From Pirellulaceae bacterium (GTDB lineage: Bacteria > Planctomycetota > Planctomycetia > Pirellulales > Pirellulaceae): a stretch of DNA of 64,000 nucleotides. The stretch is taken from the NCBI GenBank assembly GCA_026004795.1, contig BPJV01000006.1, forward strand, positions 248,001 through 312,000, in the 5' to 3' direction. Positions within the stretch are counted from its first letter, which is position 1. Each line of letters starts with the position of its first letter. Below, in pieces: positions 1 to 64,000 of the stretch. Under the pieces are notes generated by a model. It was not told the DNA's origin and searched no databases. It was given only the letters and a program-made list of their open reading frames with translations. Made by a program: the position numbers and the translations under genes.

Positions 1-325
1 AGCGCGACGTGGCCTTGATCTTGATATCCACACCAGCCGGCAAGCTCAACTTATTAAGAGCCTCAATCGTCTTGGCCGTCGCCTGCCGGATGTCGATCAA
101 TCGCTTGTGAGTGCGAATCTCATACTGCTGCCGAGACTTCTTGTCGATATGCGGCCCGGACAGCACCGTGTAACGCTCAATGCGCGTGGGCAAGGGAATC
201 GGGCCATGCACTTCGGAGTGCGTCCGCTTGGCAGTATCCACGATCTCCAGCGCGCTCTGATCGAGCACCGCATGATCGTATGCCTCCATCCGAATTCGAA
301 TGACCTCATGCGAACCAGTCGCCAC
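1..325 (-). CDS. rpsJ: 30S ribosomal protein S10 (3' end at or just beyond window edge)
   Basis: This encodes ribosomal protein S10 of the small subunit, which in many bacteria also acts as NusE in antitermination. The reverse-strand translation begins [18 protein letters not shown] and contains the family signatures [19 protein letters not shown] and [12 protein letters not shown], ending [14 protein letters not shown] at base 2, which is the usual C-terminus of planctomycete S10. The stop codon would lie across or just outside base 1. I chose a GTG start at 325 because a GAGGGG ribosome-binding site lies just upstream and no in-frame ATG fits. No other gene of the S10 operon is visible on its upstream side; the next gene upstream is clpS, almost 1 kb away. 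Confidence 0.95.
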
Positions 326-1252
326 GACAGCCCCTCACTAATAAGTACACGCACCGAATGTTACAAACCATGCGGAAAGACACGAGACCACTGCTCCCGG
401 TGGGCAGCAATGGTTACGTAGTGCCGTTCACGAAGCTCGAAAGTTTAAGGATCGTCCTATTGGTCGTCAACGGCAAATGGATCTTCGTTCAAGTTTCTTT
501 TTTCGTCGTCCGCCGGATCGATTTTGCTGCCGCTGGACAACGTCGACGAGGGGGAGCGGCCAACCCGATGGCACGCGAGCACCGCCCCCTGAGGACACGG
601 CGTCGATGGCGCTCCAACGAGGCAGCTGCCCGCGTCTTGACGAAGGAAGGTTGCCTCGCGCGGCCCTATGCTACCTGCCGCCGTGCTCCACGGTGCCGTT
701 CGTTCCAAGTGGTCAATGCCAGGGAAAGCTAGAGCCTGCGCAGCAACCTTGCCGGAGATGCGCACCGGGCCGGCTCCGAAGTCGGCCCCACCTCACGAGC
801 AACTGTAGACCTCATCGCAAACCTGGCGGAGAAGCACTGATCCAGAGTTCTTTCGAAGCCCCCATAATCGCTGGTCAGTTGCCAAGGGGAGAGCCCCCGC
901 CGAAAGGACAACCACCACCGGCTGGCTCATGCCGGCGGTAGACGGAGACAGTTAGCCCACAGATGGCTAGCCCTCAGATGGAGCAACAGATGAATTCGGC
1001 AACAACGGACGGCTTCGCCCCCCACGACAGCAAACGTGCGGAACATCGCTGCCCCGGCGAGGCCAATCATCTGAGTACCAGCTAGACACGACCACCGCTG
1101 CCTGACGTCAACGTAGCCCAACGCCGCGCCGGCGGGACTACAGCCTCTTGACCGCCACTGCCAAAAGCCGCGACGACGTCGAAAGCCGGGAAAACGAGGC
1201 GCGATGCTGAGAACAACCTAACCCGGCCCACTGAACCGTGCCACGAATTCGC
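326..1252. other. Long intergenic region upstream of rpsJ, no supported gene
   Basis: About 0.9 kb separates clpS from rpsJ. Open frames exist on both strands, but all have irregular codon use and low-complexity Arg/Pro/Ser-rich translations, and none resembles a family I know. I looked for tmRNA, RNase P RNA and tRNA signatures on both strands and saw none. A short reverse frame (457-765) ends in an acidic, protein-like stretch but is otherwise unconvincing. The region probably contains the promoter and leader of rpsJ. Confidence 0.5.
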
Positions 1253-1609
1253 TCAACACTCCGGTTCGATACTAGCACTCATGCTTCCCGAACACTTCTT
1301 GGCAAACGGATCTTTGCCGAAAGCGTGAATCTGGTCCCGCTTCAGTTCGGCATGCTCCTTGGTGGTGGTCAGTACGATAACCCGGCCCGTGGTGTCGACT
1401 TCCTTGGCCATGGCATAAGCCTTCTCGAAGGAGTAGCCGAAGAGCTGGTGAAGCATCAGAATGACATACTCATACGTGTGCTCTTCGTCATCCCACAGAA
1501 CCACATGGTAGCGCGGCTGCCGCTTCGGCTTGGCTTGCTCCTTCGTTTTGGGTGCCTTGCGAGTCGACACCACGACGTCATCTAAGACGGCTTCGTCCGT
1601 TGCCCCCAT
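1253..1609 (-). CDS. clpS: ATP-dependent Clp protease adaptor ClpS
   Basis: ClpS binds the N-domain of the ClpA/ClpC unfoldase and delivers N-degron substrates to the ClpP protease. The 118-residue product has a disordered Lys/Arg-rich N-terminus (about residues 1-35) followed by the ClpS core: YHVVLWDDEEHTYEYVI, the helix LHQLFGYSFEKAYAMA, then VIVLTTTKEHAELKRDQI. The acidic DDEEHT patch matches the N-degron pocket of the family. The ATG at 1609 is preferred over an upstream in-frame GTG because a GGAGG site lies 8 nt before it. It is transcribed toward rpsJ but is too distant for a clear operon. Divergent from the dipeptidase gene. Confidence 0.92.
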   Translation of the reverse strand: MGATDEAVLDDVVVSTRKAPKTKEQAKPKRQPRYHVVLWDDEEHTYEYVILMLHQLFGYSFEKAYAMAKEVDTTGRVIVLTTTKEHAELKRDQIHAFGKDPFAKKCSGSMSASIEPEC

Positions 1610-1880
1610 CGTTTCGCCCTCCACAGACCATTACTTCTTATCGATCCAACCAGATCGGCACCCCCGATCACCGGTGTTGGACGAGTTTCGACATTTGTTT
1701 GGGCCACGGTGTAATCACCGCGCCCATCCCTCCTGCCTAGCCAAGATGTCGCCCAACTATTGGTGCAGGCAAAGTAGTCACGCGTCGGTTGTGTTGTTTC
1801 CCTGGCCTTACTATTGTAACCAGCATTACGACCGACAAGGCAAGTACACGTGCACCTACCATCGTATCACGGCGGCAAAA

Positions 1881-3272
1881 ATGAATGCTCTGGAAACGAT
1901 CGATCAGTATCTTCGTCAAAGTCAACCTAGACAGCTTGAATTGCTTAACCGCTTGCTGCGCATCCCCAGCATCAGTGCGGATCCGGCATTTGCGGAAGAG
2001 GTCCAGCGAGCGGCGGAACTGCTGGCGGACATTTTCTCCGAATTGAGGATGCAGGTTGAATTGATTCCTACGGATGGACCGCCGCTGGTATATGCAGAAA
2101 CTCCTCCGGTCGAGGGCAAGCCGGTGGCATTGGTGTATGGCCATTATGACGTGCAGCCTCCCGATCCGTTGGACCAATGGCTCTCGCCACCGTTCGAACC
2201 TACCGAACGGGACGGTAAACTGTTCGCTCGAGGGGCAACCGACGACAAGGGACAACTGCTGACCCACCTGTTGAGTGTCGCCGCTTGGCTGCACACCGTG
2301 GGCTCGTTGCCCATGCAAGTGAAGTTCTTGATCGAGGGGGAAGAGGAGGTCGGCAGCCAACAGTTGGAGGCTTTTCTTCGACGCCCCGAAGCGGTCGAGA
2401 AACTGCGCAGTGACGTTGTGGTGATCAGCGATTCTTCCCAGTACGGTCCGGGGCAACCGGCCATCACCTATGGTCTGCGGGGCATCGCCTACTTTGAACT
2501 TCACGCCTCGGGCCCGAAACATGATCTGCACAGCGGCAGTTTTGGCGGAACGGTCGCCAATCCGGCCGTCCAGCTTAGTCGATTGCTGAGCCAGTTGATC
2601 GACCAGCAAGGGCGTATTCAGCTCCCCGGCTTCTACGACAACGTGCGGCCGTTGACCGACGAGGAGCGTCGAAGTTGGGCAGCGCTGAAGTTCGACGATG
2701 CTCGATTCGCCGAGGAGTTGGGCGTTCCGCAACTGTGGGGCGAACAGGGCTATACGACCCTGGAACGCCGTTGGGCACGCCCCACGTTCGATGTCCATGG
2801 CCTGCTCAGCGGTTATACCGGAGAGGGCGGCAAGACGATCATTCCTGCCACGGCGTCTGCCAAATTGAGTTTTCGTTTGGTTCCGGACCAGACGCCTGAG
2901 ATGGTAGCGCAGCAGTTGCGTCAATTCCTTCAAGAAAACGCGCCGCCTGGCGTCCGTGTTCGGCTTGCAGAGCTGCACGGCGGAATGCCCGTGCTCGTCG
3001 ACCCCCACAGTCCGTTCATCGCTGCGGCCCAACAGGCCATAGAAGCCGCGTTTGGATGTCCAGCAGTGTTGATACGCGAGGGAGGATCGATTCCCATCGT
3101 CGCCGAGTTGGTACAACGACTGTCAGCCGACGTATTGCTGCTGGGGTGGGGGCAAGACGACGACGGGGCTCATAGTCCGAACGAAAAAATCAACCTCGAG
3201 GACTTCTATCGCGGCACGCAGGCCAGCGGTTATTTGTGGGACGCCTTGGCACGCGTAGATCGCGCTCGATAA
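1881..3272 (+). CDS. M20 family metallopeptidase (dipeptidase/carnosinase-like)
   Basis: This is a 463-residue cytosolic peptidase of the M20 (ArgE/DapE/PepV/CNDP) family, which hydrolyses dipeptides or acylated amino acids with two metal ions. Visible signatures are the first metal-ligand motif GHYDVQPPDP near residue 88, GATDDKGQLL, the catalytic EGEEEVGS near residue 150, and DLHSGSFGG and GGSIPIV later, followed by the C-terminal metal-ligand region GWGQDDDGAHSPNEKI. Length and motif order fit the CNDP-like dipeptidase subgroup. The open frame extends upstream, but the upstream residues are not family-like, so the ATG at 1881 (MNALETIDQYL) is chosen. The exact substrate cannot be read from the sequence. 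No operon partner is evident. Confidence 0.9.
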   Translation: MNALETIDQYLRQSQPRQLELLNRLLRIPSISADPAFAEEVQRAAELLADIFSELRMQVELIPTDGPPLVYAETPPVEGKPVALVYGHYDVQPPDPLDQWLSPPFEPTERDGKLFARGATDDKGQLLTHLLSVAAWLHTVGSLPMQVKFLIEGEEEVGSQQLEAFLRRPEAVEKLRSDVVVISDSSQYGPGQPAITYGLRGIAYFELHASGPKHDLHSGSFGGTVANPAVQLSRLLSQLIDQQGRIQLPGFYDNVRPLTDEERRSWAALKFDDARFAEELGVPQLWGEQGYTTLERRWARPTFDVHGLLSGYTGEGGKTIIPATASAKLSFRLVPDQTPEMVAQQLRQFLQENAPPGVRVRLAELHGGMPVLVDPHSPFIAAAQQAIEAAFGCPAVLIREGGSIPIVAELVQRLSADVLLLGWGQDDDGAHSPNEKINLEDFYRGTQASGYLWDALARVDRAR

Positions 3273-3440
3273 TCCACGTTTTGCCGGCGCGGCGTCGGTT
3301 GCAGAACCTGCAGAGCTGCCCCAAACTGCCTGCGACAGGAACGTTCCTGCGGAGGGCGGTCACCAAGCAGCGCTGCTGCCGCCATGGCTTCTGTTGCCCA
3401 TCACCATTGTTGAATCCCTCTCTACCGAGACAACATCCTT

Positions 3441-4739
3441 ATGCTGGATCGAAAACTGATTCTCGAAGACCCCGAGCGCGTACGACGAAACTGTGAGCTG
3501 CGTGGTGTCCAGGTGGACGTCAGTCGCTTGGTGGACCTGGAGCAGCGGCGGCGCGAGAAGCTGCGCGAGGCCGAGGAGTTGAATCGCCAGGCCAATGCGA
3601 CGAGCAAATCGATTGGCAAAGCGTCGAGTCCGGAAGAGCGTGAACAACTCAAGGAGTTGGGCCGCCAGTTGCGGGAGCAAAAGGAGGCAGCGCAGGCCGA
3701 GCATGACGCCTTGGAGCAGGAGATCGTCGGCCTGCTGATGCAGATCCCCAACTTGACGCACCCCCAGGCGCCCGTCGGTGGAGAGGAGGCAAGCCGCGAA
3801 GTTGGCCGCGGCAAGACGCCCGTGCCCACGTTCGATTTCCCCCCTCGGGATCACGTCGAATTGGGAGCGTTGCACGACATGATCGATTTCGAAGGCGGCG
3901 CGCGCGTGGCCGGATCGGGATTCTACTTCCTGAAGAACGATGCCGTGCTCCTCGACCTGGCTCTGCAACAATTTGCCACGCGGTTCCTGGTCGAGCGGGG
4001 ATTCGTGCCCGTGACAACGCCAGACGTCGCCCATTCCGCGATCCTCCAAGGAATCGGCTTCATGCCCCGTGGACCGGAGACGCAAATCTATTCGATCGAG
4101 AACACCGATTTGAACCTGGTGGCCACAGCAGAAATCACCCTCGGGGGATTGATGGCCGGCCAGGTGTTGGATGCAGAGCAATTGCCGCTGAGAATGGTGG
4201 GGATCAGCCACTGTTTTCGGACCGAGGCGGGGGCGGCCGGCCGCGCCTCCAAAGGACTCTATCGTGTCCATCAGTTTACGAAGGTCGAGATGTTCGCTTT
4301 CACGCTCCCCGATCAAAGCGACGCGATGCACGAGGAGCTGCGGCAGTGGGAATGCGAACTGTTCGACGCGCTGGAGATCCCTTACCGCGTCATCGATACG
4401 GCCACCGGCGATCTCGGTGGTCCCGCGTACCGCAAGTACGACCTGGAGGCGTGGATGCCGGGGCGCGGCGAGGGTGGCCAGTGGGGCGAGGTCACCAGCA
4501 CCTCCAACTGCACCGACTACCAGGCTCGACGGCTGAACATTCGCTACAAAATCAAAGGAGAAAAAGGGACGCACCTCGTCCATACGCTCAATGGCACGGC
4601 GGTGGCAATCAGTCGCGCCTTGATTGCCATCATGGAGAATAACCAACTGGCTGACGGATCGATTCGAGTCCCTGTGGCTCTGCAGCCATGGGTGGGCAAG
4701 GAAGTCATCGAGGCACCACGGACTGCTGACGAGAATTAA
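3441..4739 (+). CDS. serS: Seryl-tRNA synthetase
   Basis: SerS is a class II aminoacyl-tRNA synthetase that charges tRNA-Ser and is also needed for selenocysteine tRNA. The 432-residue protein starts MLDRKLILEDPERVRRNCELRG, with the N-terminal antiparallel coiled-coil arm at about residues 25-110 that binds the long tRNA variable arm. Motif 2 is FRTEAGAAGRASKGLYRVHQF near residue 258 and motif 3 is NGTAVAISRALIAIMENNQ near residue 383, both with conserved arginines. The length is typical. A 14-base perfect palindrome lies about 90 bp upstream and a very large inverted repeat lies downstream. No T-box-like leader was seen. Confidence 0.97.
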   Translation: MLDRKLILEDPERVRRNCELRGVQVDVSRLVDLEQRRREKLREAEELNRQANATSKSIGKASSPEEREQLKELGRQLREQKEAAQAEHDALEQEIVGLLMQIPNLTHPQAPVGGEEASREVGRGKTPVPTFDFPPRDHVELGALHDMIDFEGGARVAGSGFYFLKNDAVLLDLALQQFATRFLVERGFVPVTTPDVAHSAILQGIGFMPRGPETQIYSIENTDLNLVATAEITLGGLMAGQVLDAEQLPLRMVGISHCFRTEAGAAGRASKGLYRVHQFTKVEMFAFTLPDQSDAMHEELRQWECELFDALEIPYRVIDTATGDLGGPAYRKYDLEAWMPGRGEGGQWGEVTSTSNCTDYQARRLNIRYKIKGEKGTHLVHTLNGTAVAISRALIAIMENNQLADGSIRVPVALQPWVGKEVIEAPRTADEN

Positions 4740-4770
4740 CGTTGGTGTAACCGCTCACGGCTCGGTCGAT

Positions 4771-4840
4771 AGGGCGAGACTGCTCCCGAGCCGGCTGAGC
4801 CGCCCACTCGTCCTGTGCGGCTCAGCCGGAGCCTCGCCCT
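4771..4840. terminator. Large two-tier inverted repeat downstream of serS
   Basis: A 13-bp perfect stem (4791-4803 with 4817-4829, CCGGCTGAGCCGC and its complement) is enclosed by a second 8-bp perfect stem (4771-4778 with 4833-4840, AGGGCGAG and CTCGCCCT). It follows the serS stop by 31 bp and precedes the next gene by about 200 bp. There is no T-tract, so it may be a transcription or RNA-stability element rather than a classical intrinsic terminator. Confidence 0.6.
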
Positions 4841-5037
4841 TCCACAATCGCAACCCGTAGGGAAAGCCGTGAACGACGACGCGCTGGGCTTACCAGCACG
4901 ACGCGCCGACGGGTCGATCGATACGGGCAGTCGAAAGGCACGAACATCGTGTAAGATGATGGGGAGAGGCAGCCACCTGCGGTCCCCTGTCAGCGTTTTC
5001 CGTTTTTTCTGGCGTGATTTTGCTACGGTTTCTCAAC

Positions 5038-6276
5038 ATGCACCAAAGACGTTCTTTCTCCCTACCTCGCCTTCACTCCTTCATGCCGCTCGTCGCGTTG
5101 CTGGTCTGCGTGGTCGTAGCCGGAGTTTTGCCACCGGCCGCCAGCCAGGAGTTGGTTCCCGGCGAAGTGCTCGGTGGCGGGAAGGAAGTCAGCGAAAAGG
5201 AGAAACGCCAAAATACGGTTTACGAGTTCGAGCCATTGACGGAGAGATTCCAGCAAGCCACGGCTGCTCTCCGAGACCACGTGAAGAAGTTGCGTGAAGT
5301 CGTCATCCGCTTCAATGTGGCCTCGGCGGAAGAGAATCGCCGCTGGCAAGACAGATTTCAAGAGCTGATCGACGAGGGGGTGGGCATCCATCAAGAGTTC
5401 CTGCAGGCGGCGATCGAGGAATACCGGCAAGGCCTGGAGAACAAAGAGCCGCTAGGAAACATGCTGTTCAAAATCTTGGAACGGAACATCGATCGCGATC
5501 GGTTCGATGGTATGGTGGAGTTGGCTCAAGCCTTGCTCGACGGTGGATACCAGCACGAGGATCTAGAGGGGTATCTCGTGATGGCGGCGTACGGCTTATG
5601 CCGCTTCGACATTGTGGAGCCCCACCTGGAGCAGTTAATTGCTCGGGGCGTGGTGTCCGATCGCTTTCTTCATGTCCATGCCAATCTCGAGCAAATCAAG
5701 CAGGATTGGGCCGAGGAGCTGGAGTATCGCCGACAAGATGCTCAAGGGGAACCGCTCCCGCGGGCGCTCCTGCGCACCACCAAAGGTGATATCGAGGTCG
5801 AGCTGTTCGAGAACCAAGCCCCGGAAACGGTGGCCAATTTCATCCATCTGGCGGAAAGCGGTTTCTATGACCACCACTTGTTCCATCGCGTCATCCCCCA
5901 TTTCATGGCGCAGACCGGTGATCCGCTGGGCGACGGCACCGGTGGACCGGGGTACGCGATCTACGATGAACATCATCGGCCCGATCATCGCAAGTTTTTT
6001 CGCGGCTACTTAGGGATGGCGAGAACGGCGGCACCCAATTCGGCGGGATCGCAGTTCTTTATTACCTTTCTTCCCACGTTCGATCTCAATGGGCAGTACA
6101 CGGTTTTCGGTCGTGTGGTCAAGGGCATCGAAGTCCTCTCCAACCTCCGCCGTGTCGACCCGGACAGCAAAACGGATAGCGAAGAAGATAAGGGATTGCC
6201 GCTGGACGAATTGATCGAGGTGCGCATCCTCAGCAAACGCAACCATCCATATGAACCGCATAAGGTAGAGGGATGA
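5038..6276 (+). CDS. Secreted cyclophilin-type peptidyl-prolyl cis-trans isomerase
   Basis: The product (412 aa) catalyses proline cis-trans isomerisation and probably works outside the cytoplasmic membrane, because residues 1-36 form a signal peptide (hydrophobic FMPLVALLVCVVVAGVLPPAASQ). The middle, about residues 50-230, is helical and TPR-like without a recognised family. The cyclophilin domain spans about residues 240-395: TTKGDIEVELFENQAPETVANF, FHRVIPHFMAQTGDP with the catalytic arginine, GYLGMARTAAPNSAGSQFFI, and a C-terminal FGRVVKGIEVL. ATG 5038 is preferred over GTG 5014 because it gives a normal signal peptide. The stop overlaps the next start by four bases (ATGA), indicating translational coupling with the binding lipoprotein. 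Confidence 0.9.
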   Translation: MHQRRSFSLPRLHSFMPLVALLVCVVVAGVLPPAASQELVPGEVLGGGKEVSEKEKRQNTVYEFEPLTERFQQATAALRDHVKKLREVVIRFNVASAEENRRWQDRFQELIDEGVGIHQEFLQAAIEEYRQGLENKEPLGNMLFKILERNIDRDRFDGMVELAQALLDGGYQHEDLEGYLVMAAYGLCRFDIVEPHLEQLIARGVVSDRFLHVHANLEQIKQDWAEELEYRRQDAQGEPLPRALLRTTKGDIEVELFENQAPETVANFIHLAESGFYDHHLFHRVIPHFMAQTGDPLGDGTGGPGYAIYDEHHRPDHRKFFRGYLGMARTAAPNSAGSQFFITFLPTFDLNGQYTVFGRVVKGIEVLSNLRRVDPDSKTDSEEDKGLPLDELIEVRILSKRNHPYEPHKVEG

Positions 6277-7361
6277 TCGAGCAAGTACCGCTGCGAAACG
6301 TCCGGTTGATTTCGTGGGGATGCGTGTGGACACTGCTCGGCACCACCCTCCCGGGATGCGTACCGCAACCTGAGGAGGCGGTGGTCGTCTACTCGGCCGC
6401 GGATCGTGAGTTCGCCAAACCGATCTTCGCCGCTTTCCAACGCCGCCATCCAGGTACCGAGGTCTTGCCGGTCTTCGATGTGGAATCGACGAAGACCGTG
6501 GGGTTGGTAGCGAGGATCGAAGCGGAAAAGGAGCGGCCGCGGTGCGATGTATTTTGGAATAACGAGATCATGCACACTCTGCGGCTCGACGCCCAAGGAC
6601 TCCTGCGACCGATCCGTTGGGACATTCCCGCCGAATGGCCCCGACACTTGCGCAGTCCACGAGGGACGTGGGTCGGGTTCGCGGCGCGAGCTCGTGTGCT
6701 GTTGGTGAACCGGCAAAAACTGCCAGAAACGGCCCAGTATCCCCAATCGGTATTGGAGTTGGCCGACCCGAAGTGGAAGGGGAACTGTGCCGTCGCCGAA
6801 CCGCTGGCCGGAACAACGGCCACCCATTTTGCTGTCCTGCACGTGCAATTGGGGGACGCTGCGGCGACCGATCTGTTCCGCCGAATCCGCGAGAACGCGG
6901 TGGTGCTCTCCGGCAATAAACAGGTGGCGCAAGCCGTCTCCGCTGGACAAGTCGCCTGGGGATTGACCGACACCGATGATGCTTTGATCGAGATCGCGGC
7001 AGGGCTTCCCGTGGAGATCGTGTTTCCCGATCAGCAGCCGGGCGCGATGGGAACGCTGGGAATTCCCAATTCCGTAGCCGTTATCGAGGGATGTCCGCAC
7101 CCGTCAGCCGCTGAGCAGTTGGCGAACTTTCTGGTCTCTGAAGATATCGAAGGACGGTTGGCGATGGGCCCCAGCGGTCAGATCCCGATTCGCCCCGGCC
7201 ATCCTCAAAAATCACGTGCTGTCGGTGATCGCCAGCTACGGTGGATGGAGGTGGACTTCGAGGAGGTCGCACGGCGGTGGCCGACACTCGTCGACCAGCT
7301 CCGGAGGCTGTTCCGTGGCGGTGGGAAACCTACCGCGTCGAACCCTTCCCCCTCTCAATGA
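6273..7361 (+). CDS. Extracellular solute-binding lipoprotein, iron (Fbp/AfuA) type
   Basis: This 362-residue protein resembles periplasmic binding proteins for ferric iron or similar ligands (family 1, FbpA-like). A lipoprotein signal is visible at the N-terminus with lipobox TLPGC and the lipidated cysteine at residue 29. The mature protein begins VVVYSAADREFAKPIFAAF, typical of Fbp proteins (VVYS.R...), followed by DVFWNNEIMHTLRL and, in the C-terminal lobe, SGNKQVAQAVSAGQVAWGLTDTDDA and IPNSVAVIEG. No permease or ATPase gene is adjacent, so the transporter partner must be encoded elsewhere, or the protein has another sensing role. It is coupled by a 4-bp overlap to the cyclophilin and followed by trpF. 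Confidence 0.8.
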   Translation: MIEQVPLRNVRLISWGCVWTLLGTTLPGCVPQPEEAVVVYSAADREFAKPIFAAFQRRHPGTEVLPVFDVESTKTVGLVARIEAEKERPRCDVFWNNEIMHTLRLDAQGLLRPIRWDIPAEWPRHLRSPRGTWVGFAARARVLLVNRQKLPETAQYPQSVLELADPKWKGNCAVAEPLAGTTATHFAVLHVQLGDAAATDLFRRIRENAVVLSGNKQVAQAVSAGQVAWGLTDTDDALIEIAAGLPVEIVFPDQQPGAMGTLGIPNSVAVIEGCPHPSAAEQLANFLVSEDIEGRLAMGPSGQIPIRPGHPQKSRAVGDRQLRWMEVDFEEVARRWPTLVDQLRRLFRGGGKPTASNPSPSQ

Positions 7362-7387
7362 CCGATCGTCGCGGAGAGAATCGTTCC

Positions 7388-8122
7388 ATGACACGAATCG
7401 ACGACCGCCCCCGCTTTCCGCGCATCAAGGTTTGCGGAGTGACGCGTGAGCAGGACGTGGTGATGCTAGCCGAAGAAGGTGTCGATACGATCGGCATCAA
7501 CTTGGTCCATTCCAGCCCTCGCGGCGTCTCCCTCGCCAAGGCATCGAAACTAGCCGAGGTGGCCCTCAGTTGTCGCTTGCAAGTAATAGCCGTGGTGATG
7601 AACCCGTCCCGCGACGAATTGAAACAGGTGTTGGCTGCAGCCCCCTGGGATGCCGTGCAATTGCACGGCCAGGAATCGGTCGATCTGGCCACAAATTGCG
7701 AGAACATCCCAGTTATCAAGGCAGTTTCCTGGAGTGGCAGGGCGGAGGAACGGGAGATGGCGAAGACCTGGCAGCGGGTATTCCATCGCTCAGGCGCGAA
7801 TCCACCGCCGGGTGAACCTTCGGTTTCCCCGCATCTATGGGGCATTCTCATCGACGCGTATGCTCCGGTGACCGGAGGGGGTACCGGTAGAACGGCGCGT
7901 TGGGATCTTCTGGCGCCGCGTCCGGCAGAATTGACCGGTGTACCGCTGATGTTGGCCGGGGGGCTGCGTCCCGACAACGTCGCCGCAGCCATTGCCGTGA
8001 CGCGTCCCCAAGGGGTCGACACGGCCAGCGGTGTGGAAGAAAGCCCTGGCATCAAGTCCCGACAGCGTGTGCGGCAATTCGTGGCGGCCGTCGACGAAGT
8101 GCGCGATGCCATTGTGCAGTAG
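7388..8122 (+). CDS. trpF: Phosphoribosylanthranilate isomerase
   Basis: TrpF converts N-(5-phosphoribosyl)anthranilate to CdRP, the third step of tryptophan synthesis. The 244-residue TIM-barrel protein shows KVCGVTREQD with the catalytic cysteine, the signature VQLHGQE, GGGTGRTARWDLL at the phosphate site, and LAGGLRPDNV followed by GVDTASGVEESPGIK with the catalytic aspartate. It is slightly longer than usual because of a Pro-rich insertion around residue 140 (FHRSGANPPPGEPSVSPH). ATG 7388 is preferred because GGAGAG lies about 8 nt before it; another in-frame ATG occurs at 7358. No other trp gene is in the window, so the gene stands apart from a trp operon. Confidence 0.94.
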   Translation: MTRIDDRPRFPRIKVCGVTREQDVVMLAEEGVDTIGINLVHSSPRGVSLAKASKLAEVALSCRLQVIAVVMNPSRDELKQVLAAAPWDAVQLHGQESVDLATNCENIPVIKAVSWSGRAEEREMAKTWQRVFHRSGANPPPGEPSVSPHLWGILIDAYAPVTGGGTGRTARWDLLAPRPAELTGVPLMLAGGLRPDNVAAAIAVTRPQGVDTASGVEESPGIKSRQRVRQFVAAVDEVRDAIVQ

Positions 8123-8184
8123 GCTTGCCCCGTCTGGCCACGTGACTCGACCCCGTGCGTATTTCTGTTTTAGTTAGCAACCTT

Positions 8185-9270
8185 ATGAAAACACCAGCCT
8201 CCTCGACGACTCAGGATGCACGCCCTCACCTGCTCGATGTGACGATCGAAGCGTTAACCGAGTGGATGGTGGCGGCAGGACAACCGGCATTCCGCGCCAA
8301 ACAGGTTCTGCGTTGGGTTTACAGCAGTGTGGTGCGCGAATTTACGGAGATGAGCGATCTGCCGGCCGCGTTGCGGGAGCAATTGGCAGGCGAGTTTCGC
8401 TGGTGGACGACGCGCGTTGTCGAGCATCAGACCGCCACCGATGGGACCGAGAAGCTGCTATTGGAGTTGGCCGATGGAGGGCGCATCGAGTGCGTGTTGC
8501 TGCGCGATGGCGGTAGACGATCGATCTGTGTCAGCAGTCAAGTCGGCTGCGCGATGGGCTGCGTGTTCTGCGCCAGTGGGTTGGACGGAGTCGAGAGGAA
8601 TCTGTCCCGGGGAGAGATCTTAGAACAAATGTTGCTGCTGCGTCGCCTGCTGCCGGCGGAGGAACGATTGAGCCATATCGTGATGATGGGAATGGGCGAG
8701 CCACTGGCGAATCTCGATTCCGTACTAGGAGCGTTGGAAGTTGCCCGGTCGCCACAGGGGCTGGGCATTAGCCCACGGCGGATCACGATTTCCACCGTGG
8801 GGCTGCCGGCCGCCATCGCCCGCCTGGCGCGCCACAATAGCCCCTTCCATCTGGCCATCAGCTTGCATGCCCCCAATGACGCGCTACGCACGCGCATCGT
8901 TCCCACCAATGCCAAGACGGGTATCGATGCCATCATGGCGGCCGCCGATGACTATTTCCAGGCCACTGGACGTCGGCTGACTTTCGAGTACGTCTTGTTA
9001 GATGGCATCAATGATTCCGATCAATGTGCCCATGAGTTGGTAGCCTTACTTCGTGGACGCGTGAGCATGCTCAACGTCATCCCGTACAATCCGGTAGCCG
9101 GTCTTCCCTACGCCACCCCCGCCACGTCGCGCCAACACCGTTTTCGCGCCATCATCGAAGCCGGTGGGATCAACGTGCAATTCCGCCAGCGGAAGGGGGA
9201 CTCGATCGATGCCGCATGCGGCCAACTGCGGCGGAAAAAATCGGCATCGCTGCCCGTGGCCAAGGCCTAA
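8185..9270 (+). CDS. rlmN: Dual-specificity 23S rRNA/tRNA adenine-C2 methyltransferase RlmN
   Basis: RlmN is a radical-SAM enzyme that methylates C2 of A2503 in 23S rRNA and A37 in some tRNAs. The 361-residue protein has the radical-SAM cluster motif CAMGCVFC (about residues 120-127), preceded by CVSSQVGC, the typical MMGMGEPLANLD motif, TISTVGLPAAI, and the C-terminal FRQRKGDSIDAACGQL with the catalytic cysteine. Both mechanism cysteines expected for RlmN are present, separating it from Cfr-like paralogues only by context. ATG 8185 is used; a GTG at 8155 would add ten residues. It ends the plus-strand run that starts with the cyclophilin. Confidence 0.95.
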   Translation: MKTPASSTTQDARPHLLDVTIEALTEWMVAAGQPAFRAKQVLRWVYSSVVREFTEMSDLPAALREQLAGEFRWWTTRVVEHQTATDGTEKLLLELADGGRIECVLLRDGGRRSICVSSQVGCAMGCVFCASGLDGVERNLSRGEILEQMLLLRRLLPAEERLSHIVMMGMGEPLANLDSVLGALEVARSPQGLGISPRRITISTVGLPAAIARLARHNSPFHLAISLHAPNDALRTRIVPTNAKTGIDAIMAAADDYFQATGRRLTFEYVLLDGINDSDQCAHELVALLRGRVSMLNVIPYNPVAGLPYATPATSRQHRFRAIIEAGGINVQFRQRKGDSIDAACGQLRRKKSASLPVAKA

Positions 9271-9602
9271 TCCGGCGTGCACTTTTCCGGGTGCCGCCAG
9301 GTCCAGTCGACTTCCATCGGCCAGGTCCCTTGGTCCTAGGTCATCGCCCTCCTCGCTCTACGTCGCTTACTCGCCGCCGCGCCACCGCAGGGAGAGGAAC
9401 AGGGACCGCTGGTGATCCGCTTTAGGATCGAGTCGGCGTTGGGCCGCCGGAAGGGCGCGGTATGGCATCCGAGCCGACTGCCTCGCAGGTGACGTCGGAG
9501 GATGCCATAAGGGAATCCTTGGTGAGCGTGCAGAAGGGTTCGTCCTGTCATTTCGTCCTTGGTCCAAGTGGGCGGCCAAACACAGGGAAGTCCCGATGGA
9601 GC
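9271..9602. other. Convergent intergenic region, nothing recognised
   Basis: This stretch of about 330 bp lies between the converging rlmN and sulfatase genes. Open frames are shadows or arginine-rich. No clear T-tailed hairpin, tRNA or repeat was seen. Confidence 0.5.
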
Positions 9603-11135
9603 TCACCGATCGCGTACCGCTTCGGGTACACGCCCCACCGGACGACGTTGGTTCCCTTCGATTCCCGTCAACGAATCACCCAGCGCTTGCCGATACCGGT
9701 CGGCCAGACGCGTCAACCGCGCGACCACGTCTGGATGTTGTTCCGCCACATTGATCTGCTCACCGACATCTTGAGTCAAATCGAACAGGGACAGGGGAAG
9801 CTCCTTCACTTGATAACCGTGGCGACTGGCGATCCCCTCCACGCCGCTTTGTGTGATCGACATCGGCGTCAATCGACCGAATCCCGCCGGTTTGCCATCA
9901 TCACGCAGGTCGGGATGCGGAGTCAGATATTTATGCGGGAAGTGAAGTTTCCATTTCCCCGAACGAACCGCCTGCAACTCGTTACCGCTGTAGAAGACCA
10001 ACACGTCGTGCGGGGACTCGTCGCTTCGTCCACAAATAACGTCCCACACATCCTGGCCGTCGATCGGGCGTGTCGGCATGCGTGCCGCTGCCAAGCGGAC
10101 GAGCGTGGGGAGTAGGTCGATGGTCATCAGGGGAGTCGAACAGGTGCGACCGGCGGGAATGCGGCCCGGCCAGCGCATGATCGCTGGCACCCGGACGCCT
10201 CCTTCGAATACCGTCAACTTTCCCTCCCGCAATGGCCCTGAACTTCCCGCATGCGAACCGTAGCTCAGGAACGGTCCGTTGTCGTTGGTGAAGATGACCA
10301 GCGTATTGTCGCTCAAGCCATGTTGATCGATCGCTTCGAGAATCTTCCCCACCGACCAGTCGATCTCCTCGATGACGTCTCCATACAAGCCGGTCGCTGA
10401 GTGACCTCGAAACGCATCGGAGGCGAAGATCGGAACATGCGGCATGACGTGCGGTACATAGAGGAAAAACGGCCGGTCCTGGTTCTCCTCAATGAACTGT
10501 ACGGCGCGTTCGGTCAACCGTCGCGTGAACAGCGACTGATCGGGATCTGTTTCGATGATTTCCTCGCCATCGAACAACGGAAGCGGCGGCATCGAGTCGG
10601 CCAACACTGGATGGTATTTGGAATTGTCATTGGAGTAAGGGATTCCCAGCCACTGATCAAATCCATTGCTCAGGGGACTGAAATAGGGCGGCATCCCCAA
10701 ATGCCATTTGCCGAACATGCCGGTCGCATAGCCGGCCTCGTGGAGCAACTCCGGCAACAATTCTTCGTCGGGGTGGATCCCCGTGGGGCTGGTATGATTC
10801 AGTGCTCCTGCCAAGCCCACGCGATTGGCGTAGCAACCGGTCATCAGGGCCGCACGCGAAGCCGTGCACACTGCTTGGACCACATAGAAGTCGGTAAACC
10901 GCGTCCCTTCCGTCGCCAAACGGTTGATATGGGGCGTTCTGATCTTGGTGGAGCAGAACGCTTCCAGGTCGCCATACCCCATGTCATCGGTAAAGATGAG
11001 CACGATGTTCGGTGGACGTTCCTGCGAGTGAGCATACGACAGGCTGGCCAAAGCCACGATGCCCATCCCTAGCGCCTGCATCATCACGGACATGGCGGCC
11101 GACTGCCCGCCAGTTTTCAAGCAGTTCCATCGCAT
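9603..11135 (-). CDS. Secreted sulfatase, formylglycine-dependent (S1 family), with a CTASR motif
   Basis: The product (510 aa) is an alkaline-phosphatase-superfamily sulfatase that hydrolyses sulfate esters, probably from sulfated polysaccharides, outside the cytoplasm. A hydrophobic signal region lies at about residues 15-35. Metal-binding NIVLIFTDDMGYGD follows, then CTASRAALMTG, in which Cys90 would be converted to formylglycine; alanine replaces the common proline of CxPSR, a variant accepted by formylglycine-generating enzymes. GKWHLG, PFFLYVPHVMPHVP and FTNDNGPFLSYGSHAGSSGPLREGK supply further active-site residues. It is typical in length. A second sulfatase lies upstream on the same strand, 238 bp away. 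Substrate cannot be assigned. Confidence 0.9.
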   Translation of the reverse strand: MRWNCLKTGGQSAAMSVMMQALGMGIVALASLSYAHSQERPPNIVLIFTDDMGYGDLEAFCSTKIRTPHINRLATEGTRFTDFYVVQAVCTASRAALMTGCYANRVGLAGALNHTSPTGIHPDEELLPELLHEAGYATGMFGKWHLGMPPYFSPLSNGFDQWLGIPYSNDNSKYHPVLADSMPPLPLFDGEEIIETDPDQSLFTRRLTERAVQFIEENQDRPFFLYVPHVMPHVPIFASDAFRGHSATGLYGDVIEEIDWSVGKILEAIDQHGLSDNTLVIFTNDNGPFLSYGSHAGSSGPLREGKLTVFEGGVRVPAIMRWPGRIPAGRTCSTPLMTIDLLPTLVRLAAARMPTRPIDGQDVWDVICGRSDESPHDVLVFYSGNELQAVRSGKWKLHFPHKYLTPHPDLRDDGKPAGFGRLTPMSITQSGVEGIASRHGYQVKELPLSLFDLTQDVGEQINVAEQHPDVVARLTRLADRYRQALGDSLTGIEGNQRRPVGRVPEAVRDR

Positions 11136-11373
11136 GGTTATTGGTGCTCCGCAAAAGAATTGGTTGGTGGACGTTCGATTTTGACAGATCCGCTTTGCTT
11201 CGCCTCCGAGTGCACCCTACCGCGCGCCGGGGCCTGCTCCCCAGAAAAAATCGGCTTGGCAGGAGCGGCAGCGGACGGCGCCGCTGCTGCGGAACGATGC
11301 TTGCCGATGCCTACGGGCGGCCGCCGGTGCTTGTTAACCGCACGGTGCCGGTGCCGACCGACGATCAACGTGT

Positions 11374-12927
11374 TCATTGTCCCACATGATCGGGTTGATC
11401 CCCGCCGCTGAGTAGACGCTCATGCAGTCGCTGCAGCTTGACGAAGACCTCAGGATGCTCGTCGGCCACATCACGACGCTCGGCCACGTCTTGCCGCAGA
11501 TCGAAGAGTGCCCCAGGTCGTGGAATATCGACCGTTGTCCAGGGCCCCAGACCGTCTCGAACACGCCCAGGGGGAACGTATTTCCAGTGTCCCATCCGCA
11601 GGGCCAGGTTCCGTGCTTCATGCATCAGGTGCGGTCGCCCATGGGGATCGGTGCCCAGGAGAGCATCGAGCTCATTGCGGCTATCGATACACTGTCCGGC
11701 TGGGATCTCAGCACCGACCAACGCCGCCACGGAAGCAGCAAAGTCGACCTGGCCAATCAACGCGGCGGAAACCTGGCCCGCGGGGATACGCTGGGGCCAA
11801 CGGATCAGCATGGGGACCCGAGTCCCCCCCTCGAACGACGAATATTTTCCGGCACGAAAAGGGCCATTAGGGCGGTGGTCCCCTACCAGCTCATTTGCCT
11901 GGTCGACGTAACCATCATCGAGCACCGGCCCATTGTCCGAGGTGAAGATGACCAAGGTTTGCTCGCGAAGGCCGAGTTCGTCGAGCTTGTTCAGCAATTG
12001 TCCGACACACCAATCCAACTGGAGCATGGCATCGCCTCGCCAGCCCAAACCACTCTTTCCTTGAAACCGCGGATGGGGTACGCGGGGCACATGGATATCA
12101 TGAGTGGAAAAAAAGAGAAAGAATGGCTCGTCGCGATGCTCCTCAAGAAACGTTGTCGCCTTGGCAGTAATCGTGTCCGCCATCTCCTCATCGACCCAAC
12201 GCGCCGATTGGCCGCCTGTCATCCATCCGATACGCGAGATGCCATTGACAATCGTCTGATTATGACCATGCGACCACCTCTGCTTCAGGGATTCGGGCGG
12301 CACCTCAGCTCCCGAAGGGCTGGGATCAATGCGTTTGGTAAAGCTCACTTGGATCGGATCGGAAGGATCCAACCCCACGACGCGCCCTTGTTCAACGTAA
12401 ACACATGGCACCCGGTCTCCGGTGGCCGGGATCAGATAATGGTAATCGAAGCCGATATCGTGAGGATTGGGGCGAATCTCGGTATTCCAATCAACCTCTC
12501 CTTTGCCGAGGCCTAAGTGCCACTTTCCGATCACGCCCGTGGTGTAACCAACCTGTTTCAATAAGGTTGCCACCGTCGTCGTTCCCGGCTGGATAATCAT
12601 ATTGGCGTCGCCGCGAGCGATCCCCGTTCCGGGTTGACGAAAGGCGTAACGGCCAGTCAACAGGGCGAAACGACTGGGAGTACACGTGGCTGCGGAACAA
12701 TGCGCATCGGTATGCCGCAACCCCTCGGCGGCGATGCGATCGATGTGTGGCGTTTTCAGTGTTTGTTGGCCGTTGCAGGATACGTCTCCGTAGCCCACGT
12801 CGTCGGTGTAGATCAGCAGGATGTTGGGTGGCGGGGCGGAGCGCGAGCCGCTGGTCAATACGGCGACCAGCCCCACGACGCGCAGCCCTATTGCACCAAG
12901 TTGCCTCAGGTGTCTCATGACTATCAT
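11374..12927 (-). CDS. Secreted arylsulfatase-like sulfatase with a CTPSR motif
   Basis: This second sulfatase (517 aa) has a signal segment at residues 10-30, the metal motif NILLIYTDDVGYGD, and the canonical formylglycine motif CTPSRFALLTG with Cys82 as the residue to be modified. It continues with GKWHLGLGKGEVDWN, PFFLFFSTHDIHVPRVPHPRF and FTSDNGPVLDDGY, all typical of arylsulfatase A-like enzymes. It needs a formylglycine-generating enzyme, which is not in the window. The protein is only modestly similar to its neighbour, so the pair is not a recent duplication. ATG 12927 is taken as start; an in-frame ATG at 12918 is possible. Confidence 0.9.
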   Translation of the reverse strand: MIVMRHLRQLGAIGLRVVGLVAVLTSGSRSAPPPNILLIYTDDVGYGDVSCNGQQTLKTPHIDRIAAEGLRHTDAHCSAATCTPSRFALLTGRYAFRQPGTGIARGDANMIIQPGTTTVATLLKQVGYTTGVIGKWHLGLGKGEVDWNTEIRPNPHDIGFDYHYLIPATGDRVPCVYVEQGRVVGLDPSDPIQVSFTKRIDPSPSGAEVPPESLKQRWSHGHNQTIVNGISRIGWMTGGQSARWVDEEMADTITAKATTFLEEHRDEPFFLFFSTHDIHVPRVPHPRFQGKSGLGWRGDAMLQLDWCVGQLLNKLDELGLREQTLVIFTSDNGPVLDDGYVDQANELVGDHRPNGPFRAGKYSSFEGGTRVPMLIRWPQRIPAGQVSAALIGQVDFAASVAALVGAEIPAGQCIDSRNELDALLGTDPHGRPHLMHEARNLALRMGHWKYVPPGRVRDGLGPWTTVDIPRPGALFDLRQDVAERRDVADEHPEVFVKLQRLHERLLSGGDQPDHVGQ

Positions 12928-13217
12928 CGACTTTCTTTGCCTGGAAGTAGCCCTAACACGGAGAACGACGGCTGGTTAGGAAGGCGGATGAACTACCATC
13001 ATACCAGCCACAGGAAGGTTGTTTCAGTTCATTTGCTCGATCGTCCCCTTTCCACCTGCTCATTCTCGCCTCGTCCACGCTGCAGCGTCGCAAAATCTCT
13101 CGTCCGACTTGTTAGGTGCACGAGGGAATCGTTGTGGGGGAGGCCAGGGGGGACTGCTGTGAGGTAATGAAAACAAGGGTGGCGGCCCTTTCACCATGCG
13201 GCGAAGTTGGCACCTAG

Positions 13218-15077
13218 TCATGGCGAGGTCAGCACGTCGAGTTCCGGTATCAATTTGCTTTCGTGGCGTTCCCGCTGAAAAACTTGCACTGGTTCATCCA
13301 CACCAGGTGCATCCAAGTGAAATCCATCCCACAGATTGGGCACGCGCATGGCGCGGTAGATCGACCAACCGTACTGGCTTCCCAGACCACTGTCGACCTC
13401 CACTTCGAAAACCTTTTCCGGTGGATCGTCGCGCGTGATCTCGAAAATGCGCGCCCACTGGTGCTCACCGGGGACGTCATCGTGGGGAGTTCCGTCGGCC
13501 AGTTCGATTCTGCCACCGTCGGTGATCAAAAGATTGTGCGTCTGGGGGAGCCAATCCGCCTCACCGTAAAACGGCGAATAGAACGGCGCATCCGGTTCCC
13601 CGGAATACTCGAATAGCTGCCGCACCGTCATCGCCTGCTCGTCGATTCCCAACTCGACCACTCGACTGCGATTGTGCGGTGCCAACACCGGAGGATGAAA
13701 TGGCCGCGCCCGGTAGTTGCCGTTGTCGAATAACAAGAGCGTACCTCGCGGGGTGATCTGCGGAGCATGTTGATGGTAAAACCATCGCAACTTGCCTTGG
13801 GGCTTGAGGAGATAGGCTTGCCAGGCGTCGCCCCATCCTTCCGGATCGCCGAGTATCCAGCGTATCTGCTTGCTTTGCCAATCGATTTTCATCACACAGT
13901 CGAGGTGGCGGAAGGAAACGATGATGCAATTCTCTGCCGGCAGGTACAACAGGCCGTTGGCATGGCTCCAATCTCGGGCGGGCTCTGGTAGCAGTTTTTC
14001 GTACTTGTCTTTCCAGAACGTGGTCAATGCCATGTAGCCGAACCGACGCCGGTCCAAAAGTTCCGTCAGCGGTAGTTCGTCGACAATCTCTCCGGTCTGC
14101 GGACGAAACTCGACAACCTTGTCGCAAACGACATAGGCTGGCGCCCACGGCGCGTGGGGATCGAATTCGCTGGTGGGGTACCGCTCAAAGTGCCGCAGCT
14201 CCGTGGCCAAGGTCATGAAATTGCCGTTGGGAAGTTCCAGCAAGTCGTGATGCATGGTATCGACCTCTACGCCGATCGATTGATCGTCAGGTAGTTCAGT
14301 AAGGTTGGTGGCTACCCATCGGTGATAGTCGCGGCCGAGCAAATCGATTTCGTAGGCATAGCGGTAACTGCCATGTTGATACAGAATGTTGCCATTGGAT
14401 AACACCCGCATGTCCGCGATACGATCCTCCGTGTGACAATAGTAGACCACCTCACCTCGCTCATCGACTCCAATGATGAAGCCGTAATCGAGCATGCTGG
14501 TGGATTCATGCCACAGATTGACCGCGAACAGGGTCACCCCTGGCTCCATTTTCCCGCCCCGGGCCAACGTCGTGTGCAGCGGCGGAAAGGATGCCGGCAA
14601 AGGGGGCGTGCGGAAAAGGAAGGGAGTCAGCGTCTGGCGCTCCGTCCCCTCCGTGGCATGCACGGTCAGTTCGATGCGATGAACGGTATCGGGACTCAGT
14701 CCCATCACCGGGAAGGAAAAGTTAGTCGACGGTGGACCTGGGAAGGGCTGCGTCCAACGCCGACTACCCGTCGCCACCTCCACTTCCGCCCGCACCGCCG
14801 TAGAGGTGCGAACATCGATGATGGCTACCAACGGTACTCGTGCGATCGGATTTGGACGCATGGTCGCCGATAACACCAACGGCTGGCTGCCCTCCACTTC
14901 GCCACGCCCACTGTCGGCCTGCACGGCTTGCACATGGCATGCCAGTGGCATCTGCACCAGGATCACCACGAACAACAAGACAATGCTCGAGAACGAGCAG
15001 GAGCGGGCTGATGCCCATGCTTGACCATCAGTGAAGCTGCTCAGGGTCGTTGCCACTGCCCCCACCACGCTGTTCAT
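13218..15077 (-). CDS. Arylsulfate sulfotransferase (ASST family), membrane-anchored or secreted
   Basis: ASST enzymes transfer sulfate between phenolic esters without PAPS through a sulfohistidine intermediate. The 619-residue protein has a hydrophobic N-terminal segment (about residues 30-47) and a Pro-rich beta-sandwich-like region, then the propeller domain. Residues matching the E. coli ASST active site are visible: a His pair in TMHHD near residue 276, SHANG near 372 (His and Asn), SFRH near 390 (Arg) and YHQHAP near 435-437. ATG 15077 follows an AGGGGGAAAG ribosome-binding site; the frame extends 15 codons further upstream. It lies upstream of the two sulfatases on the same strand, which suggests a shared role in sulfate-ester metabolism. 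Confidence 0.8.
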   Translation of the reverse strand: MNSVVGAVATTLSSFTDGQAWASARSCSFSSIVLLFVVILVQMPLACHVQAVQADSGRGEVEGSQPLVLSATMRPNPIARVPLVAIIDVRTSTAVRAEVEVATGSRRWTQPFPGPPSTNFSFPVMGLSPDTVHRIELTVHATEGTERQTLTPFLFRTPPLPASFPPLHTTLARGGKMEPGVTLFAVNLWHESTSMLDYGFIIGVDERGEVVYYCHTEDRIADMRVLSNGNILYQHGSYRYAYEIDLLGRDYHRWVATNLTELPDDQSIGVEVDTMHHDLLELPNGNFMTLATELRHFERYPTSEFDPHAPWAPAYVVCDKVVEFRPQTGEIVDELPLTELLDRRRFGYMALTTFWKDKYEKLLPEPARDWSHANGLLYLPAENCIIVSFRHLDCVMKIDWQSKQIRWILGDPEGWGDAWQAYLLKPQGKLRWFYHQHAPQITPRGTLLLFDNGNYRARPFHPPVLAPHNRSRVVELGIDEQAMTVRQLFEYSGEPDAPFYSPFYGEADWLPQTHNLLITDGGRIELADGTPHDDVPGEHQWARIFEITRDDPPEKVFEVEVDSGLGSQYGWSIYRAMRVPNLWDGFHLDAPGVDEPVQVFQRERHESKLIPELDVLTSP

Positions 15078-15176
15078 CTTTCCCCCTATAGGGAACGGGC
15101 CAATTGCTGTCGTTCTCCACACGAAGCCCCATTATAGCTGACGGAATCACTAGATTGCTTGCGGGCGGGCAGTGCT

Positions 15177-18100
15177 TCATTTACCCCACGACGGGAGCAG
15201 CGACTGGCGCAATCGCTGGAATAAGGGTACCGGTGGCGGTGAGGCGGGAGCGTCCGCAGCCGACGTAGAATCACCCACTGGCGTCGAGCCACTGGGCGTC
15301 GAAAGCAAAGGAGGATTGGCAATCGCTGGGTCACCGTTCGTAGCAGGCGAAACTTGCGTGCCGACAGCGGCAGTAATGGGAGTTTTCAATGGCAGCCGAT
15401 CCAGGTGTTTTCCCCAGAACCCATCGATCAACCGAAACGCAGGATAGGCGTTGCCGCGACTAAGATGTTCGCTGGCGACCAGCGCTTCCCCTTGGAGGAA
15501 AATGCGTTCTTCGGGAGTCAACCAAGCGTGTACCACTTCGCAGTCATCAACCCAAATCACTCCCTCGCCCACCAGCTCGATGGCCACTTGCAGCGTGTCG
15601 AGTTGTTCGACTGGCAGATCGTCTACGTACAGAGTAAATGGCTTGGTCCCCCAGTCGCCGGATAGGGAACGTCCGGTCCCTTTGCCGATCCGCAGTTCAC
15701 TTTCGTAGCGGCCCCGCCCACGCAACTTTCCGGTCAATAGCAACCGCACCGTCGGTTGCTCTCCCCCGTCGGCTCCACGCATCCATGTGCGGACGGCGAT
15801 GCGCCCCGAACCGGGGACGGGAAACGGAGGGCTTTGCAACCACGCGGTGGTAGGTTGGTGCAACTGCACGTTCTCCAAACGGACACAAAACCGACCTCCG
15901 TGCGGCTGGTTCGCATCGGCCGTGATGGCAACTCCCGGCAATGTCGAACGGGACCAGCCGTGTGGCGTATGTTCGTCGTCCCACCGCTCGAAGTCGCCAG
16001 CGATATCGGCGACGGACAGTTGCTGTGTGGGGTCGGAAGCGATAGCAACACGTTGTTCGAACTCCCGCAACCGGTGCGACCACACGGAAAGGACTTCGGG
16101 ATCAATCGGCTGATCGGCAACGGCAATCTGCACGTTGGGTGCCGCGATTCGAAACACTTGAAAGTCCAGCGGAGCAAGGGTCACCTCCCACGGTCGCTGT
16201 GAGTCGATCGCTTGGGGAGCCGTTTCGGTCGGCACACTCCCCTCGACCAACTCGACAATGATTGTCCGTGCCGGACCATCGAACTGCATCGGTAGCACTT
16301 GCGGCCACGGCGCCGCATTGACCACCAGGCACCAGGTGGACTGACCATCAGCTGCCGCATAGACAGCCACTCCGGAGTTCGCGGTGGGCCCCGATACGGC
16401 TTGCCAGGCAACCCCTTCGGTCGCGGCATACAGCGCGGCCAGACGACGCGCGGCTGGGTGGAGCAAGGTCGGAGGACGCCAGGAGGCGATCTCCAATGGG
16501 GAGCCGGGCGCACGATAAAGATGTTCAGCCACCAGGCGCCTCCAGCCGCTAGAATCACTCACTTGCACCGGATAGATCGTCCGATCGGGCAGCCAGTCGT
16601 GGCCGAGAAGCGCCTCGGGAGGTAGCTCGACAGCATACGGCACCAATGCCGCCAACGTGGGGACGGAGGGATCCTCCGTCCAGGTAGCCTGCCCGAGGGC
16701 TTGCCGCCGCAACCAGTCGGCCACGCGCGCTCCCCCAGCGGGCAACCGCTGGTCGACGTGCAGGAGGCTCACGTGCGCGCACTCCTGCAACGCTTGTCGG
16801 TCCAGGCCATGAGCAAGCAATCGTTCACTCGGCTGCCTCATGACGGCCGACGGATCGATGAAGTCGGCGGCGGACGGTTTGCCCGCCCACAAGCCTCGCA
16901 CATCGAGATACACTTGGCGTCGGGGATCGGAAGCGGCTAGTTTCGCACCTAGTTCTTCCCAGAACTCGGCCACCCGCTCGGCCCGCCACTGCAAGAAGCC
17001 GCGGCGGAGGGCAACCGGCCAATCTACCGCGGAATCCAGTCCGGGCGGCAATTTGACTCCCTTGGCTTCCGCATAAGCACCTAGCAGCGTCTGCTCGTAG
17101 CCGTGGCGATCGCCAGCGAACACCAACGGCGATTGAGGCGTCACCACCACCTCTAGCCCGCGCCAGGCGGGTTGATCACCGTACCGTTGTATCAGCTCAT
17201 CGACCAGCGCCTGGACCTGTTGTTGGACGACGCGGTTCAACGGGTGCAGACGCGGCGTATGGGCAGCTCGGCCGGCCGCGGAATCGTTGCGGCCACGGAC
17301 ATCGAGCTCCCCACGCTCGGCGGCGGCGATGAGCCCCGGCCACGGCGCATCGAAGTGCAATCCCACGAGAAGCCCCATCCCCTCGCGCTGACAAAGGGCC
17401 AACAACAAAGCGATTCCGTCCTTCAGCTCCACCTGGCGTCCATCGGAAAAGAAGATCCCATCATCCCACCGCGGCAGTGGCTGCAACACTCGGCTGGGGT
17501 AAATCGCGCCCCCTTGTGCATAGGCAGGAATCACCACGGTGCCCGCCCCCGAGAGGCGACATAGCTCGATCAGGCGTCGGCACGCTTCGTAGTAAGTTCG
17601 CCAGGAAGTCAGATGCCGACCGCTGATCGGATCGAGGTCCTTCGGTGCAGCGAGCAATTCAGCAAATGCCGGTTGGTCGAGGTGCATGCGCCACCCCGCG
17701 GTGTGCTGGGCAGGGGCAGGCTCCGCCACTGCATCGACGTGCCCTGGCGAACGGGCGGAGGATGCGTACACGGCCTCGTCCACGGCCAAGGCGACGACGT
17801 GCGCCGACTGCTGGCGATCTAGATTGGCGATCAGGATATAGGTGACGTCGGCTTCCGGGTAAAAGAGAATACTCATCTCCTGCAGCCCCCCCCGCTCCGC
17901 CATCGACGGTGAACTGACCAGCAGTTGGTCGGCCACCGAGGGACGTACGTTCCCATCCGCATCCACGGTGCGCACGGCCAGCCCCAGACGTTGTCGTTGG
18001 TCCGAGCTGGTTACCACTCGCAACCGATGCGCCAACCCCGCGGACAACTCTTCCACGGGAAGCACCAGCCACTGCTGAGGCTTGAGCACCAAACGCTGAC

Positions 18101-19319
18101 CGACGGCGCCATCCTGGGCCGAGAACTCTTCCGTGTGGTCGGCGACCTGTGGTGCCGGAGAGGTCGAGTGGCCACCTCCTCGGTCCTGACGCGACAGCCG
18201 CGACAACCATTTCAAGGGGGACCGCGGAAAGAGCAAACGCGTCGGCTCCACCCACTTCGGCCAGTTCGTCGGCACATCGACGACCCGCTGCATCACCTCA
18301 CGGCCGTCATATCGCTCAACTTCTTTCCAGTCGACGATAATCGGGAAAGTGGCGTTTCGGTCGACGACTACGAACTCGATGAGTTGAACCAATTCACCGG
18401 CATCCTGGAAGAGCGCAGGGAAAGTGCGGTTGGGAATTAGACGCACCTCAGCACGATACACGCCCTCCTCGGTCGGCGCGTGAACCGTGATTGGACAGGT
18501 GGGAAAGCTACCGCTATCGTCGACCACCACGCTCTGGCGATTTCGCGTCAGCAGGCCCCCATCGACCGTTACGACCGACGTCTCCAGCCAATGGCTTCCT
18601 GCCATCACTCCAGTGCGGTGGCCGGTGACCGCCAGCTGCCAGGACTCCCCCGGTGCCAGGATCGGTCCGTCGGTAGGGGTGGCAATCCGCAAGCGATCGC
18701 GATCCAAACGTTGGACAGCAAAGCGAAGGCCACTTTCTCCTATCGGGCTGACCCAAGCCTCGCGCCGCTCGATCAGCGACTCCAGGTCGATCGCAACTTC
18801 CCACTGCCCATTCCCGCTGCCCGCGGTCAACCGGCTTTGCAACTTGGCTCCCGCCGTGGCCCGTACATGCACATCCAAACCGCCGAATCGCATCGGCGAT
18901 TGCGACGCGATCTCGATGGTTCGTTGATCCGTCGCCCGCAGACTACCGATGGCTGAGGGATCGAAGGAAAGATTGCGCTCGATGCGCAATTCTCCTTGGC
19001 CCGCCAACATGATTTGTCCGGCCAGGGGCGTCGCTTGTTCACCTCCCCATACGATCCTCAAGGAGACGTCCAGCCATTCATCCGCACCCTGCGTTACGGG
19101 AGGCAGGACAGTGGACGCGGGCTCTTGACCGGTGGAACGGCAAACGAACGCCAGCAGCAAGTACAGGAAGACGATCACCATCACAGGGTGCCAGTTCGTC
19201 CCTTCCGTCGCGCTCCTCCCGCGATGTCGCGCCCAGGAGCAGCAAACGTCTGCGGAGCCGCGACGGACTGGCGGCTGGTCAACCCAGGAGTTGCGATGCT
19301 CGAGCGGATTGGTGTTCAT
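15177..19319 (-). CDS. Very large secreted protein with a glycosyl-hydrolase-10-like (GHL10) barrel region
   Basis: The 1380-residue product carries a hydrophobic segment (MVIVFLYLLLAFVCR) about 45 residues in, consistent with secretion after an unusually long N-region. The first 500 residues look beta-rich. At about residues 600-850 there is a barrel-like stretch (ACRRLIELCRLSGAGTVVIP, GMGLLVGLHFDAPWP, PAWRGLEVVVTPQSP), reminiscent of planctomycete family-10-like glycosylhydrolases. The region after about residue 1090 is a carbohydrate-binding-like beta domain (GWSRSTLPGVAITADANQPHGG). The C-terminus is Pro/Ser-rich. I do not recognise a precise family, and catalytic acids cannot be named. 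The start is uncertain (19319, or 19181 at the signal peptide); no Shine-Dalgarno site helps. It lies upstream of the ASST gene on the same strand, separated by about 100 bp. Confidence 0.7.
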   Translation of the reverse strand: MNTNPLEHRNSWVDQPPVRRGSADVCCSWARHRGRSATEGTNWHPVMVIVFLYLLLAFVCRSTGQEPASTVLPPVTQGADEWLDVSLRIVWGGEQATPLAGQIMLAGQGELRIERNLSFDPSAIGSLRATDQRTIEIASQSPMRFGGLDVHVRATAGAKLQSRLTAGSGNGQWEVAIDLESLIERREAWVSPIGESGLRFAVQRLDRDRLRIATPTDGPILAPGESWQLAVTGHRTGVMAGSHWLETSVVTVDGGLLTRNRQSVVVDDSGSFPTCPITVHAPTEEGVYRAEVRLIPNRTFPALFQDAGELVQLIEFVVVDRNATFPIIVDWKEVERYDGREVMQRVVDVPTNWPKWVEPTRLLFPRSPLKWLSRLSRQDRGGGHSTSPAPQVADHTEEFSAQDGAVGQRLVLKPQQWLVLPVEELSAGLAHRLRVVTSSDQRQRLGLAVRTVDADGNVRPSVADQLLVSSPSMAERGGLQEMSILFYPEADVTYILIANLDRQQSAHVVALAVDEAVYASSARSPGHVDAVAEPAPAQHTAGWRMHLDQPAFAELLAAPKDLDPISGRHLTSWRTYYEACRRLIELCRLSGAGTVVIPAYAQGGAIYPSRVLQPLPRWDDGIFFSDGRQVELKDGIALLLALCQREGMGLLVGLHFDAPWPGLIAAAERGELDVRGRNDSAAGRAAHTPRLHPLNRVVQQQVQALVDELIQRYGDQPAWRGLEVVVTPQSPLVFAGDRHGYEQTLLGAYAEAKGVKLPPGLDSAVDWPVALRRGFLQWRAERVAEFWEELGAKLAASDPRRQVYLDVRGLWAGKPSAADFIDPSAVMRQPSERLLAHGLDRQALQECAHVSLLHVDQRLPAGGARVADWLRRQALGQATWTEDPSVPTLAALVPYAVELPPEALLGHDWLPDRTIYPVQVSDSSGWRRLVAEHLYRAPGSPLEIASWRPPTLLHPAARRLAALYAATEGVAWQAVSGPTANSGVAVYAAADGQSTWCLVVNAAPWPQVLPMQFDGPARTIIVELVEGSVPTETAPQAIDSQRPWEVTLAPLDFQVFRIAAPNVQIAVADQPIDPEVLSVWSHRLREFEQRVAIASDPTQQLSVADIAGDFERWDDEHTPHGWSRSTLPGVAITADANQPHGGRFCVRLENVQLHQPTTAWLQSPPFPVPGSGRIAVRTWMRGADGGEQPTVRLLLTGKLRGRGRYESELRIGKGTGRSLSGDWGTKPFTLYVDDLPVEQLDTLQVAIELVGEGVIWVDDCEVVHAWLTPEERIFLQGEALVASEHLSRGNAYPAFRLIDGFWGKHLDRLPLKTPITAAVGTQVSPATNGDPAIANPPLLSTPSGSTPVGDSTSAADAPASPPPVPLFQRLRQSLLPSWGK

Positions 19320-19695
19320 CGATTCGAACCACATCCTGAATTGCAAATTGTTGCGTGGCAGAGATGAAAGGTAGGCAGTATAAAAACGGTGGGAATCGAG
19401 GGCGAATTCCTCGATCGCTCGTCCCTTGTCCTCCGGGGAGGCGTTTCGGCGAAGGCAACGAAGTAGGGATTAACTGGTAGATTTACCACATCATGCCCGT
19501 TGGGCCCCACATCAGTTTTCACTGCTAGCATTTCCCCCCAACCTGCTCGACGGCCGTCATTTTCTGGACGAATATGCGTTCTCCCGCCTGCGCAACGTTG
19601 CGCGGACACATCGACCCGTATAGCCTCTCTAAAAGTTTAACCGGACCTTAACCATCGCCAGGAAGGCGAGGACCACAATTTATGGGAAAAGTAAT

Positions 19696-20076
19696 CTAGC
19701 CGGTATTGGCGGATTCTAGCCGGAGGATCCCTCGCAGGATGAAGGTCCGATAAGGCGATGGCGTCTCCGGGGCGACCTCAAAGCGTCGACCGCTAGGTAA
19801 TCGTGTGGCGCGGTTCGGAGGCCCCAACGAACGTCGCTGGCGGATGTCCAGGACCACGGCATCGAGCCCGACAGGGGGCACCGTTTCCGCCATGGCGTGC
19901 GGCCCCGTAGGGGGGCCCTGTGGAGCGGCGTCTCGCGTCCCACGATCGACCGACCTTTGGGGGGCGTCGAGATCGGAGACGGCGTCTTGGCGAATCAAGG
20001 TTTTGGGGAAACTACTACTGCTACACACCACGGCCTCGGCACGGATCGATCGCTGATCAAATGAGGACCAAAACAT
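19696..20076 (-). CDS. Small hypothetical protein
   Basis: A 126-codon frame with codon use like its neighbours, especially in its second half (DAVVLDIRQRRSLGPPNR, RFEVAPETPSPYRTFILRG), which reads as a genuine beta-strand-like C-terminus. I do not recognise a family. It is divergent from the small membrane-protein gene that follows. The region between it and the large secreted protein gene (19320-19695) contains no convincing gene. The frame extends upstream to 20349, but that extension would overlap the opposite-strand gene. Confidence 0.35.
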   Translation of the reverse strand: MFWSSFDQRSIRAEAVVCSSSSFPKTLIRQDAVSDLDAPQRSVDRGTRDAAPQGPPTGPHAMAETVPPVGLDAVVLDIRQRRSLGPPNRATRLPSGRRFEVAPETPSPYRTFILRGILRLESANTG

Positions 20077-20099
20077 TGGGAAAACGGGAGTTGGGACCG

Positions 20100-20327
20100 A
20101 TGCATCGGCTGCACAGCATTGTGGAAGAAACGCCAGGTTGGACCGACTGGCGGGCGATGATGGTATCGGCCCTGTTGGCCGTGACCGGGTGTTGGCTACT
20201 GGCTCGACACATGACCACCGAGCAGGCGCCGGGGACGGTGGCCCGCACCGATGGTTCCCGCAGCGCGGTAGCCCGGTCCAACGCGTCGGCGGAACCAGAA
20301 ACCAACTTGGCTCGTGCCGACCACTGA
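20100..20327 (+). CDS. Small single-pass membrane protein, hypothetical
   Basis: The 75-residue product (MHRLHSIVEETPGWTDWRAMM...) has one predicted membrane segment (VSALLAVTGCWLLA, about residues 22-35) and a polar Ala/Ser/Thr-rich tail. GGGAG about 10 nt before 20100 supports this start, although an in-frame ATG at 20061 exists. Codon use is like that of the neighbours. It faces hemG tail to tail with an 18-bp gap. No family is recognised. Confidence 0.5.
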   Translation: MHRLHSIVEETPGWTDWRAMMVSALLAVTGCWLLARHMTTEQAPGTVARTDGSRSAVARSNASAEPETNLARADH

Positions 20328-20345
20328 TGGAGAAACCGTGATGCG

Positions 20346-21809
20346 TCACGCGGCCGCTTCATGGACGGGGGGCGGCACAGGAACTTGCAGGTGCCGTGCC
20401 AGCTGATCTGCCGCCGCGTAGGCGGAGCGGACACACTGCGGGATCCCCACGCCATCGTAGGCTGCCCCACACAACGCCAGGGTGGGGAACTCCTGCAATT
20501 TCGCCTTCAACTGCTCCATGCGCTGCCCGTGACCAATCAAATACTGTGGCATGGCTCGTGGCCAACGAATAACGTCGGCGCGCCTTGGTGCCTCGCCGCG
20601 CCAATCAAGCAGCACGGCCAGTTCCCGTAAGGCCAAATCGGTCAAGCGCCGATCATCCTCATCCAGAATCCCTGGATGGAGGGCACCACCGAAGAAGACC
20701 CGGAGCAAGATTTCGTCCTCCGGCACCCGGCCCGGGTACTTATTACTGGTGTAGCTGATGGCCAACGTGGGGCGTCCGGCAACGCGAGGAACGATCATGC
20801 CGAACCCATCGATGCGGCCGCGAATTTCCTCCCGACGAACGACGACTGCCACCACACAACTCGATGCATACGGAATCCCTTCCAGTAGCTGGTACACCTC
20901 CGGGTGGACATCGGCCAGCAATCTGGAGCTGATATAGGCAGGAGTCGCCAGGATCACCCCCGCACACGGAAACGATTCGGCTCCGGCATGCACGTTCCAC
21001 CGGTCTGCGGGGAGTCGTTCGAGCGTCTCGACTGCCGCGCCGGTGTGGACGGAAACCGAGCTGGGTAATGTTCGCGTCAAATGCTCCACCAGATCGCTCA
21101 TCCCGCGCTTGGGGGCGAGGAACTGATCGTATCGCGCCCCGGATGCTCGTCGTGCCGCGGCCCGCGCATCTTCGCGTTTGGAAGCCAGAAACGCACGAAA
21201 GAGACTACCGTGCTGGCGTTCCATGGCCACGAATTGGGGCATCGTTGCTTGCATACTAAGCGTCGTCGCGTCGGCCGTAAAAATGCCACTGACGATCGGT
21301 TCAACCAATCGCTCGTAGGCCTCCTTGCCTAAGCGGCGGATGGCGAAGGACGCGAGCGATTCGTCCTGCTGGTCACGGCGGGCAGGAATCCACGGCTCGG
21401 CCAGCAGGCGTAGCTTGCCCGGCCAACTCAACGCGCCTGTGGCCAGGATGGAGCCGATCCGCGTCGGCTGCATGAGGCTGAAGCCGGCCGGTATGGGGTG
21501 CAACTTCCCTTCCAGCCAGACAAAGGCCCGCCGATCCGACGAAACCGGCTTGATCAATTGGTCCCCATATCCGGTGCGCCGACAGAGGTCACGGGCATGA
21601 GGAATCAAGGTGGCGAAGTTGTCGGCGCTTTTTTCGATCAAGTACCCATCGGCGTATGCCGTCTCCAGCACCCCACCGGTACGATGGCGTTTCTCATACA
21701 AGCGAATCTCGAAGCGATCCGCCACCCCCGCACGGGCCACCAGTTCCGCAAGCCGATGGGCAGCAGCTAGACCGCTGATCCCACCACCGATAATCGCAAT
21801 CCGCGTCAC
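20346..21809 (-). CDS. hemG: FAD-dependent protoporphyrinogen oxidase (HemY/PPOX type)
   Basis: This enzyme oxidises protoporphyrinogen IX (or, in coproporphyrin-pathway bacteria, coproporphyrinogen III) using FAD and oxygen. The 487-residue protein begins with the dinucleotide-binding motif IAIIGGGISGLAAAHRL and continues with YEKRHRTGGVLET, SADNFATLIPHARDLC and DRRAFVWLEGKLHPIPAGF, all diagnostic of the PPOX family. The C-terminal FAD contact GAAYDGVGIPQCVRSA is present. The symbol hemG follows the bacterial family naming; hemY is equally used for this FAD type. Its start overlaps the stop of the pterin dehydratase gene by 4 bp. Confidence 0.92.
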   Translation of the reverse strand: MTRIAIIGGGISGLAAAHRLAELVARAGVADRFEIRLYEKRHRTGGVLETAYADGYLIEKSADNFATLIPHARDLCRRTGYGDQLIKPVSSDRRAFVWLEGKLHPIPAGFSLMQPTRIGSILATGALSWPGKLRLLAEPWIPARRDQQDESLASFAIRRLGKEAYERLVEPIVSGIFTADATTLSMQATMPQFVAMERQHGSLFRAFLASKREDARAAARRASGARYDQFLAPKRGMSDLVEHLTRTLPSSVSVHTGAAVETLERLPADRWNVHAGAESFPCAGVILATPAYISSRLLADVHPEVYQLLEGIPYASSCVVAVVVRREEIRGRIDGFGMIVPRVAGRPTLAISYTSNKYPGRVPEDEILLRVFFGGALHPGILDEDDRRLTDLALRELAVLLDWRGEAPRRADVIRWPRAMPQYLIGHGQRMEQLKAKLQEFPTLALCGAAYDGVGIPQCVRSAYAAADQLARHLQVPVPPPVHEAAA

Positions 21810-22168
21810 CCGAGTACCGTTTTTGCTACCTGGTCAATCTTCGCCGCAAGGATGAAGTCATTCTCGCTCAACCCCTTGATCGCATGCGTGGTCAATTCGA
21901 TGCGCACATTCCGAAAACCGGTAAGATGCAGGTCCGGATGGTGGCCATCCTCTTCCGCCACCTCCGCCACGGCGTTCAATAATCGCATCGCTTCGGCGAA
22001 GTTCTTGACACGCCATGTCTTAGCAATCCACTTGCCATCTTCCGACAGTTCCCATCCCTCCAGCTGCCTTAGTTGTTCACGAGCCTCATCGAGCGTACAG
22101 GGCTCCACACCGCCTTCGCACGGTTTGCATTTCTTTGTGGTCAACTCGGTGGCCGATTGCACGTCCAT
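21806..22168 (-). CDS. phhB: 4a-hydroxytetrahydrobiopterin dehydratase (PCD/DCoH)
   Basis: Pterin-4a-carbinolamine dehydratase regenerates the pterin cofactor of aromatic amino acid hydroxylases; many bacteria without such hydroxylases also carry it. The 120-residue product shows the family core: KNFAEAMRLLNAVAEVAEEDGHHPDLHL with the paired active-site histidines near residue 77, then VRIELTTHAIKGLSENDFILAAKID. A Cys-containing N-terminal extension (KKCKPCEGG) is common in planctomycete and myxobacterial members. It overlaps hemG by 4 bp and so is co-transcribed and probably translationally coupled with it. Confidence 0.92.
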   Translation of the reverse strand: MDVQSATELTTKKCKPCEGGVEPCTLDEAREQLRQLEGWELSEDGKWIAKTWRVKNFAEAMRLLNAVAEVAEEDGHHPDLHLTGFRNVRIELTTHAIKGLSENDFILAAKIDQVAKTVLG

Positions 22169-22630
22169 CGTCGATGCTCCTTATGTTTACGAACCGGTAC
22201 CTTGAGTGCTCAGTGGCCTCACGTGTATCAGACAGCACTCCCGCGCGTCGAGAAATCCCCGTTCGAAATCCAGCTTGCCTGACACCTTCGTCACCGTCGG
22301 CCACACGATGCACAGGTTCGCCGACGGATCCATCGGTGGATGGACTGGAGTAGTTAGCGCGTCCACCCATCAGCGGAGGATCGCCTGCGCCGTGTCGGCA
22401 GATACGACGCATAAAAATCAAATCACGGGTTTATTATAGAATATTGGCCAGGTTTGTTGAGACCGCTTGGCAGGCAGCCCACGGCGTTGGCACCCCAGTT
22501 CCCACCGCTACAATGAGGCGAAGTGGATGTTGTGGAGCCGTGAGTTGATGCCCCGTCGCCAGGGCGCTCGGCCACTGCGTGTCGGCCCATTGCAGCGGCG
22601 TGTTCGCCCCCTAGCAGAAAGACTAACGAA
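22169..22630. other. Divergent intergenic region with an AT-rich promoter-like segment
   Basis: This 460-bp gap separates the divergent phhB and SPFH genes. No gene or RNA family is recognised. A conspicuous AT-rich patch (TTTATTATAGAAT at about 22430-22442) stands out from the GC-rich background and could be a -10 region for the SPFH gene. I see no convincing partner -35 hexamer. Confidence 0.35.
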
Positions 22631-24004
22631 ATGCTGCGCCTAGAAGTCATCGATTACGTCGACCCCACTGGCCAGGCGATCGCCGCCCGCGTCCCCGAAT
22701 TCGGCACGGCGGCGATTCAGTATGGTGCGCAATTGATCGTTCAGCAGAATCAGGAGGCGGTCTTCTTCCGTGATGGCCGCGCCATGGACAGTTTCGGGCC
22801 AGGCCGATACACGCTCACGACGGCGAATATTCCCATCCTCTCAAAATTGCTGACCATTCCCTGGGAAAAATCTCCATTTCAAGCATGTGTCTATTTCGTG
22901 GGCAAGCAACGGTTCGTGGACCAAGGATGGGGAACGCGCACCCCGATCACCTTGCGTGACCCCGATTTTGGCCTGGTGCGTTTGCGTGGTTTCGGCAAGT
23001 TTTCGTTTCGCGTCGTCGATGCGCCTTTGTTCATCAACGAGGTCGTGGGGACACAAGGCAAGGTGACCACGCCGGAAATCAGCAACTACTTGCGTGACCA
23101 AGTCGTTAGTGGGCTGACCGATTTGCTGGCCACGGCCGGGATCGGCCTGCTGGAGTTGCCAGCGAAGTTCGATGAATTGGCGGCGGCCGGCCGCGCCAAA
23201 CTGGGAGCCCAGTTCTCCCAATTAGGTTTGGAACTGACCGACTTTTTCATCAACAGCATCACCCCGCCCGAGGAGGTCCAGCGGGCGATCGATGCACGGA
23301 GCAGCATGGCAGCAGTAGGAGACTTGCAGGCGTTCACCATGTACCAGGCCGCGCAAGGCATCGGTCAGTTGAGCAAGGGGCAGGGCGAGGGCAGTTCAGC
23401 GGCCTCCTTGGGCCTGGGGGCGGGCATCGGCATGATGTTGCCCCAGATGTTGCAACAAGCCATGCAAGGGCAGCAAGCGAGGCCTGCCACTGCCACGGCC
23501 GGGCAAGAATCAGCAGCCGGTGCCGGAGCGTCAGCACCGCCGCCTGCAGCGAGCCCCGCGCCGCTCGATTTTTCCTCACTGGCCGGCGACAACGCCGCGC
23601 CCAACGTGCCGGCCGTCCTGCGGCAGCTAGCAACCGCCAATGGCTGGAACATCCAGGAAGCGGATGCTGTTTGGAAGATCGAAGTCCCCGTCGGTGCGCT
23701 GCGAAAGCAGATCGTCGAAGTCCTCTTTTCGCTTCAGGACGACCAAGGGCATCCAGTCATCAGTATCCAATCCTCTTGTGGACCGGCCGACGCCCGTCAA
23801 GCAGCAAACCTGTTGCGATTCAACGCTCAGTTGATCCATGGTGCTTTCGCCATCCAACGCACCGATGGCACCGATCGTCTCGTACTCCGCGAAAACCTAC
23901 TGGCCCAGACCGCCGATCCTCTGGAATTGCTACGGGCGATTACCGCCATCGCCTGGCAGGCCGACCGCTACGAAGAGCAAGTCCTGGGGGGTGACCAGGC
24001 GTGA
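22631..24004 (+). CDS. SPFH/YdjI-type protein fused to a CesT/YbjN-like C-terminal domain
   Basis: The 457-residue product begins with a virion-core/YdjI-type SPFH (band 7-like) domain at about residues 1-235: QYGAQLIVQQNQEAVFFRDG, FGPGRYTLTTANIPIL, FVGKQRFVDQGWGTRTPI and ISNYLRDQVVSGLTDLLA. A Gly/Ala/Gln/Pro-rich linker (about 245-320) leads to a second compact domain at 325-450 (VLRQLATANGWNIQEAD ... VISIQSSCG ... AANLLRFNAQLIHGAFAI), which resembles the CesT/YbjN chaperone-like fold. No zinc-ribbon tail of the usual YdjI proteins is present. It may act at the membrane or in stress response; the function is not known. It lies 13 bp upstream of a methyltransferase gene. Confidence 0.75.
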   Translation: MLRLEVIDYVDPTGQAIAARVPEFGTAAIQYGAQLIVQQNQEAVFFRDGRAMDSFGPGRYTLTTANIPILSKLLTIPWEKSPFQACVYFVGKQRFVDQGWGTRTPITLRDPDFGLVRLRGFGKFSFRVVDAPLFINEVVGTQGKVTTPEISNYLRDQVVSGLTDLLATAGIGLLELPAKFDELAAAGRAKLGAQFSQLGLELTDFFINSITPPEEVQRAIDARSSMAAVGDLQAFTMYQAAQGIGQLSKGQGEGSSAASLGLGAGIGMMLPQMLQQAMQGQQARPATATAGQESAAGAGASAPPPAASPAPLDFSSLAGDNAAPNVPAVLRQLATANGWNIQEADAVWKIEVPVGALRKQIVEVLFSLQDDQGHPVISIQSSCGPADARQAANLLRFNAQLIHGAFAIQRTDGTDRLVLRENLLAQTADPLELLRAITAIAWQADRYEEQVLGGDQA

Positions 24005-24017
24005 AAGGGATCGGCGG

Positions 24018-24905
24018 ATGAGCAGTTCCACCGCTCCGATCTCATCCGATCTCCTGTGGCCCAACGGACAGTACGAGCTGCTGGACTTCGGCCATGGCAG
24101 AAAGTTGGAAGCTTTCGCTGGTCGCGTGCTTGACCGCCCCTGCCCTGCGGCTGACACCGTCGCACCGAGGCATCCGCAGTTGTGGCACACGGCGGATCTG
24201 CGCATCGCCCCCTCCCCGGTGCGAACGGCCGGAATCTCTGCTAGCGGCCCATGGCCTCACTGGCGCATCGCGGTATCGGACCAGGTCCAGATGCAGCTCC
24301 GTGTAACCTCGTTTGGCCACGTGGGCCTGTTTCCGGAACAGCATGCCAATTGGCGGCGCATCGACCACCTGGTGCGGCACTTCCCCGAGGGCGGCGCGCG
24401 AGTGCTCAATCTGTTCGCTTACACCGGCGCCGCAACGCTCATCGCCGCCGCCGCTGGAGCACAGGAAGTCGTTCACGTCGATGCTTCCCGCCCCACGGTG
24501 CGCTGGGCTCGAGAAAATGCCGACGCCAGCGGCTTGGCCCACACCCCGATACGCTGGATCGTCGATGACGTTCGGAAATTCGTCGCACGCGAAATCCGCC
24601 GTGAGCGGCGGTACGATCTTATCGTGCTCGATCCGCCGACCTTCGGTCACGGAAGTTCCGGCAAACGATGGGAGATCGTGCGCGACTTGTGGCCGTTGCT
24701 GGCCGACTGCACACGCCTTCTTACTTGCCGAGCCGAATCGCGACTCGTCTTCTCCGCCCATTGCGAGGAGCCGACGGTGGAGGAAATCGGCACGTGGCTT
24801 GCCAGAAGCTGCGGGCCAATCGAGGCGTCGGGTAGAATGGTCCTTGGCGATCGTCAAGGCCGGACGCTTGATGCCGGCTTCTTTGCGATCGCTCGACGCC
24901 GCTGA
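24018..24905 (+). CDS. SAM-dependent methyltransferase, RlmI/RlmK-like
   Basis: This 295-residue enzyme resembles the C-terminal part of RlmI/RlmK 23S rRNA methyltransferases. SAM motif I is FAYTGAATLIAAAAGA (about residues 132-147) followed by acidic VDAS, and the catalytic-type motif is VLDPPTFGHGS near residue 200, which matches the DPPxF signature of RNA cytosine-C5/guanine-N2 methylases. The usual N-terminal PUA domain is not evident; instead there is a short beta-rich segment (YELLDFGHGRKLEAFAGR) that is typical of the SAM-dependent planctomycete/proteobacterial subgroup. Start ATG 24018 is 13 bp after the SPFH stop, so the pair is probably an operon. Exact target is unassigned. Confidence 0.78.
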   Translation: MSSSTAPISSDLLWPNGQYELLDFGHGRKLEAFAGRVLDRPCPAADTVAPRHPQLWHTADLRIAPSPVRTAGISASGPWPHWRIAVSDQVQMQLRVTSFGHVGLFPEQHANWRRIDHLVRHFPEGGARVLNLFAYTGAATLIAAAAGAQEVVHVDASRPTVRWARENADASGLAHTPIRWIVDDVRKFVAREIRRERRYDLIVLDPPTFGHGSSGKRWEIVRDLWPLLADCTRLLTCRAESRLVFSAHCEEPTVEEIGTWLARSCGPIEASGRMVLGDRQGRTLDAGFFAIARRR

Positions 24906-24937
24906 ACCGTCCCTCCCCGCTTTCCTGGAGAAGTCCC

Positions 24938-26524
24938 ATGCATCACCTCTCGATCCCCGCCCGCAATGCGCTCTGTAACGACACGAAGTCCCCTGAAACG
25001 GCCCCGGAAGCTGCCCCAGCCCGGGCCCGGCCAATGACCGTCGGTGGTAACCGGCGAGGGCGAACCACCGTGCTGCGGATGACCGCCAGGCTGTTACCCG
25101 CGTTGGTCGTCTTGTATAGCCTGATAGCTGGGGTGGCGGCCGACGATGCCGAGAGGATCCAGCCGTGGAAGGAAAACCCGCGGTACTGGCAGTATCAAGG
25201 AAAGCCAGTGTTGCTGCTGGGAGGAAGCCAGGATGACAATCTCTTCCAACTACCCAACTTGGCCGAGCACCTCGACGAAATGCAACGGGTGGGAGCCAAC
25301 TTCATCCGCAATACGATGAGCGCTCGCCAGGATGGGGGCTTCGAAGTGCACGAGTTTTACCAACGAGAGGATGGCAAATACGACCTGGACCGGTGGAACG
25401 AAGAGTATTGGCAGCGTCTGGAGAACATGCTGCGATGGACCCATCAACGGAACATCATTGTTCAAATCGAGGTATGGGACCGCTTCGACTATTCCCGCGA
25501 ACACTGGCTCACCAGCCCCTGGAATCCGGCCAACAACGTCAATTACACCTTTGAGCAAACGGGGCTGGCGGCCGAGTATCCTGAGCACCCGAGCAGCAAC
25601 AAACAACCATTCTTTGACGCCGTTGCCGGCATGCCCAACTATGATCCCAAGCTCGACCTGGTGCACGAATACCAAAAGCGGCGGGTGGAGAAACTGTTGT
25701 CCTACTCGCTCGAGTATCCCCACGTCTTGTATTGCATGAACAACGAGACCTCCGCCTCACCACGTTGGGGTCAGTACTGGATTCAGTTCATCCGTGACCG
25801 CGCGGCCCGCCGCGGGGTGGAGGTTTTTTGTACGGACATGTTCGACGATGCCTACATGGCGGAACGAGCGCGGCATACTCAGGTCTTGTTCGAGCATCCC
25901 GAGATCTATTCGTTCCTCGACATTTCGCAGGTCAATAGCCGCAACTTCGATCAACTGCACTGGGATCGCCTGCAGTGGTTATTGGAACAAGCCGCACGCC
26001 ATCCTCGCCCGGCCGGCCATGTGAAGATTTACGGCAGCGGCTACAAGAGCTTTGGAACCGGGGGCCCCGAAGATGGCGTAGAAAGGTTTTGGCGGAACAT
26101 CATCGGTGGTTCCGCCACCAGCCGATTCCATCGCCCCGATTCGGGCAACGGCCTCAACGACCTTGCCCAAGCCAGTATTCGCGCGGCTCGCCTAGTCGAA
26201 CAGCGGGTGAGGTTTTGGGAGGTTAGCCCGCACATGGAGCTTCTGAGTCAGCGTGAGGCGGATGAGGCTTATCTGGCGGCCGCCCCCGGAGAAAAGTACG
26301 TCGTCTACTTCACCGATGGTGGCCAAGTCGACGTAGATCTGCGCCAAGCGCCAGGAGAGTTCACCGTGACATGGATCAGCATTTCCATGGGAATTGAAGT
26401 ACAGTCGGGCCGCCAGGGAAGCAGCATCCGTCCTTGGCCACGCCAGGTGCGCGGGGGAGGCACAGTCACGTTGACAGCCCCCTACCAGGGCCCTTGGGTG
26501 GTAACGCTGGTGAAAACGAAATGA
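24938..26524 (+). CDS. Secreted glycoside-hydrolase-like protein (DUF4038/GH140-like)
   Basis: The 528-residue protein has a hydrophobic signal segment at about residues 50-68 (LPALVVLYSLIAGVAADD) after a long polar N-region, then a TIM-barrel domain: RYWQYQGKPVLLLGGSQDDNLFQ, the metal/acid-type YCMNNETSASPRWG near residue 268 with a candidate catalytic Glu, and FLDISQVNSRNFD. This order is seen in planctomycete and Bacteroidetes proteins annotated as DUF4038 or GH140-like. A beta domain at the C-terminus (GEFTVTWISISMGIEV) resembles a putative collagen-binding domain. ATG 24938 has GGAGAAG about 7 nt before it; later ATGs (25034, 25079) would remove most of the long N-region. It probably attacks a glycan, but the substrate is unknown. 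Confidence 0.72.
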   Translation: MHHLSIPARNALCNDTKSPETAPEAAPARARPMTVGGNRRGRTTVLRMTARLLPALVVLYSLIAGVAADDAERIQPWKENPRYWQYQGKPVLLLGGSQDDNLFQLPNLAEHLDEMQRVGANFIRNTMSARQDGGFEVHEFYQREDGKYDLDRWNEEYWQRLENMLRWTHQRNIIVQIEVWDRFDYSREHWLTSPWNPANNVNYTFEQTGLAAEYPEHPSSNKQPFFDAVAGMPNYDPKLDLVHEYQKRRVEKLLSYSLEYPHVLYCMNNETSASPRWGQYWIQFIRDRAARRGVEVFCTDMFDDAYMAERARHTQVLFEHPEIYSFLDISQVNSRNFDQLHWDRLQWLLEQAARHPRPAGHVKIYGSGYKSFGTGGPEDGVERFWRNIIGGSATSRFHRPDSGNGLNDLAQASIRAARLVEQRVRFWEVSPHMELLSQREADEAYLAAAPGEKYVVYFTDGGQVDVDLRQAPGEFTVTWISISMGIEVQSGRQGSSIRPWPRQVRGGGTVTLTAPYQGPWVVTLVKTK

Positions 26525-26544
26525 CGCCCCCCCTGCAGGAGGGG
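26525..26544 (+). terminator. GC-rich hairpin just after the glycoside hydrolase gene
   Basis: A compact hairpin (GCCCC CCCTGCAGGAG GGGC) begins at the base following the stop codon. It lacks a clear T-run and so is only a possible factor-assisted terminator. Confidence 0.4.
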
Positions 26545-26979
26545 CCGCAGCAATGGGATTGACGAGCATGCCGTACCGCACGGCGCGGATGCTGGCGCTG
26601 GCGTGGTGCCATCGGTACTCGTTGGGGAACGCCACGCGCGGGGCCACCCATGCTCTCCCGCGCGGCGCTGCTCCACGATGTCGGGCGTCGAATGTGGACG
26701 CCCCATCCGCGTCACGGTTGGCGTTCGTCAATTGCGCGGAGTATCGATTGACGAATCGACGCAAATGCCGATATTGATAGACACTGTGGCGAAGGGAGAG
26801 GCTCGCGTAGCTTCTTCGGAGGTAGCAACTACCGGTCGTTCCATCCGTTGTTGCTCGGATTGCGCTGTGAGGCAGAAGGCTGCATTGTGGGCAGCCTGTG
26901 CGGGATTTCCGTCGAATGAGCCGATGGTTCCGTATTGCGAGCGATCCGAGTTCATCCCATGAAAAGAGAGGAATTGCTC
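26545..26979 (+). promoter_or_regulatory. Leader region of rpsB with a small hairpin
   Basis: This 435-bp stretch holds no gene that I can support. It contains a 7-bp hairpin (26877-26883 AGGCTGC with 26891-26897 GCAGCCT, seven-base loop) about 80 bases before the rpsB start. Long leaders before rpsB are known autoregulatory sites for S2 in other bacteria. The hairpin could be such a site, but it does not match the proteobacterial S2 motif that I can recall. It also holds the probable promoter of the rpsB-tsf transcript. Confidence 0.35.
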
Positions 26980-27753
26980 ATGCAACGTGAATTCATCAAG
27001 CAGCTTATCGAGGCAGGCGTCCACTACGGCCACCGTTGCAGTCGGTGGAATCCCAAGATGAAACCGTACATTTACGGTCGCAAGAACGGGATTCATATCA
27101 TCGACATCCGCGAAACCTTGCGAGGTTTGTTGCGAGCGAAGAAATACCTCAGCCAAGTGGCTGCCGGCGGCAGCCTGGTGCTCTTTGTAGGCACCAAACG
27201 TCAGGCATCCGATGCGATTGAAAAGCACGCCCAGCGATGTGGAATGCCGTTCGTATCGGAGCGTTGGTTAGGTGGCACCTTGACGAACTTTCGCACGATC
27301 CGCAGTCGGATGGGGCGGTTGGAGGAATTGGAAGCAATCATCAATTCCGACGAGATCAACACCTATTCGAAGAAAATGCAGTCGGCGCTTCGCCGTGAGT
27401 ATCGCAAGATCTACCGCAACCTGAACGGATTGCGCACCATGAACCGGTTGCCGGAGGCATTGGTCATTGTCGACCCCGGCAAGGAGAAGAATGCGGTGCA
27501 TGAGGCGCGTCGCATGGGGGTGACCACCGTCGCGCTCATCGATACCGACTCGGATCCCGAAGAGGTGGACTTGCCCATTCCCGGCAACGACGATGGTATT
27601 CGGTCGATCGAATTGATCGTTTCCCAGTTGGCCGATGCCGTGTTGGCGGGCAAGGCGCAGAATCCGGAATTGCAAAAAGACGAAGGAGCCTCTGCGGAGC
27701 AGGCCGGCGATACGGCTGAGGCGACTACCGAAGCCTCGGCATCGGCCAGCTAG
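26980..27753 (+). CDS. rpsB: 30S ribosomal protein S2
   Basis: S2 is a late-assembling small-subunit protein needed to bind S1. The 257-residue product starts [27 protein letters not shown], with the family signature [46 protein letters not shown] and the C-terminal [37 protein letters not shown] site 8 nt upstream supports ATG 26980; upstream in-frame starts (26935, 26959) lack family residues. A poorly conserved acidic Ala/Glu tail follows residue 235. It starts the rpsB-tsf-pyrH-frr cluster. Confidence 0.97.
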
Positions 27754-27796
27754 CCGAGAGGCGATCGGTTAACGCAGTTGACACAACGAGGACACG

Positions 27797-27852
27797 CCGA
27801 CCGCATGCGGGCTGAACAAACTGCCCGACGAGGCAGACCGTAAGGCGGTCGG
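27797..27852 (+). promoter_or_regulatory. Structured rpsB-tsf intercistronic element
   Basis: An 8-bp stem (CCGACCGC at 27797-27804 with GCGGTCGG at 27845-27852) encloses a second 5-bp hairpin (CTGCC 27821-27825 with GGCAG 27832-27836), producing a multi-branch structure in the 153-bp gap between rpsB and tsf. There is no T-tract, so attenuation, processing or stability control are all possible. Confidence 0.4.
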
Positions 27853-27906
27853 TGGATTGGCACGAGAATATATCACTGGAACATCACAAGTTACGGAGTA
27901 CGATTG

Positions 27907-28740
27907 ATGGCTGAAATCACAGCGGCACAAGTCAAAGCGTTTCGCGAACGGACAGGCTTGCCGTTGATGGAGTGCAAGACGGCGCTCCAAGAAGCGGGCG
28001 GGGATGAAGAAAAGGCGGTGGCCATTCTGCGCGAGCGCGGAGAAAAACTGGGTGAGAAACGGGCTAGCCGCGAAACGGCGTTCGGGCGGTATGGACTGTA
28101 CGCCGGATTCGACAAACCGGCGGGAGCCATCGTCGAGTTGAAGTGTGAAAGCGCGCCGGTAGCTCAGAACGAGGAGTTCGCCCAGTTGGCCGACGACATG
28201 GCTCAGGCGTTGGCAACGGCCTCCACCGCCATCGCCACGGTCGACGAACTGTTGGCCCTCCCCTCGCCATCGAAAAGTGGCGTGACGCTCAAAGAACAGA
28301 TGGCCGAACTGTTCAATCGCATTCGTGAGAAGTTCGAGGTAGGACGTTTTGCCCGCGTCGAAGGCCCCAGCGCTGCTTACTTCCACAACCTGGGGACCGT
28401 CATCGGGGTACTCATGCACGTCGAAGGGGGCGACGAACAAAGCGCGAAAGATGTCGCCATGCACATCGCCGCCATGAAGCCCTCGGCGTTGAAACCCGAG
28501 GATCTCGACCAGGCGGAGGTGGAGAAGGAGCGCGAGTTCCTGCGCGCGGCCGCCCTGAAGGAAGGCAAGCCGGAGAACATTGTCGACAAGATGGTCGAAG
28601 GTCGGTTGCGGCAGTTCTTCGCCGAACGCGTCCTGCTGGAACAACCGTTCGTCAAGGACGACAAGCAGACCGTAGGCAATTTTGCCAAAGGCAAGGGGAT
28701 GGAGATCAAGCAATTCATCTGTTACGTCATGGGGCAGTAA
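27907..28740 (+). CDS. tsf: Translation elongation factor Ts
   Basis: EF-Ts is the guanine nucleotide exchange factor for EF-Tu. The 277-residue protein has the N-terminal UBA-like segment VKAFRERTGLPLMECKTALQEAGGDEEKA (the TGxxxMxCKKAL signature), the core domain FDKPAGAIVELKCESAPVAQNEEF, and the C-terminal module EQPFVKDDKQTVGNFAKG. The internal repeat after residue 150 shows MHVEGGDEQSAKDVAMHIAAMKPSAL. The ATG at 27907 follows a GGAG site; an adjacent in-frame TTG at 27904 is less likely. Typical length, second gene of the cluster. Confidence 0.97.
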   Translation: MAEITAAQVKAFRERTGLPLMECKTALQEAGGDEEKAVAILRERGEKLGEKRASRETAFGRYGLYAGFDKPAGAIVELKCESAPVAQNEEFAQLADDMAQALATASTAIATVDELLALPSPSKSGVTLKEQMAELFNRIREKFEVGRFARVEGPSAAYFHNLGTVIGVLMHVEGGDEQSAKDVAMHIAAMKPSALKPEDLDQAEVEKEREFLRAAALKEGKPENIVDKMVEGRLRQFFAERVLLEQPFVKDDKQTVGNFAKGKGMEIKQFICYVMGQ

Positions 28741-28798
28741 AGCGTCCGGCATCGCCAGCGCCCATGCCGAACGGATGTTACCAACGAAGATTTCGAGT

Positions 28799-28829
28799 GC
28801 GGCGTGAAGTGGGGCTTCACGCCGCTTTT
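28799..28829 (+). terminator. Rho-independent terminator/attenuator between tsf and pyrH
   Basis: An 11-bp perfect stem (GCGGCGTGAAG at 28799-28809 pairs with CTTCACGCCGC at 28815-28825) with a five-base loop is followed by TTTT. It lies 58 bp after the tsf stop and only 22 bp before the pyrH start, leaving no room for a separate promoter after it. It may thus terminate partially, lowering pyrH-frr expression relative to rpsB-tsf, or be bypassed by an internal promoter upstream. Confidence 0.85.
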
Positions 28830-28850
28830 GCCATGTAGAGAGGATTATGC

Positions 28851-29606
28851 ATGTCGCAGGAGCAGCCATCGGCGAGTTCGTCTGTCTACAACCGCGTTGT
28901 GCTCAAGCTCTCCGGTGAAAGTTTATGTGCCCCAGGGCAGCGGGGCATCAGCATGGACGAGGTGTTCGCCATTGCCCGTCAAGTAAAGTTGGCATGGGAA
29001 CTTGGATGTCAAATCTCCATTGTCGTCGGTGGAGGAAACATTCTTCGCGGTGCTCAGTTCCGCACCTCCAGCGGAGCGAAATTCGAAGAGGCGACCGCCC
29101 ATTACATGGGCATGTTGGCTACGGTGATCAATGCCTTGGCCTTGCAAGAAGGCCTAGAAGCGGTCGGCTGCAAGACACGGGTGATGTCGGCCATCCGCAT
29201 GGATGGCGTATGCGAGCCCTTCATTCGCCGTCGGGCGCTGCGGCATATGGAGAAAGGACGCATCATCGTCTTGGCCGCCGGCACCGGCAGCCCCTTCGTC
29301 ACCACCGACACGGCGGCAGCGCAGCGAGCTTTGGAACTGCAGGCGGACATCGTCCTCAAAGCCACTCGCGTCGATGGCGTCTACAGTGATGATCCGGAAA
29401 AAAATCCCCATGCCGTGCTCTACCACGAGCTCAGTTACGACGAGGTGATCTCCCAGGACCTGCGCGTGATGGACGGAACGGCCATCACCCTGTGCAAAGA
29501 GTACGGCATGCCGATCTTGGTGTTCAACTTCAAAAAAGATGGCAATATCGTAAAAGCAATCTCCGGAGGTCGAGTGGGAACGCGCATCGGTCCAGTGAAA
29601 GGCTGA
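28851..29606 (+). CDS. pyrH: UMP kinase
   Basis: PyrH phosphorylates UMP to UDP in pyrimidine nucleotide synthesis. The 251-residue product has the amino-acid-kinase fold motifs: [10 protein letters not shown] at the start, [16 protein letters not shown]-like [38 protein letters not shown], and [24 protein letters not shown]. Bacterial hexameric UMP kinases are allosterically controlled by GTP/UTP. ATG 28851 follows GAGAGGATT. The start lies 22 bp after a strong terminator-like hairpin. A 63-bp gap follows to frr. Confidence 0.96.
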
Positions 29607-29669
29607 CCGTACCGCGTTCATCTAGTCCCTTCGTTCTGCAATGCAATTCTAGCGATGGAGAGTCAACCG

Positions 29670-30230
29670 ATGAGTGTCGACGAAGTGATGATGGATACCG
29701 AAGAACGCATGGAGAAAGCGATCAGCGTTCTCAAGCAAGCCCTCAGTGGCATCCGCACCGGACGTGCCACTCCGGGGTTGGTGGACAGCGTGCGTGTGGA
29801 AGTTTACGGCTCCCAAATGCCGCTGAAACAGATTGCTTCCGTTGCCGCTCCAGAACCGCAACAATTGGTTATTCGTCCGTTCGACGCGAGTACGATCAAG
29901 GAGATCGAAAAGGCGATCGTCGCCAGCGATCTCGGGCTCAACCCGCAAAACGATGGTAAGATCATCCGCTTGAATATCCCCCCCTTGAGCACGGAAGTGC
30001 GCAAGAAGATGGTCGCTCGTATCAAAGAATTGGCGGAAGAGGCCAAGGTATCGATCCGCAATATCCGTCGCGACGCCAACAAGGCTATCGATGCCGCTCA
30101 AAAGGCCAAGGAGATCACCGAAGACGATCGCGATGCCTTGAAGGACGAGGTGCAGGAGCTGACCAAGAAGTTCGAGGCCATGGTCAACGAATTGGCCGAG
30201 GCTCGCGAAGCCGAAGTGTTGGGCGAGTGA
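29670..30230 (+). CDS. frr: Ribosome recycling factor
   Basis: RRF, with EF-G, splits post-termination ribosomes. The 186-residue product is the usual length: a short N-terminus MSVDEVMMDTEERMEKAISVLKQALSGIRTGRATPGLVD, the domain I motif VEVYGSQMPLKQIASV, the domain II region PFDASTIKEIEKAI, and the helix LSTEVRKKMVARIKELAEEAKVSIRNIRRDANK. ATG 29670 is chosen because GGAG lies about 9 nt upstream; an in-frame ATG at 29655 would add five residues. It ends the rpsB-tsf-pyrH-frr cluster. Confidence 0.96.
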   Translation: MSVDEVMMDTEERMEKAISVLKQALSGIRTGRATPGLVDSVRVEVYGSQMPLKQIASVAAPEPQQLVIRPFDASTIKEIEKAIVASDLGLNPQNDGKIIRLNIPPLSTEVRKKMVARIKELAEEAKVSIRNIRRDANKAIDAAQKAKEITEDDRDALKDEVQELTKKFEAMVNELAEAREAEVLGE

Positions 30231-30253
30231 CCATCAGCCCCGCGGCGATTCCC

Positions 30254-30640
30254 TCAATGTGGCGTTCTTTGGTTCGCCCCGCCGATCAGCTTTACCGTGC
30301 CCCAAGGCGGCGCGTCAAGCAATCCGCTGTGGCGAAAACCGTGGCAATGGCTAAACTGTTCGGCTGTTAGGCTGCCGAGGGTGGTAGTCGGTTCGCGATA
30401 TTGGCCGGAAAGTCGTAACCAGTGACGAGCGGTGATGTGCTCAGGCCCGGCGTTACGATAGGCGGTTTCGGCTAATATCGGTAAGGGATGGCGCAGCGCA
30501 TGTCGCATGACCGGTCCGTGACGGGATGGCACGCCCTGGCAACCTAACCTCCGCGCCAGATGGGAGAGGCTGGCCTGGAAGAAGCCATCGACGCATTCTT
30601 CCTGCGCCAAATTCACAGGTTCATTGAGTTTGTTCTGCAT
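30254..30640 (-). CDS. Hypothetical protein, opposite-strand frame between frr and amt
   Basis: A 128-codon frame (MQNKLNEPVNLAQEECVDG...) with neighbour-like codon use fills the 426-bp gap. Protein-like stretches are GFFQASLSHLARRLGCQG and GPVMRHALRHPLPILAETAYRNAG. I recognise no family. Its start lies inside the amt leader, so its upstream region would sit in the amt coding region, which lowers confidence. If it is not a gene, the gap holds only a long amt leader. Confidence 0.35.
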   Translation of the reverse strand: MQNKLNEPVNLAQEECVDGFFQASLSHLARRLGCQGVPSRHGPVMRHALRHPLPILAETAYRNAGPEHITARHWLRLSGQYREPTTTLGSLTAEQFSHCHGFRHSGLLDAPPWGTVKLIGGANQRTPH

Positions 30641-30656
30641 TGAGGAGGTGTCTTTC

Positions 30657-32165
30657 GTGAAGCCAGCAACACTGAGGGGGGGAACTCTGTTCCAATTTCC
30701 GCCGATTGGCAGAGTGATCACAGTAGTTTGTACCTGCCTGTGGGGAACGTTTTACGGCGCAGCGCTGCCAGCCCAAGAGGCCGACAATGCGGCCGACGGG
30801 ATGGTGGCAACCAGTGAAGGTGTCGTCGCAGAGGAGGCGACCGAGGCCACCGAGCCAACGATGCTCAGCGATGACGCATTATCGTCGACCAGCGCCGCTG
30901 CTCACAATGCCTGGATGCTCATCTCCTGCGCTTTGGTATTGTTCATGACCGCTCCTGGGCTGGCCATGTTCTACGGCGGCTTGGTGCGCAAGAAGAATGT
31001 CCTGAGCGTCATGATGCAGTGCATTTTCCTCATGGCGATGATGACCTGCCTGTGGGCCATCTACGGATATTCTCTGGCATTCGGTGGATCGAATCCATTC
31101 ATCGGAAACCTGGACTATCTTTTCATGAACGGGGTGGCACGTGTGTGGGACGAGGGAGCGCAACAGCCTCTTACCCCGATGGCTGGCGCCATTCCACGTC
31201 TGACTCATATGCTGTTCCAAGGCATGTTCTTCATCATCACCCCCGCCCTGATTTGTGGGGCCTTCGCCGAACGCATGAAGTTCGGTGCCATGGTCCTTTT
31301 CAGCTTGTTGTGGGGAACGTTCATCTATTGCCCGCTGGCCCATTGGGTATGGGGAGGGGGCATCTTGGCGTATGGCGAACCGGGAAGCTGGATGGGCGGA
31401 GCCCTGGATTTTGCTGGCGGAACGGTCGTGCACATCAGTTCCGGGGTCACCGCGCTCGTGGCGGCATTGATGATCGGTCCTCGCGTCGGATATCGCCAGG
31501 AACCCATGCCACCCCACAATTTGACGTACACGGCGATGGGAGCGGCCATGCTGTGGTTCGGTTGGTTTGGTTTCAACGCCGGTAGCGAACTGATGGTCGA
31601 TGGAATCACCGCTAGCGCCTTTGCCGTAACGCATTTCGCCGCAGCCGCCGGGGCATTGACGTGGCCCATTATCGAATGGATGCACCGGGGACGCCCCACG
31701 GTTTTGGGGGCCAGCTCCGGAGCCGTAGCAGGTTTGGTGTGCATCACCCCGGCGGCAGGTTTCGTAGGCCCTATGGCAGCAATCGTGATGGGCGTGCTGG
31801 CCGGAGCATTCTGCTACATCGGTTGCTCGGGGATCAAGGGAGCCTTCGGTTATGACGATGCCCTCGACGCCTTTGGGATCCACGGACTAGGCGGGTTGCT
31901 GGGCGCGGTGTTGACTGGCGTCTTCGCTACCCGGGCCATCTGGGACATCGCCGATGGGAATCCGTTGGGGCTGATCGAAGGAAACACGTCAACGATTGTC
32001 GGGCAAGTCGTCGGTGCACTGGTGACCTGTGCGTTCGCCGCCATCGGGGCTGCGGTACTGCTGAAGATCGTTGATGCGTTGGTGGGCCTGCGCGTCGCTC
32101 CCGCTGCCGAACGCCAGGGCCTCGACGTCACCGAACACGGTGAAGAGGGCTATATCTTCCTGTAA
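30657..32165 (+). CDS. amt: Ammonium transporter Amt, with signal peptide
   Basis: Amt conducts ammonium/ammonia across the inner membrane. The 502-residue product has a cleavable signal-like N-terminus (ending about LPAQEADN), a 60-residue acidic Ala/Glu/Thr-rich periplasmic segment, and then the Amt core: FMTAPGLAMFYGGLVRKKNVLSVMMQ, GMFFIITPALICGAFAERMKF and the signature DFAGGTVVHISSGVTALVAAL. The twin conserved histidines (LTYTAMGAAMLWFGWFGFNAGS and FGIHGLGGLLGAVLTG) are present. The start is GTG 30657: AGGAGGTG lies 7 nt before it, and the frame opens earlier without a good site. No PII (GlnK) gene is adjacent. Regulation is not visible. Confidence 0.93.
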   Translation: MKPATLRGGTLFQFPPIGRVITVVCTCLWGTFYGAALPAQEADNAADGMVATSEGVVAEEATEATEPTMLSDDALSSTSAAAHNAWMLISCALVLFMTAPGLAMFYGGLVRKKNVLSVMMQCIFLMAMMTCLWAIYGYSLAFGGSNPFIGNLDYLFMNGVARVWDEGAQQPLTPMAGAIPRLTHMLFQGMFFIITPALICGAFAERMKFGAMVLFSLLWGTFIYCPLAHWVWGGGILAYGEPGSWMGGALDFAGGTVVHISSGVTALVAALMIGPRVGYRQEPMPPHNLTYTAMGAAMLWFGWFGFNAGSELMVDGITASAFAVTHFAAAAGALTWPIIEWMHRGRPTVLGASSGAVAGLVCITPAAGFVGPMAAIVMGVLAGAFCYIGCSGIKGAFGYDDALDAFGIHGLGGLLGAVLTGVFATRAIWDIADGNPLGLIEGNTSTIVGQVVGALVTCAFAAIGAAVLLKIVDALVGLRVAPAAERQGLDVTEHGEEGYIFL

Positions 32166-32195
32166 TCAGCGTCCCTGGACAACGATGCCCACGAA

Positions 32196-32237
32196 CCGGC
32201 GATTCCCATGGCAACACGCGCCGTGGGCAATCGCCGG
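32196..32237. terminator. Bidirectional hairpin between convergent amt and cytochrome genes
   Basis: A 9-bp perfect stem (CCGGCGATT at 32196-32204 with AATCGCCGG at 32229-32237) carries an inner CCCA/TGGG helix. It lies between the convergent amt and cytochrome-fusion genes, so it may serve both. No T-run follows on the plus strand. Confidence 0.5.
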
Positions 32238-32344
32238 GCAAGGCAGGGTAGGCTGCGGAGGATCGCGGTGTCCGGAGCACTCCGCTGCTCAGTGACCGTC
32301 GGCGAGCGCCGGTCGTTGACGCCCTGCGCTGCGACCAAGCCCGA

Positions 32345-34222
32345 CTAGTCTTTTCCGTAGTGCTTCACTTGCTCCCAATATTCCTCAAAAGCGCCGTCAT
32401 GATGGAAGTCGGGACTGTTATCCAAGTCATGGCATTCGAGGCATTTGTCCCGGGCGCGATCTAGTTTGAGAATCATCTGTTGGCGTAGGGCGACCAATTG
32501 GTCGTTATCCACATCGATGTCACCATTCTCGGCCGCTACGTGATCGCTTCCCGGTCCGTGGCAGTTTTCGCATCCGCTACCCACGAGGTGCGGCGAGTCC
32601 TCCAGGCTCAGCCAGCCACTTTGATACGGATAGAACTCCTGTGGGTTCCATCCCGTCACGTGGCAGCTAATGCATTCAGGGTCATGGTGCCGGGGAATGC
32701 CACCGCGGTCGTTCGGCGGTGCAACAATCGAATCCGTCGCATGGGAATGGGGCGTTCCTTGCCAAATCTCATACGCGGTAGTGTGGCAGTCACCACACGT
32801 CTCGCTGCCTACAAAACGGCGCCCCGTGGGGTGCAAGGAGGGAGTAACCCCCAAACCCTGCAGGCCCGCTTGTTTAAGTTGCTCTTGATACTTGGCGAAA
32901 AGCTCTAACAGGCGTGGCGAGTCTTTGAATTGCGCGGAAATGGCAATCCTTTGATAGCGGAGCGGCGATTCCGCACTATCGAACAGCCCCACAATACCGC
33001 CATACATCCCCTTAACACCACATTGCACCATGACCGCTTCGGTCCCCGGGATGGGCTCCGGCAACAACGTCGGCTCTCCATAACCGCCTGCCGTCACCAC
33101 CAAATCGAAATCACCAACTTCCTGGGCCACCTCGGCGGAGCGTTCTAAGGACGCATGCGCCAACAACACCAGGAAATCACACCCTTCGTTCTTCATTTGC
33201 TCCACTACGGGTTTCAGACGGTCCACGGCTGGAAAGATCGAGATGTCATCACTGCGAACCTCCTCAGCAAATTTTTCATCCAAGAAGGCGGTCACGCCGA
33301 TCTTGCGCCCTCCGGCTTCGATGATTCGATGCGACGGGAAGAAAGACGGATCCAGGATTTCGACATTCGCCGAGATAACCCCCGTGGAGTGCAATCCATC
33401 GGAACTGGCCGCTTGGATCAATTCAATACTGGAAAGCTTAAGGTCATCGACCCCCAAGGTGGCGGCCTGATACTCCATGATTTGGAATGCTTCCATCGTC
33501 GTCTGGAACTTGATCTCTGCCTGACGGCCAATGCGTCTGACCTGGTTTCCCACATCCATCGGCAAAACCGTCCACCCCCGCTGGCGCAACTGCTGAATCA
33601 ATGTATCACGGCGGATGAGCCCTCCCTTTTGGCGTTCCAACCCGGTGCAACCACAGGGTTCGAGGTACCCGTGCTGTTGCCCTGATATAAACAGCACCAC
33701 CTGGGGCTCGGGCCAATCTTCGGCGATCCTTTGGTTCAATTCGTCGTAAGTGGCGAGGTTTGCCCCAGCAGGGATCGTCTCGCGGTTCTTTGCTGGTGTC
33801 GCCGTTGGAGTCGCCAAGACATCGGCACTGTTCGCGGCCGTAGCCTCTTGGTGCGGTGCATGCGAGGTGGCCATGTTGGGTGAATTGCCCACGGCAACTG
33901 GCCCATCGTCGGTCGTGGTTGACATGCGAGGTTCCCCGGGCTGCGCCGCGCTGACCGCGGAATCCGGTGATTCGGAGCCGACGCCCGAGCGCGTTGTGGC
34001 GTTGGTAGCCGCCGATGATGCGGACGCGTCGTACCGTGGTTCCGTCGATGACGCGTCAGCAGCTGCGGTCCCTGATTCGCTGCCGTCGGGTGCCACCGCC
34101 GTGGCACCATTATCCACCGACGGTGGAGCCTGCCGCGCGGGACAGCCACCTACCCCAAGTATCATGAGGACGATGCTCGTCGCCCATCCTGCCCGCAGCC
34201 ACTGATCTCGTCCATTCACCAT
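32345..34222 (-). CDS. Lipoprotein with degenerate phosphoesterase-like domain fused to a tetrahaem cytochrome c domain
   Basis: The 625-residue protein has a lipoprotein signal (lipobox GVGGC, about residue 28), then about 130 residues of low-complexity Ala/Ser/Thr. A metallophosphatase (UshA-like)-type domain follows at about residues 175-450: FISGQQHGYLEPCGC, LARRD-type repeat and FLVLLAHASLERSAEV. The C-terminal domain holds four CxxCH haem-c sites: CGDCH, CISCH, CENCH and CLECH, at about residues 475, 517, 551 and 594. It resembles planctomycete multihaem c-type cytochromes in the cytochrome c554 family. AGGAGATG precedes ATG 34222. Expected to be exposed in the periplasm, with haem added by Ccm proteins. 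Its role may be electron transfer; the partner is unknown. Confidence 0.8.
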   Translation of the reverse strand: MVNGRDQWLRAGWATSIVLMILGVGGCPARQAPPSVDNGATAVAPDGSESGTAAADASSTEPRYDASASSAATNATTRSGVGSESPDSAVSAAQPGEPRMSTTTDDGPVAVGNSPNMATSHAPHQEATAANSADVLATPTATPAKNRETIPAGANLATYDELNQRIAEDWPEPQVVLFISGQQHGYLEPCGCTGLERQKGGLIRRDTLIQQLRQRGWTVLPMDVGNQVRRIGRQAEIKFQTTMEAFQIMEYQAATLGVDDLKLSSIELIQAASSDGLHSTGVISANVEILDPSFFPSHRIIEAGGRKIGVTAFLDEKFAEEVRSDDISIFPAVDRLKPVVEQMKNEGCDFLVLLAHASLERSAEVAQEVGDFDLVVTAGGYGEPTLLPEPIPGTEAVMVQCGVKGMYGGIVGLFDSAESPLRYQRIAISAQFKDSPRLLELFAKYQEQLKQAGLQGLGVTPSLHPTGRRFVGSETCGDCHTTAYEIWQGTPHSHATDSIVAPPNDRGGIPRHHDPECISCHVTGWNPQEFYPYQSGWLSLEDSPHLVGSGCENCHGPGSDHVAAENGDIDVDNDQLVALRQQMILKLDRARDKCLECHDLDNSPDFHHDGAFEEYWEQVKHYGKD

Positions 34223-34995
34223 GTCATCTCCTGGATAATCGCATGCCGTCCCTGACATTGACCATCAACTCACCTTCCGCCAAGTGCCGGAAGCTCCATC
34301 GCGTTGTGCTTTCAGGACCGTATGCTGGCGCATTACGGCTGGTTCTATTGGTATGAGGTAATTCTCTTGGTATGAGGGACCGGACGCGAGCCCGAACTGG
34401 CCAGTCGTTTGGCCACAGCACCAAGTACCACCGCCGGGAAACGGGCTCGGTGTGCCGCTGGGCGCCCCCAGATGCGGTGCGCTTCCTGGTCATCATTGGC
34501 GATGAGGCAATCTGCTGATCGACCTTCCCCCAGACCACGCCTTCGCATCTCTTGGTTCATTTCCTTCAGGGATTATCGCCTTTGGCGCCCACTTTCATCA
34601 CCCCTCCGATCGCTCGAGGCCGCAAAGTCCCAATTTCTTCAACAGCTTACAGGATTCATCGCGGAGCGGTAAACCTTACCAACTCGTTCAAGACTCGCCA
34701 AATTTGCTGGGACTGCCCCCCCGCAATGCTTCCCAGTGCGGTGATGGATCGGCCGGCTGCTCTCTCCCCGGCCACCGAGTGGACCGTTCGCTGCGGCCGT
34801 TGCCACATGAGTCAAGCTTATCTCCACCGACGGTCGTCCAGTTGCAGGCAGATGCTACGAGCGCGTCCCAACGGCAGCCAATGTCTCGCATCGGAAAGGC
34901 CAGCCAACGATCGTTACCAGCAATTTGGTGACCGCTTGGCGGCCCCTCGGACGAGGCGCTGCATCGCTGCGAACCAGACGCCGCCCATTGATTGG
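34223..34995. other. Intergenic region upstream of the cytochrome fusion
   Basis: This 773-bp gap contains no gene I would defend. A tandem direct repeat of TTGGTATGAGG occurs at about 34347-34380 (TATTGGTATGAGGTAATTCTCTTGGTATGAGGG). A reverse frame (34224-34538) ends exactly one base before the cytochrome start and has a few protein-like stretches, but its composition is Arg/Pro-rich; it is not listed as a gene. Downstream on the minus strand the DUF1573 gene ends at 34996. Confidence 0.4.
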
Positions 34996-36210
34996 TCAAT
35001 TCTGGTCGGAATTGCGCACGTTCAGGCGTACGAAGATTACCACTTGTTCGGGTGAATCCGATTCGATATTCAAGATGACCTTTCCATAACGTCCGCGTGA
35101 ATTGGCGGGATAGTAAACCGGTGGTGCCCCCTTGGGAACGATGAATTTCACGGGGAACACCCGGCGATCTCCAACCTCCTTGGGTGGCTCGACTACCACA
35201 TCCAGCGCTTCGTCTGGAACGATGGAATCGACCGACAGGAGCGCCTCCTTCTTGGCACCGCTCAGCGAGACAAAAACGGTTACCTCTGCCCCCTCTTGCG
35301 AATCGACCGTACCCAGCTTCAGCAGATTCACGCTGGGATCGAACGATGCCCCACCGATCAAGGACACGTCGCCAATTACATTTCCACTGACGCGGTAATC
35401 GATGGAGCCGGAGGGGAGTTCCATGCTGGTGTGCAAGTGCACACGGGCGGACAACGGCCCCACGGGAAGGCCCGGTTTGATATTGAGAACAATTTCGTGC
35501 ACACTGGTCGCTTGTTGGTGTTCGGGAAATTGTGCTGCCTCCAGAGGAACCTCCTGCGCGTTGAAATCGACAAACCGCCGCGTGGCATCGTCCGACCACG
35601 TGATGTCCTGCACTTTGACCGGCTGCTGGGAATAATTGAAGAAATAGAACTTGGCGGTCATGGGCTGGCTATTGGAGATCGTCCCCAGTGCCAATTCGCT
35701 GGGAGATAGGACAAACGTTTTTGCCACGCGACCGTGAACCGTCAACTTGACTTCCGGCTTCGTCGGGTCGTTGGTAATGATCGTCGCGGTTTGCCCAAAG
35801 TCAGGTAGGATGGTGTTGGCCGTCCAGGTCAGCTTTACGACCGTCTCTTCCCCGGGCTGCAATACCGTGCGGTCGAGTTCCCCGACGGTACACTTGCAGG
35901 TCGAGCCGCCCATGTTCAAGCTAAGCGGCCCGTCTCCCACGTTACGAAACACGAATTCTTTGCTCTGAGTTTCTCCGTGCTGCATCACTCCGAAGTCGTA
36001 GTCGGCACCTCCCACCACCTCCACCTTCGGAGTTCCCGTAGCCTGGCTCAGCAACTGCACCGCTTGGGAGTCCCCTTTCAACTCCGCGTCCGAGGCGCGC
36101 GTGCTGCGAAATCGCTCCTCGTAGCCACCATTGACCACGGCACTCTGAATTCTTCCAAGAACCAATCCACTGAACATGGCGACCAGCAACGTGGCTACAA
36201 TTCGCAACAT
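34996..36210 (-). CDS. DUF1573 domain-containing membrane-anchored protein
   Basis: DUF1573 proteins are Ig-like beta-sandwich proteins common in planctomycetes and Bacteroidetes; their function is unknown. The 404-residue protein has an N-terminal membrane segment (residues 4-20, VATLLVAMFSGLVLG) and the DUF1573 signature YDFGVMQHGETQSKEFVFRNVGDGPL with GGSTCKCTVGEL (paired Cys) near residue 100, followed by LPDFGQTATIITNDP. A second, related beta-rich module follows at about residues 165-400. The protein is the last gene of the proS-DUF4416-wecA-ligase run, 48 bp after it, and is probably exported. Confidence 0.85.
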   Translation of the reverse strand: MLRIVATLLVAMFSGLVLGRIQSAVVNGGYEERFRSTRASDAELKGDSQAVQLLSQATGTPKVEVVGGADYDFGVMQHGETQSKEFVFRNVGDGPLSLNMGGSTCKCTVGELDRTVLQPGEETVVKLTWTANTILPDFGQTATIITNDPTKPEVKLTVHGRVAKTFVLSPSELALGTISNSQPMTAKFYFFNYSQQPVKVQDITWSDDATRRFVDFNAQEVPLEAAQFPEHQQATSVHEIVLNIKPGLPVGPLSARVHLHTSMELPSGSIDYRVSGNVIGDVSLIGGASFDPSVNLLKLGTVDSQEGAEVTVFVSLSGAKKEALLSVDSIVPDEALDVVVEPPKEVGDRRVFPVKFIVPKGAPPVYYPANSRGRYGKVILNIESDSPEQVVIFVRLNVRNSDQN

Positions 36211-36257
36211 TGATCCACCTTCATTGGGTACTGTGTATAAATCCTAGCCTGCAGTAT

Positions 36258-38816
36258 CTAATCGAAACGAATGGTCGTCGCACTTGCCTTAGGCGGACTC
36301 TCCCGTTCCCGGGGAGTTCGTTCCCGGGGAGCTTGTCCGTTGTTCATTTTACGCAATGCATCAAGGAGCGGTTCTGCCTTATAAAAACCTTCCGCCATGG
36401 GGGTCAGAGACCAGGTCGCGGGAGAGGCCATCGGAAACCAGAGCAGTTGAGTGGCAAGTTTGCGGTCATCATGCGGCGTGAGGTCGCTCAGGCGGCGAGC
36501 TTCTTCGGCGTGGCGCTCGAACAACGGCCAGTCTCCACGCACCGCAGCCACTACCGCCAACTGCGCGTGCAACCTTACGTTCGTGGGGTATCGACGGATG
36601 GCTGCGCGGTAGTAGCGTTGCGTATGCTCCAACCACCGGTCGGTCGTCAAGCGCAACATCTGTGCGCGCGCGGCTAACCGAAAGGAGTGCTCTCCAGCAG
36701 CCTGCCACGTCCCATAGGCGGCATCTTCCCATTGCGTCCATCGGTCCAACTGTGCAACGGCGTGGTCAGCGGCTGCTTCGAATCGGGAACTTGACACCTG
36801 CAACGCGACATGGACTGCCAACATGGCTTGCCTGGCCACGACTTCGGCCTCCCACGGGTCTGCCCGCTGCGCTGCTTCGAGATATCGTCGGCATTGTTCG
36901 AGATTGGTTTCCACTTCCGCCTTCTGCAGCAGACCCCAGCATCGAGTAACCGGATACCAACATTGCCCGAGAAACGCACCGAGCATTGCCGTCCAGGCGA
37001 TTGCCGCGTGGCGTGGCGCGAGCCACGATTGGCGTCGAGCGGCAGTTGGCGGCTCGGCAACAGGTTGAGCCACTACGGCGAGCACTGCCAGGAAGGGAAG
37101 CGCGATACCAGGGGCCTGCCACGATCCGGCAGCCAGTAGAGCGATAGCCACGGCCACCAAAGCCATGACCAAACTGGGAAACCGGGCCAAGTCGGCTCGC
37201 CACGACCTCAGCACCCAACCGCCAAGGCCCCCGCCGAGCCAAGCGACCGCGTGGGCCGGGAGGTCTGCTCCTCGCAAGAGGAAGGTACCGATGAGGATCA
37301 GCGCCCCGCCCCCCAGGGCCCCTTGCCACAACCAACGCTCTCCCTGCAGTGCGGCTTCGCCAACGGTGGACTTCGCAGTCTGCTCCGTGGCCAGGGATGG
37401 GGTTGGCAGTTGTCGGGGAGAGGTTTCCGAGTCGAGGCATCGTTGCAGCGCAACCCACTTTCCGGCAAGCCAACCGAGCAATCCGCCGGCGGCGATGACC
37501 GATAGACTAACCATCCAGTCAAGGATCCAGTTATGGGGGTCAGCGATCTCCTCGCTAGCGGTCGCCGACTTGTAGTGGGGATAGTAGTTCTGAAAATTTC
37601 CCAGCCCCACACCGCGCCACCCGTAATCGGCAATCATCTGAGAGGTCGCGATCCAATACTCGATGCGAAACGCCAAACTCTTGGGTGCTTCCCGCAACAC
37701 CAGTTCATCACTGCGGACGATCATCAAGATCCCCCCCAGCATCAACAGGACGATCAACGGGCCGGTCCACCAGTGCCATGCCGCAGCGCGCGTGGCAGGC
37801 ACGGCTGGCCCATGCCCCGGCTTGCCCATCCACCATCGGCTGAGGATGGGCACGAGGACTAGCGCCGTTAAAACGGCCAGCCACGCACCACGACTGCGTG
37901 TCTCTAACCAGCACCACAAAATCGTGCCTCCCACCAATGCTCCTCCCATGGGCACCAAACACCGATCAAGCATCGGGCGACCGCCGCCATCTGGCTGGCG
38001 ACGCCCACCGTCGGCGGGGGACTGCTCCGATTCCTCGCGGCATGGCGGAGGTAGGTCGCCTGCTGCTTGCCAGCGGTCGCCAGGAGACGCGTGGCCTCGA
38101 GCAGCGGTGGCCGCCAACATCCGCTGGAGTCGCTTTCCCAAGGCACCGATCACCAGCAGTAGCGGGATGCTGAGGGCAACGGCCAGCGAATTGGCCAAAG
38201 CGAAGGTCGCATAGGGTTCCGGACTGTACAATCGCGCTCGATAGCGCGCTCTCTCTGGGGAACCTTCCGGGGCGAATTGGTTGATGGAGGCGAGCATGCC
38301 ATCGGGATCTTGCTCGAATTGCTCCTGCAAGGACGGAAGGACCACCTGCAGTTGGTACAGACCGTAGGCGGCCAATCCGCATCCGGCCGCCACCAACAGC
38401 AGGCAGAGTCCAGTCGCCAAGGAGCGATCCATGGCTACCAGACGCGAGGCGGTGTAATACCACGCCCCCAAGGCCAGGACATGCCAGAAGCCCAGCCAGG
38501 CGGTGCGAGGATTGTTCTCGGCTCCAGCCAGGGTAGCTCCCGTTGCGAGCCAGGCGACCAATCCCACGGCGCACAGAAACTGGCCCCGAGACGCGGTAGC
38601 GTGGTCTGCAGAATGCCCCTGGAGAAACGCGGTGCCGACCGCCATTGCCAACCACAAGAAGTTTTGCGGAAGCGCGGCCCCTCGAAACACCTCGACGGCG
38701 TCCGCTGGCGTGATCCAGGCCCAGATCAAACTCGCCCCCAAGGACGCAACCAACAGACGCCGCAGCCACATCCATCGGCGGAGCGGGGAATTATCGCCAT
38801 CGTCGGTCTTCCGCAT
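36258..38816 (-). CDS. O-antigen-ligase-like (Wzy_C) membrane protein with TPR-like tail
   Basis: The 852-residue protein is a polytopic membrane protein with many hydrophobic segments over the first 600 residues. The Wzy_C region is visible as WLETRSRGAWLAVLTALVLVPIL followed by WIATSQMIADYGWRGVGLGNFQNYYPHY, typical of O-antigen ligase/polymerase-type proteins that join polysaccharide units or transfer them to lipid carriers. About the last 250 residues (ECRRYLEAAQRADPWEAEVVARQ ... YPTNVRLHAQLAVVAAV) are helical and TPR-like and lie outside the membrane. ATG 38816 is 11 bp after the upstream transferase stop. An alternative longer frame overlaps the transferase and was rejected. Substrate is unknown. 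Confidence 0.82.
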   Translation of the reverse strand: MRKTDDGDNSPLRRWMWLRRLLVASLGASLIWAWITPADAVEVFRGAALPQNFLWLAMAVGTAFLQGHSADHATASRGQFLCAVGLVAWLATGATLAGAENNPRTAWLGFWHVLALGAWYYTASRLVAMDRSLATGLCLLLVAAGCGLAAYGLYQLQVVLPSLQEQFEQDPDGMLASINQFAPEGSPERARYRARLYSPEPYATFALANSLAVALSIPLLLVIGALGKRLQRMLAATAARGHASPGDRWQAAGDLPPPCREESEQSPADGGRRQPDGGGRPMLDRCLVPMGGALVGGTILWCWLETRSRGAWLAVLTALVLVPILSRWWMGKPGHGPAVPATRAAAWHWWTGPLIVLLMLGGILMIVRSDELVLREAPKSLAFRIEYWIATSQMIADYGWRGVGLGNFQNYYPHYKSATASEEIADPHNWILDWMVSLSVIAAGGLLGWLAGKWVALQRCLDSETSPRQLPTPSLATEQTAKSTVGEAALQGERWLWQGALGGGALILIGTFLLRGADLPAHAVAWLGGGLGGWVLRSWRADLARFPSLVMALVAVAIALLAAGSWQAPGIALPFLAVLAVVAQPVAEPPTAARRQSWLAPRHAAIAWTAMLGAFLGQCWYPVTRCWGLLQKAEVETNLEQCRRYLEAAQRADPWEAEVVARQAMLAVHVALQVSSSRFEAAADHAVAQLDRWTQWEDAAYGTWQAAGEHSFRLAARAQMLRLTTDRWLEHTQRYYRAAIRRYPTNVRLHAQLAVVAAVRGDWPLFERHAEEARRLSDLTPHDDRKLATQLLWFPMASPATWSLTPMAEGFYKAEPLLDALRKMNNGQAPRERTPRERESPPKASATTIRFD

Positions 38817-38827
38817 GCGGCGGCCAC

Positions 38828-39964
38828 TCACGGTTCCTGTTCCCTTTGGCGCCCCACAGATTCCAGAACGCGAATTACCCCCAGAATAAACCCGGTTTGT
38901 ACGACAATAAAGCCGGCCCCGATCCAATCGGTTCGTGGTAGCAGCCAGGCTCCCATCGAGGATGCGATCGTCGCCAAGTAAATCGTCAATACGGCTTGCT
39001 TCTTCGTCATCCCCAACTCGACCAGCCGATGGGAGAAATGCTTCTTGTCGGCCTGAAACGGACTTCGTCCCTCGCGCAGGCGGATGAGCACGACGCTGGT
39101 CATATCGTAAAGCGGGATGGCCAGAACGACCAAGGGGGCAACCACCGCATGGGGATGCGCCCCCCGGTATCCGGTGTACGTCGCCAACAACGTGGCAGCA
39201 GCGATCCAAAATCCGATAAAATAGCTTCCCGCATCTCCCATGAAGATTTTCGCCGGTGGCCAATTAAAGCGCAGGAATCCGACAATGGCACCGGCTAGGA
39301 TCCACAACATGGCCGCCACGAATAGCTGCGGTTGCTCTCCCCCATCGGCGGGCGAAGAAAGCAGCATGATCGACAATACCAGGGCACAGATTACGGCAAC
39401 TCCCCCACTGAGCGCGTCCATGTTATCCAACATGTTGAACGAATTGATCAGCGCGACGATCCACACGACACTCAACACGCCGGTCAACCAAGGCAGGTCG
39501 ATGAACGCCGTCAGGTGCAACCCTTGCCAGTAGACGCACGCCGCCGCCACGACGAATTCGATGCCCAACCGCATCCACCACGGTAGACCTACCCGATCGT
39601 CAGCCAGCCCCACGAGCATGAGCACGGTCCCGCCGAGTAGCAGGCCCCAGATCTCGGGAATTTTCTCCCGCAGGCCGCCCAGGCAATCGGCCATCGAGGC
39701 GCCCCACCAATCGCTGCCGCCGGGAATCAAAGGGGCCACGAGGACGGCAACCGTCCCCAGGGCGATGACTCCCAAGGTACCGGCCCAGATGCCAAGTCCA
39801 CCACCCAACGGAATCGGCTCGGCATGCACCTTGCGTGCTCCCGGCCGATCGAGAAGCCCCAGACGAGGGGCTTTTCGCCGTACCCAGGCGACGACGAGTG
39901 CCGACAACCATGCGGCGATCAAGGCCGCCCCCAACATTCCACCGAGAATTATCCATCGCTGCAC
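38828..39964 (-). CDS. Glycosyl-1-phosphate transferase, WecA/MraY family
   Basis: Enzymes of this family transfer a sugar-1-phosphate from a UDP-sugar to undecaprenyl phosphate, the first step in many surface polysaccharides and in peptidoglycan. The 378-residue polytopic protein shows KVHAEPIPLGGGLGIW, NSFNMLDNMDALSGGVAV (DNxDG-like active-site region), FLRFNWPPAKIFMGDAGSYFIGF (the catalytic GDAG) and SPFQADKKHFSHRLVELGMTKKQAV (the HxxH motif). These fit WecA/WbpL-type transferases better than MraY. GTG 39964 follows GGAG with a spacing of 7; the start overlaps the DUF4416 stop by 16 bp, so translation is coupled. Confidence 0.88.
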   Translation of the reverse strand: MQRWIILGGMLGAALIAAWLSALVVAWVRRKAPRLGLLDRPGARKVHAEPIPLGGGLGIWAGTLGVIALGTVAVLVAPLIPGGSDWWGASMADCLGGLREKIPEIWGLLLGGTVLMLVGLADDRVGLPWWMRLGIEFVVAAACVYWQGLHLTAFIDLPWLTGVLSVVWIVALINSFNMLDNMDALSGGVAVICALVLSIMLLSSPADGGEQPQLFVAAMLWILAGAIVGFLRFNWPPAKIFMGDAGSYFIGFWIAAATLLATYTGYRGAHPHAVVAPLVVLAIPLYDMTSVVLIRLREGRSPFQADKKHFSHRLVELGMTKKQAVLTIYLATIASSMGAWLLPRTDWIGAGFIVVQTGFILGVIRVLESVGRQREQEP

Positions 39965-40527
39965 ACGTCGTCTCCTCGAGAATCGCTCCGATGCGTACGC
40001 CGCCAGGCCTTTAGTAGTTTGCGGGCCGAGGTAAAAAAGGCATGATAATCGTCCCGGCGATAGTCCGGGTACGTCCAGGGCCAGGGGTGCCATTTTCCAT
40101 CCGCAAAGCGGAGGCATGGTTCGGCGTAGATGCCGCGGTCGAGATAGACCCGATGAGCACGATCTTTCGCACTGGCCAGCACGACCTTGTGCAACGTCAG
40201 ATATCCGGGGTCGATGTTGATCGGTCGCGGCACGGAAAAGGAGCCCCCACGAGCCAGCTCCTCTTCCCACGCATTGCTCTGCAATTTCCGCTGCACCAGC
40301 TCAGTCACCAAGAACGGTTCGGCCAGCACGAGCAGCTGCTTCTCCAAAGGCTGCCCCATGGTCTGGTGGTAATACGCCGTCTCCGTATGCGACCAAATGG
40401 GGCTGGCCAAGCCGATCGGTCCCCAGGACTCTGCCACCCGTTGGCGTCCCCAGTCCAATGCCGCGCGGTGACTGCCAAACAGGGCCACCAGCAGCAGGGC
40501 ATCAGGAGGTGGTTGTGGTCTGGCCAT
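39949..40527 (-). CDS. DUF4416 family protein
   Basis: The 192-residue product matches the uncharacterised DUF4416 family found in planctomycetes and some other deep-branching bacteria. Signatures visible are LLVALFGSH, YYHQTMGQPLEKQLLVLAEPFLV, INIDPGYLTLHKVVLASAKDRAHRVYL and WPWTYPDYRRDDYHAFF. The HxxY-type and GYL(T)xxKxVLAS motifs suggest a fold with a conserved Lys. It lies between proS and the WecA-like transferase with an overlapping start, so a role in envelope or tRNA-linked processes is possible, but nothing proves it. ATG 40527 is 10 bp after the proS stop; an upstream extension is not family-like. Confidence 0.85.
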   Translation of the reverse strand: MARPQPPPDALLLVALFGSHRAALDWGRQRVAESWGPIGLASPIWSHTETAYYHQTMGQPLEKQLLVLAEPFLVTELVQRKLQSNAWEEELARGGSFSVPRPINIDPGYLTLHKVVLASAKDRAHRVYLDRGIYAEPCLRFADGKWHPWPWTYPDYRRDDYHAFFTSARKLLKAWRRTHRSDSRGDDVCSDG

Positions 40528-40537
40528 CGACGCAAGC

Positions 40538-42055
40538 TCAATAGGCCTTGGCGAAAATCGCGCGATGCTCCGCCGGTCGCCCCGTGTAGAAACAGGTCCC
40601 CGGCTCTGCATCGTCATCGACCGGAATACAGCGAATGGTGACTTTCAACTCGTTCAGTAGCGGCTGCAGCGCTTCCTCGGAGGCGAAATGGCACAGAGCG
40701 AACCCACCATGGATTTCGGGCCGATCGGCGTCTGCCGGCGTGAACAACGCGCGAAAGTCAGCTTCATTATCGATTACATGGGTGTGCTGGCGACGCATCT
40801 GCAACGCGCGGTGATAGAGATTTTGGTGCATCGATTCGAGTATCGAGGTGACTTCGGCCACGAACTGCTGCCGCGGCATACTTTGCTGCTCTCCCGTATC
40901 CCGCCTACCGACGAACACCGCGTCCTGGGCAATATCCTTGGGACCTATCTCCACGCGCAGCGGCACGCCACGCTTGACGTGATACCACTTTTTCTCGCCC
41001 CCCCGCAGGTCGCGGTCATCGATGGTTACCTCCAACGCGCGTCCGGCCCATGCCTGGCCGGTCAATTGGCCTTTCAGTTGCTGGCAATACTGGAGTACCG
41101 ATTGCCGTGCCTGATCGTCGCGGTAGATCGGCAGCAGCACGACGTGGGTCGGCGCCAGCTTGGGAGGCATGATCATGCCATCATCGTCGGCATGGGTCAT
41201 GATCAAGGCGCCCACCAACCGGGTGCTAACTCCCCAGGAGGTCGTCCACGCGTATTCCATTTGCCCCTGTTGATCCTGGAAACGAATTTCTTGGGCTTTC
41301 GCGAAATTCTGCCCCAAGAAGTGGCTCGTCCCCGCCTGCAAGGCCTTGCGATCTTGCATCATGGCTTCGATTGTCAGCGTGATGTCGGCTCCGGGAAACC
41401 GCTCCATGGGGGTCTTGCGACCTTTGATCACCGGCATGGCCATCCAGTTTTCCGCGAAGTCGGCGTACACGTCGAGCATCTGCCGCGTCTCTGCCAGGGC
41501 TTCCTCGCGCGTCGCATGCACCGTGTGCCCCTCCTGCCACAGAAACTCAGCCGTGCGCAGGAACAAACGCGTGCGCATTTCCCACCGCACGACATTGGCC
41601 CATTGATTGATCTTGATGGGCAGATCGCGGTAGGATTGGACCCACTTCGCATACATCGCACCGATTATCGTTTCACTGGTGGGGCGAACGATCAGCGGTT
41701 CCTCCAATGGACCGGCCGGCCGTAACCCGCCGGACTCGGGATCGGGTTCCAACCGGTGATGGGTGACGACAGCGCACTCTTTGGCAAAGCCCTCGACGTG
41801 CTCGGCTTCCTTTTCCAAGAAGCTCATGGGGATGAACAAAGGGAAATACGCGTTCTGATGCCCGGTCTCCTTGAACATGCAATCGAGCACGCGTTGCATG
41901 TTCTCCCACAGCGCGTATCCCCATGGCTTGATCACCATGCACCCGCGCACCGGACTGTTCTCCGCCAAGTCGGCGGCGCGGATAACCTGTTGATACCACT
42001 CCGGATAATCTTCAGCGCGGGTCGGAGAAATCGCCGTTTTGGGTTTCTTGTTCAT
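40538..42055 (-). CDS. proS: Prolyl-tRNA synthetase, short ProS type (archaeal/eukaryotic-like)
   Basis: ProS charges tRNA-Pro. The 505-residue protein lacks the large insertion (editing INS) domain of most bacterial enzymes and fits the ProS type 3 family shared with archaea, eukaryotes and some bacteria. Class II motifs are visible: motif 1 region MVIKPWGYALWENMQ, motif 2 RWEMRTRLFLRTAEFLWQEGHTVHA, and motif 3-like WTTSWGVSTRLVGALIMTHADDDG. The C-terminal anticodon-binding part follows (PIYRDDQARQSVLQYC) with an FASEEALQPLLNELKVTIRC ending. AGGTGA lies before ATG 42055. It heads the minus-strand run that continues with DUF4416 and polysaccharide genes. Confidence 0.93.
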   Translation of the reverse strand: MNKKPKTAISPTRAEDYPEWYQQVIRAADLAENSPVRGCMVIKPWGYALWENMQRVLDCMFKETGHQNAYFPLFIPMSFLEKEAEHVEGFAKECAVVTHHRLEPDPESGGLRPAGPLEEPLIVRPTSETIIGAMYAKWVQSYRDLPIKINQWANVVRWEMRTRLFLRTAEFLWQEGHTVHATREEALAETRQMLDVYADFAENWMAMPVIKGRKTPMERFPGADITLTIEAMMQDRKALQAGTSHFLGQNFAKAQEIRFQDQQGQMEYAWTTSWGVSTRLVGALIMTHADDDGMIMPPKLAPTHVVLLPIYRDDQARQSVLQYCQQLKGQLTGQAWAGRALEVTIDDRDLRGGEKKWYHVKRGVPLRVEIGPKDIAQDAVFVGRRDTGEQQSMPRQQFVAEVTSILESMHQNLYHRALQMRRQHTHVIDNEADFRALFTPADADRPEIHGGFALCHFASEEALQPLLNELKVTIRCIPVDDDAEPGTCFYTGRPAEHRAIFAKAY

Positions 42056-42490
42056 ACTCACCTGTCCAGACGGAACGGTTCCTGGAGTAGGAATAGGGGC
42101 ATTCGGCCTCGGCGCCCCGCGGGTTTACCCCCGTGAGCTTCTGCGGGACAGCAACCTTGGAAGTGCCTGATTATCAAGATTCTTGCCGCCTCGAATAGAC
42201 GGCCTCAGACGGCTTCCGCAGCGCCTACCTACGCCGTGCCGGACCGGCCATCAGACAATCCGCAGCCCTGCGCGTGCGGGTCGTAGGCTTTGTAGCGATG
42301 GGAGGCCATCTGACGGTTGCTGAATTACCAATTCCCTACTCGTTTTCGCCCTATCGCATCTCTCGTGGCGATCCACGTCCTAACGTTTTGGTAGTCAGGC
42401 AAGCCATCGTTGGGACCTCCACCTACGATTCGCGGTGAATCGCGATGGTAATTGCCAATTATGCCCCTCAGTCGAACAGGAGTTTATCCC
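42056..42490. other. Divergent intergenic region, proS and secretion operon promoters
   Basis: This 435-bp gap separates divergent proS and the first pseudopilin gene and must contain both promoters. A small hairpin (CGATTC gcggt GAATCG, about 42426-42442) lies roughly 50 bases before the pseudopilin start. I see no convincing gene or regulatory RNA family. Confidence 0.4.
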
Positions 42491-42826
42491 ATGCACCGAA
42501 CCATTGTTTCCCATCATCGTGGCCGGCGCGGTTTTTCCTTGCTGGAGTTGTTGGCCGTGGTAACCATCCTGGGAGTGATCGCTGCCGTGGTGGTTCCGCG
42601 TATCACCACCTCCAAACGTGGCGCCCAGGAACAAGCCCACGCTCAAAACGTTGCTGAGATCAACAGCGCCATCGAACGTTGGTACTTCGAAAAAGGTACC
42701 TGGCCCCGTGCCGATCTGAGTGATATCGGTCGGGATCCGAACTACTTCCCCGACGGGATCCCCACCAACCCGATCACCGGCCAACGTTATCGCATGAACA
42801 CTTCGACTCATCGGGTGCAAAAGTAG
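42491..42826 (+). CDS. GspG-like major pseudopilin (first copy)
   Basis: The 111-residue product has a prepilin leader with cleavage expected at HHRGRRG|FSLLELLAVVTILG, with Glu at +5, followed by the N-terminal helix. The rest, KRGAQEQAHAQNVAEINSAIERWYFEKGTWPRADLSDIG with YFPDGIPTNP, is typical of GspG-type pseudopilins, which form the endopilus shaft of a type II secretion system. AGGAG lies about 9 nt before ATG 42491. It is the first gene of a twelve-gene run through 53438. A very similar second copy ends that run. No prepilin peptidase is visible. Confidence 0.88.
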   Translation: MHRTIVSHHRGRRGFSLLELLAVVTILGVIAAVVVPRITTSKRGAQEQAHAQNVAEINSAIERWYFEKGTWPRADLSDIGRDPNYFPDGIPTNPITGQRYRMNTSTHRVQK

Positions 42827-43048
42827 TCGTCGGCCGCGCCGCGTGACCATTGCTAAACATGGGCGGGATGAGAGATGTCGCAGGGAAAAGCTCCCGCTGG
42901 GCATTGCGGCTACAGCGTGATTGTCTTCCTCGGACGTTTTCTACGAGCAGACCGAAACTCGCCCCCCGGTGAGGCGAGTTTCTCCACGCGGGAGCACGGC
43001 AATGGCGCGCATCCCCAGGAGGCAGCAGTTGGTTGGGAGCAAAAGAGG

Positions 43049-43543
43049 ATGATGGTACCGCCGGTTCACTGCCAGCGACGATCTCTGCCTCGACGCCAGG
43101 CCGTCAGTCTACTGGAATTGCTGGCGGTGATGACGTTGATGGGCATCTTTGCGTCGGTCGCCACCATGCGACTGAGCCGAGATGTTTTCGGGGATACCGG
43201 CGCACGCAGTGAAGCGCGACGCCTCAGTACGGGAATGCTACAAGCCCAACGGGCTGCGGTCCGGACAGGAAAGCCGCACGTCGTCGTTTTTCACGGATCT
43301 CGCCACGATGTCGAGTCTTGGTCGATCTATCAAGAGGAGAATAACGGTCGCCGCACTCTAGTGGACGGCCCTTACGAGATTCGGCCGGAGGTCGAGGTCT
43401 CCGTTGATCGTCAAGAAATCGTTTTCGATTTTGAAGGAAACGGGGTCCCCGGCGCGCAGGTGAACCTTGCCGGCCCCCATCGCCGTTGGCGAATCCAGGT
43501 CATGCCGCTGACAAGAATGATCGATTCGCGAGAGATGCCGTAA
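43049..43543 (+). CDS. GspH-like minor pseudopilin
   Basis: This 164-residue product has a prepilin-like leader and helix PRRQA|VSLLELLAVMTLMGIFASVATMRL with Glu at +5, but alanine rather than glycine at -1. Downstream it reads GARSEARRLSTGMLQAQRAAVRTGKPHVVVF, resembling GspH/FimT-type minor pseudopilins with a C-terminal beta domain. The start is taken as ATG 43049 (GGGAG about 9 nt upstream); the frame opens further upstream without leader-like residues. A gap of 222 bp to gspG1 is filled by no other gene. The stop overlaps the next start by one base. Confidence 0.82.
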   Translation: MMVPPVHCQRRSLPRRQAVSLLELLAVMTLMGIFASVATMRLSRDVFGDTGARSEARRLSTGMLQAQRAAVRTGKPHVVVFHGSRHDVESWSIYQEENNGRRTLVDGPYEIRPEVEVSVDRQEIVFDFEGNGVPGAQVNLAGPHRRWRIQVMPLTRMIDSREMP

Positions 43544-44016
43544 TGAGTAGCCATCCTTTTCCTACTCGCTCCCGACAACGCCTACACCGTCGTCCGGGCC
43601 AAACGATGCTGGAGTTGGTGGCGGCGACCACCATCATCGCGGTCGCCTTGGTCCCCGCGCTGCGGCTGACCGGACGCGGCCTGGACAACCTGACGCGGAT
43701 TGAACGTTTTGAGCTGGCCACGACCTGGGCGGCCAGTCTGATGGAGGAGGAGATGGCACGCACGGCGGCAACGTGGGATTTGACGGAACGTCTCGGCGAC
43801 CTGGCACACTTGGGGAATCCCGAGCTCCGTTATCGAGTCTTGAAGTCGGACCGGGCCACTGCCGGTGGTATCCCGCAGGAATTGGCGGTCTTGGAAGTAA
43901 CCGTGTGGCACGACCAGGATGGAGGCAGCGACTTGGATCCCGATGAACCACGCACTCAGTTTCACACCAAGCTCGCCAGAGTAGCATCGTATGAACGCAG
44001 GAACCCAACAGAATAA
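43543..44016 (+). CDS. GspI-like minor pseudopilin
   Basis: The 157-residue protein has the leader HRRPG|QTMLELVAATTIIAVALVPALRL with Glu at +5 and resembles GspI/PilV minor pseudopilins, which form the tip complex with GspJ and GspK. The following region (LTRIERFELATTWAASLMEEEMARTAATWDL) includes the helical linker and a small beta domain. It starts immediately at the stop codon of gspH (TAATG overlap) and overlaps gspJ by 26 bp, which suggests tight translational coupling. Confidence 0.82.
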   Translation: MSSHPFPTRSRQRLHRRPGQTMLELVAATTIIAVALVPALRLTGRGLDNLTRIERFELATTWAASLMEEEMARTAATWDLTERLGDLAHLGNPELRYRVLKSDRATAGGIPQELAVLEVTVWHDQDGGSDLDPDEPRTQFHTKLARVASYERRNPTE

Positions 44017-44572
44017 CCCATCCCCGGCGAGGATCCTGCCACGCGGTAGACAGCGTCCGGGCGCATCGCGGCGCAACGGGGTGACGCTGCTGGAGCTGGT
44101 GATTGCCGCCAGTATGTTTGCCGTGGTGATGACCAGCCTCTCGCTGGTACTGCGCACAGTGCGCGCTGCCTGGGAGACGAACGATAGCGATCTGGCAGCC
44201 ATCCAGCACGCCCACGCTGTGGTGCGCCACTTCGTACGGCAAGCGCGAGAAGCCGTCGACGTGCCCCTGCTGGAGCCTCAAACCGTGCAATTGGTGTTCC
44301 GTGATGCCAGCACCCAGACCTGGTCGTATGTGGATAGCGGTCCCAGTAGTGACAAAGTGGTTCTCGTGCTGTACTCCAACACCCGCCAATCCGTGCCTAT
44401 GGCCTATGGTATTGAGGACCTTTCATTTCGCGGTTTCCGCGCCGATGGGACCACACCGGCCACCGCTTTGGACGAGGTCCAAGTGATCGAGATCACCGCC
44501 TCGGTAGCTTTACCGGGAAAGGCAAATCAGCGGGAGTCGGTGTCGAGCAAAGTGTGGATTCGATGTTGGTGA
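43991..44572 (+). CDS. GspJ-like minor pseudopilin
   Basis: The 193-residue product shows the leader SRRNG|VTLLELVIAASMFAVVMTSLSLVLRT with Glu at +5. The downstream segment DSDLAAIQHAHAVVRHFVRQAREAVDVP is helical, and a beta-rich GspJ-type domain follows (WSYVDSGPSSDKVVLVLYSN, AYGIEDLSFRGF). In type II secretion systems GspJ binds GspI and GspK to form the endopilus tip. It overlaps gspI by 26 bp and is followed within 8 bp by the gspK-like gene. Confidence 0.82.
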   Translation: MNAGTQQNNPSPARILPRGRQRPGASRRNGVTLLELVIAASMFAVVMTSLSLVLRTVRAAWETNDSDLAAIQHAHAVVRHFVRQAREAVDVPLLEPQTVQLVFRDASTQTWSYVDSGPSSDKVVLVLYSNTRQSVPMAYGIEDLSFRGFRADGTTPATALDEVQVIEITASVALPGKANQRESVSSKVWIRCW

Positions 44573-44580
44573 GGACTGCC

Positions 44581-44997
44581 ATGGTACACCCAAGCGATCG
44601 GCTACAAGGGCTGCTATACCGGGGAGGCACGCCACCGCGGCGCTACCGACGCGGGGCAGCTTTACTACTGGCGATTTTCGTCATGGCCGTCGTCAGTGCT
44701 CTGGCAGTGGCCATGGTCGATGCCCAGACGCTACGGTTCGCCGCGCTGCGCAATGCTCGTGACTGGGATCAAGCTCGTTACCTTGCCGAAGCCGGTTTGC
44801 AACACGCCTTTGCTCGTCTGGAAAAAGACTATGAACTGCGCCAACCCATCGGTCCCATCGAATTCCCCGCGGGCAGCGACCATTACTACGCGGCGACCAT
44901 CGACGACGGGCCCGACGGGACGGTGGTCGTACGCGCGGAAGGGACGGTCGGCGAGTTCTCGCGGGTACTTGTGGCAACCGTAAAGCAAGGAGGATGA
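44581..44997 (+). CDS. GspK/PilX-like short minor pseudopilin
   Basis: The 138-residue product has a leader-like RRYRRG|AALLLAIFVMAVVSALAVAM without Glu at +5, a feature of GspK proteins, followed by RNARDWDQARYLAEAGLQHAFARLEKD, which is the AEAG signature of GspK/PilX proteins. Canonical GspK is more than twice as long, so this is a reduced member without the large alpha domain. GAGG lies about 7 nt before ATG 44581; an ATG at 44563 is also in frame. It overlaps the following gene. Confidence 0.75.
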   Translation: MVHPSDRLQGLLYRGGTPPRRYRRGAALLLAIFVMAVVSALAVAMVDAQTLRFAALRNARDWDQARYLAEAGLQHAFARLEKDYELRQPIGPIEFPAGSDHYYAATIDDGPDGTVVVRAEGTVGEFSRVLVATVKQGG

Positions 44998-44999
44998 TC

Positions 45000-46673
45000 A
45001 TGAATCGTGCCGCAACCCCGGAGCAATCAGCAACCACACAGCAGCGCGCACCTTCCCGCGAAGGATCGCTGGTGGGGACGCACGAGCCGGCCGAACGTCG
45101 GCGGAAGCCCGGGCGCAGGTGGTTTGGTCGCGAGCGTCGCGGTGGAGGGCAAGGTTATGTAGGAATCGTCCTCACTCCGCAGCGAATATCGCTCGCCGTC
45201 GCTCGTCAGTGGCTCGGCAAAGCGACTCCCGAGGTAGTATTCGAGGAAGCACCGTTGCCGATGCCCAGTGCGCAGACCAGCGGCCAGTGGTGGCACGACG
45301 AACTCGGTCGATGCCTGCTCCGATTGGTCGAACGCCACCAATTGCATGGTCTGCCGGTGACCGTAGCCCTGGGCGGGCATCCGTGCGTGACGCGGTCCTG
45401 GTTCGGTGAGAATGCAGCGGTGGATGAAAACATTCGAGAGCTGACCACCCGCATCGATCACTACCTTGCTCTCGGACGTGGCGAAAAGGTATTCGCCTAT
45501 TGGGAACGAGCGGCCGACGCCAAACGGAAACGCGCATGGGTGACGATCGCCCACCGCGGGGTGGTGGAGGCTGTGGCCAAGGCCACCCAAGGGGCCGGCA
45601 TGCGGCTGATCCACGTCCATCACACACTGCCCATGCTCTGCCATCTGATCGGCCGCGACAAGTTGGACGCTCAGGCCCCCGTGTTGATCGCTTTGGAAGA
45701 AGACGGCTACCAACAGTTGGCCATTTCCTTCAAGGGGCAACTTATCCTCGACTATCGCGCGCCGCACACCGATGACGGGACAAACCGAGCCAATGGAGTG
45801 GTGGAAACGATTCGGCTTCACCTCAAACGCCTGCGACGCTTCGCGGCGGCACAACTGCCGCGCGACTGTGGAGAACTAAGTCGGGTATGCGTCCTGTCAC
45901 GCGACGAATTGCCCGCCAACATCGATCGCCAACTGCAAGAAGAGCTCAAATTGGAGTGGCTGCCATTTCCCCCCGACTCGTCTCCCTCGCAGGGAATCCC
46001 CCCACAGCGTGAACTCGTCGCTGCCGACAGGATCGTGGCGACTTCCATTGCCACCGAGGGTTTAGCGAACCTCGTTCCCATCAGTGCCAACTTGGCCGAC
46101 TCGCTGAAGAGCAAGCTCGAGCTGAATTGGCGGCAAGTGGCAAGTTGGTGTTGGCCGGTAGCGGCCACGGTATTCCTGGCCGTGGCGATCCATGGCTACG
46201 CCTGGTACCGCCAGACGCGTGTGGAGGCCTTGGTGGAACAAATCGAGGAATTAGCAGCCGAGGAGCTGGCCCTGCGTGTCGCCGAGCATGAGTTCGAGCG
46301 CACCACCGACCAACTGCACCAGCTCCAGGAACTGCAGAAACAAGCCCGCAATCCTGGATGGGCGCAGTTGGTACGACTGCTCGGACGAGCCCTCCCGGAC
46401 GGCGCTTGGGTGCAACAACTCACCATCGTCGACGACAACCGCTGGCAATTGCGTGCCGCCAGTCTTGCCGATGCTGCCGCGCACGTCTACATCGAGCGCC
46501 TGCAATCCACCGGAGCTTTTAGCGAGATCGCTCTGGAAAGTCTCCGCGAAACGGAGTGGAAATCGGGACCGGGTTTCGAATTCCAAGTGACCGGGAGACT
46601 GGTGGTGCCGCTTCCCCGCACGGCGACTTCCCATACCGCAGGTGTCAATTTAGAGAGGCGAGGGGCTTTATGA
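45000..46673 (+). CDS. PilM-PilN (GspL-like) fusion, inner-membrane platform protein
   Basis: The 557-residue product has an N-terminal actin-like ATPase fold similar to PilM/GspL cytoplasmic domain (about residues 55-345: YVGIVLTPQRISLAVA, ADRIVATSIATEGLA), one membrane segment near residue 385-400 (WPVAATVFLAVAIHGYAWY) and a PilN-like coiled-coil plus ferredoxin-like periplasmic domain (VEALVEQIEELAAEELALRV, ...LVRLLGRALPDGAWVQQLTIVDDNRWQLRAAS). In type II systems GspL recruits the GspE ATPase. It starts at 45000 with AAGGAGG six bases upstream. A 50-residue Arg/Pro-rich N-terminal extension is unusual. Confidence 0.8.
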   Translation: MNRAATPEQSATTQQRAPSREGSLVGTHEPAERRRKPGRRWFGRERRGGGQGYVGIVLTPQRISLAVARQWLGKATPEVVFEEAPLPMPSAQTSGQWWHDELGRCLLRLVERHQLHGLPVTVALGGHPCVTRSWFGENAAVDENIRELTTRIDHYLALGRGEKVFAYWERAADAKRKRAWVTIAHRGVVEAVAKATQGAGMRLIHVHHTLPMLCHLIGRDKLDAQAPVLIALEEDGYQQLAISFKGQLILDYRAPHTDDGTNRANGVVETIRLHLKRLRRFAAAQLPRDCGELSRVCVLSRDELPANIDRQLQEELKLEWLPFPPDSSPSQGIPPQRELVAADRIVATSIATEGLANLVPISANLADSLKSKLELNWRQVASWCWPVAATVFLAVAIHGYAWYRQTRVEALVEQIEELAAEELALRVAEHEFERTTDQLHQLQELQKQARNPGWAQLVRLLGRALPDGAWVQQLTIVDDNRWQLRAASLADAAAHVYIERLQSTGAFSEIALESLRETEWKSGPGFEFQVTGRLVVPLPRTATSHTAGVNLERRGAL

Positions 46674-47305
46674 CGAACGAAACGAATTTGCATAGGATTT
46701 TGCTTCATCCGCGCCGATTCCACTTCATGATGGGCCTCAGTCTCGCCCTGGGAGCGTTCGTCGTTTGGCCAGCTTATCAACGCGTGGTGGACACGGCGCG
46801 ACGTGAACGGACACTGCGCGAGGAGGCTGCTGCCATACGAGCAGCGGTGGCACGGATTGAGCCGTTGCAGCATCGTACTGCGGCGTTACGGCAGCAAATT
46901 GATGAACAGTTTCACCCGATCGATGAGCCAACCGCGCACCGACTGCGGAGCGAATGCGTGAAACTGCTTTTTCAACATCATCTGGCCGGCGTTCAGATTC
47001 GGTTGGGTGAAGCCACGCGTGTTCCCTGGAAGGCCCATTTGAATCCGTGGAACACGGCGTCCGATGAGTCGCCACAAGAGGAGTCGCCGCGAAAGGAGAC
47101 AGAGTTCGTATTGGTGGAGAGAAAATTAAACGTTTCCGCCGAAGGGAAACCGCACGACGTCGATCGGCTACTGCACGCCTTGGAACAGATGCATCCATTT
47201 GCCAAGGCGACACGTTTGCAGATTCGCGACAAAGGGGAAACGGATTCGGTTGCCATGGAGCTGGAGATGTCCCTGTTCGACTTGGAAAAGGATTCGGCCG
47301 GCTGA
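46670..47305 (+). CDS. PilO/GspM-like inner-membrane protein
   Basis: The 211-residue protein has one membrane helix at about residues 20-36 (MGLSLALGAFVVWPAYQ), a coiled-coil (VDTARRERTLREEAAAIRAAV) and a ferredoxin-like beta-alpha domain (VLVERKLNVSAEGKPHDVDRLLHAL). Its layout and position after the PilN-containing gene identify it as PilO/GspM. The start overlaps the previous stop by 4 bp, and AGGGG lies just upstream. The protein probably completes the GspL-GspM inner-membrane platform. Confidence 0.72.
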   Translation: MTNETNLHRILLHPRRFHFMMGLSLALGAFVVWPAYQRVVDTARRERTLREEAAAIRAAVARIEPLQHRTAALRQQIDEQFHPIDEPTAHRLRSECVKLLFQHHLAGVQIRLGEATRVPWKAHLNPWNTASDESPQEESPRKETEFVLVERKLNVSAEGKPHDVDRLLHALEQMHPFAKATRLQIRDKGETDSVAMELEMSLFDLEKDSAG

Positions 47306-47366
47306 CCTATTTACCACACCGGTCACGTATCCCGTTGCCCCTGGGGTCTTGTCCACGGAGGGACAT

Positions 47367-49361
47367 ATGAGAAATCATCCGTTAACCATCATCTGCTGGG
47401 TCGCCTGGCTGGTGCTCGGCGTCCACGCCTGGGGGCAAGCCCCGGCAGATAAAGCGCCCGCCGATGTTGGACCGCTGGTGCTGTCCGACGGTGTGACCAC
47501 TGAGGCTACCTCTTCCCAAACGCCACCGAATCGGTCCCCAGTAGCGAAGTCTGAGGATCCTACCGCCGCGCATCTGCAGTTGGAACGTCGCCTGACGATC
47601 GACTTGCGCGACGTGACGCTGTTGGAAGCGCTCTTTTCGGTCCGTGACCTGGCTGGCATCAATCTGGTGGTGGGAAATGAGGTCGAGGGTACCGTCAATG
47701 CGGCATTTACCGATGCTCCGCTGCGGCAGATCTTGGATACGTTGTTGATCCCGCGTGGTTATGGGTACCGCCTGGTCAGCGGCAGTGTGGTGATTATGAC
47801 GCTGGAAGACTTAGGCAATCAGTTGCCCAGCATGCAGACACGCATCGTACCGCTGATATGGAGCGATGCTACGCAGCTTGTCGACGTATTGGCTACCCTG
47901 CTGTCCCCTCAAGGCCACGTTCACGCGATCCCCAAGAGCAATGCATTGATGGTCGTGGAGTATGCCGAGCGCATGCCGGACCTGCTCACCCAGATCGAGA
48001 CACTGGAAAACGCCGCGCGGGAATATGCCGAGGCGCAGCGGCAGCAAGAAGCGGCAGCCGCACGTGACCGTGCCCATTCGTCCGATGATGCCGCAGATCG
48101 TTCAGCCGACGGCGGCAGCGGGGCCGAGTTGGGAGGAACCGCAGCGACGGGCCGCGGGTCCTCGGCTGCGGCCAGTCCTCCGCCACTGTACGTGCAAGTC
48201 TTCGCCACGCAGTACGTCCCCGCCAACGTGCTCGTTGCCGGACTGCAACCGCTACTCGGTCCTACGGGAAGGTTGACCGCGCTGGACAGCGAGGACAAGA
48301 TCGTGGCCCTGGACACGCCAGAAAACCTGGAACGCATCGCCCATGCGCTGGGAGAGCTCGATCGCCCGCGACAACAGGTTCGCATTTGGGCCCGGATCTA
48401 CGACTGCGGCATCGAGGACTTGAAGACCGTCGGAGTCAATTTCAGTTCCGGCGTCAACGGCTCGGCGATGACCGCCGATGGTACCCCGAATCACTCCATT
48501 AGTCTCGATACGGTTACCGCTACCTTGGCTTCACCAACCAACGGGGTGCTGACTCTCAGCACCATCAATCGCCTGGGAACGGTACGGTCGATCTTTCAGG
48601 CGCTGGAATCGGGCGACGACTCGCGTTTGTTGGCCGACCCCAACGTGGTGGTCATGAATCATGAGCAGGCGCAGATCAATATCGTCACCGAGGTCCCCTA
48701 CCAACAACTCACCCAAGGACTCAATGGTGGTGAAATCGGCACGACTGCGTTTCGGGAAGCGGGGGTGCAGTTGACAGTAACGCCGCATATCGCCAACGAC
48801 AACACGATCGCCATGGTGATCAATCCGACCTTCAGCCTGCTGACCGGATTCACCGAGACCGATAACGCGCCGATCATCGATCGTCGTGAGGCCCTGACGA
48901 CGGTGCGCGTAGAGAACTTGACGACGATCGTCCTGGGCGGCTTGCGGCAACGAACGCGGATCGTGGAAAAAAAGGGAATTCCGGGCCTGAGCAAAGTTCC
49001 TTACCTGGGCCACCTCTTCCGGTACCGGCAGGATCAGGCTCGGGAAAGTGAGCTGCTCGTCTTCATCACGCCGGAACTTGTTGATTGGCAGTATACGGGG
49101 ACGGCGCGGGAGCAGTGTGTGGCGGACCAACTCTACCATGCCTCGGAATCCTCGCCCACCAATCCCATACCGTTCGGCTACGAGGTGCTGATGGCCGAAC
49201 GCCAGGCAGAGCGTCAGGCCCTTCATCCTTGTCAACACTGGACCGTACCGCGGCCGCTCGTCGTTCGACCGGGGGCGCCGCCCTCGGCTGCTTCACCCTG
49301 CGATCCGGCGACCAGCCAATCGATCCCCGTACCCGAAATAATTGGTGGACTCGATCCGTGA
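47367..49361 (+). CDS. Outer-membrane secretin (GspD/PilQ-like)
   Basis: The 664-residue protein carries a signal peptide (residues 1-24, ICWVAWLVLGVHAWGQA), an N0/STN domain near residues 70-140 (LTIDLRDVTLLEALFSVRDLAGINLVV), an N1-like module, and a Ser/Asp-rich insertion. The secretin domain lies at about residues 400-575 (YQQLTQGLNG, FREAGVQLTVTPHIAND, VRVENLTTIVLGGLRQRTR, GIPGLSKVPYLGHLFRY). It should form the multimeric outer-membrane pore. A 90-residue Pro/Ser-rich tail follows. No pilotin is visible. GGAGG precedes ATG 47367. Confidence 0.9.
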   Translation: MRNHPLTIICWVAWLVLGVHAWGQAPADKAPADVGPLVLSDGVTTEATSSQTPPNRSPVAKSEDPTAAHLQLERRLTIDLRDVTLLEALFSVRDLAGINLVVGNEVEGTVNAAFTDAPLRQILDTLLIPRGYGYRLVSGSVVIMTLEDLGNQLPSMQTRIVPLIWSDATQLVDVLATLLSPQGHVHAIPKSNALMVVEYAERMPDLLTQIETLENAAREYAEAQRQQEAAAARDRAHSSDDAADRSADGGSGAELGGTAATGRGSSAAASPPPLYVQVFATQYVPANVLVAGLQPLLGPTGRLTALDSEDKIVALDTPENLERIAHALGELDRPRQQVRIWARIYDCGIEDLKTVGVNFSSGVNGSAMTADGTPNHSISLDTVTATLASPTNGVLTLSTINRLGTVRSIFQALESGDDSRLLADPNVVVMNHEQAQINIVTEVPYQQLTQGLNGGEIGTTAFREAGVQLTVTPHIANDNTIAMVINPTFSLLTGFTETDNAPIIDRREALTTVRVENLTTIVLGGLRQRTRIVEKKGIPGLSKVPYLGHLFRYRQDQARESELLVFITPELVDWQYTGTAREQCVADQLYHASESSPTNPIPFGYEVLMAERQAERQALHPCQHWTVPRPLVVRPGAPPSAASPCDPATSQSIPVPEIIGGLDP

Positions 49362-49601
49362 TCGGGACGGATGGTAGCGAGGATGCCGATTGAGTCGATG
49401 CTCCCCCCTCCAACTCAACCTCGGGGGCGGCCGCAGCCTTGGCATTTCTGTTGGTGGTGACCTAGGGTTTCTCGTCCCAATCTCGACGGATTCATCGTCC
49501 GCCTATTCCCATGGGACGCGGTTTCCGGCCGTCTGTGGAGCCAGGACGAACTGGTTGTCTAGGCCGATCCGTCCGTAGGTTAACCCCAGGAGTAGTCATC
49601 G

Positions 49602-50042
49602 ATGTCACCGCCGAACCATTCGATTTTGATTCTAGTGCACCATCGCTTGCTAGGGGAAATCCTGAGATTTCGGCTCGAACTTCTCGGCTGGCATGCGATC
49701 GTGGCCCATGACGAACCTGAGTTGGAAGAAGCGATCGCCAGCACAGTCCCCCACCTGCTGATCATCGATCTGGATATTCTCACCTGCGATCCGCTGTTGG
49801 TGATCGAACGTTTGTCGAGCGATGAAGTGTTGCATCGTATCCCCATCATGTGCATGTCCGCCGATGGGGACATGGATCGAGCAGAGAAGGCTTACCGGGC
49901 CGGCGCCCGCGAGTATCTGCTGATCCCGTTCGATCCGATCACGCTGGAGAGAAAGGTGGAAAAGCTCGTGGCCCGGTTCATGGAATCGTCAACCGCAGTG
50001 ATCGAGGAGCCTGGAGATCGGTTCGAGCTGGTGGGCCAATGA
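49602..50042 (+). CDS. Atypical receiver (REC-like) domain protein
   Basis: The 146-residue protein folds like a response-regulator receiver: NHSILILVHHRLLGEILRFRLE, LLIIDLDIL, PIMCMSADGDMDRAEKAYRAGAREYLLIPF. The conserved features are partly missing: the usual acidic pair in the first strand is a His-His (residues 13-14), and the conserved Lys of the last strand (YLxKPF) is Ile108 (YLLIPF). Asp56 and Ser86 occupy the phospho-acceptor and Ser/Thr positions. It may be a phosphorylation-independent receiver. It lies between the secretin and GspE genes and has no output domain. AGGAG lies before ATG 49602. Confidence 0.82.
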   Translation: MSPPNHSILILVHHRLLGEILRFRLELLGWHAIVAHDEPELEEAIASTVPHLLIIDLDILTCDPLLVIERLSSDEVLHRIPIMCMSADGDMDRAEKAYRAGAREYLLIPFDPITLERKVEKLVARFMESSTAVIEEPGDRFELVGQ

Positions 50043-50133
50043 CGGCGCCCTACGACCGGGCTCTCTCCCCCGAGCAGAAGCAGCGTGGGGCGGCGCCGCG
50101 GCCGGCCAGGGCCCATCATGAGGAGTAGTGAAT

Positions 50134-51831
50134 ATGCCAAAACGGTTAGGTGATATCGTCGTCGAGCGTGGCTGGATCAAGCCCGAGCAGCTAGAAAGGG
50201 CAATTGTCGAGCAAAAAACCGTGGGCATGCAGCTGGGCAGTTTCCTTCTGGCGCGAGGATTGATTAATCGCGAACAACTGGGTGAGGCGCTCTCGGAACA
50301 ATACGAAGCCCCCTTTCGCAGCCTGGAGCCAGGTACGGTCCATCGACAATTGCCCCGCCTGATGCCCGAGTCCTTCTGCCGCAGTCGCCACGTCGTCCCC
50401 ATCGATGTCTCCGGCAACAAGATGGTGTTGGGCATGGTGTGGCCAGGTGACATGGAAGCCATCAGTGAAACCGAACTGATGACCGGCTACGAGGTCGATG
50501 CTGCGATCTGCCTGGAAGATGAAGTGACTCGCCTGATCGACGATGCCTTCGACCAACGCTACGCGGCGCTGCAGACCGCCATCGACATCCGCTACGAAGA
50601 ACTGGCTAAAGGTGCCCTGGAAGTGGCGGACGAAGCGACGATGAGTGATGTCGACGCCGACGCGCCGGTGGTGCGATTGGTGCAAAGCATCCTCATGGGA
50701 GCCGTCCACGCGGGAGCCAGCGACATTCACTTAGAACCGCATGACCCGCAGATGCGTGTTCGTTATCGCATCGACGGACAGTTGCAACAAGTGATGAACG
50801 TCCCCCGCGATTCCGAAGAGGCCTTGGTGGGACGGATCAAAGTCCTGGCGAACCTCAATACGGCCGAGTCGCGTCGGCCGCAGGATGGCAACATCACGCT
50901 GGAGGAGGGAGGGCACCGGGCCAGCTTCCGCGTCAGCATCATCCCTTGCATCCGCGGTGAGAAGATCGTCCTCCGCGTGCTCGACGAATCCAGCAAAACA
51001 TTCTCTCTCGATAGTTTGGGCATGGCGGAGGATCAGGTCCAACGCGTCCGCACCCTGCTCGACCGCCCCCACGGCATGATTGTGATGACCGGGCCCACCG
51101 GATCCGGAAAAACGACCACCATGTACTCGATGCTATGCAGCATCGACGCCTCGACGCGCAACATCTCCACGATCGAAGATCCGGTCGAGTTCCGGTTGCC
51201 GGGTATCAACCAGGTCCAGGCAAACAACGACTTCGGCATGGGATTCGCCAATGGTTTGAAGTACCTGATGCGCCAAGACCCGGATGTGATCCTCGTGGGG
51301 GAAATCCGCGATCACGAGACGGCAACGACTGCCGTCCAAGCGGCCCTGACCGGACACCTGCTGATCAGCACGCTGCACACCAACGATGCCGTAGGAACGG
51401 TCGCCCGTCTGAACGACCTGGGGTTGGACAATTTCAAGATCGCCGGAGCCTTGGTCGCCGCTATCGCCCAGCGGTTGCTGCGCCGCCTCTGCCCCCACTG
51501 CAAACGCCCCGCGCCGCTGAACAAACAGTTGATCGATCTGATGTTCGAGGGACGCGACATCCCCCCGCAGGTCGACCTGGAGGCCGAGTACTACACTGCG
51601 GTCGGTTGCAATCGATGCAACGGTACTGGGTATGCGGGTCGCGTCCCCATCTACGAAATCATGGTGGTCACACCGACTCTGGAGAAAGCCATCGAGGCTG
51701 GCTTGCCGTCCAGCCGCCTGCGAGAGATCGCCACCCGCGAAGGCATGGTAGAACTGGCCGTCGGCGGATTGGAGCAGGCCAGGCGCGGAGTGACCTCAGT
51801 GGAAGAGGTCTATTTCAAACTGACCAGCTGA
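50134..51831 (+). CDS. GspE/PilB-type secretion ATPase
   Basis: This 565-residue hexameric ATPase powers pseudopilus assembly. It has an N-terminal MshEN-like module (DIVVERGWIKPEQLERAIVEQ, SEQYEAPFRSLEP), then the ATPase domain with Walker A GPTGSGKTT near residue 320, Asp box STIEDPVEFRL, Walker B DPDVILVGEIRD near 380, and HLLISTLHTNDA. The zinc-binding tetracysteine CPHC/CNRC lies near residues 452 and 492, which marks GspE/PilB. The nearest in-frame GTG (50128) is poorly spaced, so ATG 50134, with AGGAG 8 nt upstream, is preferred. It follows the receiver gene by 91 bp. Confidence 0.94.
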   Translation: MPKRLGDIVVERGWIKPEQLERAIVEQKTVGMQLGSFLLARGLINREQLGEALSEQYEAPFRSLEPGTVHRQLPRLMPESFCRSRHVVPIDVSGNKMVLGMVWPGDMEAISETELMTGYEVDAAICLEDEVTRLIDDAFDQRYAALQTAIDIRYEELAKGALEVADEATMSDVDADAPVVRLVQSILMGAVHAGASDIHLEPHDPQMRVRYRIDGQLQQVMNVPRDSEEALVGRIKVLANLNTAESRRPQDGNITLEEGGHRASFRVSIIPCIRGEKIVLRVLDESSKTFSLDSLGMAEDQVQRVRTLLDRPHGMIVMTGPTGSGKTTTMYSMLCSIDASTRNISTIEDPVEFRLPGINQVQANNDFGMGFANGLKYLMRQDPDVILVGEIRDHETATTAVQAALTGHLLISTLHTNDAVGTVARLNDLGLDNFKIAGALVAAIAQRLLRRLCPHCKRPAPLNKQLIDLMFEGRDIPPQVDLEAEYYTAVGCNRCNGTGYAGRVPIYEIMVVTPTLEKAIEAGLPSSRLREIATREGMVELAVGGLEQARRGVTSVEEVYFKLTS

Positions 51832-51926
51832 TGCGGTCGCCACCTGAGCCGCCAGCCTATCGGCCCCCGGAATCCTATCGGGCCCAAAAACGAGCACGTC
51901 ACCCCCATGCGTGGACCGATTGAACG

Positions 51927-53060
51927 ATGAGCATCGCACCCCCAAACACCGCAAGTATCAAGCACTGGTTGGAAAAACTACAGTCGATCCAGGTAGGAAC
52001 CGACCCGCGCCAGCGGATCAAGAAGAAAGATCTGGTGCGTATCCTCTCCAGCCTGGCAACGCTCGTCAACAACGGCGTTTCCCTGCCCCAAGCCCTCGAT
52101 GCGATCCTGGCCGATGCCTCGTTTCGCAAATACCATCACATTTTGCACAGCTTGATGGAAACGCTGCGTGCAGGGGGCGCGTTATCCACGGCGATGCGCA
52201 AGTTCCCGGCGACGTTTCCCGAATTGTTGGTACATCAGGTGCAAGTGGGTGAACGGGCGGGCAACCTGAACAGGACTCTACGACGCATTGCCGAACAACT
52301 GGAACATGCGGCCAAGGTGCGGACGTTCCTGATCAAGAAGTTGAGCTACCCCGCACTGTTGGTGGTAGCAGGTATCGGCTCGGTGACCTTCATGCTCAGC
52401 TGCGTGATCCCCACCTTTCAAGAAATGTACCAGGAAAACGGAGCGGTTCTTCCCGGAATCACGCAATGGTTGATCAACGTGTCGCAAGTGACACGCGACT
52501 ACGCGTTGTTGCTGACCGTCGGCTTGGTAGGCGGAGTGATCAGCACGTTAGCCCTGTGGAAACACCCCACCTCTCGCCTTTTTCTCGATCAACGATTGCT
52601 ACGTGTTCCGGTAATCGGTAATTGGCTGCGGAATCTCGCCATGCTGCAGTTTATGGAAACCTTGGCGAACCTGCTGCAATCCGGCTTCACTCTGGTGGAA
52701 GCGATGGGACCAGCCGCCCAGTCGGTAAACAATCGTTTCGTACGCCAGCGCCTGACCGTCATCCATGGTTCGATCCGCCAGGGCCTCAAATTCAGCCAAG
52801 CGATTCAACATCATGAGAATCTATTTCCCCCAATCGTCAAACAGTTGGTATTGGTAGGTGAACGCACGGGACAACTTCCCGATGTGGCCGAACAGGTGCG
52901 CGTCCACCTGCGCGACGACATGGAGAAAACGACCTCGGCTCTGTTGGGGGCCATCGAACCGGTATTGACCGCCGGGTTAGCGGTGGCCGTCGGCGGTATC
53001 CTTTTGGCCGTCTACCTTCCCATGTTTGACATGATCGGCAATGTGCAGCAGGGGCAGTGA
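51927..53060 (+). CDS. GspF/PilC-type inner-membrane platform protein
   Basis: The 377-residue protein is a type II secretion/type IV pilus platform protein with two tandem T2SSF domains. Domain 1 (residues 35-165) shows KDLVRILSSLATLVNNGVSLPQALDA and LVHQVQVGERAGNLNRTLRRIAEQLEHA; the first membrane helix LVVAGIGSVTFMLSCVIPTFQEMY follows. Domain 2 shows MLQFMETLANLLQSGFTLVEAM and VKQLVLVGERTGQLPDVAEQ, with terminal TVLTAGLAVAVGGILLAVYL. It is 96 bp after the GspE stop and 4 bp before the second pseudopilin gene. Together with GspL/M it forms the platform. Confidence 0.93.
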   Translation: MSIAPPNTASIKHWLEKLQSIQVGTDPRQRIKKKDLVRILSSLATLVNNGVSLPQALDAILADASFRKYHHILHSLMETLRAGGALSTAMRKFPATFPELLVHQVQVGERAGNLNRTLRRIAEQLEHAAKVRTFLIKKLSYPALLVVAGIGSVTFMLSCVIPTFQEMYQENGAVLPGITQWLINVSQVTRDYALLLTVGLVGGVISTLALWKHPTSRLFLDQRLLRVPVIGNWLRNLAMLQFMETLANLLQSGFTLVEAMGPAAQSVNNRFVRQRLTVIHGSIRQGLKFSQAIQHHENLFPPIVKQLVLVGERTGQLPDVAEQVRVHLRDDMEKTTSALLGAIEPVLTAGLAVAVGGILLAVYLPMFDMIGNVQQGQ

Positions 53061-53063
53061 AAC

Positions 53064-53438
53064 ATGATCGACCAACCTAGCACCGCGTGCAAGAACTCAC
53101 CGGCGTCCGGGGGAGATCGTCCGCAGCGGCGCGGCCTGTCGCTGCTCGAACTGTTGGCCGTCCTCACCATCATGGGAGTATTGGCCGCGATCGTTGTGCC
53201 ACGCTTGGGCAGCGGCGGTGCCGTCGCCAAGAAGGAAGCCTGTGCCGTGCAACAGGCCACGATCGCCATCCAGTGCAAGCTTTGGCAACGTGAGCACGGA
53301 AGGCTTCCGCGGCGCGACCTGAGCGATATCGGCACCGATCCCCGTTACTTTCCAGAGGGCTTGCCCACCTGTCCCGTCGATCAGACCGCCTACCAGATTC
53401 ATCCGCTTACCGGCGAGGTGGTTGGCCACGAGCACTGA
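53064..53438 (+). CDS. GspG-like pseudopilin (second copy)
   Basis: The 124-residue protein carries the leader RPQRRG|LSLLELLAVLTIMGVLAAIVVPR with Glu at +5, then AIQCKLWQREHGRLPRRDLSDIGTDPRYFPEGLPTCPV, which is strikingly like the first copy (DLSDIGRDPNYFPDGIPTNPI). The two copies bracket the whole locus. The tail TGEVVGHEH could bind metal as in GspG calcium sites, but this is a guess. ATG 53064 is 4 bp after gspF. It is the last gene of the locus; a strong promoter-like site follows at 53517. Confidence 0.88.
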   Translation: MIDQPSTACKNSPASGGDRPQRRGLSLLELLAVLTIMGVLAAIVVPRLGSGGAVAKKEACAVQQATIAIQCKLWQREHGRLPRRDLSDIGTDPRYFPEGLPTCPVDQTAYQIHPLTGEVVGHEH

Positions 53439-53516
53439 TCCTGCTCCGGCCGACAGCGAGCGACCGGCCGGGGGGACAGTACACGGGAGACAGTCGGGCC
53501 CGTCGGTTGCCACGGC

Positions 53517-53544
53517 TTGCAGACCACCCGTTTTCGATCATAAT
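53517..53544 (+). promoter_or_regulatory. Putative sigma-70-type promoter of the aroF leader
   Basis: TTGCAG (53517-53522) and CATAAT (53539-53544) are separated by 16 bases. If correct, transcription would start near 53551, which is at the ATG of the leader ORF, so the leader peptide would be translated from a leaderless or nearly leaderless transcript. The start site is an inference. Confidence 0.55.
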
Positions 53545-53550
53545 AGTTGC

Positions 53551-53637
53551 ATGGTAAAGATTACTGGCTCCATCAACGATCGTTTCTATTTCGGTTTCCG
53601 CCCATACTTTATGGGCGGGGCTGGGAACGGTCTGTAA
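53551..53637 (+). CDS. Phe/Tyr-rich leader peptide (aroF attenuator)
   Basis: This 28-residue ORF is too short for ordinary gene calling. It reads MVKITGSINDRFYFGFRPYF followed by MGGAGNGL and a TAA stop. Six of ten consecutive codons (11-20) are Phe or Tyr (TTC, TAT, TTC, TTC, TAC, TTT). It begins 222 bases before the DAHP synthase start, is preceded by a promoter-like site, overlaps the first hairpin of an attenuator, and has no recognisable Shine-Dalgarno site. Starvation for Phe- or Tyr-tRNA would stall a ribosome at codons 12-20. I infer that it acts as a leader peptide in transcription attenuation; the peptide itself probably has no other function. Confidence 0.82.
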   Translation: MVKITGSINDRFYFGFRPYFMGGAGNGL

Positions 53638-53702
53638 CGAGCCAGGCTCAACAAATCGACCTTTCGCAGCCCCGACGATTGCACTGATCGCCGGGGCTTT
53701 TT
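53599..53702 (+). promoter_or_regulatory. Attenuator with pause hairpin, antiterminator and terminator upstream of aroF
   Basis: Strand 1 CGCCCATA (53599-53606) pairs with strand 2 TATGGGCG (53610-53617), a perfect 8-bp hairpin inside the leader ORF. A terminator forms from AGCCCCG.CGAT (53668-53679) with ATCG.CGGGGCT (53687-53698) followed by TTTTT ending at 53702. The exact antiterminator is CGGGGCTG (53616-53623) with CAGCCCCG (53667-53674), extended by three more pairs (53625-53627 with 53663-53665). Strand 2 can therefore pair with either 1 or 3. A ribosome stalled at codons 12-16 covers strand 1 and frees strand 2 for the antiterminator; a ribosome at the stop codon (53635-53637) covers strand 2 and favours termination. 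Confidence 0.82.
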
Positions 53703-53772
53703 GTTTGTCAATGGGTAAACTCGGTGGGCACCCGCTGCCTCCGAGGCAGGTACTGTCTGGAGATTACACAAG

Positions 53773-54810
53773 ATGATCGTCGTGATGGAAAAAGATGCCA
53801 CGCCGGATCAAGTCGAACACATGGTCCAACGCGTTCAAGAGATGGGCTTGAAAGCGCACGTCATCCAGGGCACCGAACGCACCGTGATCGCCGCCGTCGG
53901 AGATGAGCGGGTAACGAAAGCGGAAGCCCTGGAGAGTGGCCCCGGAGTGGCCAAGGTACTGCCAATCCTGGCTCCGTACAAAGTGGCCAGCCGCGAGTTG
54001 AAACCAGATCCCACGCAGGTGCGCGTGGGACCGTTTGCCGCCGGAGCAGGCGTGGTGGGGGTGATTGCTGGCCCCTGTTCGGTGGAAAGCGAAGAGCAGA
54101 TCATGGCGTCGGCCCATGCCGTCAAACAGGCAGGGGCGACGGCGCTACGCGGCGGTGCGTTCAAGCCACGAACAAGTCCCTACAGCTTTCAGGGGTTGAA
54201 GGAAGATGGCCTGAAGCTGCTGGCGCAAGCGCGGGAAGCGACCGGACTGGCCGTGGTGACGGAAGTGATGAGCCCCGAAGAAGTGGACCTGGTCGCTCGC
54301 TATGCCGATGTGTTGCAAATAGGTGCGCGAAACATGCAAAACTACCGTCTGCTGGAGGCTGCCGGCAAGAGCGACAAAGCGGTGCTGCTGAAGCGTGGAC
54401 CGGCCGCCACGCTGGATGAGTTCCTGCTGGCGGCCGAATACATCCTCAACGAAGGCAATGCCCACGTGATGCTCTGTGAACGAGGAATTCGCACGTTCGA
54501 AAGCCACACACGTTTCACCCTGCCACTGGCCACCATCGCCTACCTGCATAAGAAGACCCATTTGCCCGTCATCATCGATCCGAGCCACGGTACGGGACAC
54601 GCCTACATGGTGCCCGACATGGCGGTGGCGGCCGTAGCGGCCGGAGCGGATGGCCTCATGATCGAAGTCCATCCCGACCCGGAAACGGCAGCCTCCGACG
54701 GCTATCAGTCACTCAACTTCGCTCAGTTTGCCGAGACGATGGAACGTTGCCGCCGAGTGGCTGACGCCGTCGACCGCGTGATCTGCTCGATGGAAGAAGC
54801 GGCGGTGTGA
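53773..54810 (+). CDS. aroF: DAHP synthase, type I beta with ferredoxin-like regulatory domain
   Basis: 3-deoxy-7-phosphoheptulonate synthase condenses phosphoenolpyruvate and erythrose-4-phosphate, the first step of aromatic amino acid synthesis. The 345-residue protein has an N-terminal ferredoxin-like domain ([31 protein letters not shown], residues 1-70) like that of Thermotoga maritima, where it mediates Phe/Tyr feedback inhibition. The TIM-barrel core shows [53 protein letters not shown] and the metal/substrate region [15 protein letters not shown] 53773 follows GGAG. Its expression is probably controlled by the Phe/Tyr leader and attenuator just upstream. No other aro gene is adjacent. 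Confidence 0.96.
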
Positions 54811-54963
54811 TCGGTGCCTATCCCCGGTCGCCGGTAGCCACCAACATGAGAGCGGCTTCCCCGATCGGACAAGACGGTCCCTGCGAGGCGCCGCGGCGCA
54901 GGTTCCGCACACTTGGCCCGCCCGCGGACTTCCTGTCCAACCAACGGCCGTCGCGCAGTCGGA

Positions 54964-55078
54964 TTGGGCTGCGAACCGCGACGACGGTAATTAAGATGAT
55001 TTTAGCAAGCAGTGCGCTCGGCTGGAGGAGCCCGCGGTACCGAGGAGGAACTCATCCTGCTACCGCGGCAGGCTTGCT
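54964..55078 (+). promoter_or_regulatory. Promoter-like site with a structured (three-way-junction-like) leader before the cupredoxin gene
   Basis: A candidate promoter is TTGGGC (54964-54969), 18 bases, then TAATTA (54988-54993). Right after it, AGCAAGC (55004-55010) pairs with GCTTGCT (55072-55078), enclosing a small hairpin (GGCT 55020-55023 with AGCC 55029-55032) and a longer one (CGCGGTA 55033-55039 with TACCGCG 55061-55067). The whole is a possible three-way junction that begins within the expected first bases of the transcript. No known riboswitch is recognised. About 105 bases of linker follow before the gene. Confidence 0.4.
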
Positions 55079-55184
55079 CGAATCGACCGGTCGGCGTACC
55101 CTGGAAGAGGTCATTCGGACAGGAAGTATGGCAACGACGATTGTCGGTATCTGAACTCGATTTGAAAGATGTCGGAGAAAAAGC

Positions 55185-56072
55185 ATGAAACGTTTATGGG
55201 TTTTGTGGGGGGTGGTCAGCCTGGCGCTGCTGGGTTGCTCCGGGGGACATTCGCCCGAGGTAGCCGTGCAGGATTCTTCTGTCGGCGCTACCGGTGCTGG
55301 GTCACCTGCGATTGCCCTGCCTGAAGAGCAACCGCCGCAAGGTCGATTGGTCGCCGCACCGGTCGCTACGGCGACCTTGCGGGCGAAATTCGTCTACGGC
55401 GGCGATCCTCCGCCGCGAGAAAAGATCGACGGCAGCAAGGACCCGTTTTGTGGTGAGCTGGAAATTCTATCGGAGAAGCTGGTGATCGGTCCCGACAAAG
55501 GGATCAAGAATCTGGCGCTGTATCTCGATGTGCGTCGCACCGACGCGGAAATTCCCGAATCGGCGTTGAAGGCCCCTCCGGCAACTGTCGAACTGGACAA
55601 CAACCGTTGCGTCTTCGTACCCCACGTGCTGAAAGTCCGCCCCGGCCAAACGATCCGCGTCAAGAACAGTGATGGCACTGGACACAATGCGAACTTTAGC
55701 TTCTTCAACAACCAAAGTGTCAATTTCTTGATTCCGGCCGGGGGCTCCAAAGACTTGGAAGTCACCGCCGAGGAACCGGCCCCGATCCCGGTCGACTGCA
55801 ACATCCACCCGTGGATGAAGGCCTACGTGATCGTAACGGAGCACCCGTACGTGGGGATCACCGATGAACACGGCGTCCTGGAAATCGCCGACCTCCCCGT
55901 GGGGGAAGTCACTTTCAAGATTTGGCACGAGAGTTCCGATGGATCGATCGACGAAGGTACGGTCAACGGCAAAAAGGAACGTTGGAGCCGTGGGCGCATG
56001 GAAGTCGAATTGAAACCGGGCGTAAACGACCTGGGTACGATCGTCCTGGCGCCAGAGATGTTCAGCAAATAG
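55185..56072 (+). CDS. Cupredoxin-like lipoprotein
   Basis: The 295-residue protein begins with a lipoprotein signal (lipobox SLALLGC, cysteine at residue 18) and a Pro/Ala-rich linker. The core (about residues 65-220) is beta-rich with Cys and His that recall plastocyanin-type metal sites: KDPFCGELEILSEKLV, DNNRCVFVPHVLKVRPGQTIRVKNSDGTGHNANFSF, and a C-terminal CNIHPWMKAYVIV. The last motif, Cys-Asn-Ile-His-Pro-Trp-Met, contains the typical ligand spacing of blue-copper proteins. The rest is a beta domain with a Gly-rich linker (EHGVLEIADLPVGEVTFKIWH). Its role may be copper binding or electron transfer in the envelope, but this is inferred. A structured leader precedes it. Confidence 0.8.
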   Translation: MKRLWVLWGVVSLALLGCSGGHSPEVAVQDSSVGATGAGSPAIALPEEQPPQGRLVAAPVATATLRAKFVYGGDPPPREKIDGSKDPFCGELEILSEKLVIGPDKGIKNLALYLDVRRTDAEIPESALKAPPATVELDNNRCVFVPHVLKVRPGQTIRVKNSDGTGHNANFSFFNNQSVNFLIPAGGSKDLEVTAEEPAPIPVDCNIHPWMKAYVIVTEHPYVGITDEHGVLEIADLPVGEVTFKIWHESSDGSIDEGTVNGKKERWSRGRMEVELKPGVNDLGTIVLAPEMFSK

Positions 56073-56117
56073 ATTCGTCAACGATTCAGGACCTTTTATC
56101 CCTGGCGGCGATTCGAT

Positions 56118-56918
56118 CTACTCGAAAGCCTCTGCCGTCGAGGGAAACTCCCCGGTACGCACGGCCGCGATGTAATTCTTCGCGGCCGTTTCTATTTGAC
56201 GGCCTACATCGGCAAACGCTCGCGCAAATCGCGGGCGTTTGCCGAGCGTCATGCCCAGCAGATCATGCGTCACCAGTACCTGGCCGTCGCAGGCGTTGCC
56301 CGCCCCTATCCCGATGGTGGGAACGTCCAGTTGCTTGGTGATCTGTGCAGCCAACGGCGCCGGCACACACTCCATGAGGACGCAAAAAGCACCTGCCTGT
56401 TGCGCGGCCAAGGCATCGGCCTGCAACTTCTCTTCATCACGCTGCACGCGATAGCCGCCCAGCGCATGGATGCTCTGTGGTCGCAATCCAACGTGAGCAA
56501 TGACAGGAATTCCAGCATCGACCAACGCGGCGATGGTGGCCGCCTGCTGTGCTCCCCCCTCTAGCTTGACCGCCTGACAACCGCTTCGCTTCATCATTCG
56601 CGCAGCCACCTGAATCGTTCGCCGGGGCCCCAACTGACCATGGGGAAACGGCAGGTCGACCACTACCAAAGCCCGCTGACTGCCCCGCACCACCATCTCG
56701 GCATGGTACACCATGTCGCGTACAGAAACCGGGAGCGTTGTTTCGTGCCCCTGGACGACCATGGCCAGGCTGTCGCCCACCAACAACACGTCCACACCGG
56801 CCGCATCGAGGATCGCTGCCATCGTGTAATCGTAGGCGGTGAGCATGGCGATCTTGTCGCCAGATCGCTTCATCCGTTGCAGCTTGCTAATCGTTAGTCG
56901 TGGAGGCTCGTGGGCCAT
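56118..56918 (-). CDS. panB: 3-methyl-2-oxobutanoate hydroxymethyltransferase
   Basis: PanB makes ketopantoate in pantothenate/CoA synthesis using 5,10-methylene-THF. The 266-residue product is the usual length and shows KIAMLTAYDYTMAAILDAAGVDVLLVGDSLAMVVQGH (family signature, metal-binding DSL), PLPFPHGQLGPRRTIQV-like VVVDLPFPHG, the GGAQQAATIAALVDAGIPVIAHVGLRPQSIHALGGYRVQ segment and MECVPAPLAAQIT. A C-terminal EFPSTAEAF follows. No panC or panD is adjacent. Tail to tail with the cupredoxin gene, 45 bp away. Confidence 0.95.
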   Translation of the reverse strand: MAHEPPRLTISKLQRMKRSGDKIAMLTAYDYTMAAILDAAGVDVLLVGDSLAMVVQGHETTLPVSVRDMVYHAEMVVRGSQRALVVVDLPFPHGQLGPRRTIQVAARMMKRSGCQAVKLEGGAQQAATIAALVDAGIPVIAHVGLRPQSIHALGGYRVQRDEEKLQADALAAQQAGAFCVLMECVPAPLAAQITKQLDVPTIGIGAGNACDGQVLVTHDLLGMTLGKRPRFARAFADVGRQIETAAKNYIAAVRTGEFPSTAEAFE

Positions 56919-57132
56919 CGATTACCACCTCTTTTCGCTACTAGGTGAGGAAAAACGGCCAAGGTCCGTTATAATCTCAGGTTGTTGAACGACGGAGCAT
57001 GCTCATGCGACCTGCAGCCAGCGTCACCGCATCGGGTCGGTCGAGTCGTCTGTAGCGGTGTCGTTACCAGCCGGCCACCGCGGCGCATGGACCATCTTAA
57101 GTTAACCTGCCTTGGATACGGGGAAATGGGTC

Positions 57133-58014
57133 ATGAGAACAAAGATCTGCCGAAGAGCACTGGCGACGCTGCTGATCGTCCTCGTCGGAGCGGTCAGCGC
57201 GGTACCGGACAGGGCGTGGGCGCAGAGATTCCAACCACCTGAACAAGCCGGTGACGGCGATGCTCCGGGAGGTTTGGTGATCGCGGAGATTGAAGGAACA
57301 CTATTGGCCATCGCTGGTGATCGAGTTCGCCTGGCGAAGGACGAGCAGACGCAGTTGCTGGCCGTGTTGAATCGTGAGGGTTCAGTTCGCTACCACGGTA
57401 CGGCACTTCCTTCGTTTTTGCGCCCAGGATTACTGGTCCGCTTTCGTGGCACCTTCCATCCGCAGACAGGGCTTCCCACGGCGCCGATCAGCGAAGTGGA
57501 AGTTTTCCAACCGATACGTGCCCGACGGATGACCCCCGAACTGATTCAGCGCCAAACTCCAGGGATCTACCCTATGGAATCCGCCACAGACGCAGAGAGG
57601 GAGAAGCAACCTGCGGCTCCGCTTCGTCGCGGTCGCCAAGTACCGCCCGGTGGCATTGTCGACACGGGGGAAAGCCAGGAATTCTTTGTCGTCGGCCAAC
57701 TGCGTGGCGTGCAAGGTAACAAACTGCAGGTAGCCGCCGGGCGCCGCCCGATCATCGTCGAAGTCGACGACAACCTGAAGATCACTGTTTCCACGGGCGA
57801 TTTTACATTTGCTCGCCCCGGAGATCAGGTAAAAGTGGTGGGATTCACCTTGGCCGGCCAAGACCAGATCGTCCAGGCCGAGGAAATTGTTATCAGTGGC
57901 GCCGAACCACTGGGCGTGGGCATGGTATCGCGAAATCCCCGACGGCGAGGGGAAGCCGACAAGGCGACGACCCCCGAGGAACCAGTGAACCCGGCCTCCG
58001 CGCCTGAAAAATGA
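57133..58014 (+). CDS. Secreted protein of unknown function
   Basis: The 293-residue product has an N-terminal signal peptide (ALATLLIVLVGAVSAVPDRAWA, about residues 8-30), then two beta-rich modules (IAEIEGTLLAIAGDRVRLAKDEQTQLLAVL, and GQLRGVQGNKLQVAAGRRPIIVEVDD) of OB-fold-like or KOW-like character, separated by a hydrophilic region. The two modules look like internal repeats. The C-terminus is Lys/Pro-rich. I recognise no family. ATG 57133 is chosen because it leaves a normal signal peptide; an in-frame TTG at 57112 is possible. Confidence 0.65.
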   Translation: MRTKICRRALATLLIVLVGAVSAVPDRAWAQRFQPPEQAGDGDAPGGLVIAEIEGTLLAIAGDRVRLAKDEQTQLLAVLNREGSVRYHGTALPSFLRPGLLVRFRGTFHPQTGLPTAPISEVEVFQPIRARRMTPELIQRQTPGIYPMESATDAEREKQPAAPLRRGRQVPPGGIVDTGESQEFFVVGQLRGVQGNKLQVAAGRRPIIVEVDDNLKITVSTGDFTFARPGDQVKVVGFTLAGQDQIVQAEEIVISGAEPLGVGMVSRNPRRRGEADKATTPEEPVNPASAPEK

Positions 58015-58315
58015 ACGACGCTTGCCGTCGGCTATGAGCACGCTGTGGTTCCCATGCGCTGGATGGAACTGAGGTTCCAGGTCAGCATCGGCGCCACTCC
58101 GGGTCAGGGGCCCTGCCAGCTCCTTGATTGCTTCTCCACAAGCAGGCAGGGAGCCAACAAGGTACCGGAATCGACCTGGTGCATCTTGCCACTCCTCCTC
58201 GCCACGGGAATCTGTGCACTAGGTTGTAATCGCCAAGCAGCGTCCCGGCGCCAAGCGGACCACGTCGCCACCTGCCGACATCGGTAACCATCGCTTTGTC
58301 CGGTCGGGGAGACGA
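58015..58315. other. Convergent intergenic region
   Basis: About 300 bp between the secreted protein gene and the TolC-like gene (which converge). A short frame (58045-58287) contains a lipobox-like LATGICALGC but has no support; I do not count it as a gene. No hairpin with a T-tract was seen. Confidence 0.35.
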
Positions 58316-61300
58316 CTACTCCGCCGTAGCTTGCTCAGCAGCAGGCATCACGGAGGAATCGATGTCACCGGACGGAAAAACCTTCACCTGACCACTAGGC
58401 ACGCGCTCCATGTGGCGCAGCCGATGACTGTACCACGGACCTGGAGGAAGACGCCCATACCCATCCGGATTGACCGCCGGGAAGTCGGCGTTGGGGATCA
58501 TTGGATACTCTTCATTGCGTAGTTCAGGCCAGTAGTTGAACTGGTCCACTTGCAGTTGCTCCAGGTCGAGGAAGAAACGAATGCGATCGAGAATGAAGCC
58601 GATATGTTGCTGTGCTACGGCGCTGAGCGACTGGGTGTAGGCCTGTTGTGCCTCCAGGAAGTCGCGAGCGGTGATGTTCCCTTGGCCCGTGGCGAGCTGT
58701 AGTCGCGTACTGGCCACCCGTTCATATGCTAACGCGGCACTGGCGATGGCGATCTCGTACTGATTGCGATCCAGCTCCAAGGACCGTATGTCGTTGCGAA
58801 TATCCAGCTTGATCTGATCTTCGGCTTGCATCAAATTGCGCAGCCCAACATTGTAATTGATCAACGCCAAACGATAGTTGTTGCGCTCAGCACGTCGATT
58901 CAAGGGAGTGTCCACCGCCAGGGACAGTTGCGTGGTGCTGTCGTCGAAGGAGAAATCGAATGGTCGGTTGCCCAGACTGGGAGTGCGAATCGATTGCGAG
59001 GCCTCGATGTCGATGACGCTGCGCAGGGCATCGGCCGCATACTTGATTTGTCGCCAGGCGTCGGCCAGCTCCCCGCGGACGTTCATCAAATCCAGACGTT
59101 GCACCAGGGCGGTGACCATGGCCGCGTCGACATCCAGGTCAAGCTGTGGCAAGCCAATCGGTTCGTTGAAGGGCAGTTCTTCACTGATGGCCACCAATTC
59201 TGCGGCAGCATTGAGCCACTGCGGCCCGTCGCTGGCCAATACTACCCCCGATTGCTCCAGCGCCTGCAGACACCGTCGCTCGAGCGCTTCGCATTCCGCC
59301 AGGAGCATTTCCGCTTCATCGATCAGCCCCGGCAATTCGTCCGCTTTCGTCTCGTTCGGCAGTGCTCGTTGCCGTTGCGCCAAGGCGTCTGTCTGCGCCA
59401 CCAATTGTTTCCAGCGATCGAATAGGCTGGCGAAAGCGGGCACCTCAGACGTGTTGCCCACCCCGGTTCCTTCCCCCGCTTGCTGTTCCAGCATGCGTAG
59501 CAGACGCAACTCACGACTGATGGCCGCCAAATTGGCGCGGAGGATGGCTTCGTTTCTCAAGAATAACTGGGCCGGCAACACCTCCGCATCGCCGAACGCC
59601 TGCCGCAAGACCGCCGCGTTATTCCGCGCTTCAATCCGTTTGTCTTCGGCCTCAAAGCGGGCGACCGTGAGGCGGGTCTCCTCGTGCAAAGCGGGCTCTT
59701 CGATGCCCAATCGCCGTCGCACTTCGAGCAGACTGAGCATGCGGCGAGCCAGCTCGGCGGCGGCAGGTATCGCCACACTGGGATCCTCATTCTCGATCTG
59801 TTGCCGCGTGTACTCGCGCGTACGGCGGATCTGTTCGCGCACTACGGTCGCTTCATCTCCCGTCGTCAAATCTTCCAGCTCACTGAGGTCCAGATTCAAA
59901 GGGGTCTCGGGGGGCAGCCCCAGCGTGAACTTCAACCGATCCAGATTCCGCTCCAGCGCGTTGCAGGCGTCGATCAGATTTCCACGGCTCCGCAAGGCGT
60001 TTTGCTCGAATTGATCGACCTGGAAACGCGGGATGCGGTCTGCAGCATACATCGCTTCGGCGCGCAGAAAACCGCCTAGATTGCTGAAGTAATCTTGCGT
60101 GTTGATGGCGATGCTGCGGTAGGAAAGCAACAGGTTGTAATACTGGACCGCCAGATCTCGAAACAACGTCTTGCGATATCGGACAAAGTTCCGCGCGGCG
60201 TAGACGACATCGCGTTCGGCTTGAGTCAACGGTTCGAACTGGATGTCGCGCTGCATCACAGGCTGACTGAGCTGCACCAGCAATTCGCTGCTGACATTCG
60301 ATGAGTAGCCAGAGGTTCCGTTGAACGTCAACACGACATCGTTGGCAAAACGCCCCACCAATTGGCCCGCCGTATACAAAGACCGCGTGATGCCCAGGTT
60401 CGTAGGAACCCCCAGCGTGTTGACCTCCGTTCCCCCGGCACGCAAATGCGTGTAGTTCGTGTCACTACCATTGCCCCGAGAGAAGAACCTCAGGTCGAAA
60501 TTGAATTGCTGAAACGTCAGCCGCAGCGCTGCTCGATAAAGAGCCTCCTTTTGCAATTGGTACTCGCGGCTGTTGATCAGCGCCAGTTCCAAGATGTTTT
60601 CCAACGTGACGCGCTGCGCGGGATCGAGCAGTTGCGGGTCGAATGGTCGATGAAAACTTCGCTGATACTCCTCGCGGATGTGTTCGAACTCGAGCATGCG
60701 CCGCAAGCATTGTGGCGGAAGCGATTCCCATGCGTCGGCGGGGATCGGGGGAATCTGCAACACTAACTCTTGTCCATAATTGGACAGCATCTCATCGATC
60801 GGGTCGACAGGCTCCTCCTGCCCGGGAAACTGGCCCGGCGGCGCAACGTCCGGTGGCGATGGAAGCTCATCGGCAGCGGGCGGTTCGGAAAGCTTGAGCG
60901 TGGATGCCAGTCGCGCCGGCGCGTGCCGACCTCGCTGACGCTGCGTCTGGCTCTCACGGCGCTCCCCGTGGCTATCCACCAATGGCGTACTTCCTGGCGA
61001 CGCGGAAAGTTGACCAGAGGCCACTACCGGCTGCACCCCAGGACGCTTGGCACCGGCGCGCCGACTCGACAATTCATCCCCGCTATTCCCGCTTTTCGCT
61101 CCCGGGGCAAAGGAATCTCCGGGCGCTTCTCCGCTCACAACCGGTTGAGCCAACCCGCTGGCCAGCGAAACGATGTCGGCTCCCTTCACATCACGAGTAA
61201 CCAACCGGCGGTCCGTGGCAGGACGGGTCACCAGCATCGGTAGGCGATATCCATACAGTTCGGGAGCCGGAACCGGCAAGCAGGGATCGACCAGACAGGC

Positions 61301-61525
61301 GGTGTGGGCGAACCGAGAACGTGGATCTGGCTCGATGGAGAATCGATCTGGCAGGCGCCAATTGGGGCCACTGCGGTGGGCTTGGAGCGCTGCGTACGCA
61401 TCACGATCCGCCGTGCGGCGATAGAACTCGCGCCGGCAGCCATTGGTGAGCAGGACCATTGGCAAAGCGCAGGCGACGATGAGTCGGCGATGAAATCTTC
61501 GTCGATGCTCGAGATTCGAGTCCAT
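58316..61525 (-). CDS. Large TolC-family outer-membrane efflux lipoprotein
   Basis: TolC-type proteins form outer-membrane trimeric channels for efflux. The 1069-residue protein is about twice the usual length. A lipoprotein signal is present (lipobox VLLTNGC, cysteine about residue 26). A 250-residue Pro/Ser-rich N-terminal extension follows, then the OEP-like helical repeats beginning near LENILELALINSREYQLQKEAL, where the beta-barrel strand segments (VVLTFNGTSGYSSNVSSELLVQLSQP) and the second repeat (FSFDDSTTQLSLAVDTPLNRRAERNNYRLALINYNVGLRNL) are visible. A long helical insertion (about residues 560-730) with coiled-coil character separates the halves. No membrane-fusion protein or transporter gene is adjacent. 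ATG 61525 is chosen because it gives the lipobox. Confidence 0.82.
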   Translation of the reverse strand: MDSNLEHRRRFHRRLIVACALPMVLLTNGCRREFYRRTADRDAYAALQAHRSGPNWRLPDRFSIEPDPRSRFAHTACLVDPCLPVPAPELYGYRLPMLVTRPATDRRLVTRDVKGADIVSLASGLAQPVVSGEAPGDSFAPGAKSGNSGDELSSRRAGAKRPGVQPVVASGQLSASPGSTPLVDSHGERRESQTQRQRGRHAPARLASTLKLSEPPAADELPSPPDVAPPGQFPGQEEPVDPIDEMLSNYGQELVLQIPPIPADAWESLPPQCLRRMLEFEHIREEYQRSFHRPFDPQLLDPAQRVTLENILELALINSREYQLQKEALYRAALRLTFQQFNFDLRFFSRGNGSDTNYTHLRAGGTEVNTLGVPTNLGITRSLYTAGQLVGRFANDVVLTFNGTSGYSSNVSSELLVQLSQPVMQRDIQFEPLTQAERDVVYAARNFVRYRKTLFRDLAVQYYNLLLSYRSIAINTQDYFSNLGGFLRAEAMYAADRIPRFQVDQFEQNALRSRGNLIDACNALERNLDRLKFTLGLPPETPLNLDLSELEDLTTGDEATVVREQIRRTREYTRQQIENEDPSVAIPAAAELARRMLSLLEVRRRLGIEEPALHEETRLTVARFEAEDKRIEARNNAAVLRQAFGDAEVLPAQLFLRNEAILRANLAAISRELRLLRMLEQQAGEGTGVGNTSEVPAFASLFDRWKQLVAQTDALAQRQRALPNETKADELPGLIDEAEMLLAECEALERRCLQALEQSGVVLASDGPQWLNAAAELVAISEELPFNEPIGLPQLDLDVDAAMVTALVQRLDLMNVRGELADAWRQIKYAADALRSVIDIEASQSIRTPSLGNRPFDFSFDDSTTQLSLAVDTPLNRRAERNNYRLALINYNVGLRNLMQAEDQIKLDIRNDIRSLELDRNQYEIAIASAALAYERVASTRLQLATGQGNITARDFLEAQQAYTQSLSAVAQQHIGFILDRIRFFLDLEQLQVDQFNYWPELRNEEYPMIPNADFPAVNPDGYGRLPPGPWYSHRLRHMERVPSGQVKVFPSGDIDSSVMPAAEQATAE

Positions 61526-62065
61526 CCTTCTTGCCTTACCCTGGTTCGAACTAGCAATGGCAACGGCACCAAGAGAGGGGGCATCTCCTGCCTGACACGT
61601 CGGGCCACAAAAAAATCGTCTCGAATTTAGAGTTCCTACCAGCCAACAAGTCCTGCCCGTCCACCGGCAATATCGAAGCATTTATTCACACAAAAGGCGT
61701 CACGAGAGGCACTCGGCACAAACGAGGCTTTGATCCGCGGGGCTCAGCAGGGGGAGGGTACGCCGGATTTGATGGTCCTGAGGATTACATCGGTAAAATC
61801 GGCGCATAATTCCTCATTGCTTAGCGTCTTTTAACGATAGAGCGTTTTCTTGCTTGGGAAGTTGTAGGCGTCGGAGGTGCGGCATACCATTGCTCTGCTA
61901 TGCAGTGCGCAGGCGTGAGCGACGAGCATGCTCGTGGCAAAGGACGCCTCGACTTCCCGGAACGCGATCACGACCTTTCAGGCTTTGGCGACCATGCTGA
62001 GCTCCATGTCAGCAGCCAGGTTGTCGGGGCTTTTCATTTCACGAGAGAAGCGAATCGAAGAAATC
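61526..62065. other. Divergent intergenic region, TolC-like and desaturase promoters
   Basis: This 540-bp gap must hold promoters for the divergent TolC-like gene and the desaturase. An AT-rich segment at about 61790-61830 (GTAAAATCGGCGCATAATTCC) is a possible plus-strand -10 region. An upstream in-frame extension of the desaturase (from 61928) is present but is not family-like. Confidence 0.35.
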
Positions 62066-63094
62066 ATGGTAGAGAAGCGAACACGCCGGTCATCGCGGCA
62101 AAAACATTATCGGCAGGCCACACCGGCAGTCAGCGGGGTTACCCAAGCGGCTGACGAACGCGAGGTAAGGAACTTGTTGAGTGGGGGCATGGCCAAGGAG
62201 GCAGCGAGTGCTCTGAAATGGCCTAGTGGCAAGAAGCAAACAGCGCATGCCAACAACATCAACTGGATGGCCGCTGCGTGGTTGGTGGTAATCCATTTGG
62301 GGGCGTTGGCGGCGCCCTGGACGTTCACCTGGTCGGGACTCCTGTTGGTCGTGGTGCTGCACTGGTTGTGTGGTGGCATCGGCATTTGCTTGGGGTACCA
62401 CCGCATGCTCACTCACGGCAGTTTTGCGACCTTTCGCTGGATGCGGCGACTGATTGCATCGATCGGCTGCTTGGCCGGTGAAGGCCCACCGTTGATGTGG
62501 GTCGCCAATCATCGGTTGCATCATGCGCGCAGTGACCAGGAAGGCGACCCGCATTCGCCGCACGAGGGCGCATGGTGGAGCCACGCGTTTTGGCTGGCAT
62601 TCAAAGTGGGTGGTAAGAACCCTCAAGAGTATTACCGACGCTGGGCTCCGGACCTTTACCAAGACCGCTTCATGCGGCACTTGGATTGGAGTTTCGTCCC
62701 CCTGAATATTGTGCTGGGGTTGGCGATTACCGGAGCCGGTTATGCCATTGGCGGGTGGCCGCTGGCCCTCTCTTGGCTGGTTTGGGGAGTCTTCGTGCGG
62801 ATGGTTTTCGTGCTTCACTCCACATGGTTTGTGAATTCGGCGAGCCACATGTGGGGCTATCGCAACTATGAGACGCGTGACGATAGCCGCAACAACTGGT
62901 GGGTCGCCCTGCTGACCTATGGTGAAGGCTGGCACAACAACCACCATGCTCATCCACGAATGGCCAAGCATGGTCACCAATGGTGGGAATTCGACATCAC
63001 GTTCTGGACCATTCGGCTGATGCAGCGACTGGGGCTGGTATGGGATGTAGTCGATTACCGCAAGCGGAGCGAGCAGGAAAGTCGCGCGGCGTAG
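62066..63094 (+). CDS. Acyl-CoA delta-9-type fatty acid desaturase
   Basis: A membrane di-iron desaturase that introduces a double bond into acyl chains. The protein shows all three histidine boxes: HRMLTH near residue 113, HRLHH near 150, and HNNHH near 290, separated by membrane segments (AAAWLVVIHLGALAAPW, LLLVVVLHWLCGGIGI, LSWLVWGVFVRMVFVL). The order is that of stearoyl-CoA desaturases/DesC-type enzymes. The hydrophilic N-terminus before residue 66 has no similarity; the start could also be ATG 62189 (GGGGGC upstream), which gives MAKEAASALKW. At 62066 the product is 342 aa. No partner gene is visible. Confidence 0.9.
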   Translation: MVEKRTRRSSRQKHYRQATPAVSGVTQAADEREVRNLLSGGMAKEAASALKWPSGKKQTAHANNINWMAAAWLVVIHLGALAAPWTFTWSGLLLVVVLHWLCGGIGICLGYHRMLTHGSFATFRWMRRLIASIGCLAGEGPPLMWVANHRLHHARSDQEGDPHSPHEGAWWSHAFWLAFKVGGKNPQEYYRRWAPDLYQDRFMRHLDWSFVPLNIVLGLAITGAGYAIGGWPLALSWLVWGVFVRMVFVLHSTWFVNSASHMWGYRNYETRDDSRNNWWVALLTYGEGWHNNHHAHPRMAKHGHQWWEFDITFWTIRLMQRLGLVWDVVDYRKRSEQESRAA

Positions 63095-63885
63095 TTCATG
63101 ACGGCATGCAGGCGGCTCTCCGTCATCCTCACCGGGCCGCTCCGCGAAACAGTGTTCCGGAGTGGCCATCATCTTTATTTACCAGGAGCCCATGCCTCGC
63201 TACGAAAGCGTTGCGGGATGCATGGCCGTTACGTCGTATTGCCATAGCGGCGGTGATGAAGCGGCGGTGAATTAGCCGGGAATGCAGGCTTCAGTCCACA
63301 ATGCGCCGCCGATTCTCGGGAGGCACTTGACAGGTGCGGTAGAATCCTGCGTACCAACTGTTCAGCGACGACCAGTCGACCGACGAGAACGTTCGCTGGC
63401 TTCGTGGTGCCTGGCGTTTCGTGGGCCGGCCGTACCAGCCACCTGATGCGGCGTGGTGGTAACGTTTTGCGGCTCGGCGGCGCTGTCGTGGTTTTTATTG
63501 CAGATATGCTAGCAAGCTTAATGCGCACTTTTGCCCCCTTGCGTCGCCCGTAGGGACACCACGATACCGCTGCCGCAGAACCCCAGAAGAAAGCTCGATG
63601 GTGACGTCACAGGGACTACCAACGGTCTAGCTTTCCTAGGCATTCGCACTGTTTTTTCGATTGTTCGGTGGCGCGCTCAATCCTCGAAAAATTCCAGCTT
63701 TTTTCTTGACTTGGGGGCTTGACCATGAATAATCGTGGCGTGGATTCGTTCCCATAATCTCGCATCGATCATGCGAACAGATTTATCACATTTGTTGTCT
63801 TAGTGAATAAGAACTTATAGATCGGTAGGGTACACGGCCCGATTGGCGGCCGAGATCAGGTCATCTCAGAAGTGAGGGCACATTC
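63095..63885. other. Long intergenic region before the terminal gene
   Basis: This 791-bp gap holds no gene that I can support. Open frames are short and Arg-rich. From 63690 the base composition becomes AT-rich and contains a good promoter candidate (listed separately). No tRNA or known RNA family was seen on either strand. Confidence 0.4.
63706..63733 (+). promoter_or_regulatory. Sigma-70-type promoter of the terminal gene
   Basis: TTGACT (63706-63711), a 16-base spacer, and AATAAT (63728-63733) form the best consensus-like promoter of the window. It would produce a 5' leader of about 145 bases before the ATG at 63886. A second candidate (TTGTTG about 63792, then TATAGA) lies within that leader. 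Confidence 0.6.
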
Positions 63886-64000
63886 ATGAGTGATGTATGT
63901 AAGAATGTTTTTGAAGCCATCCTCAAGTACGGTCACGACGAGGACTTTGATCCTCAAGTGACCGAGGACTTTCTGCCGACCGACGCGCCGGCCGGTTCTC
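63886..64000 (+). CDS. Hypothetical protein, 5' part only (runs off window)
   Basis: Only the first 38 residues are visible: MSDVCKNVFEAILKYGH, then an acidic stretch (DEDFDPQVTEDFLPTD). GAGGG lies about 10 nt before ATG 63886, and a consensus-like promoter lies 150 bases upstream, so the start is credible. Too short to identify a family. Confidence 0.6.
   Translation, partial: MSDVCKNVFEAILKYGHDEDFDPQVTEDFLPTDAPAGS

Follow-up and report, generated by a model that had tools for sequence, protein, structure and literature searches.

A probable ribosome-mediated transcription attenuator upstream of the DAHP synthase gene in Planctomycetota

The attenuators of E. coli follow a logic of four parts: a leader peptide, a protector hairpin, an antiterminator and a terminator. 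In E. coli, the pheA, trp and pheST leaders have a conventional 5ʹ UTR with a Shine-Dalgarno (SD) sequence, and leaders of this type are represented in Rfam by the families Phe_leader and Trp_leader. The pheA, trp and pheST attenuators are treated in the relevant passages of PMC11802643, which also cite (Neshat et al. 2014) the aroR/aroF attenuator of Corynebacterium glutamicum, where a leader containing Phe-Tyr-Phe stands before a DAHP synthase gene; the aroF leader also appears in a passage of PMC4046766. As summarized in PMC11802643, ribosome stalling in aroR raises transcription, and the response is to limitation for Phe, not Tyr. A second described system is the uORFC-13-1 motif, an upstream open reading frame (uORF) with proposed Phe-dependent control, located directly before an apparent terminator and exclusively upstream of aroF; in the description given in PMC8632094, it is reported only from Acholeplasma and environmental sequences and is linked to Phe only. 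Leaderless leader peptides, with the transcript starting at the start codon, are described for trpL of S. meliloti (in part of PMC7298713) and for trpL, ilvL and leuL of S. lividans (in part of PMC8079986).

Surveys have touched on this subject as well. The part of a 2016 survey (PMC4833913) that counts short leader genes in Planctomycetes does so without naming a DAHP synthase leader, and a 2005 survey of actinobacteria (PMC1262725) reports finding, for the phenylalanine and tyrosine operons of that group, no RNA regulatory structure conserved upstream. PMC12125101 yielded nothing relevant to the subject. No planctomycete attenuator was found among the matches listed in the open-licence literature, which is weak evidence of absence because the search covered open-licence papers and, within these, the matches listed. 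The initial annotation of the present locus knew of no description of such an attenuator for aroF in planctomycetes. This agrees with the matches listed, but DAHP synthase attenuators as such are not new, having been published or proposed for Corynebacterium and Acholeplasma.

The locus lies in a 64,000-nucleotide stretch of DNA, analyzed as a whole and termed the window here, from the 5.59 Mb genome of a bacterium of the Pirellulaceae (Table 1). The features named in the initial annotation are all present, including the 28-codon ORF, the 8-bp hairpin overlapping it, the strong terminator with TTTTT, the exact 8-bp antiterminator and, downstream, a DAHP synthase with a ferredoxin-like domain. 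Ten consecutive residues of the leader peptide, RFYFGFRPYF, include six Phe or Tyr. The strand CGGGGCTG is the exact complement of CAGCCCCG, which makes up most of the lower 5ʹ arm of the terminator; the terminator arms themselves are AGCCCCG(A)CGAT (53668-53679) and ATCG(C)CGGGGCT (53687-53698). RNA spanning 53551-53772 folds with z = -4.24, beyond chance expectation. The predicted promoter boxes are separated by a 16-nt spacer, and the window transcript is predicted to begin at or next to the leader ATG, as expected from the promoter geometry. The DAHP synthase protein matches PF00793 (7.8e-78) and PF18152 (3.2e-23), the latter a ferredoxin-like domain that presumably senses Phe and Tyr. Further upstream are type II secretion or pilus-type genes (51927-53438), among them T2SSF at 51927 and an N-methylated pseudopilin-like protein at 53064, which stop about 80 nt ahead of the leader promoter.

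Table 1. Features of the leader region and the adjoining gene (positions in the window).
Feature	Position	Strand	Basis or remark
Predicted -35 box TTGCAG	53517..53522	+	Sequence; geometry recurs in related leaders
Predicted -10 box CATAAT	53539..53544	+	Ends 6 nt 5ʹ of the leader ATG; predicted leaderless transcript
Leader peptide ORF, MVKITGSINDRFYFGFRPYFMGGAGNGL then stop	53551..53637	+	28 codons; counterparts in 74/120 upstreams, own included
Codons 12-16 (F Y F G F), predicted regulatory stall codons	53584..53598	+	Occlusion folding; 13, 14 and 16 antiterminate, 12 mixed
ORF-internal protector hairpin CCGCCCAT-ACTTT-ATGGGCGG	53598..53618	+	8 bp; arms 53598-53605 and 53611-53618
Antiterminator 5ʹ strand CGGGGCTG	53616..53623	+	3 nt shared with the hairpin
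Antiterminator 3ʹ strand CAGCCCCG	53667..53674	+	Shared with the terminator 5ʹ arm
Intrinsic terminator AGCCCCGACGAT/ATCGCCGGGGCT then TTTTT	53668..53702	+	Sequence, alignment, folding
GGAGA, likely ribosome binding site for DAHP synthase	53759..53763	+	Sequence; SD-like motifs at homologous gene starts
DAHP synthase with N-terminal ferredoxin-like domain, proposed regulated gene	53773..54810	+	ATG at 53773

With a probability of roughly 0.87, this element controls the entry enzyme of the aromatic pathway as a ribosome-mediated transcription attenuator. Transcription would begin at or next to the leader ATG, and a ribosome would load onto the leaderless RNA and trail RNA polymerase. When charged tRNA-Phe and tRNA-Tyr (together with tRNA-Trp in most relatives) are plentiful, the ribosome would reach the leader stop codon and sit over CGGGGCTG or, once it has gone, the ORF-internal hairpin would compete for this strand. 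With CGGGGCTG occupied, the terminator would form and transcription would stop ahead of the DAHP synthase gene. When aromatic aminoacyl-tRNA is scarce, the ribosome would instead stall at codons 13-16 and block the 5ʹ arm of the hairpin; CGGGGCTG would then be free to pair with CAGCCCCG, no terminator would form and the DAHP synthase gene would be transcribed. The start site, translation, stalling, read-through and amino-acid response of the leader are, in this scheme, what we infer.

The anatomy of the element, its conservation and covariation and the in silico switching of the window RNA are shown. Counterparts were sought upstream of 130 putative DAHP synthase orthologues, comprising 50 whole-genome loci (the window's own included) and 80 on named contigs, the latter being the best 80 of 576. 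Loci with less than 300 nt upstream were dropped, as were duplicate copies judged by the 200 nt ahead of the gene; this left 120, which still include near-duplicates such as L029/L059. A strict detector required an ORF 12-45 aa long, carrying five or more F/Y/W per 10 codons, and an intrinsic terminator 5-75 nt past the ORF stop, all within 500 nt of the gene. It found this layout in 74 of the 120 non-redundant upstreams, window's own included, compared with 0/120 reverse complements, 0/115 regions 500 nt further up, 0/120 regions inside the gene and 2/600 shuffles. Sorted by identity to the window protein, positives numbered 18/24 (at least 75%), 37/52 (70-75%), 15/36 (65-70%) and 4/8 (below). 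A relaxed detector, requiring four F/Y/W per 10 codons within 700 nt, recovered 85/120 upstreams versus 5/120 reverse complements and 0/120 regions inside the gene. The strict detector was thus negative in 46 of the 120 upstreams and the relaxed one in 35. Near misses occur among the strict negatives (e.g., L005, L009, L016, L031, L034, L050 and L069), and others look like genuine absence of the element. The leader stops of L031 and L069 are 478 and 426 nt ahead of the gene, far beyond the usual distance, and in the leader peptide of L021 the aromatic block is tandemly duplicated (..QFYFASGQFYFASGQTV).

The layout extends across the phylum. In a draw of 149 genomes, 70 had a DAHP synthase match at E <= 1e-90, and the strict detector was positive in 16 of 28 loci (54-71% identity) that were the best-scoring new ones from these 70 genomes rather than a random set, one of them (L173) with only 61 nt upstream. 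Named positives include Rhodopirellula sp., Roseimaritima sediminicola, Bythopirellula sp. and Planctomicrobium sp., and further positives come from Gemmataceae (L112, L124) and Phycisphaerales (L123, L126). The strict detector was negative in Roseiconus nitratireducens (L076) and Alienimonas chondri (L115). The layout is seen again in records titled Pirellulales, Gemmataceae and Phycisphaerales as well as in further families, which suggests an old origin of the attenuator in Planctomycetota. Since the same layout is found in so many relatives across the phylum, the element very likely switches the aromatic pathway on when Phe and Tyr run short.

Upstream of paralogous DAHP synthases (47-53% identity), the detector found nothing in 20 loci, which were taken from 39 such rows and included one with only 141 nt upstream. 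It was likewise negative at 49 loci of other aromatic genes, comprising 19 prephenate dehydratase (PDT) and 30 TrpE-family loci, of which 7 were truncated with an approximate gene start. Within the window's own genome, one strict pattern for leaderless ORFs had 8 matches, and this leader was the only aromatic-rich one. An alternative is that a gene for a small protein or a small regulatory RNA lies upstream by chance and that the terminator merely ends that unit. Short attenuator transcripts can indeed act in trans, as rnTrpL does in the account of PMC7298713. However, recurrence of the layout before DAHP synthase (74/120), set against 0/20 paralogues and 0/49 PDT and TrpE-family loci, speaks against this, and the antiterminator covariation described below would have no obvious purpose in a free RNA; this alternative is judged highly improbable.

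Several observations concern the other aromatic genes. In G038, G039, G041 and G042, a second DAHP synthase (49-50% identity) directly follows the PDT gene in an apparent operon, and no attenuator was detected upstream of the PDT genes of these four genomes. Only the G039 member of these four paralogues was within the 20 tested, and absence at that position is trivial. In the window's own genome, the PDT match is split in two pieces (G000:C1:1018950-1019475), as is one TrpE-family match (G000:C2:47397-47823), reflecting sequencing error or decay.

The conservation of pairing was assessed in an alignment (A1) of 47 of the 74 positives: 43 of the 55 with at least 70% identity, plus 4 of the 19 below. 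Twelve of the 55 were kept out by hand owing to an unusual layout or near-duplication. The kinship of these sequences inflates every shuffle test in the leader analysis, making the results optimistic. In A1, 91.2% of terminator cells are paired, 10 of 13 pairs show compensatory change, and the covariation score is 0.391 versus 0.185 in shuffles of these related sequences (reached in 0/500). This conservation is partly built in because the detector had selected for a terminator. The antiterminator was no part of that selection; 76.9% of its cells are paired in A1 compared with at most 54.5% when the strands are slid, and its covariation score among these related sequences is 0.205 versus 0.152 (0/500 shuffles). 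Antiterminator cells changed on both sides number 37 versus 20.5 (0/500). Counted as pairs changed on both sides, there is no excess (7 versus 6.8 in shuffles), and pair types show a slight excess only (23 versus 19.3; 20/500).

Among the leaders with at least 70% identity (55), antiterminator strands pair with their own partners at -22.0 kcal/mol versus -18.3 kcal/mol with foreign ones (mean z of -1.85 against synonymous codons), and in the 19 leaders below 70% the values are -21.3 versus -15.6 kcal/mol (z of -1.96). In both identity groups, about one in six foreign partners (median) pairs as well as the leader's own. Taken together, terminator and antiterminator covary, and the mutually exclusive antiterminator is kept by compensatory change, the kind of stem evolution in relatives that the initial annotation had pointed to.

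Conservation support for the ORF-internal hairpin is mixed. A hairpin of at least 4 bp occurs in 47 of 47 aligned leaders, but its strength hardly exceeds synonymous-codon expectation (mean z 0.52; as a median, 0.53 of the resamples equal or exceed it). Its columns are 65.2% paired versus 67.8% when slid by one, a count that is not clear because the alignment register differs between subgroups. When 3ʹ arms were swapped among genomes, the total score fell from 664 to 551 +/- 22.5 (0/2000, again with related sequences), so each 3ʹ arm tends to fit its own 5ʹ arm. Another hairpin, placed about the stop codon of the leader, seemed by eye to recur (e.g., L019, L025 and L061) but was set aside, being no better than in dinucleotide shuffles (mean z -0.18 over 55 leaders).

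RNA pairing that is conserved, with a terminator ahead of a biosynthetic gene, might also be expected of a riboswitch that binds an aromatic amino acid and acts through the terminator, the ORF being incidental. However, the consensus fold of the 47 sequences yields the terminator only, and no Rfam family reaches its gathering score in 53300-54000. The seven weak matches in that region, at E up to 10, include neither Phe_leader nor Trp_leader and no riboswitch; a minus-strand match to His_leader, scoring 23.5 bits where the cut-off is 49, was set aside. Moreover, the open frame is strongly enriched in aromatic codons and often coupled with a leaderless-type promoter. A riboswitch is judged highly improbable.

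The ribosome-dependent switch of the attenuator model can be followed in silico. Occlusion folding takes only the window RNA 3ʹ of the ribosome footprint and returns the mean terminator pair probability at equilibrium. This probability is 0.98 without a ribosome and 0.98 with a ribosome at the stop codon, compared with 0.05, 0.36 and 0.41 with ribosomes at codons 13, 14 and 16, where the antiterminator reaches 0.94, 0.63 and 0.57. If RNA 5ʹ of the ribosome is also allowed to pair, the antiterminator is at least 0.98 at these three codons. At codon 12 the outcome is mixed (0.63), and the terminator prevails mostly at codon 19 (0.87) and fully at codon 20 (0.98), since a ribosome at those positions lies over the antiterminator strand. 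The flip proposed in the initial annotation was found, clearly so at codons 13, 14 and 16. Since antitermination is clear only at these three codons, the FYFGF group, not the later YF, would be the sensor. In the folding model, a ribosome stalled at the control codons thus disfavours the terminator in the window RNA.

The switch is less simple in two respects. In window RNA cut before the 3ʹ arm of the terminator, the antiterminator forms at 0.84 without any ribosome, which indicates that the hairpin alone fails to sequester the strand at the pre-terminator stage; the terminator prevails only after its completion. Untranslated RNA must therefore rearrange, or the hairpin form first, for termination to occur. 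Additionally, full equilibrium switching is limited to 22 of the 74 leaders, compared with 6.4% in the synonymous control, since the terminator fold tends to be the more stable of the two. The other leaders, in which the terminator outcompetes the antiterminator, would need the antiterminator to form first through co-transcriptional kinetics. Over all 74 leaders the mean terminator drop is 0.30 versus 0.075 in the control, and 32 beat all 10 of their controls. In its main points, the attenuator geometry originally proposed is supported by conservation, covariation and occlusion folding alike.

A leaderless start is suggested by promoters in relatives. The rule applied here asks for a -10-like box with A at position 2, T at position 6 and at least 4/6 matches; its end must lie 5-9 nt ahead of an in-frame start, and a TTG must stand another 15-20 nt upstream. 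Such a promoter precedes 37 of 55 leaders at 70% identity or more (1/165 at other start codons) and 9 of 19 below 70% (0/57). The spacer is mostly 16-17 nt, and the -10 box mostly ends 6-7 nt from the start codon. SD-like motifs are found at 6/72 leader starts versus 61/72 gene starts. Many relatives retain a short ORF rich in aromatic codons, the competing pairing and a promoter of the leaderless type; expression aside, these are the features whose loss the initial annotation had named as refuting.

Aromatic residues dominate the leader peptides, which are 15.5% F, 7.8% Y and 4.7% W versus 2.0%, 2.2% and 0.1% in the gene. Phe is present in 74/74 leaders, Tyr in 72/74, Trp in 60/74 and all three in 58/74. 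Trp occurs in only one of nine positives from the window's genus, and in 3/11 leaders at 77.5% identity or more versus 57/63 of the others. The window copy, itself without Trp, is thus the Phe/Tyr form of a leader that in most of the family is tri-aromatic. The sensor originally assigned to Phe and Tyr thus fits the window's genus (eight of nine without Trp), but family-wide it is mostly Phe/Tyr/Trp.

Many leader tails carry a further motif. The SD-like GGAGG is found within the final 8 codons of 28/74 leaders versus a synonymous expectation of 6.9 +/- 2.2 (0/1000), and in 26 of these 28 its distance to the stop is 4 or 7 nt. Among 41 leader Gly-Gly pairs, 32 begin with GGA, against a usage of 16%. 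Across all 74 leaders, pairing of the tail with the anti-SD is -7.15 kcal/mol, similar to the -6.59 of the gene's own ribosome binding site, compared with -5.51 for synonymous tails (mean z -0.86). GGAGG is absent from all 11 leaders nearest to the window, including the window copy. As an extension of the antiterminator, it brings a small gain (own -6.61, foreign -5.85, synonymous -5.92 kcal/mol; n = 28). Tentatively, GGAGG may act as a brake on the finishing ribosome, although shared ancestry or a role in RNA structure may lie behind it. If so, it would hold the ribosome over the antiterminator strand, promoting termination. The broader proposal of a phylum-wide pan-aromatic attenuator, with a leaderless leader that reads the charging of Phe, Tyr and Trp tRNAs, control of the entry enzyme alone and a GGAGG brake that enforces termination, is speculative and, as a whole, rather doubtful.

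Leader ends in A1 also tend toward GGTnYGTAR. In L010 and L011, the ORF stops earlier, yet by eye GTATGTAG is kept, hinting at a role for it as RNA. The final leader codon is NYG in 33/74 leaders versus a 22% background; a start-stop (NTG-TAR) reading of this end is weakened by the many NYG codons that are ACG, TCG or GCG, which are not start codons.

Conserved tails raise the alternative of nascent-chain arrest, for which TnaC, sensing a free amino acid in the exit tunnel, is the model: the leader peptide would sense a free aromatic amino acid in the tunnel and stall the ribosome near its C-terminus. By eye, tails of order-level relatives resemble FWFYFTPxGRGAGGGx before the stop and are more alike than codon composition demands. 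However, the antiterminator strand encodes this tail and varies in step with the terminator, and folding of the window RNA predicts that a ribosome at codon 20 or at the stop codon leads to termination, not induction. Nascent-chain arrest is therefore unlikely, and attenuation through stalling at aromatic codons is preferred.

Ahead of the same DAHP synthase, a different conserved leader was noticed in L085 (977-992), L094 (964-979) and L122 (1063-1078), with a looser relative in L127. By eye it comprises an SD sequence and a short ORF whose end reads roughly NQRWL.., together with a strong terminator and hairpins (GGCTGC..GCAGCC, CGACGGGCTGCCGTCG). The exact motif is found in 3/237 loci and as one copy each in 3/4 genomes searched, and it is possibly another type of attenuator.

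If the attenuator reading is true, Planctomycetota would join the phyla with classical attenuation, and their aromatic pathway would be gated at its entry by the charged tRNAs of its products together. The internal membranes of planctomycetes have long raised the question of whether transcription and translation are coupled. Attenuation needs a ribosome close behind RNA polymerase, and a working attenuator would therefore be direct functional evidence of coupling.

The planctomycete element shares with E. coli pheA and trp the logic of leader peptide, antiterminator and terminator, with a putative protector hairpin; unlike it, the attenuators of E. coli pheA, trp and pheST act on genes of a branch or of a tRNA synthetase. 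The leaderless leaders of S. meliloti and S. lividans belong to other amino acids, genes and phyla; their start sites are reported (PMC7298713, PMC8079986), whereas that of the planctomycete leader is predicted. Compared by the description in PMC8632094, uORFC-13-1 and the planctomycete leader both place a uORF and a terminator ahead of an aroF-type gene. Like aroR/aroF of C. glutamicum, as outlined in PMC11802643, the planctomycete element has an aromatic leader peptide upstream of DAHP synthase; unlike that system, again compared by description, it is spread across a phylum, and most of its leaders outside the window's genus add Trp.
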